A stretch of 35,631 nucleotides of DNA from Bacilli bacterium (GTDB lineage: Bacteria > Bacillota_I > Bacilli_A > RFN20 > CAG-826): the NCBI GenBank assembly GCA_017442875.1, contig JAFSPN010000037.1:1-35631 (forward strand), given 5' to 3'. Made by a program: the position numbers and the translations under genes. The notes under the pieces were generated by a model. The model ran no database searches and had not been told where the DNA came from. It was given only the letters and a program-made list of their open reading frames with translations. Positions 1 through 35,631 of this stretch are shown piece by piece; within the stretch, counting starts at the first letter, position 1; the number at the start of each line of letters is the position of its first letter.

Positions 1-1674
1 GGAAATTGAATTGCCATTAGAGTTGAGTTTTAAATAACCTTCTCTTGTTCCTGACTTATTGGATGAACCAGCAGCGAATGTGCCATCTAAGGCTCTGACA
101 GAGATTCTATCAGCGTCGCCATCTGTACAACTTGCAACTTTGTAACCAACATAGCCTTCGCCTTCTTTGGCTGCGACTGGAGTATCTTCACCCCAAGAGT
201 GTGTGTGTTCTGGTTCTGGTGGAACTTCTGGAGCTTCATATGGTCTGAAGATGAAGTTATAGAACATAGATCTATAACCAGCGGCCATACGTAAGCTGAT
301 TGTATTTGTGCCTTCGTGTAAATTGAAGGTATATGGCATGACGTATTCGGCTCTCTTTTCATTACCGTTTCCACCAGTAACAGGGGCTTTGATAGAGGAA
401 TCAAACTCTTTGACTTGGCCATCGACATAAAGAATATATCTATAGTCATCAATACGTTTACCTTGTTTGACCATTACTGGGTTTCCTTCAGCGTCGACTT
501 TACCAACACCTTCAGCGTAGGTACCATCTTCTTGTTTGGCTGATCTTTCATGGTCTTGAACCATTACATCGTTACCCTCATCGTCCTTTGCAATGTGATC
601 AGCAGCGCCGTCGATATAGAAGCCAGATGTATATTCATCAGCATCTGGACTACAAGCCCAGAAATCTTGACCGTTTAAATAAGCGGCTGGTTTGGCATCA
701 CAGTATAATCTGCAGTTCTGTAATTTTTCAGCTTGTGCAGCATTCAATGTGAATTTGTATTCAAAGAAGTCGCCTGTTTCTTCTGTGCAGTAAACGCAAG
801 CATAGTTTGTGTTATTGACATAGGAACCATCAGCTTTTAATGGAATGGCGTTACCAATTGGACGACCCCAGAATCTTGCACCTTGTTCTTCATCGCCAGT
901 AACTGTTTCAGGTGAGAAGACTAAGTGACTCTTAGAATCATCAGTAACTTCGTTGGCTTTGAAACCTAAATATTCTTCTCCACAACGTTTGCATCTCCAA
1001 ACACGAACGGTAGCTTCGCCTTCTGGAGCTGGTGTTTCGCCACCGATAGCTTCAAGGTCATGACCTAAAGCCTTGGCTTCGTCTGCAGTAGCAGCAATAT
1101 CTTGGTTACAACGTTCACAATGTTTTGTACCTTCGCCGGCTTTTGTACAAGTTGGAGCCTTGCCTTCAGCCCATGTAAAGACAATATTGCCATCAGCGTC
1201 TTTGACGAAGCTGTGACCTAATGCTTCAGCGCTAACTGGTTCTTCATGACCACAAACGGTACATGTTTTTACGCCAACGCCCGCGGTTGTACAATCGGCT
1301 GGTGTGGTCCATACGACAACATCATTACCATCTGCGTCTTTAGCGTAGGTATGTGGCGCTAAATCCTTTTCTCTGGTTTCGACTGCGTTACATCTTGAAC
1401 ATGTACGTTTTTCGGAACCTTTTTCTGTACAAGTTGATTCCTCAGCAGTTTCCCATGAACCCCATTTGTGACCAGCTTTGATAGGCTTTGTTTCTTCCTT
1501 ACCACAAACGGTACATTTGTGCTTTTGAACGCCATCAACTGTACAAGTTTCAGCTGTGACTACTTCCCATGAGCCCCATTTGTGTGATTTACACTCTTTG
1601 GTGCCACCGCCACAAGCTGTTAATCCTAGTGTTAATGCCACAGCAAGAACACCTAAGACTTTCATTTGTTTCAT
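1..1674 (-). CDS. Surface lipoprotein with Cys-rich repeats and a CBM-like region (C-terminus beyond window)
   Basis: The frame is open for 558 codons from ATG 1674 and runs off the window edge, so the C-terminus is missing. An AAAGGAG Shine-Dalgarno lies just upstream. The N-terminus is a lipoprotein signal: MKQMK, a hydrophobic stretch, then LTAC with Cys21 as the lipidated residue. Residues ~30-230 hold about five tandem units beginning H-x-W/Y/F and carrying a Cys (typically CT), about nine residues, then CxxC (CTVCG, CSRCN, CTVCG, CERCN, CKRCG). These look like small metal- or disulfide-stabilised knuckles, as seen in gut Firmicutes surface proteins. Residues ~250-470 look like a beta-rich carbohydrate-binding-type region ending in NLHEGTNTISLRM, which recalls CBM6/35 folds. 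A further HTHSWG segment follows. The likely role is surface adhesion or glycan binding. Ligand and family are not established. Confidence 0.75.
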   Translation of the reverse strand, partial: MKQMKVLGVLAVALTLGLTACGGGTKECKSHKWGSWEVVTAETCTVDGVQKHKCTVCGKEETKPIKAGHKWGSWETAEESTCTEKGSEKRTCSRCNAVETREKDLAPHTYAKDADGNDVVVWTTPADCTTAGVGVKTCTVCGHEEPVSAEALGHSFVKDADGNIVFTWAEGKAPTCTKAGEGTKHCERCNQDIAATADEAKALGHDLEAIGGETPAPEGEATVRVWRCKRCGEEYLGFKANEVTDDSKSHLVFSPETVTGDEEQGARFWGRPIGNAIPLKADGSYVNNTNYACVYCTEETGDFFEYKFTLNAAQAEKLQNCRLYCDAKPAAYLNGQDFWACSPDADEYTSGFYIDGAADHIAKDDEGNDVMVQDHERSAKQEDGTYAEGVGKVDAEGNPVMVKQGKRIDDYRYILYVDGQVKEFDSSIKAPVTGGNGNEKRAEYVMPYTFNLHEGTNTISLRMAAGYRSMFYNFIFRPYEAPEVPPEPEHTHSWGEDTPVAAKEGEGYVGYKVASCTDGDADRISVRALDGTFAAGSSNKSGTREGYLKLNSNGNSIS

Positions 1675-1701
1675 AGATTCTCTCCTTTCTTAAAATAGAA
1701 T

Positions 1702-1721
1702 GTTAATCTAATTAGACAAAC
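1702..1721. repeat. Interrupted palindrome in the lipoprotein leader
   Basis: The sequence reads GTTnnTCTAATTAGAnnAAC, with a perfect 10-bp core palindrome (1707-1716) and matching outer GTT/AAC. It sits ~15-35 nt downstream of the predicted transcription start, which fits an operator. No regulator can be named. The rest of 1675-1929 is AT-rich with no other gene visible. Confidence 0.3.
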
Positions 1722-1742
1722 ACGTATAAAAAGGTTTTACTC

Positions 1743-1748
1743 ATTATA
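1743..1748 (-). promoter_or_regulatory. -10 box of the lipoprotein gene
   Basis: A perfect TATAAT reads on the minus strand at 1748-1743. The predicted start at ~1736 gives a ~60-nt leader ending in the AAAGGAG site. The -35 is weak (TTAAGT at a 16-nt spacer). Confidence 0.5.
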
Positions 1749-1913
1749 TAAACCAAACTTTTATACTTAACTAAATGTTAAAGCACTTTAATTTCTTTTT
1801 CAATAAGATTGGTTTTATTTTTATTAAAAATGAAAGATAGCATTTAAAGGATAATAAGATTGTCTCTTTTTTTAGGGTATTTTGGCCTATTTCTAGGATT
1901 TTAGAGCAACATT

Positions 1914-1922
1914 TGCTAGTAT
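1914..1922 (+). promoter_or_regulatory. Extended -10 of the phosphoesterase gene (leaderless)
   Basis: TGC-TAGTAT forms an extended -10. The predicted start at ~1929 coincides with ATG 1930. No Shine-Dalgarno precedes either possible ATG (1921 or 1930). An ATG at 1921 would lie inside the -10, so 1930 is preferred. Confidence 0.5.
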
Positions 1923-1929
1923 GTTAACG

Positions 1930-2364
1930 ATGAAAATTCTACTAGTCAGCGATTCGCATGGTGATTATTCCTCGTTAGATCAACTAGCTAATAAATATCC
2001 AAATATGGATTTATATCTACACGCTGGCGATAGCGAGCAAGATGAGTTTTCCATTAAACCATTTATCTCGGTTAGAGGTAACTGTGACCACTACTACGAT
2101 TTTCCAAATTTCTTAGTTATTCCAACACCAGTTGGGAATATCTATGTCCAACACGCTCCATATATTTCTAAAAGTGTAATCAGTGAACACAATGCAAAAA
2201 TTGTAATACATGGGCACACGCACACTCGGAAAAAAGAAATAAAAGATGGTCTATTATGGATAAATCCTGGGGCGCTTAGTTACGCTAGGGATGAATACGA
2301 TGGTTCTTACGCCATCATTACTATTGAAAAAAATCGAATAGACGTAAAGTTCTATACTATATAA
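1930..2364 (+). CDS. YfcE/MJ0936-type metallophosphoesterase
   Basis: A 144-aa calcineurin-like phosphoesterase of the small YfcE family, which hydrolyses phosphodiesters with a di-metal centre. Visible metal motifs in order are SDSHGD near the N-terminus, HAGDSE, RGNCD, then HGHTHTR and NPGALS towards the C-terminus. All five phosphoesterase blocks are present and the length matches the family, so it should be active. The start at 1930 (MKILLVSDSHGD) matches the usual N-terminus and lies where the extended -10 would place the transcript's 5' end; an ATG three codons upstream is the alternative. The acyl synthetase gene follows after 13 nt, so the two are probably co-transcribed. The natural substrate is unknown. 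Confidence 0.85.
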   Translation: MKILLVSDSHGDYSSLDQLANKYPNMDLYLHAGDSEQDEFSIKPFISVRGNCDHYYDFPNFLVIPTPVGNIYVQHAPYISKSVISEHNAKIVIHGHTHTRKKEIKDGLLWINPGALSYARDEYDGSYAIITIEKNRIDVKFYTI

Positions 2365-2377
2365 ATTAAGGAATAAT

Positions 2378-4351
2378 ATGATAAGAAACAATGACAATGT
2401 CACACTCTTTTTAGCGGGTGCGACCGAATTATTAAATACTTCTCGCCAATTCAGTGCGATTTATCGCTATATCGTTAATAAAAACCGCAAAAACGTTTAT
2501 GCGGAATTTTATAACGCTAATGGCAAAATCAAGCATTACAAATATCAGAAAATGGACCAAAACGTTAAACGTTTTGCTTCATACTTAAAAACCAAGATTA
2601 AAGCGGAAGAGAATTCTCGCGTTATCTTAAAGATGGCTAACTCCCCAGCGTGGGGTGAAGTTTTCTGGGCTATCTTAATGAGTGGTTTTGTCCCACTTCT
2701 TATCGACGCTAAACTTCCAAGAGAAAACGTTGAAAACCTGGCTAAACAAGCCAAAGCTGTTGCTATTGTCAGCGATGATAATCATGAATATAGCTTTGAT
2801 AAAGTCAGACTTGATAATATCCTACAATCTGATATCAAAGGCGAAGTTAGTAACAAATGGGCTAACGAAGTGATCTTCTCTTCTAGTGGCACTACAGGTG
2901 ACGCAAAGCTCATGGTTTTTAACGGTGAAAACTTCATTCATCAAATCTGCTGTTCTTTAGATATGGGTAAAGAATCCATTGATATCATGTACGATAAAAA
3001 GTGTGGTAAAGTCAAAATCTTAGCGATGATTCCATTCCATCATATCTTTGGTTTTGTCGCGGTCTTCTTATGGTACACATTCTATGGTAAGACACTCGTC
3101 TTCCCAAAGAGCAACACTCCAAGCGATTTATTAACCATTTGTCAAAAAGTTGGTATTACCCATGTTTACAGCGTTCCACTCTTCTGGGATTCATTAGCCT
3201 TATCTGTGAAACGTAAATTTGCTCTGCAAAGCGAAGATAAACAAGCTTTATTAGATAAGTTGATTAAATATAACTTAAAAGAAATTGAATTTAAGGATGC
3301 GGGACTTGCCGCTAATCCGATTGTCGCTAGTAAAGTTAAAAAATTATTGCTTGGCGATAAAGTTAAATTCTGTATTTCTGGTGGCGGTTATCTTTCTAAC
3401 GATACTCTTAGAACAATCAATGGTTTAGGCTATCCTTTATATAATGGATATGGCATGACTGAAATCGGCGTCACATCCGTTGAATTATCTAACGATGTGA
3501 AAGTCAGATTATGCGGTCGTATTGGTCATCCTCTACATAATGTTGAATACAAGATCAATAACGAAAATGAACTATTAGTCAAATCTCCTACAATCCATAT
3601 TAGAGAAATCATCGCTGGTGAAGAAAAAGAAACCAAACTTGATAATGGCTATTTCCATACTGGTGATATCGTCGCTCAAGAAGAAAACGGCTATCTCATC
3701 AAAGGTCGTATGAAAGATGTCATCATTAATGCGAACGGCGAAAACATCTTCCCAGATGAACTTGAAATCTATTTCAAAGATTTACCATTTGTTAACAACT
3801 TATCCGTCTTAGGTGTTGTCAGTAAAGACAAAGCTTTACATGAAGATGTCGTTCTCGTTTTAGAAGTTGATGATAAGGCCACAGAAGAAGGTCTGAAAGA
3901 TTTAGAAAAGACAGTCAAAGAAATCAAACTTCCTCATGACACTAAGATTGATCAAATTTACTTAGCGAAGAATCGTTTGCCAATGGCAAATAATATGAAA
4001 GTTAAACGCTTTGTCATTAAGAAAGAAATCGAAAACGGTTCCAATAAATTTGTCTTAATCAATGCGAAAAAGACAAGCACTAAGACAAGAAAATTCTCTG
4101 AAGAAACACTTAAAACCATCCTTCCAGAAGTGCGTAACTTATTCAGTAAAGTACTAGTCTTACCAGCATTCAAAATTGATGATGAAGATCACTGGATTAA
4201 CGACTTAGGCGGTGACTCCATGAACTATGTTGAATTAGTGCAAGAAATCGATCGCAGTTTCAACATTGAAATCGCGGAAGAGAAGTATGGTGTGCTCACC
4301 TGCGTTAACGATTTCGTCGAAGAAATCGCTCGCTTAAAGAAAGAAAAATAA
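2378..4351 (+). CDS. Adenylate-forming acyl synthetase fused to a C-terminal acyl carrier domain
   Basis: A 657-aa ANL-superfamily enzyme. The AMP-binding P-loop SSSGTTGDAK is at ~168-177. The NGYGMTE motif, the HTGD core and the GRMKDVIINANGENIFP hinge/lysine region follow in normal order. Residues ~580-657 form an acyl-carrier domain with the phosphopantetheine site LGGDSMNY (Ser614). The expected chemistry is ATP-dependent activation of a carboxylic acid, probably fatty, and transfer to the enzyme's own pantetheine arm. No condensation, reductase or thioesterase domain is attached, so this is not a normal NRPS/PKS module. It is more like a self-loading acyl-ACP synthetase. AAGGA precedes the ATG. 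It lies 13 nt after the phosphoesterase gene. A role in scavenging exogenous fatty acids for lipid synthesis is inference only. Confidence 0.8.
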   Translation: MIRNNDNVTLFLAGATELLNTSRQFSAIYRYIVNKNRKNVYAEFYNANGKIKHYKYQKMDQNVKRFASYLKTKIKAEENSRVILKMANSPAWGEVFWAILMSGFVPLLIDAKLPRENVENLAKQAKAVAIVSDDNHEYSFDKVRLDNILQSDIKGEVSNKWANEVIFSSSGTTGDAKLMVFNGENFIHQICCSLDMGKESIDIMYDKKCGKVKILAMIPFHHIFGFVAVFLWYTFYGKTLVFPKSNTPSDLLTICQKVGITHVYSVPLFWDSLALSVKRKFALQSEDKQALLDKLIKYNLKEIEFKDAGLAANPIVASKVKKLLLGDKVKFCISGGGYLSNDTLRTINGLGYPLYNGYGMTEIGVTSVELSNDVKVRLCGRIGHPLHNVEYKINNENELLVKSPTIHIREIIAGEEKETKLDNGYFHTGDIVAQEENGYLIKGRMKDVIINANGENIFPDELEIYFKDLPFVNNLSVLGVVSKDKALHEDVVLVLEVDDKATEEGLKDLEKTVKEIKLPHDTKIDQIYLAKNRLPMANNMKVKRFVIKKEIENGSNKFVLINAKKTSTKTRKFSEETLKTILPEVRNLFSKVLVLPAFKIDDEDHWINDLGGDSMNYVELVQEIDRSFNIEIAEEKYGVLTCVNDFVEEIARLKKEK

Positions 4352-4358
4352 TAAATAA

Positions 4359-4387
4359 TTGCATTATTTGCTACATTTTGGTAATAT
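4359..4387 (+). promoter_or_regulatory. rpsT promoter
   Basis: TTGCAT, a 17-nt spacer, and TAATAT (4382-4387). The predicted start is ~4394, leaving a short leader with AGAGGT before ATG 4417. Confidence 0.75.
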
Positions 4388-4416
4388 AACACTCGGCATT
4401 AGAAAGAGGTAACTTT

Positions 4417-4680
4417 ATGGCTAACATAAAATCACAAATCAAACGTAATAAAACAAACGAAAAAGCTCGTCAAAGAAATGCTTCCGCGAAAAGCGCTATC
4501 CGTACTTCCATTAAGAAAGTCAAATTAGCGGTTGAAGCGAAAGATTTAGCAAAAGCTGAAGAACTTTTAAACGCAGCCTTCCGTTTAATCGATAAATCTG
4601 TGAGCGACGGTGTCCAACACAAAAACACTGCGGCTAGACAAAAAGGCGAATTATCCCGTTTAGTCAATTCTCTCAGATAG
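4417..4680 (+). CDS. rpsT: 30S ribosomal protein S20
   Basis: An 87-aa, very basic, helical protein with the S20 pattern: MANIKSQIKRNKTNEKARQRN at the start and NTAARQKGELSRLVN near the end. S20 binds 16S rRNA in the 30S body and is needed for subunit assembly. Length is normal. It has its own promoter (TTGCAT-17-TAATAT) and an AGAGGT Shine-Dalgarno seven bases before the ATG. Its TAG stop abuts the TAA stop of the opposing holA with no spacer, so its terminator must lie inside the holA coding region (see 4724-4746). Confidence 0.97.
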   Translation: MANIKSQIKRNKTNEKARQRNASAKSAIRTSIKKVKLAVEAKDLAKAEELLNAAFRLIDKSVSDGVQHKNTAARQKGELSRLVNSLR

Positions 4681-5661
4681 TTAATTTCTTTTGAAATTAA
4701 TTAAGAATAGTTCAAAACTGTAGAAGCGGTCCACAAGGCCGCTTTTAATATTTAAATCAAGTTGATATAAATCTTCTAGTGTTTGATTGATGGTTTTTTG
4801 TGAAATAACAAAACTATTCTTTCTTAGAATCTTCGCTCTAATTGGATTGATGGCGAGTTCTTGAGCAATCGCATCAACATCATATTTCTTTTTTACTAAA
4901 TAAGCGACTCGATCTAATAAACGGAATTGATTAGCAATCATTGAAATTAAAGTGACTGGTTCGACGTTGCTGCTTTTTAAATCGCGATAAAGCGATACCG
5001 CTTCAATATTGCGTTCATCTATTAAGTAATTAAATAAAAGGAAAGCGTTTTCTTCTAATGGTCTAGTCACCATTAAAACGACATCATCAAAACGAATGTG
5101 ATCGGTATATAAGGCTAGTTTAGAACCATTATTAAATAAAGATGCATAATCGCCTTCGGTGCGTCTTGCTAATTCTTGAACGGCGTCACTATCGATTACT
5201 GTATCAGGCCATTTCTCTTTAAAATAATGGGCCACGACTTGATGCCATTCGTTTTCTTTTGGTTCAGTTAAGTTGATGATCTGCCCATTTGATTCAATGG
5301 CTTGATATATTTCACTTTTCTTATCAATATCACTACTAGAGGTATTGACTAAAAATATTAAGTCGCAACTTTCATCTGGATGATTGATATAATCAATCAA
5401 TTCTTGATAATTCTGATCGCTTTCAATCTTATTTTTTCCTTTTTCTTTAAGAAGAAAATATGGATTGTCCACGACGACCGCTTTATGGTCATATCCTAAT
5501 GGTAAATAGTTAGCTTCGTCCACTATTTCTTGTACCAAAGTAAAGGAAGCATCATGCTTTACAAAGTTAATAGCGTCAATCTCGCCAAGTGATTTCTTGA
5601 CAATACTTTTCATCTGGCTTTTTAAGCGAATATTCTGCTTTCCTGAAATAAGATAAATCAT
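4681..5661 (-). CDS. holA: DNA polymerase III subunit delta (clamp loader)
   Basis: A 326-aa HolA. This is the clamp-loader subunit that opens the beta sliding clamp ring. The N-terminal MIYLISGKQNIRLKSQMKSIV matches the family start. The middle has the NDP-type KPxENEWHQ block and the helical RRTEGDYASLFNN segment, and the C-terminal collar domain holds NQFRLLDRV and NPIRAKILRKNS. Length is normal. The gene stands alone on the minus strand, convergent with rpsT. Its ATG is exactly seven bases from a perfect TATAAT and has no Shine-Dalgarno, so it appears leaderless. In many Firmicutes holA lies close to comEC and rpsT. Here it is beside rpsT and ~500 bp from comEC, which supports the call. 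Confidence 0.92.
   Translation of the reverse strand: MIYLISGKQNIRLKSQMKSIVKKSLGEIDAINFVKHDASFTLVQEIVDEANYLPLGYDHKAVVVDNPYFLLKEKGKNKIESDQNYQELIDYINHPDESCDLIFLVNTSSSDIDKKSEIYQAIESNGQIINLTEPKENEWHQVVAHYFKEKWPDTVIDSDAVQELARRTEGDYASLFNNGSKLALYTDHIRFDDVVLMVTRPLEENAFLLFNYLIDERNIEAVSLYRDLKSSNVEPVTLISMIANQFRLLDRVAYLVKKKYDVDAIAQELAINPIRAKILRKNSFVISQKTINQTLEDLYQLDLNIKSGLVDRFYSFELFLINFKRN
4724..4746 (+). terminator. rpsT terminator embedded in holA
   Basis: AAGCGG(T)CC - ACAA - GGCCGCTT forms an 8-bp stem with one bulged T, followed by TTTTAATATTT. It is the first good hairpin after the rpsT stop and lies within the antisense of holA's 3' coding end. Confidence 0.6.
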
Positions 5662-5667
5662 GAAATT

Positions 5668-5673
5668 ATTATA
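5668..5673 (-). promoter_or_regulatory. -10 box of holA (leaderless)
   Basis: Perfect TATAAT on the minus strand. Counting seven bases downstream gives 5661, the A of the holA ATG. The -35 is poor (ATCAAT at 17 nt). Confidence 0.6.
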
Positions 5674-5708
5674 AAATAATTAGATTAAATATTGATATTA
5701 CTTTTTTA

Positions 5709-5737
5709 TTGACAAAGCTATCCAAAATAAGTTTAAT
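5709..5737 (+). promoter_or_regulatory. Near-consensus promoter with no protein gene downstream
   Basis: TTGACA (5709-5714), 17-nt spacer, TTTAAT (5732-5737). The predicted start is ~5744. No plus-strand ORF follows, only a structured stretch and a terminator. Confidence 0.6.
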
Positions 5738-5743
5738 AAAGAT

Positions 5744-5806
5744 GGTCATTGATTAAGTGCTTTGCATTTAGACCAGAAAAGCGGTTAAAGCCGTTTTTTC
5801 TTTTTT
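5744..5806 (+). ncRNA. Candidate small RNA, antisense to the 3' end of the 117-aa gene
   Basis: Following the consensus promoter, the sequence folds as GGTC (5744-5747) pairing with GACC (5771-5774). This encloses AAGTGC-TTT-GCATTT, a 6-bp inner stem with one G-U pair. A second hairpin, AAAAGCGG-TTAAAG-CCGTTTTT (5777-5798), ends in a long T-rich run, as in an intrinsic terminator. Expected length is about 55-63 nt. The 3' end overlaps the last codons of the opposing gene at 5785-6138. No Rfam family was recognised. It could be an antisense regulator of that gene or a trans-acting sRNA. Promoter and folds are seen in the sequence; expression is inferred. Confidence 0.45.
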
Positions 5807-6138
5807 TCTAAAAATTCTTCGATTTTATCAAGGTCTTGATTAGATAGTTCATATTTCATCGTCCATCTACTAAATGTTTTTTTCTTTCCTTTTTGCAAGT
5901 ATAAACGAATGTGCGATTTTTGTTTGCCTTGGTTGATTGGTTTTTCGGTTTCGAAATATGAGTATCCAACAGGTGGATTCTTCGTGATGTTTAGAAAATA
6001 ATAATCGCCATTCTTCTGACCGCTTTCGCCAACAATTAAAGCGCCATGCCCGCTTCTATAGTATTTTCTAATATGCCACCAATTACGGTTTTTGATTATT
6101 ATAGTGCTTTTTATTCTTTCGTTATTCTTTTTCGACAT
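5785..6138 (-). CDS. Small basic protein of unknown function, last gene of the comEA-comEC operon
   Basis: 117 aa, rich in Lys and Arg and ending EKKKKRL. No signal peptide or membrane segment is visible. Features that may matter are NWWHIRKYYRSGHGALIVGES, then YYFLNITKNPP, then SHIRLYLQKG and a C-terminal helix SNQDLDKIEEFL. The order suggests a compact beta-barrel with a basic face, which would suit nucleic-acid binding. I do not recognise the family; a small endoribonuclease-like protein is possible but unproven. AAGGAG lies eight bases before the ATG and comEC ends 11 nt upstream, so it is co-transcribed with DNA-uptake genes. The candidate sRNA at 5744 runs into its 3' end from the other strand. 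Confidence 0.65.
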   Translation of the reverse strand: MSKKNNERIKSTIIIKNRNWWHIRKYYRSGHGALIVGESGQKNGDYYFLNITKNPPVGYSYFETEKPINQGKQKSHIRLYLQKGKKKTFSRWTMKYELSNQDLDKIEEFLEKKKKRL

Positions 6139-6149
6139 ATTGATACTCC

Positions 6150-8162
6150 TTAAACAAGCATTGTTTTATAAACAATCGTCCCTTCTAAATCGGTACGATG
6201 TATCTTGATTTTGTATTTATTTAAAACGTCCACTACTTCTTTATTTGGATGGCCAAATTTATTGTTCTTTCCGCATGAAATTATTGCCTCTTTTGGTGAT
6301 AGATATTTCACCCATTCTTCAGAGGTGGAGGTATTTGATCCGTGATGCCCCACTTTTAAGATGTCGCATTTGATTTTTTCTTCGCGCTTAATAATTTCTT
6401 TTTCAATATAACTAGGAGCATCTCCCATAATGAGAAAATCCTTACCACAATTAGTAAAACTAATAACTAAAGATTTATCGTTTTCATCGCTACTATTCGC
6501 ACAGTAATTATGATTATTAAAAGTTAAATTACCCACTTTAATAGGAAATACACTGTTATAGTCATATATCGCGGATACTTTATAAGACTTCATTAAAGAA
6601 GAAAGAGAACCATAATGGTCATAGTCATAATGAGTAATAAATATAGCATCAATTTTATAGATTCTTTTCTTTCTTAGGAACGGCACTAATGAATTGTTAG
6701 CGACGTCCATATAAGTTAAGCCACCTGTATCTATTAAAACTGTCTTATTCTTATTTCTAACAAATGTGCAATCTCCTTGACCTACATTTACAAAGTTAAC
6801 TTCACTGGTAATCGCATTAGTTATTGGAATAGCGTGAACACATAATAAAGATAGTTCCACTATTAAAAAGAAACGATATAAAGGGACAAATCCTTTTGAT
6901 AAATAGATGAGCCAAAGTAGATAAATAGCAAAATAAATAAAAGCTATCATCTGATTAAAAGCAGGCATATTTATCCCAAATGATAATGGACTAATAAAAC
7001 TAGTAATACCCGCTAATCCCTTAATTAAAAATTTTAAAACAGGATATAAAGGAACATAGTAAAAACAGAGTAACGAAATAAAGGCGATAAGAATAAATAA
7101 AGGCGATAGAATGATTTGAAGAGGCACCGCTAAAATTACAATTTTATTGTAATAAACCATTTCAAACGGTATGAAAAAGAGATAGATAATTAAATATCTA
7201 AATGCCCAGCGTTTAATCTTATGCTTTTTAAAGATATCGCGTGATAAAAAACTAACAATTGGAATCAAAAAACCTAAGATAAAACTATCTTGTCTAGCCA
7301 AATAATGATTGCAAAGTAAACAGAATATGCCAAAAGAAGAGATTAAAGTTAGATAAGAAAACTTCTTTTTAAGCGGATATTCATTGATCCATCTAATAAT
7401 CAAGAAAAGCATAATCTTAATAACGGTGAAACGCGGAAAAGTGAATATCGTATATAAAGATAAAATACCAATGGATATAATCTCCGCCCATTTATCCTTC
7501 ATATGTAAAGATAATAATCTTTTAAAACCAGCGTGAAACGCGCTGATAAAAATACCGCTCGCCGCTAAGAATCTGGCTAAATGTAAATCTCTAATACTAG
7601 TTACTAATTCGCTATCTCCACCATCGGAAAATAGCATTGAACCAATAAGAGATTTTTCTTCTTCGTTAAAGTTATTAAGAAGCTTATTTCTCCGCTCTGT
7701 GATTCTAATCGGATTATGAAAGTTTATCTTAACGCTTTGAACTTTAATGGCCTTAAAAACACCTTTTTTATTGAGATAACTTTCAAAGTCAAAGGAAGAC
7801 TCAAGCGTGGTAAACGAAAGGTCTTCCTTTGTGCCTTGAATCGTTAAAAAATCACCAATGTCGTAATGATGGGATCTAATATTGACGTATAGTCTTTCTC
7901 CCCCGCTGTTAAAAAGGAAATAGTTTTCTTTAGAAGCATAAACTAAACCAAGATATGAGCTTTTAAGGGGATTGGAAGGGGACTTAATGAACGAAAAACT
8001 AAAACCTAATAGAAAAGAAGCACTACATATCAAGAATAGTTTTAACTTTACCCTTTTAAAAACAAAGAAGAGAAAGACTACCACCGTTATCGAAAGTGCA
8101 ATATATGCACTAGATAAAGCTAGACCAAGCCAAAACGAAAGAAAGATGAATAAAATAATCAC
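6150..8162 (-). CDS. comEC: ComEC/Rec2 DNA-uptake channel with metallo-beta-lactamase domain
   Basis: 670 aa. The protein forms the inner-membrane channel through which transforming single-stranded DNA enters. The first ~50 residues are hydrophobic. An extracellular OB-type region follows, then the multi-pass Competence domain (~200-450). The C-terminus (from ~455) is a beta-lactamase-fold domain with VNFVNVGQGDCTF, the metal motif THYDYDHYG (HxDxDH, ~510-518), and GHHGSNTS. The nuclease-like motif is intact. The start is a GTG that overlaps the comEA stop (GTGA, 4 nt), so translation is coupled to comEA. Length is slightly short of the B. subtilis protein but all domains are present. Confidence 0.92.
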   Translation of the reverse strand: MIILFIFLSFWLGLALSSAYIALSITVVVFLFFVFKRVKLKLFLICSASFLLGFSFSFIKSPSNPLKSSYLGLVYASKENYFLFNSGGERLYVNIRSHHYDIGDFLTIQGTKEDLSFTTLESSFDFESYLNKKGVFKAIKVQSVKINFHNPIRITERRNKLLNNFNEEEKSLIGSMLFSDGGDSELVTSIRDLHLARFLAASGIFISAFHAGFKRLLSLHMKDKWAEIISIGILSLYTIFTFPRFTVIKIMLFLIIRWINEYPLKKKFSYLTLISSFGIFCLLCNHYLARQDSFILGFLIPIVSFLSRDIFKKHKIKRWAFRYLIIYLFFIPFEMVYYNKIVILAVPLQIILSPLFILIAFISLLCFYYVPLYPVLKFLIKGLAGITSFISPLSFGINMPAFNQMIAFIYFAIYLLWLIYLSKGFVPLYRFFLIVELSLLCVHAIPITNAITSEVNFVNVGQGDCTFVRNKNKTVLIDTGGLTYMDVANNSLVPFLRKKRIYKIDAIFITHYDYDHYGSLSSLMKSYKVSAIYDYNSVFPIKVGNLTFNNHNYCANSSDENDKSLVISFTNCGKDFLIMGDAPSYIEKEIIKREEKIKCDILKVGHHGSNTSTSEEWVKYLSPKEAIISCGKNNKFGHPNKEVVDVLNKYKIKIHRTDLEGTIVYKTMLV

Positions 8163-8698
8163 GAATGCAAGATGACGTAATTACGAATCTTGTGATAGGT
8201 GGCATTACCAATGCCATAAACTTCCATCAATTCTTCAATGGTATCAAAAATACCATTTTCTGTGCGATAAGAAACGATTGAAGTGGCAATAGAAGTCGTA
8301 ATACCGTTAACGCTCATTAAAGTGCTCGCATCATCTTCATTGATGTTGACTTTGCTAATTTCATCTTTTGAGCAAATGTCTGTAGCATCGTATTTGCCAG
8401 CAATGTAATAGGTGGAACCCGCTTTTAATGGAGCGTTAGAAAAATAGCACAAGTCGTCTGCGTTATTATTTGTTCCTCCGGCGGCTTCGATGAGATCCGC
8501 CATTGTGATAGCATCGCTCAATACATACGTGCCAGCTTTATTGACCTCTCCTTCAATGGTGTACTTACTACCGCTAGTGTTATCACTCACTTCGGTAATT
8601 GGATTTGCGGCACTTTGGCTTAGGTCTGGATCGATGATAAGAAAGCCAATAATGACCACGAATGCGGCGATGACAACGCCGATTAAGATTTTAAACAT
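8159..8698 (-). CDS. comEA: ComEA DNA receptor
   Basis: 179 aa, the membrane-anchored double-stranded DNA receptor that hands DNA to ComEC. Residues 4-22 are a single N-terminal membrane anchor. Residues ~45-100 are an SLBB domain (KYTIEGEVNKAGTYVL...). Residues ~115-178 are the helix-hairpin-helix DNA-binding domain (KVNINEDDASTLMSVNGI, then EELMEVYGIG). The start ATG at 8698 is preceded by GGGAGG, but that ribosome site forms the 3' arm of the hairpin that terminates the upstream greA transcript. The gene couples to comEC through a 4-nt overlap. No clear separate promoter is visible. Confidence 0.92.
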   Translation of the reverse strand: MFKILIGVVIAAFVVIIGFLIIDPDLSQSAANPITEVSDNTSGSKYTIEGEVNKAGTYVLSDAITMADLIEAAGGTNNNADDLCYFSNAPLKAGSTYYIAGKYDATDICSKDEISKVNINEDDASTLMSVNGITTSIATSIVSYRTENGIFDTIEELMEVYGIGNATYHKIRNYVILHS

Positions 8699-8702
8699 AT
8701 AA

Positions 8703-8736
8703 AAAAACCTCCCTACTTACTAATCGGGAGATTTTT
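8703..8736 (-). terminator. greA terminator that also buries the comEA ribosome site
   Basis: Read on the minus strand: AAAAATCTCCC, a 12-nt loop, GGGAGGTTTTT. This gives an 11-bp stem with one G-U pair, and the T-run extends to seven. GGGAGG, the comEA Shine-Dalgarno, is part of the 3' arm. It may act as a terminator, an attenuator or a translational lock. Confidence 0.65.
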
Positions 8737-8776
8737 CAAATTTGTCCAAAATTTTTGCAATTTTTTGAAAATTTTT

Positions 8777-9250
8777 TTATTTTATTTCAATTTTGACAAT
8801 TTCTACTTTGTAGGTCTTAATGGCTTTGACTTCGATGATATCGCCAACAGTTTTGCCAACAAGGGCTTCACCAAGTGGGCAGGAGTTAGAAATCTTGCCA
8901 TTGACTGGATCGGATTCAACTGTACCAACAATCATGTATGATACTTCTTTACCGTTATCAACGAAACGGATGGTGACTGTGGAGCCTAAACCGACTTTCT
9001 TAGTGCTTGCTTTACCTTCTTCGATAATTTCAGCGTTCGCTAAGATGTTTTCAATTTCTTTGATTCTGCCTTCGACTTCGGCTTGTTTGCCACGCGCAGC
9101 GTCGTAGTCAGCGTTTTCACTTAAGTCGCCTTGTGCACGAGCTTCGGCTAATTGTCTTTTAACTTCTTCTCTTGCTTCATCGACTAAATATTTTAATTCT
9201 TCTTGTAATTTCTTATAACCAGCTTTGGTAAGTTTTTGTTTGTCTGCCAT
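8777..9250 (-). CDS. greA: Transcription elongation factor GreA
   Basis: 157 aa, normal GreA length. It rescues backtracked RNA polymerase by stimulating transcript cleavage through its coiled-coil tip. The N-terminal coiled coil carries the signature LTKAGYKKLQEELKYL and the acidic tip SENADYDAARGKQ. The C-terminal FKBP-like domain has VGLGSTVTI and SPLG-type NSCPLGEALVGK. GAGGTAA lies seven bases before the ATG. It follows the DUF1292 gene by 63 nt but has its own extended -10 promoter inside a palindrome, and it ends at a strong hairpin ahead of comEA. Confidence 0.97.
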   Translation of the reverse strand: MADKQKLTKAGYKKLQEELKYLVDEAREEVKRQLAEARAQGDLSENADYDAARGKQAEVEGRIKEIENILANAEIIEEGKASTKKVGLGSTVTIRFVDNGKEVSYMIVGTVESDPVNGKISNSCPLGEALVGKTVGDIIEVKAIKTYKVEIVKIEIK

Positions 9251-9273
9251 TTTAATTACCTCATTTCTGCAAG

Positions 9274-9292
9274 CGATATTATATCAATATCG
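9274..9292 (-). promoter_or_regulatory. greA promoter inside a palindrome
   Basis: Extended -10 TGA-TATAAT on the minus strand (TATAAT at 9283-9278), with predicted start ~9271. The same bases form CGATATT-5 nt-AATATCG, a perfect 7-bp inverted repeat that overlaps the -10 and could be an operator. Confidence 0.55.
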
Positions 9293-9313
9293 ATTTATAA
9301 ATACCATTATTTA

Positions 9314-9598
9314 TTAATTATTCTTTAATTCTTGGATTTTTGGGTCATCTTGCCAAGCGTTGAACACTTCTTCGACTTCGTCGTATTCTTCATCGTCTTC
9401 GATTGGCTCAAGTTCACCACTATCGAGTTCGCCAGTATAACGCATGACAATGACATTTTCTTCTTTGTCTTCGGTGTCATAAAAGAAAACGTATGAAGCG
9501 TTTCTTTCTTCATTATCATATGTGAAAAGGATTTGCATTAAGTGCTCTTTACCTTCACTATCGGTTACAACCATTTGGCGTTCATTTTTGATTTCCAT
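9314..9598 (-). CDS. DUF1292 (YrzB-like) protein
   Basis: A 94-aa acidic protein of the DUF1292 family, whose molecular role is unknown. The family pattern is seen as VVTDSEGKEHLMQILFTYD, then SYVFFYDTED, then PIEDDEEYDEVEEVFNAW. The true start is ATG 9598. A longer frame reaching 9643 overlaps the end of ruvX and is not supported, whereas AAGGA lies ten bases before 9598. It follows ruvX by two bases. The ruvX-DUF1292 pairing, often with alaS near by, is widespread in Firmicutes and supports all three calls. Confidence 0.88.
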   Translation of the reverse strand: MEIKNERQMVVTDSEGKEHLMQILFTYDNEERNASYVFFYDTEDKEENVIVMRYTGELDSGELEPIEDDEEYDEVEEVFNAWQDDPKIQELKNN

Positions 9599-9600
9599 AA

Positions 9601-10026
9601 TTAGTATCCTTTCATGCGTAAATATGTATCCAAGATAACGCAAGCGGCAATGCGATCGACATTATCTTTTCTTTGCTGATGATTCATCCCCCTTTCGGAG
9701 ATGCTTTTATTCGCGGTAACGCTTGATAATCTTTCATCCATTGTCTCGATATTTAAAGATGGTTTTTCTTTCTTTAAATCTTTGATAAAGCGGAGGACGT
9801 TTTGGCTCATTTCGCTTTGTTCTCCACTTAAGTGGAGGGGCATACCAATAACAATGTCATTGATCATCATCTTTTCACTTAATTCAATGACGTGTTTTCT
9901 AGCGACAATATATTGATTTTTATCAAACCTAAATGTTTCTAAACCATGGACAAAGCCAAGAGCATCATTATAAGCAACGCCTAAAGTTTTGGTTCCTAAA
10001 TCTAAGCCAATATATTTTTTGGTCAT
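9601..10026 (-). CDS. ruvX: RuvX/YqgF RNase H-like nuclease
   Basis: 141 aa. It is an RNase H-fold protein that acts as a putative Holliday junction resolvase and, in E. coli, in 16S rRNA 5' maturation. Motifs are IGLDLGTKTLGVAYND at the N-terminus, VIGMPLHLSGEQSE, METMDERLSS and a C-terminal RKDNVDRIAACVILDTYL, giving the usual acidic set of Asp and Glu. The ATG at 10026 gives the canonical MTKKYIGLDLG start; the longer frame from a TTG at 10050 is less likely. It begins one base after the diguanylate cyclase stop, and GCGGAA is the only weak ribosome site, so translation is probably coupled to the upstream gene. Confidence 0.93.
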   Translation of the reverse strand: MTKKYIGLDLGTKTLGVAYNDALGFVHGLETFRFDKNQYIVARKHVIELSEKMMINDIVIGMPLHLSGEQSEMSQNVLRFIKDLKKEKPSLNIETMDERLSSVTANKSISERGMNHQQRKDNVDRIAACVILDTYLRMKGY

Positions 10027-10027
10027 C

Positions 10028-11179
10028 TTATTCCGCTTTTCTTCTTTCAAATTCAGCGTTCTTGTAGAACTCTTCTTTGTCTTGATACATCGCTTTTTCT
10101 GATTCTTTCATTAAATCTTTAAAAGAAATTTCTCGATTTCCACGAGTGGAATAACCAATCGAGCAATGATAACCAGTTTTAGCTAGTTTTTCTTTGAATA
10201 TAATAACGGTTTCTTCCGGGTCCTTATCTTCTCCACGATTAATTAAGACGACGAATTCATCGCCCCCTAAACGATAGGCATACATATTGTTTTTGATGGA
10301 ATCACTTATAACATCCGCGATTGTTTTTAAGGCTTTATCGCCTTCGCTATGGCCAAAAGTATCATTGATGTATTTAAGCCCATTCATATCAAATTGAATG
10401 ACGCCAGTAATATTGGTATCCATCTTTCTTTTATCTTGATAAAAAGTCTCACGGTTAAATAAACCAGTTAAACCATCTATTTCCGTTCTTTGAATGAATA
10501 AATATAAGTAATAAACCAGCGTTGATGCGACAATAACGGTATTCAAAATTTGAATAGTCGAACTATCATTAAAGAACGATTCAATAACAACAGAAGCGAT
10601 GACAAAGATTGTGCAGACAAAAAGCATAATGCTGCTACTGAAGTGTTTCTTTTTTAAGTTCAAAATGACGGAAATGACTAAATATGCAAGATATAAAGCC
10701 GAGATGATATGAACAGAGTAACGGAGATATCCACCCACAAAGCCTAAACCTTCATCACCTTTAGAAAAGCCAAATATGATTTCCGCTGAGCCGGGAATAA
10801 AGGCACATAAGAAGATGGTAGCGTTAATCATTAACGGGACAAAAAATAACCAAAGGTATTTTCTAGGAATGATATGACCGCTCATCAAAATCATAAAGCA
10901 TATACACGCTGGTCTTAAAATATAACAAATTACAGCGCATGCCTTGGCAAGATAATATAAACCTTCTTGGCCAGTCACATAAGTCGCTTTAGCGTAAAAC
11001 TCAAGATCGCTACAAATGGCCAATAAAAGCGCACTAGTAATGGTCAAAATCGTATAGGTACTAATTCTACGGTGTTGTTTAAAATGCTGAATAGCGATGA
11101 TCAATGTGACAATGCTAATCAGAAGCAAGGCAAAGTTATTAACAAAGAATCTTCCGATGTAAGTGCTGTTTAAATCCAT
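10028..11179 (-). CDS. Membrane-bound GGDEF diguanylate cyclase
   Basis: 383 aa. Seven or so membrane helices occupy residues ~12-230, recalling the 7TM sensor module of some histidine kinases. A GGDEF domain follows (~232-383). The catalytic loop is intact (RLGGDEFVV, 303-311), with the metal-binding FDMNGLKYINDTFGH block before it. No RxxD inhibitory site sits five residues before GGDEF (KNNM is there instead), so classical product inhibition is not expected. It should make c-di-GMP from two GTP. TATAAT lies nine bases before the ATG and there is no Shine-Dalgarno, so the message is leaderless or has a 2-nt leader. ruvX follows at once, which puts the gene at the head of the ruvX-DUF1292 operon. 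The signal sensed is unknown. Confidence 0.88.
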   Translation of the reverse strand: MDLNSTYIGRFFVNNFALLLISIVTLIIAIQHFKQHRRISTYTILTITSALLLAICSDLEFYAKATYVTGQEGLYYLAKACAVICYILRPACICFMILMSGHIIPRKYLWLFFVPLMINATIFLCAFIPGSAEIIFGFSKGDEGLGFVGGYLRYSVHIISALYLAYLVISVILNLKKKHFSSSIMLFVCTIFVIASVVIESFFNDSSTIQILNTVIVASTLVYYLYLFIQRTEIDGLTGLFNRETFYQDKRKMDTNITGVIQFDMNGLKYINDTFGHSEGDKALKTIADVISDSIKNNMYAYRLGGDEFVVLINRGEDKDPEETVIIFKEKLAKTGYHCSIGYSTRGNREISFKDLMKESEKAMYQDKEEFYKNAEFERRKAE

Positions 11180-11187
11180 ACGTCAGT

Positions 11188-11193
11188 ATTATA
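11188..11193 (-). promoter_or_regulatory. -10 box of the diguanylate cyclase gene
   Basis: Perfect TATAAT on the minus strand. The predicted start at ~11181 is two bases before the ATG. The -35 region is weak. Confidence 0.55.
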
Positions 11194-11230
11194 CATGAAT
11201 GTTAAATAAATTTTCATGATTTATCTAACA

Positions 11231-13819
11231 TTAGAACAATTTTTCTACTTCATTATATTTACTAATATCCTTACCAGCACCACTAGCGAGGTCAGGACGA
11301 CCACCACCAGAGCCACCTAAAAGGTTAGCGATATCTTTGACGAGTTTACCTGCGAGATAACCTTTATCGTTAGCAGCTTTTGAAGCGGCAACAACGATTG
11401 GATAGCCACCATTTTCTTCGCCGATTAGGGCGATGAGATAATTATCGTTATTAACTTTTAAACTATCAATAATCTTCAATAAAGACTCACGCTTTTGGTC
11501 TTTTAAGAATTTGACGAGAATACGGAGTCCGTTTTTATCGACAAATTCATTCTTTAAATTGCCGCTTGCCGCATTGGCGAGTTTTTGATTAAGAGCTTCA
11601 TTTTCTTTCCTTAAAGCGTCTTTTTCGTTTTGTAAACTCTTGATTTTATTTGGGACATCGTTAATTGAACCAATGCTTAATAAATCACGAGATTGATTTA
11701 AGATATTTTCTCTCTTCTTTAGAAGTTCATACGCTCCAAATGAGGTTCTAGCTTGAATTCTTCTAATACCCGCAGCAATTGATTCTTCATATTCAATAAC
11801 GAATAAACCAATGTCGGATGTGTTATTAACATGGGTACCACCACAGAATTCTTTAGATACATCACCAAAGGTGACCACTCTTACGGTATCACCATATTTA
11901 TCATCAAATAAGGCTTTAGCACCCATCTTTTTGGCTTCTTCGATTGGAAGGACAAACGTTTCTTCTTTGATAGCGTTAGAGATATATTTGTTCACTCTTC
12001 TTTCCACTTCGGCGATTTCTTCAGGAGACATCTTATTAAAGTGATTGAAGTCAAAGTGGGAGTATTCATCAGTCACATAACTACCGTGTTGGGCAATGTG
12101 ATCGCCTAAAACTTCCGTTAGGGCTTGTTGAAGCAAGTGGACGGATGAATGATTTCTAGCAATTAACGCTCTTCTATTTTCGTCAATCTTAGCAGTCACG
12201 CTGTCCCCTACTTTAATTTCGCCAAACATTACTTTAATGGAATGTAAGTGTTGTTTATTTGGCGCTTTGATGACATTAGTCACTTTAGCGGACATATTTT
12301 CGTTTTCTAATAAGCCGGTATCGGCGACTTGACCACCACTTTCAGCGTAGAAATTGGTCTCATCAAGCATGACTTCGCCTTCATCATCGATAACGTCAAC
12401 TTTAACGCCATCTTTAAAGCAAGCGATAACCTTACCTTTGGTAGGCTCACTCTTATAGTTGAATTTTGATGGTAATGTGCACTTCATCAAATCAATAGCT
12501 TGCTTATTCATTGATTGTTGATCGCCACGCGCTGATCTCGCTCTTTCTTTTTGCTCTTTCATGAGTTTTTCAAATTCTTCAAGATCCACTTTGATGCCTT
12601 GTTCTTCGCAAATTTCTAAAGTGAGTTCTTTTGGAAAACCAAATGTATCATATAGCTTAAAGAGGTCACTACCTGAGACGGCTTTATTTTCTTTAATTAA
12701 TTTCATTAACAAAGATTCACCGTTAGTGAGTGTCTTAATGAATTTTTCTTCTTCCGCTTTGACGATTTTAGCGACGTATTCTTTCTTATCTTGTAAATAT
12801 GGATAATAATCTTCCATATTGTTTGAGACAACATCCACTAGTTCATATATGAACGGTTTTTCCATGCCTAAGACCTTGCCGTATCTAACCGCTCTTCTAA
12901 GAAGTCTACGTAAAACGTAGCCTCGACCTTCGTTAGAGAAAGATTCACCATCCGCTAAAGCGAATGTGATTGTTCTAATGTGATCAGCGATAACTCTAAA
13001 GGCACGCATATTATCGGCATATTTTTTACCACAGATTTGTTCAGTTTTTTCAATCATTGGCCAGAATAAATCTGTCTCGTAGCAGGTGTCTGTACCTTGG
13101 ATAACGGTCACAAGTCTTTCTAAACCCGCACCGGTATCGATGTTTTTGCTTGGAAGTTCTTTATATTCACTTCTCTTCTTGCCTGGTTCACTATTAAACT
13201 GCGAGAAAACGATATTCCAAATTTCGACAAATCGATAGTTTGGTAAATCTTCAATTAATAGTTTTAATCCAATTCCTTCAGGATCAAACTTTTCACCTCT
13301 ATCGAAATGGATTTCAGTATCAGGACCACATGGACCTTCGCCGATTTCCCAGAAGTTATCTTCTTTGATGATTAAATGGTCTTCAGGAACACCAGCGTCC
13401 ATCCAACATTTTTTGGTTTCTAAATCATCAGGATGATATGTAATATATAACCTTTCTTTTGGAATATTAAACCATTTTTCACTAGTTAACATTTCCCAAG
13501 CCCATGGGATGACTTCTTTTCTAAAGTAGTCACCGATGGAGAAATTACCTAACATTTCAAAAAATGTTAAGTGTGTCGCATCACCGACGTTTTCAATGTC
13601 GTTAGTTCTAATGCACTTTTGCGCGTTAGTGATTCTTCTGCTTGGAGGTATTTCACTACCATCAAAATATTTCTTTAAAGCGGCGACACCAGCGTTGATC
13701 CATAGTAAAGTTGGGTCATTCTTTGGGATTAAAGAAGAACCTGGTTCAACGTGATGGCCTTTGCTTTCGAAAAAGTCTAACCACATTCTACGAATGTCTT
13801 TGGATTTCATGTATTTCAT
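11231..13819 (-). CDS. alaS: Alanyl-tRNA synthetase
   Basis: 862 aa, full length, charging tRNA-Ala with alanine. The class II catalytic domain opens with IRRMWLDFFESKGH and contains TNAQKCIRTNDIENVG and RRLLRRAVRYGK. The editing domain has the zinc motifs NHSSVH and CGGTH. The C-terminal C-Ala domain ends with GSGGGRPDLASGAGKD. All key motifs are intact. The ATG at 13819 is placed by GGAGGT six bases upstream; a second Met follows three codons later. A T-box leader precedes it, so expression should rise when uncharged tRNA-Ala accumulates. It lies downstream of mnmA, but the leader makes it a separate transcription unit. Confidence 0.98.
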   Translation of the reverse strand: MKYMKSKDIRRMWLDFFESKGHHVEPGSSLIPKNDPTLLWINAGVAALKKYFDGSEIPPSRRITNAQKCIRTNDIENVGDATHLTFFEMLGNFSIGDYFRKEVIPWAWEMLTSEKWFNIPKERLYITYHPDDLETKKCWMDAGVPEDHLIIKEDNFWEIGEGPCGPDTEIHFDRGEKFDPEGIGLKLLIEDLPNYRFVEIWNIVFSQFNSEPGKKRSEYKELPSKNIDTGAGLERLVTVIQGTDTCYETDLFWPMIEKTEQICGKKYADNMRAFRVIADHIRTITFALADGESFSNEGRGYVLRRLLRRAVRYGKVLGMEKPFIYELVDVVSNNMEDYYPYLQDKKEYVAKIVKAEEEKFIKTLTNGESLLMKLIKENKAVSGSDLFKLYDTFGFPKELTLEICEEQGIKVDLEEFEKLMKEQKERARSARGDQQSMNKQAIDLMKCTLPSKFNYKSEPTKGKVIACFKDGVKVDVIDDEGEVMLDETNFYAESGGQVADTGLLENENMSAKVTNVIKAPNKQHLHSIKVMFGEIKVGDSVTAKIDENRRALIARNHSSVHLLQQALTEVLGDHIAQHGSYVTDEYSHFDFNHFNKMSPEEIAEVERRVNKYISNAIKEETFVLPIEEAKKMGAKALFDDKYGDTVRVVTFGDVSKEFCGGTHVNNTSDIGLFVIEYEESIAAGIRRIQARTSFGAYELLKKRENILNQSRDLLSIGSINDVPNKIKSLQNEKDALRKENEALNQKLANAASGNLKNEFVDKNGLRILVKFLKDQKRESLLKIIDSLKVNNDNYLIALIGEENGGYPIVVAASKAANDKGYLAGKLVKDIANLLGGSGGGRPDLASGAGKDISKYNEVEKLF

Positions 13820-13839
13820 AAAACTACCTCCAAAATAAA

Positions 13840-14053
13840 TAAAAAGTACCTCTTAAGGAACGAAATATTTCCGCGGTACCATCCTTATTCTCTTCATATC
13901 GGAAGAGCACTTATTTACTAGTGAAACGTCACTATTGCGTCGGCATTACCCGAATCTTGGGAAGTGGCTTTCCAGCATCTCCCTTATGCCCTTTTCACCA
14001 ACCGGCACTCGCTAAAAGGTCAATTACTGGATATTCTTCTTGCTTAACGATAG
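13840..14053 (-). promoter_or_regulatory. T-box leader (tRNA-Ala sensing) of alaS
   Basis: Reading on the minus strand, the apical Stem I signature GGTTGGTG is at ~14000. A Stem I base TCCAG/CTGGA lies around it and contains a candidate specifier GCT (Ala, 13976-13974). The T-box AAGGATGGTACCGCGG is at 13886-13871. Its bulge reads TGGT, which pairs with the ACCA end expected of tRNA-Ala. AAGGA can pair with TCCTT to form the antiterminator, or TTCCTT joins the terminator GTTCCT-TAAG-AGGTAC (13861-13846) followed by TTTTT. A TATGAT -10 (14065-14060) sits in the spacer after mnmA. Confidence 0.9.
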
Positions 14054-14093
14054 TAATTTATCATAAATACATGATAAAAACTAGACTTAATAT

Positions 14094-15206
14094 TTATTTA
14101 ATAATTTTATCGATTAGTCCACCACCTAAACAGACATCGCCATCGTATATAACAGCAGCTTGTCCTGGAGTGACCGCTTTGATAGGTTCCACAAACTTGA
14201 TGGTTAATTCATCGCCATCAATTTTTTCAATAACAATTGGATTATCGGCTTGACGGTATCTGAATTTAGCGTTTAAAAGCTTGCCGACTTCTGGAATACC
14301 ACTAATCCAATTGAGGTTAGTAACAGTGCAGCCTTTGGAATATAAATAATTATTCTCATCGCCACTAGCGACATAGACGATATTTTTCTTGATGTCTTTT
14401 GAAACGACAAACCAGCCTTTAGCGATCTCACCATGGATTCCACCAATGCCAAGCCCTTTTCTTTGACCGATTGTGTAATACATCGCGCCTTCGTGCTTAC
14501 CTAAGACACGTTTAGTTTCGATATCAATGATATCGCCTGTTTGCGCTGGGATATAATTCTTAAGGAATTCTTTGAAGTTTCTTTCACCGATAAAGCAAAT
14601 ACCGGTGCTATCTTTTTTATCCATCACCGATTCTAAATCTAATTCATGAGCAATGCGTCTCACTTCACTCTTATCAATATCCCCTAGTGGGAAGAGACAA
14701 GATGATAATTGTTCTTGACTGATTTGCGACAAAAAATAAGTTTGATCTTTGTTCTTGTCAAAACTCTTCAGTAAATAGCTCTTGCCATCTTTATCTATAC
14801 GCTTTGCGTAATGACCCATCGCAATAGCGTCATAACCGCTTTCTTTAGCGTACTTTAAAAACGGTCCAAACTTAATGTATTTATTGCAGAAAATATCCGG
14901 GTTAGGCGTTCTACCAACTTCATATTCTTTAATAAGGTAAGTAAAAACGTTATCCCAATACTCTTTGATATAATCAATTCTTAATAACTTGATACCTAAC
15001 TTATCAGCGACTTTTTGTGCGTCATCATAGTCTTTTTCTTGTGGGCATTGGTCATTGTTAATTGTGGGATTGCCTAAATAATCGCCATTAGCAAGAGCAT
15101 CCCAGTTACGCATAAAGCAACCGGTGACTTCGTGTCCCGATTTTAAAAGGAGGTAGGCAGATACTGCACTATCGACACCACCAGAAAGACCTAGTAAGAC
15201 TTTCAT
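14094..15206 (-). CDS. mnmA: tRNA-specific 2-thiouridylase MnmA
   Basis: 370 aa. MnmA adenylates and thiolates U34 of tRNA-Lys, tRNA-Glu and tRNA-Gln. The PP-loop SGGVDSAVSAY is at the N-terminus (8-18). The catalytic Cys107 lies in PNPDIFCNKYIKFG and the partner Cys204 in STGICFIGERNF. The C-terminal beta domain includes YTIGQRKGLGIGG and RYRQ. Both cysteines are present. The ATG overlaps the dtd stop by one base (TAATG), with AAGGAG ~13 bases upstream, so it is translationally coupled to dtd. It is the last gene of the pdp-dtd-mnmA unit. Confidence 0.96.
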   Translation of the reverse strand: MKVLLGLSGGVDSAVSAYLLLKSGHEVTGCFMRNWDALANGDYLGNPTINNDQCPQEKDYDDAQKVADKLGIKLLRIDYIKEYWDNVFTYLIKEYEVGRTPNPDIFCNKYIKFGPFLKYAKESGYDAIAMGHYAKRIDKDGKSYLLKSFDKNKDQTYFLSQISQEQLSSCLFPLGDIDKSEVRRIAHELDLESVMDKKDSTGICFIGERNFKEFLKNYIPAQTGDIIDIETKRVLGKHEGAMYYTIGQRKGLGIGGIHGEIAKGWFVVSKDIKKNIVYVASGDENNYLYSKGCTVTNLNWISGIPEVGKLLNAKFRYRQADNPIVIEKIDGDELTIKFVEPIKAVTPGQAAVIYDGDVCLGGGLIDKIIK

Positions 15207-15658
15207 TATTTAATAATCTCCTTGCTATCAAGGATGATGGTAAAAGGTCCATCATTTACACTACTTACTTTCATATCAGCACCAAAAACACCGGTTTCAA
15301 CAGCCCCATATTTAGCTCTCACTTGTTCGTTAAAATAGGCATACAATTCTTTGGCTTGATCTGGCTTCATAGCGTTAATAAAGCTTGGTCTTCTTCCACC
15401 TGTTAAGTCAGCATATAAAGTGAACTGTGAGGCAGAAAGAATCTCACCTTTAACATCATGAATTGATAAGTTAGTGAGGCCTTTTTCATCCATGAACACT
15501 CTTAAAGAAAGCATTTTATCCACCATTTTATCGACTATTTCTTTATTGTCTTCGTGAGTAAAACCAACGAGCAAACAAAAGCCGCGACCAATTTGGCCGA
15601 CAACTTTATCTTCAATCGTTACTGAAGCTTCTAAAACAGTGGTTAAAACAATTCTCAT
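15206..15658 (-). CDS. dtd: D-aminoacyl-tRNA deacylase
   Basis: 150 aa. DTD removes D-amino acids (and Gly from tRNA-Ala) from mischarged tRNAs. Motifs seen are EASVTIEDKVVGQIGRGF, the active-site SASQFTLYAD followed by GGRRPSF, and the C-terminal NDGPFTIILDS that holds the cross-subunit Gly-Pro. The usual QRV near the N-terminus reads LTTV here, a modest divergence. Length is normal. It sits one base after pdp and overlaps mnmA, and alaS follows shortly afterwards, which fits a tRNA quality-control grouping. No strong ribosome site precedes it, and coupling to pdp is likely. Confidence 0.93.
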   Translation of the reverse strand: MRIVLTTVLEASVTIEDKVVGQIGRGFCLLVGFTHEDNKEIVDKMVDKMLSLRVFMDEKGLTNLSIHDVKGEILSASQFTLYADLTGGRRPSFINAMKPDQAKELYAYFNEQVRAKYGAVETGVFGADMKVSSVNDGPFTIILDSKEIIK

Positions 15659-15659
15659 A

Positions 15660-16967
15660 TTATTGAATAATTTCTAAAATCACTTTTGGTTTTTCAACGA
15701 ATTCTTTGGTTATTACGAAAGCGTTAAAGACTTCTTTTGATACTCTATTAATAAGGGTCACATTCTTATTAGAATGTAAATAGCAGAGCACTTCGCCTTC
15801 TTTAACATAATCGCCCACTTTCTTATTAAGCATAATACCTGCGGACATATCAATGACGTCATCAAGAGTTTCTCTACCACCACCCAAAGTCATAGAAGAT
15901 AAACCAATTTCTAGAGCGTCGATGCTCTTAATATAGCCTTCTTCTTTAGCGTAAATTGGAATAATGTTTTTCGCTAATGGGAACTTTTCTGGATGGAGGA
16001 TATATTCGATATCACCATCTTGTGCCTTCACCATTTCTAAGAACTTTTTAAAGGCACTACCATCTTTAATGCAAGCCTCAAGCATTAAACGACCTTCCAT
16101 TTGGTTTCTGCAAAGGTGAGCTTGTTCAAGCATGATACTACCTGATGTATAACAAAGTTCCATCAAATCTTCTGGACCTTGACCATTTAAAGCGGCGATT
16201 GCTTCTTTAACCTCTAATGCGTTACCAACCGCCATGCCTAAAGGCTCGTCCATATTGGACAAAACAGCGCGTGTATCACGCTTTAAGCCATTACCGATTT
16301 TAACCATTAATTTGGCTAAAGTTCTGGCTTGATTGATATCTTTCATAAAGGCACCATTACCAAGAGTGACATCTAAAAGAATAGCGTCTGTTCCAGCGGC
16401 TAATTTCTTAGACATAACAGAGGCGGCAATTAATGGGATTGATTCCACTGTGCCTGTAACGTCGCGTAAGGCATACATCTTTTTGTCCGCAGGGACTAAG
16501 GATTGGGTTTGGCCAGCAATACAAATACCGATGCTATTGATTTGATTGGTGAAACGTTCACCACTAATAGCGATATTAAAGCCAGGAATGGATTCTAATT
16601 TATCTAATGTACCACCAGTATGGCCTAAACCACGACCACTTAATTTAGCTAAAGTCGCTCCGCAAGCGGCAACCATTGGTCCTAAAACCAATGATGTTTT
16701 ATCGCCAACACCACCAGTACTATGTTTATCAACTTTTACACCTTTGAGATTGCTTAGATCTAATGTCTCACCAGAGTGTTCCATTAAATCGGTAAGATTG
16801 ATAACTTCTTCCTCACTCATTCCTTTAAAAAGAATCGCCATACACATCGCACTTGTTTGATAGTCAGGAATAATACCATTAACATATCCATCAATCCAAA
16901 AGGCGATTTCATCGCGAGTTAAGGATTCGCCTGAGCGTTTTTTAATTATTAAATCCACCATTCTCAT
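15660..16967 (-). CDS. pdp: Pyrimidine-nucleoside phosphorylase
   Basis: 435 aa, thymidine/pyrimidine phosphorylase family. It splits uridine, thymidine or deoxyuridine with phosphate to give base and (deoxy)ribose 1-phosphate. The signature SGRGLGHTGGTLDKLE is complete, preceded by the phosphate-binding KHSTGGVGDKTS. The C-terminal domain includes GGGRETLDD and the biotinyl-like KVGDYVKEGEVLCYL. GAGGTAA lies eight bases before ATG 16967. It heads the pdp-dtd-mnmA unit from an extended -10 promoter that diverges from the methyltransferase gene. I use pdp rather than deoA because Firmicutes enzymes of this type are usually the broader pyrimidine form; specificity cannot be read from sequence. 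Confidence 0.92.
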   Translation of the reverse strand: MRMVDLIIKKRSGESLTRDEIAFWIDGYVNGIIPDYQTSAMCMAILFKGMSEEEVINLTDLMEHSGETLDLSNLKGVKVDKHSTGGVGDKTSLVLGPMVAACGATLAKLSGRGLGHTGGTLDKLESIPGFNIAISGERFTNQINSIGICIAGQTQSLVPADKKMYALRDVTGTVESIPLIAASVMSKKLAAGTDAILLDVTLGNGAFMKDINQARTLAKLMVKIGNGLKRDTRAVLSNMDEPLGMAVGNALEVKEAIAALNGQGPEDLMELCYTSGSIMLEQAHLCRNQMEGRLMLEACIKDGSAFKKFLEMVKAQDGDIEYILHPEKFPLAKNIIPIYAKEEGYIKSIDALEIGLSSMTLGGGRETLDDVIDMSAGIMLNKKVGDYVKEGEVLCYLHSNKNVTLINRVSKEVFNAFVITKEFVEKPKVILEIIQ

Positions 16968-16986
16968 AGTAATTACCTCGTTTTTT

Positions 16987-16995
16987 AGTATAACA
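16987..16995 (-). promoter_or_regulatory. Extended -10 promoter of pdp-dtd-mnmA
   Basis: TGT-TATACT on the minus strand (TATACT at 16992-16987), giving a short leader that carries GAGGTAA. Confidence 0.55.
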
Positions 16996-17014
16996 TAATA
17001 ACAATCTTATTTGA

Positions 17015-17020
17015 TAAAAT
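17015..17020 (+). promoter_or_regulatory. -10 box of the rRNA methyltransferase gene (leaderless)
   Basis: TAAAAT ends eight bases before ATG 17028, and there is no Shine-Dalgarno. The predicted start falls at 17027-17028. It is back to back with the pdp promoter. Confidence 0.5.
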
Positions 17021-17027
17021 AAAGTGT

Positions 17028-18296
17028 ATGGATTTTTTGTCGCATTTAAGTAAGTATTTAAATCAAGAAGAAATCGATAAACTCAACGCTTCTCTTCAGC
17101 ATAAAAGCGAGCATGCTTTGTTATTAAACTTAAAGAAAATGAATGAAGAGATGCTTTTATCGTTATTTCCTCATGTTAAAAAACATCCAATTGTGAAAAA
17201 TGCTTATCTATATGATAAAAACGAATACGATCTTGGAAAGAGTGTTTATCACGCTTTAGGTTGCTTCTATTTGCAAGAGCCAAGTGCGATGGTTCCCGCT
17301 TATTTATTAAACGCTAAAGCGGGTGATATCGTTTTAGATTTATGTGCCGCTCCTGGAGGAAAAAGCGTCCAAAGTTCATTGTTAATGAATAACCAAGGTT
17401 TAATTATTAGCAATGACATCGCTAAAAATCGAGCGTTCGCTATAAGCGAAAATGCCGAAAGATTAGGTCTTGGTAATTTATTAATCACGAATAATGATTT
17501 CTCATTAATTTATCAAAATTATTTAAACTATTTCGACAAGATCATTTTAGATGCTCCATGTTCAGGAAGTGGCATGTTTAGAAAAGATGACAAGATGATG
17601 TTAGATTGGTCTTATCAAAAAGTCTTGAAATATGCATCTCTACAAAAAGAACTCATTACAATGAGTTATCAAATGCTTAAGCCAGGTGGAACAATGGTTT
17701 ATTCAACCTGCTCTTTCTCTTATGAAGAAGATGAAGAAGTTATCGATTATCTTTTAAACAACAGCGACGCTCAAATTTGCGATATTCCAGACTCTCCTTT
17801 GTTTTTTAAAAAAGGACACGGTGTGCATCTATTCCCTTCTTTATTTCCAGGAGAAGGTCACTACGTTTGTTTAATTAAAAAGCCTGGTGAACTAAAAGTC
17901 TCAAATAAAGAAGAGAAAGTCTCAAATAAATACAAAATAGAAACCCCGTACCGCTATGTTAAAAAATATGGTGATTATCTTTATACGATGAGTGAGACAT
18001 TTAACGTTAAAAAACTGAACATCATTCGTTATGGAGTTAAAGTTGGCGAACTAATTAAGCAAGACATTAAATTTGATCACCACTATGCCCATTTCATCGA
18101 TGCTTTCGATAGAGAAAAAGAAATCACTTTTGAAGAGCTTATCAAGTACTATCAAGGTGAAACCCTAAATAGCGACGTTTCTAAAGGTGATGTTTTATTA
18201 AAATATCATGGTATTAATGTTGATATCGCTAAAAGCGATGGTCGCATTATCAAAAACCATCTACCAAAAGGCTTAAGAAGAAAATACAATTTCTAA
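17028..18296 (+). CDS. rsmF: RsmF/YebU-like rRNA cytosine-C5 methyltransferase
   Basis: 422 aa. This NOL1/NOP2/Sun-family enzyme uses SAM to methylate C5 of an rRNA cytosine. The SAM motif LDLCAAPGGKS is at ~104-114. Two Cys residues are present, Cys178 in DAPCSGSG and Cys228 in STCSF. The latter is the catalytic nucleophile and the former assists product release. The C-terminal ~130 residues, including HHYAHF and ending LPKGLRRKYNF, match the RsmF-type RNA-binding extension rather than RsmB. The exact target cytosine is not readable from sequence. It has a -10 box ending eight bases before the ATG and no ribosome site. Its TAA stop overlaps the opposing plsC TAG (CTAA). Confidence 0.88.
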   Translation: MDFLSHLSKYLNQEEIDKLNASLQHKSEHALLLNLKKMNEEMLLSLFPHVKKHPIVKNAYLYDKNEYDLGKSVYHALGCFYLQEPSAMVPAYLLNAKAGDIVLDLCAAPGGKSVQSSLLMNNQGLIISNDIAKNRAFAISENAERLGLGNLLITNNDFSLIYQNYLNYFDKIILDAPCSGSGMFRKDDKMMLDWSYQKVLKYASLQKELITMSYQMLKPGGTMVYSTCSFSYEEDEEVIDYLLNNSDAQICDIPDSPLFFKKGHGVHLFPSLFPGEGHYVCLIKKPGELKVSNKEEKVSNKYKIETPYRYVKKYGDYLYTMSETFNVKKLNIIRYGVKVGELIKQDIKFDHHYAHFIDAFDREKEITFEELIKYYQGETLNSDVSKGDVLLKYHGINVDIAKSDGRIIKNHLPKGLRRKYNF

Positions 18297-19081
18297 ATCA
18301 ATTGATTGAAACGGTACTTTTTATCTTTTGCTTCAGACATTATTTTGTGGTCCAAAGGTCTTAAGTGATAGGTGATTTCTCTTTGGACTTGGTCACGCAT
18401 GAAAGAAGCAATTTCAGCGGTACTCATGCCAGCGTAATCTTCTGGCATCATTGGTTTAAGGAAAGAAATTGAGACCGGATATTTTTTAAATTGTGGCGAC
18501 TTCTTTAAAGCACGGAAGCTCCCATAGATTGCGCAAGGAATGATTGGTACCTTTGCTTTCGTAGCAGGCCTAAATGTCCCGTGATGGAATTCTTGAACTG
18601 GTAACAATTGATCGCGAATTCTCGTTCCCTCTGGGAAAATCATCCAACTTTTTTCGCCTTGCTTTAAGCTATCTTCAACCCTCAACATCACTTTAAGTGA
18701 TTGTCTAAGGTCGTCTCTATCAATATATTCGCCTTCAATGACTTTCATTGCCGCAGGGACAAAGGGGGCGCTCATTATTTCTTTTTTGCCAACGAACGTT
18801 AAATGACGCTCACTATTAATGATAAAAGGGATAGGATCAAAAGCGGACATGTGATTACAAACTAAGCAGTAATTCGTATCAGTTGGTATATTTTCTAAGC
18901 CAAAAATCATCACATCGACTCCTAAGCCGTCAGATATGAGTTTAATAATTTTTCTAATTTTGGCGAATCTAGTAACACTTGGATACCTCTCCAAATGTCG
19001 AGCCCATCTTTTAATACGGGTAAAATACTGCCACAAGAGTGGCACACCGACACGTAAGACTGCTTTTGTGTAATGGAACAT
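18293..19081 (-). CDS. plsC: 1-acyl-sn-glycerol-3-phosphate acyltransferase
   Basis: 262 aa. PlsC acylates lysophosphatidate to phosphatidate in membrane lipid synthesis. The catalytic NHMSAFD (H77-x4-D82) and the substrate motif FPEGTR (149-154) are intact, followed by VPIIPCAIYGS. A short hydrophobic N-terminus (residues ~10-20) probably sits on the membrane. The ATG lies two bases after the SSB-like gene, with only AAGAG as a weak ribosome site, suggesting coupling. It is the last gene of the ftsK-pulA-SSB-like-plsC unit and its stop overlaps that of rsmF. Confidence 0.93.
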   Translation of the reverse strand: MFHYTKAVLRVGVPLLWQYFTRIKRWARHLERYPSVTRFAKIRKIIKLISDGLGVDVMIFGLENIPTDTNYCLVCNHMSAFDPIPFIINSERHLTFVGKKEIMSAPFVPAAMKVIEGEYIDRDDLRQSLKVMLRVEDSLKQGEKSWMIFPEGTRIRDQLLPVQEFHHGTFRPATKAKVPIIPCAIYGSFRALKKSPQFKKYPVSISFLKPMMPEDYAGMSTAEIASFMRDQVQREITYHLRPLDHKIMSEAKDKKYRFNQLI

Positions 19082-19083
19082 AA

Positions 19084-19380
19084 CTACTCTTTTCTTTGAT
19101 GCATTTTTAAATTTGATGAGAAGTGACGGATTTGCTCCGCGAGGACATAAAGCCCTAATACTGGATGTGATTCTAATCGACCAAATATCACCACAAAGTG
19201 ACCATTGGGGATTTTCATAAATGGATTGTTATTGCTGCGATCCCAGTACATGACAGGAATTTTGCTATAAAAAGAATTCTCATCAAAGGGTTCGCGTGAT
19301 TCGATATCGACATAGCGGAATGTGTCGAAACCGTTAATCGGGTCACTAGCTTGACCCAAAAGCGTGATCGTAGAGATCAT
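19084..19380 (-). CDS. Small OB-fold, SSB-like protein
   Basis: 98 aa, no membrane segment. The sequence starts MISTITLLGQ and has PVMYWDRSNNNPFMKIPNGHFVVIFGRLESH, followed by GLYVLAEQIRHF. This order of strands (short N-terminal strand, basic loop, then VVIFGRLE) resembles the single-stranded-DNA-binding OB fold, but it is shorter than SSB and has no acidic C-terminal tail. AAGGAGG, a near-perfect ribosome site, precedes the ATG. It lies between pulA and plsC in the ftsK operon. Family assignment is tentative, and it could be any small OB protein. Confidence 0.55.
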   Translation of the reverse strand: MISTITLLGQASDPINGFDTFRYVDIESREPFDENSFYSKIPVMYWDRSNNNPFMKIPNGHFVVIFGRLESHPVLGLYVLAEQIRHFSSNLKMHQRKE

Positions 19381-19397
19381 GTTTCCTCCTTTTGATA

Positions 19398-21527
19398 TTA
19401 TTTTTTAAATAATATCATTAAATTGCATGCAGGAAGAAAACCGTTTTTGACATTAATTGATTGCTCATCCTTTACACCTTCTAGCACTGTGTAATAGTCA
19501 TCGAGTTCAAATGAGACAGCATTGCTAGTTGGATTGATCAGGAGAACAAACTCTTTTTCTTGGCAAATGATGTTTTTATTTCTCGCGATGAGGACATAAA
19601 CACCATTATCCCAGTGGGAGATTTCAAAGAAATCCTTGAGATCTTCTTTGTTAAATAATTTCAAATACCCCAGTTTCCTTCGCAAAGAATTCATTAAGCG
19701 GAAGCGATTAACCATATCGAATCGTTCATCAACTAAGCGATAATCCATGTTATTAACGCCTAGGGTTTTGTAGGTGTTATCAAGTCCATCTTTAGATAGA
19801 CCGATTTCTTGCCCCATATGAATAAGAGGCACACCGAAGGATAGAAGAAGAATGGAATTCCCTAACATCACACGGTCTAATAGGGTCTTTTCTTCTTCAT
19901 CTGCGTTAGAAACGATTAATTTATCATAGAGGGTATTATTATCGTGACATTCTAAATAATTAATGCTTTGGTTGGCGTTATCAAACATCGGTTCGTAGGA
20001 TAATTTTAAAACGCCAGCATGGAAAGCATAATCAAGGCCAAATTGATATGATGTGTTGCCACATATATATCCTTTTTCATGGAGATTGAAAGGAGATGAT
20101 GGACCTTTAACAATATCGCGATATGAATCGTTAAAGAATCCAATCTCTTTCAGTTCTTTATAGTTATTCTTATTGGCTCTAAGATTAGCGGGTAATTCAT
20201 CACCCATATTCCAACCTTCGCCATAGAATATAACATCATCTTTGATGGCTTTTGCAATGTTATATGTCTGCTTAACTGTTTCAATATCAAGTAAGCCCAT
20301 TAAATCAAATCTTAAACCATCAATATCAAAATACTTAAAAAGATAAGAAACGCTGTCGAGAATCATCTTTCTCGCCATTATTCTTTCACTTGCAAAATCA
20401 TTACCACATCCAGAGGCATTACTAATCACACCGTTTCTTCTTTTTCTAAAATAATAATGTGGAACGAGCTTTTCAAGTACGCTGTTTTCATATTCGTAAA
20501 TGTGGTTATATACCACATCCACAACAACACGGATATTGTTTTTGTGGAGTTTATCCACCATTTCTTTGAATTCATAAAGACGTTCAATAGCATCTTCTGG
20601 TTTTAAAGAGAAACTACCTTCTAAAGCGAAGAATGATATTGGATCATAGCCCCAGTTATACCATTTTTTAGTGTCTTTATCATCAAGCGAATTAAAATCT
20701 AAAATTGGTTGAATTTGAACATGAGTAATACCTAAATATTTAAGGTAATCTAGACCCACTGGATGACCGCCTTCAGTAGTTCTTCCTTCTTCCACAAAGC
20801 CAAGATATGTTCCTTTATTTATAACATTATTGTTGTTGCCTTCATTAATATCACGAATATGGGTCTCATATATTAAAGCATCAACATAATTATTAATGAC
20901 ATTAGTAGGCTTAATTTTTGGTAATTTTAATAAAGCATCATAATTGATGACCACACTATGTTCACTATTTAAACTCGTGCCTTTAGCGTATGGGTCATTA
21001 ACGGTATAGATAATGCCATTATTATTGACAATATAATGATATTTGTAGTTTAAGAGATTTCCGAGCGCTTTATAGCGGTAAACGCCTTTATCTGTTCTCT
21101 TCATTTCAATGACTTGACGGTTATTATTTAAATCAAATAACTCTAAAGAAACTGACTCTGCTAAAGGCGCCCAAACAGCAAAGGAAGTCGCTTCTTTTGT
21201 ATAGATAGAACCCAAATCATCACCGTTATAAGCAAAGCGAGCGTCAAAATCATTAAAATCAACGACATCGCTAATGTCAATACTAGCGTAAGGAAGAGTA
21301 CCAACAAGCAAACGATAAGAAGCACCTAATTCATAATCTTCATCCAAACTGATATCGAAAAAGTAGATGATGTTCGTGGAATGAAGTCTAGAAATCGTTT
21401 CCTTTTTGATAACTTTGTTATTTTTATAAACTAATACTCTAAATGATTCAGGACGAGGAATGTCAGTGAAGACAATGACATTGATTTTACGCCAGTTTAT
21501 GAGTTTTGCTCTTAAATAGGTATTCAT
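19398..21527 (-). CDS. pulA: Type I pullulanase
   Basis: 709 aa GH13 debranching enzyme hydrolysing alpha-1,6 bonds of pullulan, glycogen or limit dextrins. An N-terminal domain (~1-90) precedes a CBM48-like region (FAVWAPLAESVSLELFD, ~100-180). The GH13 barrel carries the type I signature YNWGYDP, then VVYNH, the nucleophile in DGLRFDLMG (~405), the acid in YGEGWNMG (~435) and ECHDNN (~525). All catalytic residues are present. There is no signal peptide, so it is intracellular and likely acts on stored glycogen or imported oligosaccharides. Its ATG overlaps the ftsK stop by one base (TAATG), with AGGAG ten bases upstream. Confidence 0.93.
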   Translation of the reverse strand: MNTYLRAKLINWRKINVIVFTDIPRPESFRVLVYKNNKVIKKETISRLHSTNIIYFFDISLDEDYELGASYRLLVGTLPYASIDISDVVDFNDFDARFAYNGDDLGSIYTKEATSFAVWAPLAESVSLELFDLNNNRQVIEMKRTDKGVYRYKALGNLLNYKYHYIVNNNGIIYTVNDPYAKGTSLNSEHSVVINYDALLKLPKIKPTNVINNYVDALIYETHIRDINEGNNNNVINKGTYLGFVEEGRTTEGGHPVGLDYLKYLGITHVQIQPILDFNSLDDKDTKKWYNWGYDPISFFALEGSFSLKPEDAIERLYEFKEMVDKLHKNNIRVVVDVVYNHIYEYENSVLEKLVPHYYFRKRRNGVISNASGCGNDFASERIMARKMILDSVSYLFKYFDIDGLRFDLMGLLDIETVKQTYNIAKAIKDDVIFYGEGWNMGDELPANLRANKNNYKELKEIGFFNDSYRDIVKGPSSPFNLHEKGYICGNTSYQFGLDYAFHAGVLKLSYEPMFDNANQSINYLECHDNNTLYDKLIVSNADEEEKTLLDRVMLGNSILLLSFGVPLIHMGQEIGLSKDGLDNTYKTLGVNNMDYRLVDERFDMVNRFRLMNSLRRKLGYLKLFNKEDLKDFFEISHWDNGVYVLIARNKNIICQEKEFVLLINPTSNAVSFELDDYYTVLEGVKDEQSINVKNGFLPACNLMILFKK

Positions 21528-24169
21528 TAGTCGTCACTCCTAAATGATGTTTGTTCGTCACTAGTGACGACGCTATCTCCGCCTAAGCGGTCAGCTAAAA
21601 CTGGGCAACCTTTGTTACCTTCGGTTTCTGAAGCAACGACACCCTCGCTTTGTAAGCGAAGGAAGAACCTTCCCGCTCTATTAAAGCCAACAGCGCATTC
21701 TCTTTGAATGCGGGAAATTGACATATATTCTTGGGTTAACACCCATTCTTTAATGGCTTGATAGCGTTCTTCTTCAGTATTGCCTTGCGCTTCTTTAAAT
21801 TCTGGAGAATTAGCGTATTCATTAGTGGCTTGTTCTGTTTCTTGCGCTAAATTTAAATATTTCTCATCATAATGAGTCTCATAATGTTCTTTTAGATAAC
21901 CAACTACTCTTGTGATTTCTTGACGATGAATAAAGCAGCCTTGTAAACGCACGACACCAACACGTGAGACGAGTGGGCTTTGCACAAGCATATCGCCTTT
22001 ACCAATGAGCTTTTCAGCCCCACCTTCACCAATGATGGTCATCGAGTCAACTGAACTCGCCATCATTAAAGCAACGTGAGTTGGTAAGTTGGCTTTAATA
22101 ACACCAGTGACAACGTTTGTACTAGGGCGTTGCGTAGCAATTGATAAGTGAATGCCACACGCTCTGGCTTTTTGGGCAATCGAAACGACCGGCATTGAAA
22201 TCTCTTTGCATTGATCGACAATATCCGCATATTCATCAAAGAAAATCATGATGTATGGGAGTTTTTCTAAACCTAGACCGGGTGCATCTTCATTAAATTC
22301 TCTAATGTTGCTGCAACCATTTTGAGCAAATAATTGATATCGGTCTTCCATTTCTTGGCAAAGCTTTTCCATCAAAGCTTTCGCTTCTTTTGCTTCGGTA
22401 ATAATTGGGCAAAGAAGGTGAGGCATATCTTTATAACGTGACATCTCGACTTTCTTCGGATCGATTAAAACCATCTTTAGATCATCTGGTGAATTACGCA
22501 TAATCAAAGTGACAATGATAGAATTGGTGAAAATTGATTTACCAGAACCAGTTGTACCGGCACATAACATGTGCGGGAATTCATCAAAGTCAGCGTAAAT
22601 AACATCGCCCTTGATGTTTTTACCAAAGCCCACGGCTAATGGATGCTTTTTAACATCTGGCAATGCTTCAAAGACATCTTTGAAAGCCACGGTTGTCACA
22701 GAGGCGTTAGGGATTTCTAAGCCTGAAGTTGATTGACCTTCAACGATGTTTTCAAATCTTGCGGAAACACCAGATAAACGAATTTGAATATCTTGCACCA
22801 TATTGCTAACGCTTCTTACAGAAACGTTATGGTCGTATTTAACATTGAAACGCGTGACGCTTGGACCAATTGTAAAGTCTTCGACATGCGCTCCAACACC
22901 AAAGTCTTGGAAAGCGGTATTGATGAGTTCTTGTCTTTCAACCGCTACACGGCGATTAATTTCTTGCTGTTCACTTGTTTCGTAAACATTAAGTACTTCC
23001 GTACTTGGTTGAATCCATTTCACTCTTTCTCTTGGTTTTGGTTTTTCTGGCTCAGGAGTTGGAATAGGAGCGACTTGCGGAGCGGGATTGCTGACCATTT
23101 TTGGTTCTTCGAAAACAGGCTTTGCCTGCACTAATTCTTGATTGATTTCAGGAGCAGCGTCAAAATCGAGTTTAAGCTGTTCTCTTCTCACTTCGTTATA
23201 ATCAGCATCCATTGTTTCTTCTGGAATGACTTGATCAAATAGTTGTTCGTTTTGTTGTGGCTGGGCAGGAATCTCTTGATTGTGTTGTCCGTTATCCGTC
23301 ACAAACTTAGCAGGAACGAACATGCCATTATCGGAAATTGAGAAGTTATTAGCCCCACTATCTTGTTGAATAAATGTTGGTGAAGAAATAGCGGAACTGC
23401 GATTAGTTGGCGATCCAATGATTTCGCTTTCATAATTATCGACATCGATTTCACTAGCGTGTTTAACAACATCGATGTTCTTGACTCTTTGTTGATTTTG
23501 TTTTTGTGGAGCGATATCAGATACTGTTTCTCTTTCTTCTTCAACTTTACTAGGAACTTTCTTTTCTTTGCTTTGTCCCATTAATTTCAGAATTAATGGT
23601 AAGAAATAAATGAATAAAGCAATAACCCCGATGACGATAGCGAAGATTAAGCCACCATTAGGAATCCCAAATAAGGCATTAAAAGCACCCACTAGGAAAT
23701 AGCCAATAATTCCTGAGGCAAAAGGATGAGAGAAAAGCATTAATGAAGGAGTTTGTAGATAACCGCCTTGGATATCATTAAATACTTTCATGAAAGCCTC
23801 AAAGAAATTAATGGTTTTATTCTCATCGTTTGTGGCAAAAGCAATATATTTATCACCAAGACTATTCGCTGCGACAAAATGAGCAAAGAACATGGTAATT
23901 GAGATGAAGAGAATTAATGACGCTAAAAAATATGAGTTAAATCTGATTTTGATTCCCTTCTTAGCAAAGATGAGTCTTAAGCCTAAAACGTTAATAGCGA
24001 TGTAAAGAAAATAGGATAAAGAACCAAATAGAAAAGTAAATGGTGTCGATAAAACACGGGCAACAACACCAGTGTTAAGAACAAGAATGACACTAAATAA
24101 ACATAAAAATAAGCCAATAAAGACATAGAAATGGTTTTTATTAGCAGTGAATGGTTTCTTTTCTTTCAT
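21527..24169 (-). CDS. ftsK: FtsK/SpoIIIE DNA translocase
   Basis: 880 aa. FtsK pumps chromosomal DNA through the closing division septum. Four or five membrane helices occupy residues ~10-210. A Pro/Gln/Glu-rich linker follows (~215-400). The motor has Walker A AGTTGSGKS (~537-545) and Walker B IMIFFDEYAD (~640), with ATQRPSTNVVTG after it. The C-terminal winged-helix gamma domain (ISRIQRECAVGFNRAG) reads orienting DNA motifs. The protein ends in an acidic tail. TATAAT is exactly seven bases from the ATG, with TAGACA 18 bases further up and no ribosome site, so it is leaderless. It is the first gene of a four-gene unit. Confidence 0.96.
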   Translation of the reverse strand: MKEKKPFTANKNHFYVFIGLFLCLFSVILVLNTGVVARVLSTPFTFLFGSLSYFLYIAINVLGLRLIFAKKGIKIRFNSYFLASLILFISITMFFAHFVAANSLGDKYIAFATNDENKTINFFEAFMKVFNDIQGGYLQTPSLMLFSHPFASGIIGYFLVGAFNALFGIPNGGLIFAIVIGVIALFIYFLPLILKLMGQSKEKKVPSKVEEERETVSDIAPQKQNQQRVKNIDVVKHASEIDVDNYESEIIGSPTNRSSAISSPTFIQQDSGANNFSISDNGMFVPAKFVTDNGQHNQEIPAQPQQNEQLFDQVIPEETMDADYNEVRREQLKLDFDAAPEINQELVQAKPVFEEPKMVSNPAPQVAPIPTPEPEKPKPRERVKWIQPSTEVLNVYETSEQQEINRRVAVERQELINTAFQDFGVGAHVEDFTIGPSVTRFNVKYDHNVSVRSVSNMVQDIQIRLSGVSARFENIVEGQSTSGLEIPNASVTTVAFKDVFEALPDVKKHPLAVGFGKNIKGDVIYADFDEFPHMLCAGTTGSGKSIFTNSIIVTLIMRNSPDDLKMVLIDPKKVEMSRYKDMPHLLCPIITEAKEAKALMEKLCQEMEDRYQLFAQNGCSNIREFNEDAPGLGLEKLPYIMIFFDEYADIVDQCKEISMPVVSIAQKARACGIHLSIATQRPSTNVVTGVIKANLPTHVALMMASSVDSMTIIGEGGAEKLIGKGDMLVQSPLVSRVGVVRLQGCFIHRQEITRVVGYLKEHYETHYDEKYLNLAQETEQATNEYANSPEFKEAQGNTEEERYQAIKEWVLTQEYMSISRIQRECAVGFNRAGRFFLRLQSEGVVASETEGNKGCPVLADRLGGDSVVTSDEQTSFRSDD

Positions 24170-24175
24170 GACACT

Positions 24176-24205
24176 ATTATATACGCATACAAACGCACGT
24201 GTCTA
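24176..24205 (-). promoter_or_regulatory. ftsK promoter (leaderless)
   Basis: TAGACA (24205-24200), 18-nt spacer, TATAAT (24181-24176) on the minus strand. Seven bases on gives 24169, the A of the ATG. Confidence 0.7.
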
Positions 24206-24217
24206 ATGTTTTCCAAT

Positions 24218-24244
24218 AAAAAAGCACAAAATTTCTTTGTGCTT
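24218..24244 (-). terminator. Terminator of the RNase J gene
   Basis: AAGCACAAA-GAAAT-TTTGTGCTT, a 9-bp stem, followed by a T-run on the minus strand. It starts two bases after the stop and isolates the unit from ftsK. Confidence 0.85.
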
Positions 24245-24246
24245 AA

Positions 24247-25938
24247 CTATTCTTTTACTACGACAATCGGAATGATCATCGGCTCACGCCCGTTCTCGCG
24301 TTTGATGAAGCGTCTAATTCTTTCTTGAGCGTTAGTTTTCGCCTCTTCTAAATCGGCCTTATCTAATGATAAAGCGAGGGTAATTTCTTCGATGAAAATA
24401 TTAGCGATAGATTTAAGGAGTGGCTCGGCTTCTTTAACATAGACAAATCCGCGCATTTGGCAATCCGGTCCAGCGACAATTCTCTTTTCGCTAAGTGAGA
24501 CGCTTAAAGCGATAACCACTACGCCATCAATGCTCAATTGGCGACGATCACTAACGATGTTTTCGCTGACACTTGTGCTAACACCACGACCATCAACAAG
24601 AATTGGATGGGTTGGCATGATGGCAGGATTATTTGGCACAATCATTGGTCGACCTGCTTCGTTGAAACAAAGTTGCATACCGTTATCTATAATAAAGACG
24701 TTTGTATGATTGAGACCAATACCCATTGATAACGCTAATTTAGCGTTAGCCATTAAGTTTATGAAGTTGCCACGCACTGGCAAATAGTATTTTGGCTTTA
24801 AAACAGATAAGAAGAATTTAAGGTCGTCTTGTCTTGGGTGCATCGCGGTGATTTGGTTCTTTTTAATCCAAACTACTTCCGCGCCTGTACGATATAGATA
24901 ATCGATGCTACGCGTAGCAATTGTTTCTAATGTTGGAGTTGGTAAACCGGCATTAATAAAGATATCGCGTTTATTTAGTCTAATGCGTTTATCCTCATTA
25001 TTGCCATCGGCAATATTAATGAGTTCTTGATATAGTTCTTCGCCATCACCAAGCATCAAGATAACGAGTTCTTGTTCCCTCACTCTTAAAAGATCTTCTT
25101 TATTAACAACGATGGAAGGTGGAATGCGCACTGGATCAAAGCTCATCAAGCCACGCATAATTTGTTCAGTGAAACTGTTATAGAAGAAAACCTTTTTGTT
25201 GTTTTCAATACAAAGGTCAATAATTTCGCTGATACGAATGAAATTTTGCCAGAAGCAATCGATAAAAATACGACGATTGCTATTCTTAAAATACTTTTCA
25301 ATTAAAGGCGTAACACGGTGACGAGGAGCACAATATCCTTCTAAATGAGCGGCTTTACTATCGCTCATCAATAAGAATGTTGGCTTTTCACTTAGTTCCG
25401 CCAAAGCTTTCAAATCAAAGATATAAGCGGGATTCTTGACCGAATAGTCAACGATGAAATCACTTGTATAGACGATATTGCCTTTACTTGTCTCAATTGC
25501 CACACCAAAGGAATAAGCGGCGTTATGTGAAGTTTGGAAGAAATGGAATTTTCTTCCGGAGATTTCTAAATCGCAGGTTGGCGGAATGACTTTAAAGTCA
25601 AGCTGCCCTTGTAATTTGTTAAAATTGAATTGTGTCTCAATGACATGCTTTGTGAAATTAGTGCAATAGATTGGTGCGGGAGCATCATCATAGAAATACT
25701 TTAAAGCGCCCATGTTTTCGTCATGAGCGTGAGTCATGATATAGGCCTTTAATCTATCCTTATTATTTATAATATATTGAGCATTGGCGAGCAAGAAGTC
25801 GACACCAGGGATCGTTTTATCAGGAAGAGCGAGGCCGGCATCCAAAACGAAAAGATCGTTATTGATTTCGATAACGTAACAGTCTCTTCCGTTCTCATCG
25901 AGCCCGCCTAAAGCACAGACTTTAATAATGTCTTCCAT
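24247..25938 (-). CDS. rnjB: RNase J family protein, J2-like with altered catalytic motif
   Basis: 563 aa with the RNase J order: metallo-beta-lactamase core, beta-CASP insert, then a C-terminal domain ending REPMIIPIVVV. RNase J1 carries HGHEDH. Here the motif is THAHDENMG (70-75), which lacks the last metal-binding His. This recalls RNase J2 of B. subtilis, whose motif, from memory, is also HGHDEN. Other ligand sites differ as well: SDSKAAHLEG in place of SDSTN, an MHPRQ in place of SGHG, and PVRGNF in place of PxHGEY. TSDF and SHN remain. It is therefore probably a weak or non-catalytic partner of a J1 encoded elsewhere. GGGAGAT precedes the ATG. Single-gene unit with its own terminator. 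Confidence 0.75.
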   Translation of the reverse strand: MEDIIKVCALGGLDENGRDCYVIEINNDLFVLDAGLALPDKTIPGVDFLLANAQYIINNKDRLKAYIMTHAHDENMGALKYFYDDAPAPIYCTNFTKHVIETQFNFNKLQGQLDFKVIPPTCDLEISGRKFHFFQTSHNAAYSFGVAIETSKGNIVYTSDFIVDYSVKNPAYIFDLKALAELSEKPTFLLMSDSKAAHLEGYCAPRHRVTPLIEKYFKNSNRRIFIDCFWQNFIRISEIIDLCIENNKKVFFYNSFTEQIMRGLMSFDPVRIPPSIVVNKEDLLRVREQELVILMLGDGEELYQELINIADGNNEDKRIRLNKRDIFINAGLPTPTLETIATRSIDYLYRTGAEVVWIKKNQITAMHPRQDDLKFFLSVLKPKYYLPVRGNFINLMANAKLALSMGIGLNHTNVFIIDNGMQLCFNEAGRPMIVPNNPAIMPTHPILVDGRGVSTSVSENIVSDRRQLSIDGVVVIALSVSLSEKRIVAGPDCQMRGFVYVKEAEPLLKSIANIFIEEITLALSLDKADLEEAKTNAQERIRRFIKRENGREPMIIPIVVVKE

Positions 25939-25974
25939 AAATCTCCCTTCATTATTATGTTCAAGGATAAATTT

Positions 25975-25980
25975 ATTATA
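25975..25980 (-). promoter_or_regulatory. -10 box of the RNase J gene
   Basis: Perfect TATAAT on the minus strand. Predicted start ~25968, leader ~30 nt with GGGAGAT. The -35 is weak (TTTAAA at 17 nt). Confidence 0.55.
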
Positions 25981-26002
25981 ACTTTAAATTAAAACAATTT
26001 AA

Positions 26003-26071
26003 AAGACTAACTGACATTTTTTTAATGACAATATTGCTGTCGCGTCAAAAAAATGAACTAAAGCTAGTCTT
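26003..26071. repeat. 69-nt imperfect palindrome / possible bidirectional terminator
   Basis: Outer arms AAGACTA/TAGTCTT (26003-26009, 26065-26071), middle arms CATTTTTTT/AAAAAAATG (26015-26023, 26047-26055) and inner GACA/TGTC. An overlapping hairpin AACTAAA/TTTAGTT followed by CATTTTTTT reads on the minus strand just past the 78-aa gene and could terminate that operon. Lies between that gene and the RNase J promoter. Confidence 0.45.
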
Positions 26072-26090
26072 GTGTTTTTAGTTTTAGAAA

Positions 26091-26327
26091 CTATTGACGG
26101 CTATCAAAAACGATGTTTGATTCTTTGCCTTCTCTTTCGGAGATAGTGAAATATGGTTTTGTTTTCTTTCTAAAGAAAGAACCATTATCTCTAAATTCAG
26201 AATTGGCTTGAGCCTGCACGATTAATTGTTGGCCAAATTCTTTGGCTTTTTCTAATGTTGGGAAAGTGTCTTGCACTTCTTCGACTCTACCACCTGGATA
26301 AGTCATTGTTAATTTGTAATATGGCAT
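26091..26327 (-). CDS. Small protein of unknown function, last gene of the GlpA-like module
   Basis: 78 aa, soluble, no Cys and no membrane segment. It starts MPYYKLTMTYPGGRVEEVQDTF, then a helix (TLEKAKEFGQQLIVQAQAN), a basic FFRKKTKPYF stretch and a C-terminal strand. The pattern suggests a small alpha/beta protein. I do not recognise a family. AAAGGAGA lies seven bases before the ATG, and it begins 14 bases after the DUF1667 gene, so it is translated from the same transcript as the oxidoreductases. A role as accessory subunit is inferred from position only. Confidence 0.7.
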   Translation of the reverse strand: MPYYKLTMTYPGGRVEEVQDTFPTLEKAKEFGQQLIVQAQANSEFRDNGSFFRKKTKPYFTISEREGKESNIVFDSRQ

Positions 26328-26341
26328 AAGTATCTCCTTTA

Positions 26342-26683
26342 TTAATCGATATCTTTGGTAATAACAACGTTACTATCTGTTCCTAAGACATTGGCTAAAA
26401 CAATTTGGCCAATTCTTGTTGGCGCTTCCACGCTAATTTTATCAATTTCTTTCATGACCTCAAACATTTTGTCTTTAGGAACAGGCTTATCTGTTTTAAC
26501 AGATACAAGGGTATAAGGTCTATTGCTCACTCTAACAGATGAAGTAATTGTTCTGGTTGGATGAGTCAATTCGTTGATGGCGTAGATTTTACCACGCGGA
26601 CAGGTGTTGCCTGTCACTTCCATATTGTCATCGACTTTTAAGCGACAGCCTCTTGGGCAGACGATGCAAGTTAATTCTTTCAT
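26342..26683 (-). CDS. DUF1667 protein with four-Cys (probable Fe-S) motif
   Basis: 113 aa from ATG 26683. Cys residues at 6, 9, 13 and 28 form CIVCPRGC followed by NTCPRG, as expected for a small iron-sulfur or metal site. The rest (THPTRTITSSVRVSNRP, VKTDKPVPKDKMFEVMKEI) matches DUF1667, a family found next to FAD oxidoreductases of the glycerol-3-phosphate dehydrogenase type. GGAGG lies nine bases before 26683. A longer frame to 26728 overlaps the upstream gene and adds unrelated residues, so it is rejected. It likely carries electrons for, or docks onto, the two flavoproteins upstream. Confidence 0.87.
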   Translation of the reverse strand: MKELTCIVCPRGCRLKVDDNMEVTGNTCPRGKIYAINELTHPTRTITSSVRVSNRPYTLVSVKTDKPVPKDKMFEVMKEIDKISVEAPTRIGQIVLANVLGTDSNVVITKDID

Positions 26684-26684
26684 A

Positions 26685-27938
26685 TTAGCGATCCTCCAAA
26701 GAGACGACGATGTCTTCTTTAATTCCAACGAGTTTATCTTTAGCGATCTTAATCATCACCATTTCAGAAGGAATCATCACTGGTTTTATTTGTTTCATGA
26801 TGACTGTCTCACCGCTTTTAATCCAAACGATTTGGTCTTGGACCGGTCTTCTAACACGGAATTTAATGACGATATCTTCCAAGGAATTTTCTAAGATAAA
26901 CTGTGGAAGAACGTAGGATAAACCGTTTCCCGGTTTGATATTGATTTTATTTTCGCTGTTATTAATTTTATTTTGTAAATAAAGAGCAGCGCTTCTACCA
27001 GCGAGTCTAGCTTCATCACTCACAAAGTCAACGACGTCGTGAACGTGTAAACAGTTACCTGCGGTAAAGATACCATCCACCATCGTTTCCATATATTGAT
27101 TGACGACAGCGCCTCTTGTGGAACTGGTTGGGCAATCAATGTAATTAAGAAGTGAAATGTATGGGATTAAGCCAACTGACAGGATGAGTGTATCGCACTC
27201 GAATTCCATCTCGGTTCCTGGAATGATTTGTAGTTTATCATCAACAGCGGATAAGATAACCTTTTCAAGGCGACCATTTTTACCAACTACTTTACTAACT
27301 GTTCTACTTAAATATAGTGGAATATTAAAGTCAATTAAGCATTGTTGAATGTTACGGTTAAGACCCGCGCTATATGGCATGAGTTCACTAACGCACAACA
27401 CTTTTGCGCCTTCTAATGTTAAACGTCTCGCCATGATTAAGCCAATATCACCACTACCTAAAATGACGATTCTTTTACCGACCATTAAGCCATTGATATT
27501 TAAGTATCTTTGAGCGGTACCTGCGGTAATAACACCTGAACAACGATCACCAGGAAGCATAATGGCACCAGCATTTCTTTCATAGCAGCCTGTAGCCATG
27601 ACGATGGCTTTAGCTTGAATTTTCACTAAGCCATCCTCTTTATTGGAATAAGTCACGACTTTATCTTTAGATAAATCGATAACTTGTGAGTTTAATTTGT
27701 ATGGGATTTTTAATTCTTTAACTTGGTCGACGAATCTTTGTAAATATTCTGGGCCAGTTAATTCTTCTTTAAATTCGGTTAAGCCAAAACCGTTATGGAT
27801 GCATTGATTAAGAATGCCACCTAAGCGCTCTTCTTTTTCTAAGATTAAAATGTCATCCACACCATTCTTTTTGGCTTCAACGGCCGCGGCCATACCAGCG
27901 GCGCCGCTACCGATTACAACAAGGTCAACTGTTTTCAT
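26685..27938 (-). CDS. FAD/NAD(P)-binding oxidoreductase of the GlpA-like module
   Basis: 417 aa from ATG 27938. An N-terminal FAD Rossmann motif VIGSGAAGMAAAVEAKKNG is followed by GGILNQCIHNGFG, which is typical of this family. A second Rossmann motif for NAD(P), VILGSGDIGLIMARRL, is near 160. An ATGCYERNAG block and the GIFTAGNC FAD-ribityl motif follow. It probably passes electrons between NAD(P) and the partner flavoprotein. GGAGG lies nine bases before the ATG; the frame extended to 27968 runs into the upstream gene. It follows the GlpA-like gene by one base and DUF1667 follows it by one base, a tightly coupled trio. Confidence 0.88.
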   Translation of the reverse strand: MKTVDLVVIGSGAAGMAAAVEAKKNGVDDILILEKEERLGGILNQCIHNGFGLTEFKEELTGPEYLQRFVDQVKELKIPYKLNSQVIDLSKDKVVTYSNKEDGLVKIQAKAIVMATGCYERNAGAIMLPGDRCSGVITAGTAQRYLNINGLMVGKRIVILGSGDIGLIMARRLTLEGAKVLCVSELMPYSAGLNRNIQQCLIDFNIPLYLSRTVSKVVGKNGRLEKVILSAVDDKLQIIPGTEMEFECDTLILSVGLIPYISLLNYIDCPTSSTRGAVVNQYMETMVDGIFTAGNCLHVHDVVDFVSDEARLAGRSAALYLQNKINNSENKINIKPGNGLSYVLPQFILENSLEDIVIKFRVRRPVQDQIVWIKSGETVIMKQIKPVMIPSEMVMIKIAKDKLVGIKEDIVVSLEDR

Positions 27939-27939
27939 A

Positions 27940-29382
27940 CTATTTGGCCTCCTTGATTTCGTGATCAATGATATAACTGCCGTCTTCGGCTAATGGGATT
28001 TCAGTTGGTGAAACGCCATAATGCTTCGCTAAAAGCAATAAGACTTTTGGTTGACAGAAACCACCTTGGCATTTACCATAGCCACTTCTTGTTCTACGCT
28101 TCACACCTTTAATGGAAACAGGCGGACAACTTCTAGAAAGGGCTTCCTTAATTTCGCCTAAAGAGATGTGTTCGCAGTTACAAATAATTTCACCAAAATC
28201 ACTATCTTCAGCGATGGCTTTTTGTTGTTCTTCTTCGCTTAAATAATGCATGCGATGATACTTTTTGATGCATGGATTAAATTTAGGATTACTCTTAAGA
28301 GTAATAAGAGGTCTAACTAACGTCTCAACAACGTATTCTGCAATAGCAGGAGATGAGGCTAAACCTGGAGATTCAATACCAGCGACATTGATAAAGTTTT
28401 TATCGCTTTTAGCGTATTCGATAATGAAATCGTGTCTTGTACAAGTTGCTCTTTCACCAGCGAACACTCTAATTGTTTGATTAAATGGAATAGAAGGAAC
28501 CATCAAAGTGGCCGCTCTTCTAATATTGCCTAATGTCTCACCATCTGTACTAACATCATCTGGAGAAGCAAGTTCACTACTTGGACCAACGATGTAGTTA
28601 CCAGAAGAAGTTTGACTCACTAAAACGCCTTTACCTTTCTTACTTGGTAATGGGAAGATGGTATGATTCACTAAACCGTCAGCGTAATGGTCTAATAAGA
28701 AATATTCACCTTTTCTAGGAGTAATAGCCCAATCGATTGGTTCGACCATTTGGGCAATCTTATCAGAGAAGACACCCGCTGCGTTAATAACGATTTTAGC
28801 GTAGAACTCATCTTTATTAGTTTTTACTTTGTAAACATCATTTTCTTTCTTAATATCTAAGACTTCTTGGCTTCTTAAGAAAGTAACACCATTATCAATC
28901 GCGTTTTCCATCGCGTGGACCACCAAGTTAAATGGGTCAATAATACCAGCGGTTGGGGCAAATAAAGCACCCTTTACTTCAGGATTGATATTTGGTTCCA
29001 TTTTTAAAACTTCTTCTTTATTAAGAAGTTGAACTGGAACGCCATTGATTTTACTGCGTTCCGCGAGTTCTTTTAAAACGGGAAGTTGTTCATCTTCAAT
29101 AGCAATGGTCAAAGAACCACATTGAATAAAAGGAACATCAAGTTCTTCCACTAGTTTTGGATATTTAGCATTACCTAAAACATTGAACTTGGCTTTTAGT
29201 GTTCCTGGTTCTGGATCGTAACCACTATGAATGATGGCGCTATTGGCGCTACTTGTCGCGTCACCAGCGTCGTTATTTTTATCGAGAATAACGACATCTA
29301 AAACATATTTAGACAGTTCTCGAGCAATCATCGTGCCAGTCACACCAGCACCAATGATTAAAACATCATGTATTTGTTTCAT
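27940..29382 (-). CDS. glpA: GlpA-like FAD oxidoreductase with C-terminal [2Fe-2S]/BFD-like domain
   Basis: 480 aa from ATG 29382. The N-terminal FAD motif VLIIGAGVTGTMIARELSKY opens a DAO-fold domain that includes GDATSSANSAIIHSGYDPEPG and GIESPGLASSPAIAEY. The C-terminus has a BFD-like cluster with Cys401-x-Cys403 and Cys438-x4-Cys443. The arrangement matches anaerobic glycerol-3-phosphate dehydrogenase A, which oxidises glycerol-3-phosphate to dihydroxyacetone phosphate. GGTGAG precedes ATG 29382. An ATG at 29406 lies inside the TATAAT box and cannot be in that transcript. Substrate is inferred from family; no glycerol kinase or facilitator lies in the window. The symbol is by similarity. 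Confidence 0.8.
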   Translation of the reverse strand: MKQIHDVLIIGAGVTGTMIARELSKYVLDVVILDKNNDAGDATSSANSAIIHSGYDPEPGTLKAKFNVLGNAKYPKLVEELDVPFIQCGSLTIAIEDEQLPVLKELAERSKINGVPVQLLNKEEVLKMEPNINPEVKGALFAPTAGIIDPFNLVVHAMENAIDNGVTFLRSQEVLDIKKENDVYKVKTNKDEFYAKIVINAAGVFSDKIAQMVEPIDWAITPRKGEYFLLDHYADGLVNHTIFPLPSKKGKGVLVSQTSSGNYIVGPSSELASPDDVSTDGETLGNIRRAATLMVPSIPFNQTIRVFAGERATCTRHDFIIEYAKSDKNFINVAGIESPGLASSPAIAEYVVETLVRPLITLKSNPKFNPCIKKYHRMHYLSEEEQQKAIAEDSDFGEIICNCEHISLGEIKEALSRSCPPVSIKGVKRRTRSGYGKCQGGFCQPKVLLLLAKHYGVSPTEIPLAEDGSYIIDHEIKEAK

Positions 29383-29404
29383 AAAATTTTTCTCACCAAT
29401 ATTC

Positions 29405-29410
29405 ATTATA
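29405..29410 (-). promoter_or_regulatory. -10 box of the GlpA-like operon
   Basis: Perfect TATAAT on the minus strand. Predicted start ~29398, which puts GGTGAG at the 5' end of the message and selects ATG 29382. The -35 is weak. Confidence 0.5.
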
Positions 29411-29447
29411 TGAATAATAGAACCAAAATTAAAGAGAAGATTTAAAA

Positions 29448-29469
29448 AAGGTCTCTTTCACGAGACCTT
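29448..29469 (-). terminator. pnp terminator
   Basis: AAGGTCTC-GTGAAA-GAGACCTT, an 8-bp stem, followed by TTTT on the minus strand, eight bases after the pnp stop. Confidence 0.9.
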
Positions 29470-29477
29470 AATTTGTT

Positions 29478-31688
29478 TTACTTTTTGAATTTCTTTGGAC
29501 CTTTGAAGGATTTGTCTGGACGGTGTAAGTGTTCAGGACGAGCGCTTCTTTCTTTTGATTCATCAAAGCCTTCTGGTTTTTCAGTGAATTCTTTATGGGA
29601 TACTTTGACTTTACCCTTTTCATCAATTTCGATGACTCTGACTTTAATGATGTCACCGAGTTTCACGACGTCTTGAGCTCTATCGATGTAACCATAACCT
29701 AATTGGCTGACATGGCATAAGCCATCAACATTACCAAATAAGTGGACGAACGCACCATAATCTTCAACGCGGTTAACTTCGCCTTCAAAGACTTCACCAA
29801 CTTTAGCTTCGCGAACAATATCTAAGATCATTTGTTTAGCTTTATTGATGGTATCTCTATTCATATGGTAGATGGTAACTTGACCATTATCTTCGATATC
29901 GATCTTCACATCATCACATTGAGCGATTATTTCGTTAATGACTTTACCACCTGTACCGATAACTTCTCTGATTCTATCTGGATCGATGAAGAAGGTATCC
30001 ATCTTAGGAGCGTATTTGCCAACGTCTGGTCTTGGTTCCGCAATGGCTTTAGCCATCACTTCACGGATTTGCGCTCTTGCACCATGGGCTTGAGCTAAAG
30101 CTTCTTTTAAGACTTCACGGGTAACACCTTTAATCTTGATATCCATTTGTAAAGCGGTAATACCTTTTTCTGTACCAGCCACTTTGAAGTCCATATCACC
30201 AAAGTGGTCTTCTAAACCTTGGATATCGGTAAGAATTGTGTATGGGTGTTTGCCATCTAATGGTCCACTACTAATTAAACCCATAGCAATACCACTAACC
30301 ATGGCTTTGATTGGGACACCAGCAGCCATTAACGACATGCACGATGCACAAATGGAAGCTTGAGAAGAGGAACCGTTAGATTCAACAACTTCTGCTACTG
30401 TTCTAATAGTGTATGGGAATTCTTCTTCGCTTGGAATGACGTAGGAAAGAGCTCTTTCGCCTAAAGCACCGTGACCGATTTCTCTTCTGCCTGGAGAGCC
30501 CATTCTTCCAACTTCACCAACAGAATATGGTGGGAAGTTATAATGGTGCATCCAGTGACGTGTATCTTCTTCGGTTAAGTTATCGATGATTTGAGCATCG
30601 CTCTTAGCGCCTAAAGTTGTGATGGAAATGACTTGAGTTTGACCACGAGTGAACATGGCGGAACCATGAGTTCTTGGTAATAAGTCAACTTGTGCGTCCA
30701 GAGGACGAATTTCATCAACTTTACGACCATCTGGTCTAATCTTTTCATCAGTGATAAGTCTACGCACTTCTTTGGCAACAAGACCTTCTAAGGTTTCATT
30801 AACCATGTGCATGACTTTTTGATGTGTCTTTTCATCTTCGTATTTTCTTGTATCGTAGTCATCTAAGATTTCGTTTTCAATCGCATCAATAGCGTCTTGT
30901 CTTTCGAGTTTATCAAAGATAGAGATGGCTTTCTTTAAGCGAGCTTCCGCTCTATCAGTGACATCTTTTTCGATTTCAGGATCGCATTGATATAATTCAA
31001 TTTCTCTTTTTGGCTTGCCAATTTCTTGAATGATTTCTTTTTGCCAACGGCAAAGTTTTTTGATGGCTTCATGACCAAACATTAAAGCGTCAAGCATATC
31101 TTCTTCGCTCACTTGGTCAGCGCCTGCTTCAACCATGTTAATAGCTTCTTCTGTACCGGCAACCGCTAAATTGATATCGCTTTGTTCCTTTTCGGCCACT
31201 GTTGGGTTAATGATGAATTTACCATCAACTCTACCGACATAGACACCAGCGATTGGGCCATCAAATGGAATGTCAGAAATACCTAATGCTAAGGAAGAAC
31301 CAAGCATCGCGGTCATTTCTGGTGTGCAGTCTTGGTCAACAGACATGACGGTGTTGACGATTTGGACTTCGTTACGGAAGCCTTCGGAGAACATTGGTCT
31401 AATTGGACGGTCAATGAGTCTCGCAGTTAAAGTGGCATGTTCCCCTGCACGGCCTTCTCTTCTTAAGAAGGAACCAGGAATTTTGCCAACTGCGTATTGC
31501 TTTTCTTCATAACCAACAGTTAATGGGAAGAAATCACCTTCTTTAGGTTCGTCTGAGCAACACGCTGTGGAAAGAACGACTGTTTCGTTTAATCTAACTA
31601 AGACGGCACCATCGGCTTGTTTAGCGATTTCACCGGCTTCAACAACGAACTTCTTTCCTTCGAATTCTAATTCGAATACTCTTTTCAT
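29478..31688 (-). CDS. pnp: Polyribonucleotide nucleotidyltransferase (PNPase)
   Basis: 736 aa. PNPase degrades RNA 3'-to-5' with phosphate. First RNase PH-like domain ~10-140 (GKIPGSFLRREGR), a linking helical domain, then the catalytic second RNase PH domain ~310-540 (FTRGQTQVISITTLG, SNGSSSQASICASCMSL, GISA-type segment). A KH domain follows (~555-610, IREVIGTGGKVINEI) and an S1 domain (~620-690, VGEVFEGEVNRVEDYGAFV). A basic tail ends the protein. Everything needed for activity is present. AGAGGT lies eight bases before the ATG. It is a single-gene unit from a strong promoter, not downstream of rpsO as in many bacteria; about 1.1 kb separates the two. Confidence 0.98.
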   Translation of the reverse strand: MKRVFELEFEGKKFVVEAGEIAKQADGAVLVRLNETVVLSTACCSDEPKEGDFFPLTVGYEEKQYAVGKIPGSFLRREGRAGEHATLTARLIDRPIRPMFSEGFRNEVQIVNTVMSVDQDCTPEMTAMLGSSLALGISDIPFDGPIAGVYVGRVDGKFIINPTVAEKEQSDINLAVAGTEEAINMVEAGADQVSEEDMLDALMFGHEAIKKLCRWQKEIIQEIGKPKREIELYQCDPEIEKDVTDRAEARLKKAISIFDKLERQDAIDAIENEILDDYDTRKYEDEKTHQKVMHMVNETLEGLVAKEVRRLITDEKIRPDGRKVDEIRPLDAQVDLLPRTHGSAMFTRGQTQVISITTLGAKSDAQIIDNLTEEDTRHWMHHYNFPPYSVGEVGRMGSPGRREIGHGALGERALSYVIPSEEEFPYTIRTVAEVVESNGSSSQASICASCMSLMAAGVPIKAMVSGIAMGLISSGPLDGKHPYTILTDIQGLEDHFGDMDFKVAGTEKGITALQMDIKIKGVTREVLKEALAQAHGARAQIREVMAKAIAEPRPDVGKYAPKMDTFFIDPDRIREVIGTGGKVINEIIAQCDDVKIDIEDNGQVTIYHMNRDTINKAKQMILDIVREAKVGEVFEGEVNRVEDYGAFVHLFGNVDGLCHVSQLGYGYIDRAQDVVKLGDIIKVRVIEIDEKGKVKVSHKEFTEKPEGFDESKERSARPEHLHRPDKSFKGPKKFKK

Positions 31689-31721
31689 TTTTTTACCTCT
31701 TTTTAAAATTTAACCGTGGTA

Positions 31722-31750
31722 ATTATACAAGAATGGATTAACTTTGTTAA
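31722..31750 (-). promoter_or_regulatory. pnp promoter
   Basis: TTAACA (31750-31745), 17-nt spacer, TATAAT (31727-31722) on the minus strand. Predicted start ~31715. Confidence 0.75.
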
Positions 31751-31771
31751 ACCTTTTATTAACAAAAAAGA

Positions 31772-31790
31772 AAAAAGCTAGTGGCTTTTT
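31772..31790. terminator. Hairpin between the divergent pnp and membrane-protein promoters
   Basis: AAAAAGC-TAGTG-GCTTTTT forms a 7-bp stem with A/T arms, terminator-like in both directions. It overlaps the -35 of the membrane-protein gene. It may insulate pnp from antisense transcription. Confidence 0.35.
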
Positions 31791-31814
31791 ACACAATTCG
31801 CAAAATGTTATGAT
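31786..31814 (+). promoter_or_regulatory. Promoter of the 220-aa membrane protein (leaderless)
   Basis: TTTTTA, 17-nt spacer, TATGAT (31809-31814). Seven bases on gives 31821, the A of the ATG. No Shine-Dalgarno. Confidence 0.55.
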
Positions 31815-31820
31815 AAATAT

Positions 31821-32483
31821 ATGGAAAATAGAAAGAGTTACATCGCTATTATCGTTTTAGATTTATTAGTTTTTGTTTCGATGGTTATCGGTATTTCTTT
31901 TTCTATTTTTGACGTCCGTTTTATGGTGGATCTTCCTAGACTATCATCGCAGCCAATCTTGATGACTTTTACAGGACTAAGCAATGTCTTTATTGGTCTA
32001 GTTTGTTTAGGGTGCGCTATGTATCGAATTATTAAAAAGGAAATAACGCTACCCGCTTATCTATTATTAATTAAAATTATTGCTTTGGCCGATATCACTA
32101 TCACGCTTGTGATAACTGCAACTTATCTTGCTCCATCAATTGGCTCAAGTTGGTGGAGATTATATATCAATAACAATATCTTTAATCACTTCTTGACCCC
32201 ACTCATCGCTATCATTTCTTTTATAGTGTTAGAAAGAAGTGTGAAGTTTAATTGGAGGTTTTGCTATCTCTCTTTAGTACCTCTATTCTTATACGGCATT
32301 TTATATCTAACTAATGTTTATACCCACCTCACTTCAGAAGGTAAAACTGATTTAGCTTATGACATCTATGGCTTTTGTCGATTTGGAACAGGAGTTTTAG
32401 TTCTTTTCTTGATAGGTTTTATGGCCATTTCCTTTGGATTAACACTGCTATATTGGTTCTTGAATAAACAAAAAAGAAGTTGA
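31821..32483 (+). CDS. Pr6Pr-like polytopic membrane protein
   Basis: 220 aa with about six hydrophobic helices (roughly 8-27, 45-65, 75-100, 120-138, 148-165, 190-213). The pattern TFTGLSNVFIGLVCLGCA, then LAP...WWRLYINNNIFNHFLTPLIAIISFIVLE, then WRFCYLSLVPLFLYGILYLTNVY matches the Pr6Pr family (FAR-17a/AIG1-like), whose function in bacteria is unknown. The conserved Asn-x3-His in the fourth helix is present. Leaderless from TATGAT. The last codons and stop form part of a hairpin that serves as a minus-strand terminator for the toxin-like transcript. Confidence 0.65.
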   Translation: MENRKSYIAIIVLDLLVFVSMVIGISFSIFDVRFMVDLPRLSSQPILMTFTGLSNVFIGLVCLGCAMYRIIKKEITLPAYLLLIKIIALADITITLVITATYLAPSIGSSWWRLYINNNIFNHFLTPLIAIISFIVLERSVKFNWRFCYLSLVPLFLYGILYLTNVYTHLTSEGKTDLAYDIYGFCRFGTGVLVLFLIGFMAISFGLTLLYWFLNKQKRS

Positions 32484-32490
32484 TACTTCT
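32470..32490 (-). terminator. Terminator of the toxin-like mRNA
   Basis: AGAAGT-ATCA-ACTTCT then TTTTTG on the minus strand, a 6-bp stem. On the plus strand no T-run follows, so it reads towards the minus direction. It overlaps the stop of the membrane-protein gene. Confidence 0.55.
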
Positions 32491-32498
32491 CTTGAAAG

Positions 32499-32526
32499 TT
32501 TACACCGAGTGGTAATGTGCTATAAT
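32499..32526 (+). promoter_or_regulatory. Promoter of the antisense (antitoxin-like) RNA
   Basis: TTTACA (32499-32504), 16-nt spacer ending TGC, TATAAT (32521-32526). This combines an extended and a perfect -10, making it one of the strongest promoters in the window. Predicted start ~32533. Confidence 0.75.
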
Positions 32527-32532
32527 GTAACC

Positions 32533-32590
32533 GAAGAACGAATCCTCCTATGACACTTTTGGTTACTGAGTCTCGAGGGATTCTTTTTTT
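32533..32590 (+). ncRNA. Candidate antisense RNA (type I antitoxin) over the toxin-like 3' UTR
   Basis: About 58 nt from the promoter above to a T-run TTCTTTTTTT (32581-32590). The terminator stem GAATCCTC (32540-32547) pairs with GAGGGATTC (32575-32583) with one bulged G. The transcript is fully complementary to the 3' UTR of the convergent 27-codon gene and reaches its stop codon. It contains GAACGAATCCTCC, of which CCTCC is complementary to the gene's GGAGG ribosome site. No coding potential was seen. Geometry is that of type I antitoxins with 3'-overlapping RNAs; expression is inferred. Confidence 0.6.
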
Positions 32591-32672
32591 ATGTCAGCTT
32601 TAACAGAAGGCATAGAAAGAGGCAAATCACAATTAGAATCAAAACGTATTTGAAATCCTTGAATTGTTTCAT
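32589..32672 (-). CDS. 27-aa hydrophobic peptide, candidate type I toxin
   Basis: ATG 32672 to TAA 32589, 27 aa, too short for routine gene calling. The N-terminus is basic (MKQFKDFKY). Residues 10-24 are an unbroken hydrophobic stretch of Val, Leu, Ile, Phe and Cys (Cys17, Cys21), and the end is KLT: a single membrane span with Lys on both sides. GGGAGG is nine bases upstream but is sequestered in a 10-bp hairpin. It has its own promoter (TTGTTT-17-TAGAAT) and terminator, giving a ~270-nt message with a ~65-nt leader and a ~120-nt 3' UTR. A convergent short RNA covers the 3' UTR. These are the hallmarks of type I toxins such as those of the Fst and TxpA/BsrG groups, but the sequence does not match the family patterns I know. 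Confidence 0.6.
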   Translation of the reverse strand: MKQFKDFKYVLILIVICLFLCLLLKLT

Positions 32673-32680
32673 CACACATC

Positions 32681-32704
32681 ACCTCCCTTCCGTGAAAGAG
32701 AGGT
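32681..32704 (-). promoter_or_regulatory. Hairpin locking the toxin-like Shine-Dalgarno
   Basis: On the minus strand, ACCTCTCTTT-CACG-GAAGGGAGGT forms a 10-bp stem with two G-U pairs and a 4-nt loop. GGGAGG lies in the 3' arm, so the ribosome site is masked unless the 5' arm is taken elsewhere. Confidence 0.7.
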
Positions 32705-32743
32705 ATTCGTTCCGAGCTTTAACGACTTTTCTTTGTCGCTTAT

Positions 32744-32772
32744 ATTCTATAAAGATTTGCAAAGCAAAACAA
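32744..32772 (-). promoter_or_regulatory. Promoter of the toxin-like gene
   Basis: TTGTTT (32772-32767), 17-nt spacer, TAGAAT (32749-32744) on the minus strand. Predicted start ~32737, within a small 5' hairpin CGAC-8 nt-GTCG. The rpsO terminator just upstream insulates it. Confidence 0.6.
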
Positions 32773-32812
32773 TTAAAATTAGCAATTTATATCAGTTGTA
32801 TTTTTTACAAAC

Positions 32813-32836
32813 AAAAAACCGCCTCTTCAGCGGTTT
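32813..32836 (-). terminator. rpsO terminator
   Basis: AAACCGC-TGAAGAG-GCGGTTT followed by TTT on the minus strand, a 7-bp GC-rich stem 18 bases after the rpsO stop. Confidence 0.9.
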
Positions 32837-32854
32837 CTTTACTAAGTTGATAAC

Positions 32855-33124
32855 TTATTTTCTTAAACCTAATTCAACGATTAATTTAAGATAAGCATCA
32901 CGATCGGTTCTGATTAAGTAGTCTAAGAGACTTCTTCTTTGACCGACGAGAATCATTAAGCCACGTTTGCTAGCAGCATCTTTATGATTCTTCTTTAGGT
33001 GAGCGGTTAAGGCTTTGATTTGTTCGGTTAATAAGGCAACTTGAACTTGGACAGAACCAGTGTCTTTTTCATTTTTACCAAACTTCTTAACGAGCTCGGC
33101 TTTTCTTTCTTTGGATAACGCCAT
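32855..33124 (-). CDS. rpsO: 30S ribosomal protein S15
   Basis: 89 aa, full length, a four-helix 16S rRNA-binding protein needed early in 30S assembly. The signature is clear: NEKDTGSVQVQVALLTEQI, HLKKNHKDAASKRGLMILVGQRRSLLDYL and the C-terminal YLKLIVELGLRK. AGGAGGG precedes ATG 33124. It has its own promoter overlapping the end of ribF and a ~79-nt structured leader, which in many bacteria is where S15 represses its own synthesis. Confidence 0.98.
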   Translation of the reverse strand: MALSKERKAELVKKFGKNEKDTGSVQVQVALLTEQIKALTAHLKKNHKDAASKRGLMILVGQRRSLLDYLIRTDRDAYLKLIVELGLRK

Positions 33125-33203
33125 TGAAATACCCTCCTAATTTGTTCTTAACTTATCTCCGGGAATAACGTTAGGGACTCGTTAATCCTAGGGAAAAGTC
33201 GCA
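33125..33203 (-). promoter_or_regulatory. rpsO leader, possible S15 autoregulatory element
   Basis: The ~79-nt leader contains interleaved short complementary segments. TAGG pairs with CCTA and TAACG pairs with CGTTA, in the order A-B-A'-B', which is a pseudoknot topology. CCTAA can also pair with TTAGG at the ribosome site. This resembles known S15 control but matches no particular published leader that I can verify. Confidence 0.35.
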
Positions 33204-33209
33204 ATGTAT

Positions 33210-33237
33210 ATTTTATATACTTTTTACACTATTGCAA
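33210..33237 (-). promoter_or_regulatory. rpsO promoter
   Basis: TTGCAA (33237-33232), 16-nt spacer, TAAAAT (33215-33210). The -35 overlaps the end of ribF (stop at 33229). Confidence 0.55.
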
Positions 33238-34125
33238 AGTGTTTTTTGTTTTTTCTTCGTCTTTTAGTAGTTGGAGCCTTAGATCTTCAAAGGATGGGAA
33301 TTCAATTACTGGTCTAATATATGAGACAAAGTCTACATATATTTCTCTACCATAGAGCACTTCATTAAAGTCGATGATGTGGACTTCAATAATTGGTTTA
33401 AGAAGTTGATTCAATGTTGGGTGTGTACCCACACAAATCATCGCTTTTCTTTTACGGTTTAAGAAATAGGCATAACCCATATAAACGCCTTCTTTAGGGA
33501 AAACATATGTGTAATTGAGTTCTAGATTAGCGGTTGGGAAATTGATCTTTCGGCCGTTTCCTCTTCCTTCAACAACAAGACCACTGATACGATATGGGCG
33601 GCCTAATAAAGTAGCGGCTTTATCGACTTTTCCTTCTTCCACTAGCTGACGTATCTTCTTAGAAGATATTTTGAGGTTATCAACTTTTTCAAGCTCCACG
33701 ACTTCAACATCAAAGAAACGACTTAAATAATTGACATCGCCTTCGCCACCCCAACCGAATTTATAGTCAGCACCCACAAAGATCTTTCTTGGATTTAATG
33801 GCTTTAAAACGCGTTCGATAAATTCATCCTTTGTGACCATTAAGGTGTCTTTTTCAAAATGCATGATATAGAGGAATTTGACACCCATTTCTTCAAGGAA
33901 ATCGGCTTTATCGTAGGTGGATGTCAAAGAATAGTTTTCTTTTTTACCAAGTAGGACTGCTGGAGCAATATCGAATGTCATCACACCTGTCGGATAGCCT
34001 TCTGCTAATGCTTTTTTAATAAGTTTTTGATGACCTAGATGCAAACCATCATAAAAACCAAGACACAAAACTAGGTCTTTATCATTAGTGGGAACACTAT
34101 TAATATCGAAATCAATAATTCTCAT
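33229..34125 (-). CDS. ribF: Bifunctional riboflavin kinase / FAD synthetase
   Basis: 298 aa. It phosphorylates riboflavin to FMN and adenylates FMN to FAD. The N-terminal nucleotidyltransferase domain has GFYDGLHLGH (23-32) and KISSKKIRQ. The C-terminal kinase domain has GRGNGRKINFPTANL and EVHIIDFNEVLYG. Both activities look intact. The ATG lies 14 bases inside truB, with AGAGGA eight bases upstream, so the two are translated together. The truB-ribF pair is standard in Firmicutes. It supplies FAD for flavoproteins such as the GlpA-like pair in this window. Confidence 0.96.
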   Translation of the reverse strand: MRIIDFDINSVPTNDKDLVLCLGFYDGLHLGHQKLIKKALAEGYPTGVMTFDIAPAVLLGKKENYSLTSTYDKADFLEEMGVKFLYIMHFEKDTLMVTKDEFIERVLKPLNPRKIFVGADYKFGWGGEGDVNYLSRFFDVEVVELEKVDNLKISSKKIRQLVEEGKVDKAATLLGRPYRISGLVVEGRGNGRKINFPTANLELNYTYVFPKEGVYMGYAYFLNRKRKAMICVGTHPTLNQLLKPIIEVHIIDFNEVLYGREIYVDFVSYIRPVIEFPSFEDLRLQLLKDEEKTKNTLQ

Positions 34126-35002
34126 TATCTAGTCCTCTAACACATTCATAATAACCTAATTCGCTATATTTATAAATAGCGATTGCGTGTTTTTTATCAT
34201 CAGTTACACAAAAAGTCTCAAGCCTTTCTGGGAACAATTTGAGCGATAATTTGCCCCCGTGTCGCGCCTTTTTGATTTCAACTTCATCCTTAAGCTCTTT
34301 CATTAACATAAATTGAGACAAGATGTCATACATTGAAATTACACTATTTCCGTTAAGATTTTTTAAAGTGGAAGCGTCTTTGACATCAAGATTTAAAATC
34401 TTCGTTCTTCTTAAAGAAGAGAGGTGTCCAACTGTCCCAAGTTTTTCAGCGATTGTTTCGCCTAAAACTCTGATATATGTACCCTTGCTAACTGTTGTTT
34501 CAAATGTAATGCTTTTATCATCAAAAGATATTAGTTTTAATTCCTTAACTTCAATTGCCCTTTTTGGCAATTCAACTTCTTGATTAAGATGAGCGTATTG
34601 ATATAACTTACGGCCGTTTACATGAACCGCTGATGTAATAGGAACGGTCTGTTCAATTTGACCAATAAGTTCAGAAAAAACATTTCTAATGTTTTGTTCA
34701 TCTAATTCAGGCACATCTTTTGTTTCGATGATTTCATCGGTGTGATCACCACTACTGGTCTTCTCTCCAAGTAAAAGAGTGGCTTCATATGTCTTATATT
34801 GTCCTTCGATAAATGTTAAGGCCTTAGTAGCGTTATTTAAGCCCACAATTAATAAGCCTGTCGCAAATGGATCGAGAGTTCCTGAATGACCGACTTTTTT
34901 AGCATTAAAAATCTTCGCGACAATATTGCAAACGTCTCTAGATGTGTAATTAGATTCCTTATCAATCAATAAAAAACCATCTTTCATCTTTATAAATCCC
35001 AT
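34112..35002 (-). CDS. truB: tRNA pseudouridine(55) synthase
   Basis: 296 aa. TruB makes pseudouridine 55 in the T-loop of tRNAs. The catalytic motif GHSGTLDPFATGLL holds the Asp nucleophile (Asp44). ETVSKGTYIRVLGETIAEKLGTVGHLSSLRR and the C-terminal PUA-like region follow. The canonical motif reads GHTGTLDP, so Ser replaces Thr. ATG 35002 lies six bases from a TATTAT -10 and has no Shine-Dalgarno; the internal Met at codon 6 is also unsupported by a ribosome site, so the first is used. It is divergent from the TtcA-like gene with only 24 bp between the two start codons. Confidence 0.95.
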   Translation of the reverse strand: MGFIKMKDGFLLIDKESNYTSRDVCNIVAKIFNAKKVGHSGTLDPFATGLLIVGLNNATKALTFIEGQYKTYEATLLLGEKTSSGDHTDEIIETKDVPELDEQNIRNVFSELIGQIEQTVPITSAVHVNGRKLYQYAHLNQEVELPKRAIEVKELKLISFDDKSITFETTVSKGTYIRVLGETIAEKLGTVGHLSSLRRTKILNLDVKDASTLKNLNGNSVISMYDILSQFMLMKELKDEVEIKKARHGGKLSLKLFPERLETFCVTDDKKHAIAIYKYSELGYYECVRGLDNENY

Positions 35003-35036
35003 AGAAAATAATATTATTATTTCGTTATGAAAGCAA
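35003..35036. promoter_or_regulatory. Overlapping divergent promoters of truB and the TtcA-like gene
   Basis: truB (minus): TTGCTT (35036-35031), 17-nt spacer, TATTAT (35013-35008), start ~35001. TtcA-like (plus): TATTAT (35015-35020), start ~35027, weak -35 inside truB. Both genes start at or within a base or two of the predicted transcript end, and each promoter's -35 region lies in the other gene. Confidence 0.55.
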
Positions 35037-35631
35037 TTAGGACTGTCTTAGCCTGTATCCGTAAAGCGGATCAAATGTATAACCTAATTAACCACGGGGA
35101 TAAGATTCTCATTGGTTTATCTGGTGGCAAAGATAGCGTTGTTTTAACATACGCTTTAAGTTTATATCAAAAGTTTTCACATACTGATTTTGTGATTCAG
35201 CCTGTTATTTTAGACTTAGGATTTCCTGGTTTTAATCCTTATGAAATGAATAAATTCTGCGAATCATTAGGCCTTAAACTCATGGTTGTAGATAATACCG
35301 AAGTCTATCGTATTTTACAAATACAGCAAAAGGATAAAGAGCATTTACCATGTTCCATTTGTTCGAGGATGAAAAAGGCTTCGATGAATAAAATCGCTAA
35401 TGAAATTGGTTTTAATAAAGTGGCGTTTGCTCATCACGCTGATGACGCCATCGAAACATATATGATGAATACATTATTCGGTGGACGTGTCGCCTCTTTT
35501 TCACCAAAGATGCATCTCGAAAGAGCGGATATTACTTTTATTAGACCGCTTATTCACGTTAGAGAAAGCGATATTATTAAACTCGTTAAAGAAGAAAATC
35601 TTCCCGTTTTAGCGTCTGGTTGTCCCGCTAA
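35027..35631 (+). CDS. TtcA-like tRNA thiolation ATPase (C-terminus beyond window)
   Basis: 201 codons are in the window and the frame continues past the edge. A PP-loop SGGKDSVV lies at 32-39. Cys109 and Cys112 form PCSICSRMKK. GFNKVAFAHHADDAIETYMMN matches the TtcA family, in which HHADD and the Cys pair help hold a [4Fe-4S] cluster. A third Cys in ASGCPA at the edge fits that cluster. The family thiolates C32 of certain tRNAs; Firmicutes members may act on a different base, so no symbol is given. TilS is less likely because the CxxC pair and this spacing are absent from it. Leaderless from TATTAT. Confidence 0.8.
   Translation, partial: MKAIRTVLACIRKADQMYNLINHGDKILIGLSGGKDSVVLTYALSLYQKFSHTDFVIQPVILDLGFPGFNPYEMNKFCESLGLKLMVVDNTEVYRILQIQQKDKEHLPCSICSRMKKASMNKIANEIGFNKVAFAHHADDAIETYMMNTLFGGRVASFSPKMHLERADITFIRPLIHVRESDIIKLVKEENLPVLASGCPA

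Follow-up and report, generated by a model that had tools for sequence, protein, structure and literature searches.

A candidate small RNA gene facing a predicted MazF-like protein gene in an exchangeable cassette of gut Bacilli

Introduction

In the type III toxin-antitoxin systems described in PMC5086642, a repeat RNA lies upstream of the toxin gene in one operon, with a terminator between the two. According to that account, the toxins resemble the MazF/Kid/CcdB family, the RNAs that have been crystallised are pseudoknots, and the RNA is cut by the toxin; the genome search for type III systems reported there required the one-operon layout (PMC5086642). In the type I pairs of Bacillus subtilis treated in PMC6562991, an RNA such as RatA or SR4 pairs at the 3′ end of the toxin mRNA, and PMC6563280 describes type I toxins as small hydrophobic proteins in most cases.

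We analysed a stretch of 35,631 nucleotides (the window) from a Bacilli bacterium, in which a candidate small RNA gene faces the gene of a very basic 117-aa protein. Like the type III systems ToxIN, CptIN and TenpIN, the locus combines a MazF/Kid-like protein, here by prediction, with a small structured noncoding RNA that varies between subtypes. Unlike them, it has a single convergent RNA gene with its own promoter, which overlaps the last codons of the putative toxin gene, and the window locus carries no repeat array. Because layout and repeat array both differ in this way, we do not class the system as type III. With the type I pairs txpA/RatA and bsrG/SR4 it shares convergent genes, overlapping 3′ ends, and an RNA with its own promoter and terminator, but it differs from them in a basic 117-aa protein that is MazF-like by prediction, in an RNA conserved in structure, and in the occurrence of solitary RNAs. 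The predicted fold and a weak profile match that places HP on RP are reminiscent of type II MazEF/PemK, from which the locus differs in having no neighbouring protein antitoxin gene and no PF02452 or NCBIfam match.

Results

A promoter, a folded RNA and a terminator opposite the 117-aa gene

The preliminary description of this DNA had proposed a near-consensus plus-strand promoter, a closed stem with an inner hairpin, and a terminator overlapping the end of the 117-aa gene, and all three were recovered (Table 1). The promoter, TTGACA-17-TTTAAT, matches the sigma-70 consensus at 11 of 12 positions. It is missing from our general promoter scan because that scan accepts only A as the second base of the −10 box. 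Sites of 11/12 quality numbered 5 on both strands of the window, against a shuffle mean of 1.9 (maximum 5; n = 30), and one such site is no rarity by itself. A second match with the same boxes, at 21280 on the minus strand, was set aside as apparent coding sequence on inspection by eye.

Table 1. Features of the comEC-holA interval and its flanks in the window
Feature	Position	Strand	Details
sRNA promoter	5709..5737	+	TTGACA 5709-5714, 17-nt spacer, TTTAAT 5732-5737
Candidate RNA antitoxin gene, ~63 nt	5743..5806	+	fold z −3.3; core near-identical in G004
Hairpin 1	5743..5775	+	outer stem 5743-5747/5771-5775 (UGGUC/GACCA), 6-nt 5′ bulge
Intrinsic terminator	5776..5808	+	stem 5776-5785/5790-5799, then T-run to 5808
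117-aa very basic protein gene, candidate toxin	5785..6138	−	predicted MazF/Kid fold
comEC, upstream neighbour	6150..8162	−	TIGR00361 at 173 bits, below 190.05 cut-off
holA (DNA polymerase III delta), downstream neighbour	4681..5661	−	PF06144, PF21694

The 5′ end of the RNA was placed from the −10 box and its 3′ end from the T-run. The segment 5738-5808 folds with −19.8 kcal/mol (z −3.3), a stability equalled by 1 of 200 shuffles, and the outer stem of hairpin 1 closes around an inner 7-bp hairpin at 5754-5770. The T-run overlaps the last codons of the 117-aa gene, whose stop codon is at 5785-5787, and the terminator is much weaker on the minus strand because its stem contains G.U pairs. Terminator-like sites in 12 kb numbered 8 against 7.0 expected, so that a single site means little by itself. 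By eye, the window locus holds one RNA unit. An Rfam search, which the preliminary description had suggested as a check, gave no gathering-score match in the window or in the loci of 11 relatives, and a relaxed search gave chance-level matches only (lowest E 1.3).

When 59 genomes, including the window's own, were searched with a 156-base query, the only strong second match was in G004, a genome of the same genus. The promoter reads TTGACG-17-TTTAAT there, and the spacing from the −10 box to the core is kept, as is the 34-base core, AATAAAGATGGTC[A/G]TTGATTAAGTGCTTTGCATTTAG[A/G]CC in the two genomes. The terminator hairpin of G004 is rebuilt from other bases, and an A is replaced by G in the 3′ arm of hairpin 1, where the pair is maintained as U.G. 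For this RNA type the covariation evidence amounts to a single U-A to U.G change, as no more than 2 genomes among 279 of the order contain its core (at most 3 mismatches); other covariation comes from the group A RNAs described below.

A family of basic proteins with a predicted MazF/Kid fold

A search profile, A1, was built from 11 members of the 117-aa protein family, the gene of one being cut at a contig end. With it, the family was detected in 82 of 196 genomes of the same taxonomic family, with 7 copies in the window's own genome. Across the class, the profile found relatives in 30 of 395 genomes. Ten of the 30 lie beyond the order, and two of those ten were judged spurious or PemK-like. 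A phylum-wide sample at E 1e-4 gave 26 of 392 genomes, every one within the class. The close relatives named subgroup A comprise 13 loci in gut Bacilli MAGs, mostly from ruminants. The proteins have a median length of 114 aa and a median net charge of +18, with 25% K+R. In the 10 of 15 pairs for which a value could be computed, dN/dS lay between 0.07 and 0.22, which points to purifying selection on the family protein.

Searches of phages, plasmids and viral contigs gave no similar sequence, the PDB had no match by sequence, and Pfam, NCBIfam, PHROGs and PADLOC gave no meaningful match. Weak PADLOC matches to Cas8b (9e-5) and NsnC (2e-3), in one relative each, were judged to be chance. PF02452 was absent from the window protein and from the 7 proteins searched beside it. 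In the literature, mostly non-subscription papers and no preprints, we found no account of the family, nor of a MazF-like toxin paired with a convergent RNA. On these searches it is an undescribed protein family in gut Bacilli.

AlphaFold modelling covered the window protein together with 11 proteins of group A, and the confidence of the models is modest. For the window protein (pLDDT 64.8, pTM 0.59), the top Foldseek matches were MazF (probability 1.00, E 9e-3). VIA-align superposed 93 residues at an rmsd of 3.6 with Z 8.2, a value near 8 being, by that program's own caution, unremarkable and able to come from a common arrangement. All 50 matches listed were MazF-type toxins or CcdB by title, and this uniformity is a stronger point than the score. 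A group A protein model (pLDDT 58.9) likewise had MazF/Kid as top matches, with Z 8.4. ToxN and CptN structures were absent among the matches listed for both models, which excludes nothing. The family is thus predicted to take the MazF/Kid fold.

A motif of H (76 of 77 sequences), P (71 of 77) and T (61 of 77) runs through the family, in a set from which L053, L057, L060, L143, L189, L190 and ORFs up to 80 aa long were left out. H31 and T52 of the 117-aa protein occupy the positions of the RP and TS motifs of PemK/MazF. A profile-profile alignment of the 77 members with 13 PemK proteins placed HP...T on RP...T, with P 0.0023 from this single comparison and a probability of 12.6%; a correspondence of the two motifs is suggested at most. 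In such an alignment, a near-invariant His takes the place of the Arg in the PemK RP motif. The PemK proteins of these genomes (L221-L230, with PF02452 matches) often carry GH or GHY at the position of the classic RP, and the Arg-to-His swap therefore occurs in the parent family too.

A candidate RNA gene at the 3′ end of family ORFs

We formulated a rule for RNA genes that consisted of a −10 box, a closing stem of at least 5 pairs whose start lies 2-14 nt beyond the box, and a T-run. Of 95 family loci, 65 had an antisense RNA at the 3′ end by this rule, as did 24 of 475 shuffles. The 95 loci are not independent, as they include near-identical loci, a G004 gene split over two contigs and two fragmentary genes. 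None of the 95 passed on the opposite strand. The rule was written after these loci had been seen, and ORF controls and blind loci are the fairer tests. Distinct family ORFs passed in 67 of 107 cases, whereas 13 passed among 264 control ORFs taken from the same loci; ORFs that were less than 400 bp from a family ORF, that a longer ORF overlapped, or that were too near a locus end were kept out of the controls. Forty family loci scored blind gave 29 of 40 against 22 of 400 shuffles, and 0 of 40 on the opposite strand, with near-duplicates among them and with genera and RNA types in common with the first set. The rule found nothing at 30 of 95 and 11 of 40 loci; at some of the failures, for example G000:C48 and L106, an RNA is visible by eye, and these were left out of the counts.

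A −35 element matching TTGACA at 4 or more of 6 positions accompanied 62 of 94 family RNAs, compared with 141 of 940 random positions. The median distance from the −10 box to the stem is 6 nt, which puts the start of the stem where transcription should begin. Loci from other families and genera numbered 12 after L189 (an unrelated 405-aa ORF) and L190 (a PemK-like protein) had been dropped. The strict rule was passed by 4 of these 12; a second rule detected stem and T-run in 11 of the 12 loci and in 15 of 60 shuffles, figures that become 6 and 5 once the −10 box is included.

The proposal of a structured small RNA, convergent with the 117-aa gene and equipped with its own promoter and terminator, is thus supported by the recurrence of this anatomy at most relatives, which together with the conservation in G004 lifts the RNA gene above chance. 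In an AT-rich genome, where promoter and terminator scans alone come near chance, the locus might still consist of chance sequences or a bidirectional terminator from which no RNA is made. We regard this as extremely improbable, given the strand specificity and promoter spacing with which the RNA recurs at family loci, and the near-identical core in G004.

The folds of the RNAs differ widely among subtypes, and some other family loci carry separate tandem RNA genes. In the HFRIYF..NNHPAYIVDEEGN subgroup (L079, L082-L084, L107 and relatives), the RNA gene lies inside the 3′ part of the ORF and is fully antisense, and the 'KKAG..' tail of the protein is the complement of the RNA stem and T-run. 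At L073, L149 and L063, the Shine-Dalgarno sequence appears by eye to lie within a hairpin right before the start codon, in an attenuator-like arrangement; some of the Shine-Dalgarno hairpins of family genes are followed by T's, also by eye.

Group A RNAs appear to be conserved as folded molecules

The RNAs of group A (GTTAGTG...CACTAAC-T7) gave 26 matches, 18 of them distinct. In their two helices, 98.7% of cells are paired, and sliding the partners destroys the pairing. Two pairs (3 cells) are changed on both sides, a result matched by 9 and 1 of 500 shuffles, respectively, and a covariation that comes from few sequences. The first 12 sequences contained no double change; it was seen only after solitary and second copies had been added. 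One pair is G.U in 10 of 18 sequences and would be C.A on the mRNA strand, and for 17 of the 18 the hypervariable second arm forms a hairpin. These patterns suggest that the group A RNA is conserved as a folded molecule and that the RNA strand is the functional one. A possible pseudoknot between the hairpin loop and the 3′ arm, complementary by eye, is lost in several sequences; the folding method predicts none by design.

High-scoring solitary group A RNAs without a toxin gene face rpiB in G178 and a RhuM-family gene in G021, and in G156 such an RNA is accompanied by a C-terminal toxin remnant with stop only. Second group A copies occur in G110, G146 and G201; the match in G015, at a contig end, was left out of account. 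The toxin-less RNA of G021 (L205, G021:C8) ends on the 3′ end of the RhuM-family gene (PF13310), beside which it may possibly have been re-used.

We compared each RNA with the start region of its own toxin gene at 60 loci, excluding those without a distinct detected RNA or enough upstream sequence. No pairing preference was found (mean rank 0.46 ± 0.04; n = 60), which speaks against an antisense mechanism of this kind; the comparison does not extend to 3′-end pairing. Such 3′ pairing is the mode of txpA/RatA and bsrG/SR4 as described in PMC6562991, and by analogy the RNA could pair with the 3′ end of the 117-aa mRNA and cause its decay, the toxin being MazF-like in place of a membrane peptide. 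One subgroup with its RNA fully antisense inside the ORF would fit this, and complementarity would be complete if the 117-aa mRNA, which has no clear terminator of its own, reads through the RNA gene. Yet solitary RNAs maintain structure and promoter without a toxin gene, copies in G110 and G201 lie away from the toxin 3′ end, the G.U pairs of group A would be lost as C.A on the mRNA, and the protein is basic and MazF-like, not hydrophobic. On balance we consider mRNA decay through 3′ pairing, the chief alternative, an unlikely explanation, and we favour an RNA that acts on the protein itself.

RNA and protein move as a unit at comEC-holA and other competence loci

In the window, the 117-aa ORF lies 11 bp from comEC, and no further ORF of at least 60 aa is present between comEC and holA, so that there is no adjacent gene for a protein antitoxin. 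The spacing of the two flanking genes was compared in 16 genomes of the genus. In 9 of them the gap is 35-64 bp and holds neither RNA nor protein; in five carriers of a family ORF (G000, G002, G006, G007 and G008) it is 434-564 bp; in G014 it is 170 bp with no family ORF; and in G004 comEC sits on another contig. comEC and holA are therefore the host site and stand outside the module.

The carriers have three RNA/protein types. G000 and G004 share the window type, the RNAs of G002, G007 and G008 are closed by GATGATG/CATCATC, and that of G006 is closed by TTGTC/GACAA, as judged by eye. RNA and protein are thus exchanged at a fixed address as one cassette of ~450 bp. G014 retains a GATGATG-type RNA with −10 box and T-run, in which the inner arm is CUG/CAG against CCG/CGG in G007, and the RNA can thus outlast the family gene at this site.

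Regulation of a comEA-comEC-117-aa operon, as the preliminary description had put it, is not supported, both RNA and gene being absent in 9 of 16 genomes of the genus. The partner of the RNA is more likely to be the 117-aa protein, or its mRNA, than comEC. Among the 95 loci, 26 adjoin a helicase gene that we take from its resemblance to be comFA (Pfam gives a DEAD/ResIII helicase, and NCBIfam no ComFA match), and 7 adjoin holA, 6 of these also comEC. About a third of the examined copies are thus beside competence genes, and a link with competence may therefore still exist. A stronger version, in which the RNA mainly regulates the com operon or read-through into holA and the 117-aa protein is incidental, would draw on the position of the cassette within comEA-comEC-holA and on the 33 of 95 copies that adjoin comFA-like or comEC/holA genes. 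It is very unlikely in our view, with none of the four genes used as queries turning up in the searched flank of 62 of 95 copies, and with the site empty of RNA and protein in those 9 of 16 genomes.

In the rpiB-comFA interval, modules are separated by comFA 5′ fragments of up to 56 codons with 55-70% identity. The fragments come from four loci examined to differing degrees, L064 and L067 being the clearest. It looks as if each arriving module had brought a new comFA 5′ end, by repeated insertion at one gene start. The modules may spread through homologous recombination of taken-up DNA.

Discussion

We consider it reasonably probable that the locus is an RNA-protein toxin-antitoxin cassette of convergent layout, in which the RNA holds a MazF-like protein inactive. 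The plus-strand promoter would make a folded RNA of ~63 nt continuously, and the 117-aa MazF-like protein, read from the minus strand behind comEC, would act as an RNase toxin. The RNA would bind and inactivate the protein, as ToxI does ToxN, except that its gene would face the toxin gene across a common 3′ end instead of forming an upstream repeat array in one operon. Should RNA synthesis stop or the RNA decay, the protein would be freed. Among these steps, the toxicity and RNase activity of the protein, its direct binding by the RNA, and an excess of RNA are what we infer; at the level of sequence, the scheme draws support from the RNA anatomy, the association with the family, the conserved group A fold, the exchange as a unit, and the purifying selection on the protein.

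The RNA and the basic protein could instead form a small non-toxic ribonucleoprotein, for example a defence or regulatory particle. Proteins with 25% K+R, RNA and protein types that switch together, and several copies in one genome would all suit such a particle. The predicted MazF fold with its conserved HP/T positions, and RNA-only sites that fit the loss of a toxin before its antitoxin, point away from it, and we hold a non-toxic particle to be quite improbable beside a toxin restrained by RNA.

A bolder proposal, which we advance tentatively and with somewhat less than even confidence, is that these cassettes represent a new kind of toxin-antitoxin system. It would consist of a MazF-derived RNase and a face-to-face RNA antitoxin with overlapping 3′ ends, in many subtypes among gut Bacilli, as ~450-bp cassettes that move by homologous recombination at competence loci. 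Transformation would spread them, and com transcription colliding with the RNA promoter could favour the toxin.

If the toxin-antitoxin reading is true, RNA-protein systems extend beyond the one-operon layout with a repeat array, and searches defined by type III architecture would miss convergent modules. A large and fast-diversifying set of modules would then be unannotated in gut bacteria, often near competence genes. Its natural variants of RNA/protein pairs could be used in studies of recognition specificity, and, with cassettes exchanged at com genes, the long-standing question of module spread becomes open to direct test.

The convergent geometry had also been likened to that of a locus at 32.5 kb in the window. 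The likeness holds for the geometry, but that locus is a different thing, likely a type I toxin-antitoxin pair. At 32499-32672, a 27-aa hydrophobic peptide (MKQFKDFKYVLILIVICLFLCLLLKLT; minus strand, 32672-32589, GGAGG upstream) faces an RNA on the plus strand that has TTTACA-16-TATAAT and ends in GGGATTC-T7. The RNA fold has an unremarkable z. Similar DNA was found in 8 of 21 genomes searched, with multiple copies in some and a second copy in the present one.
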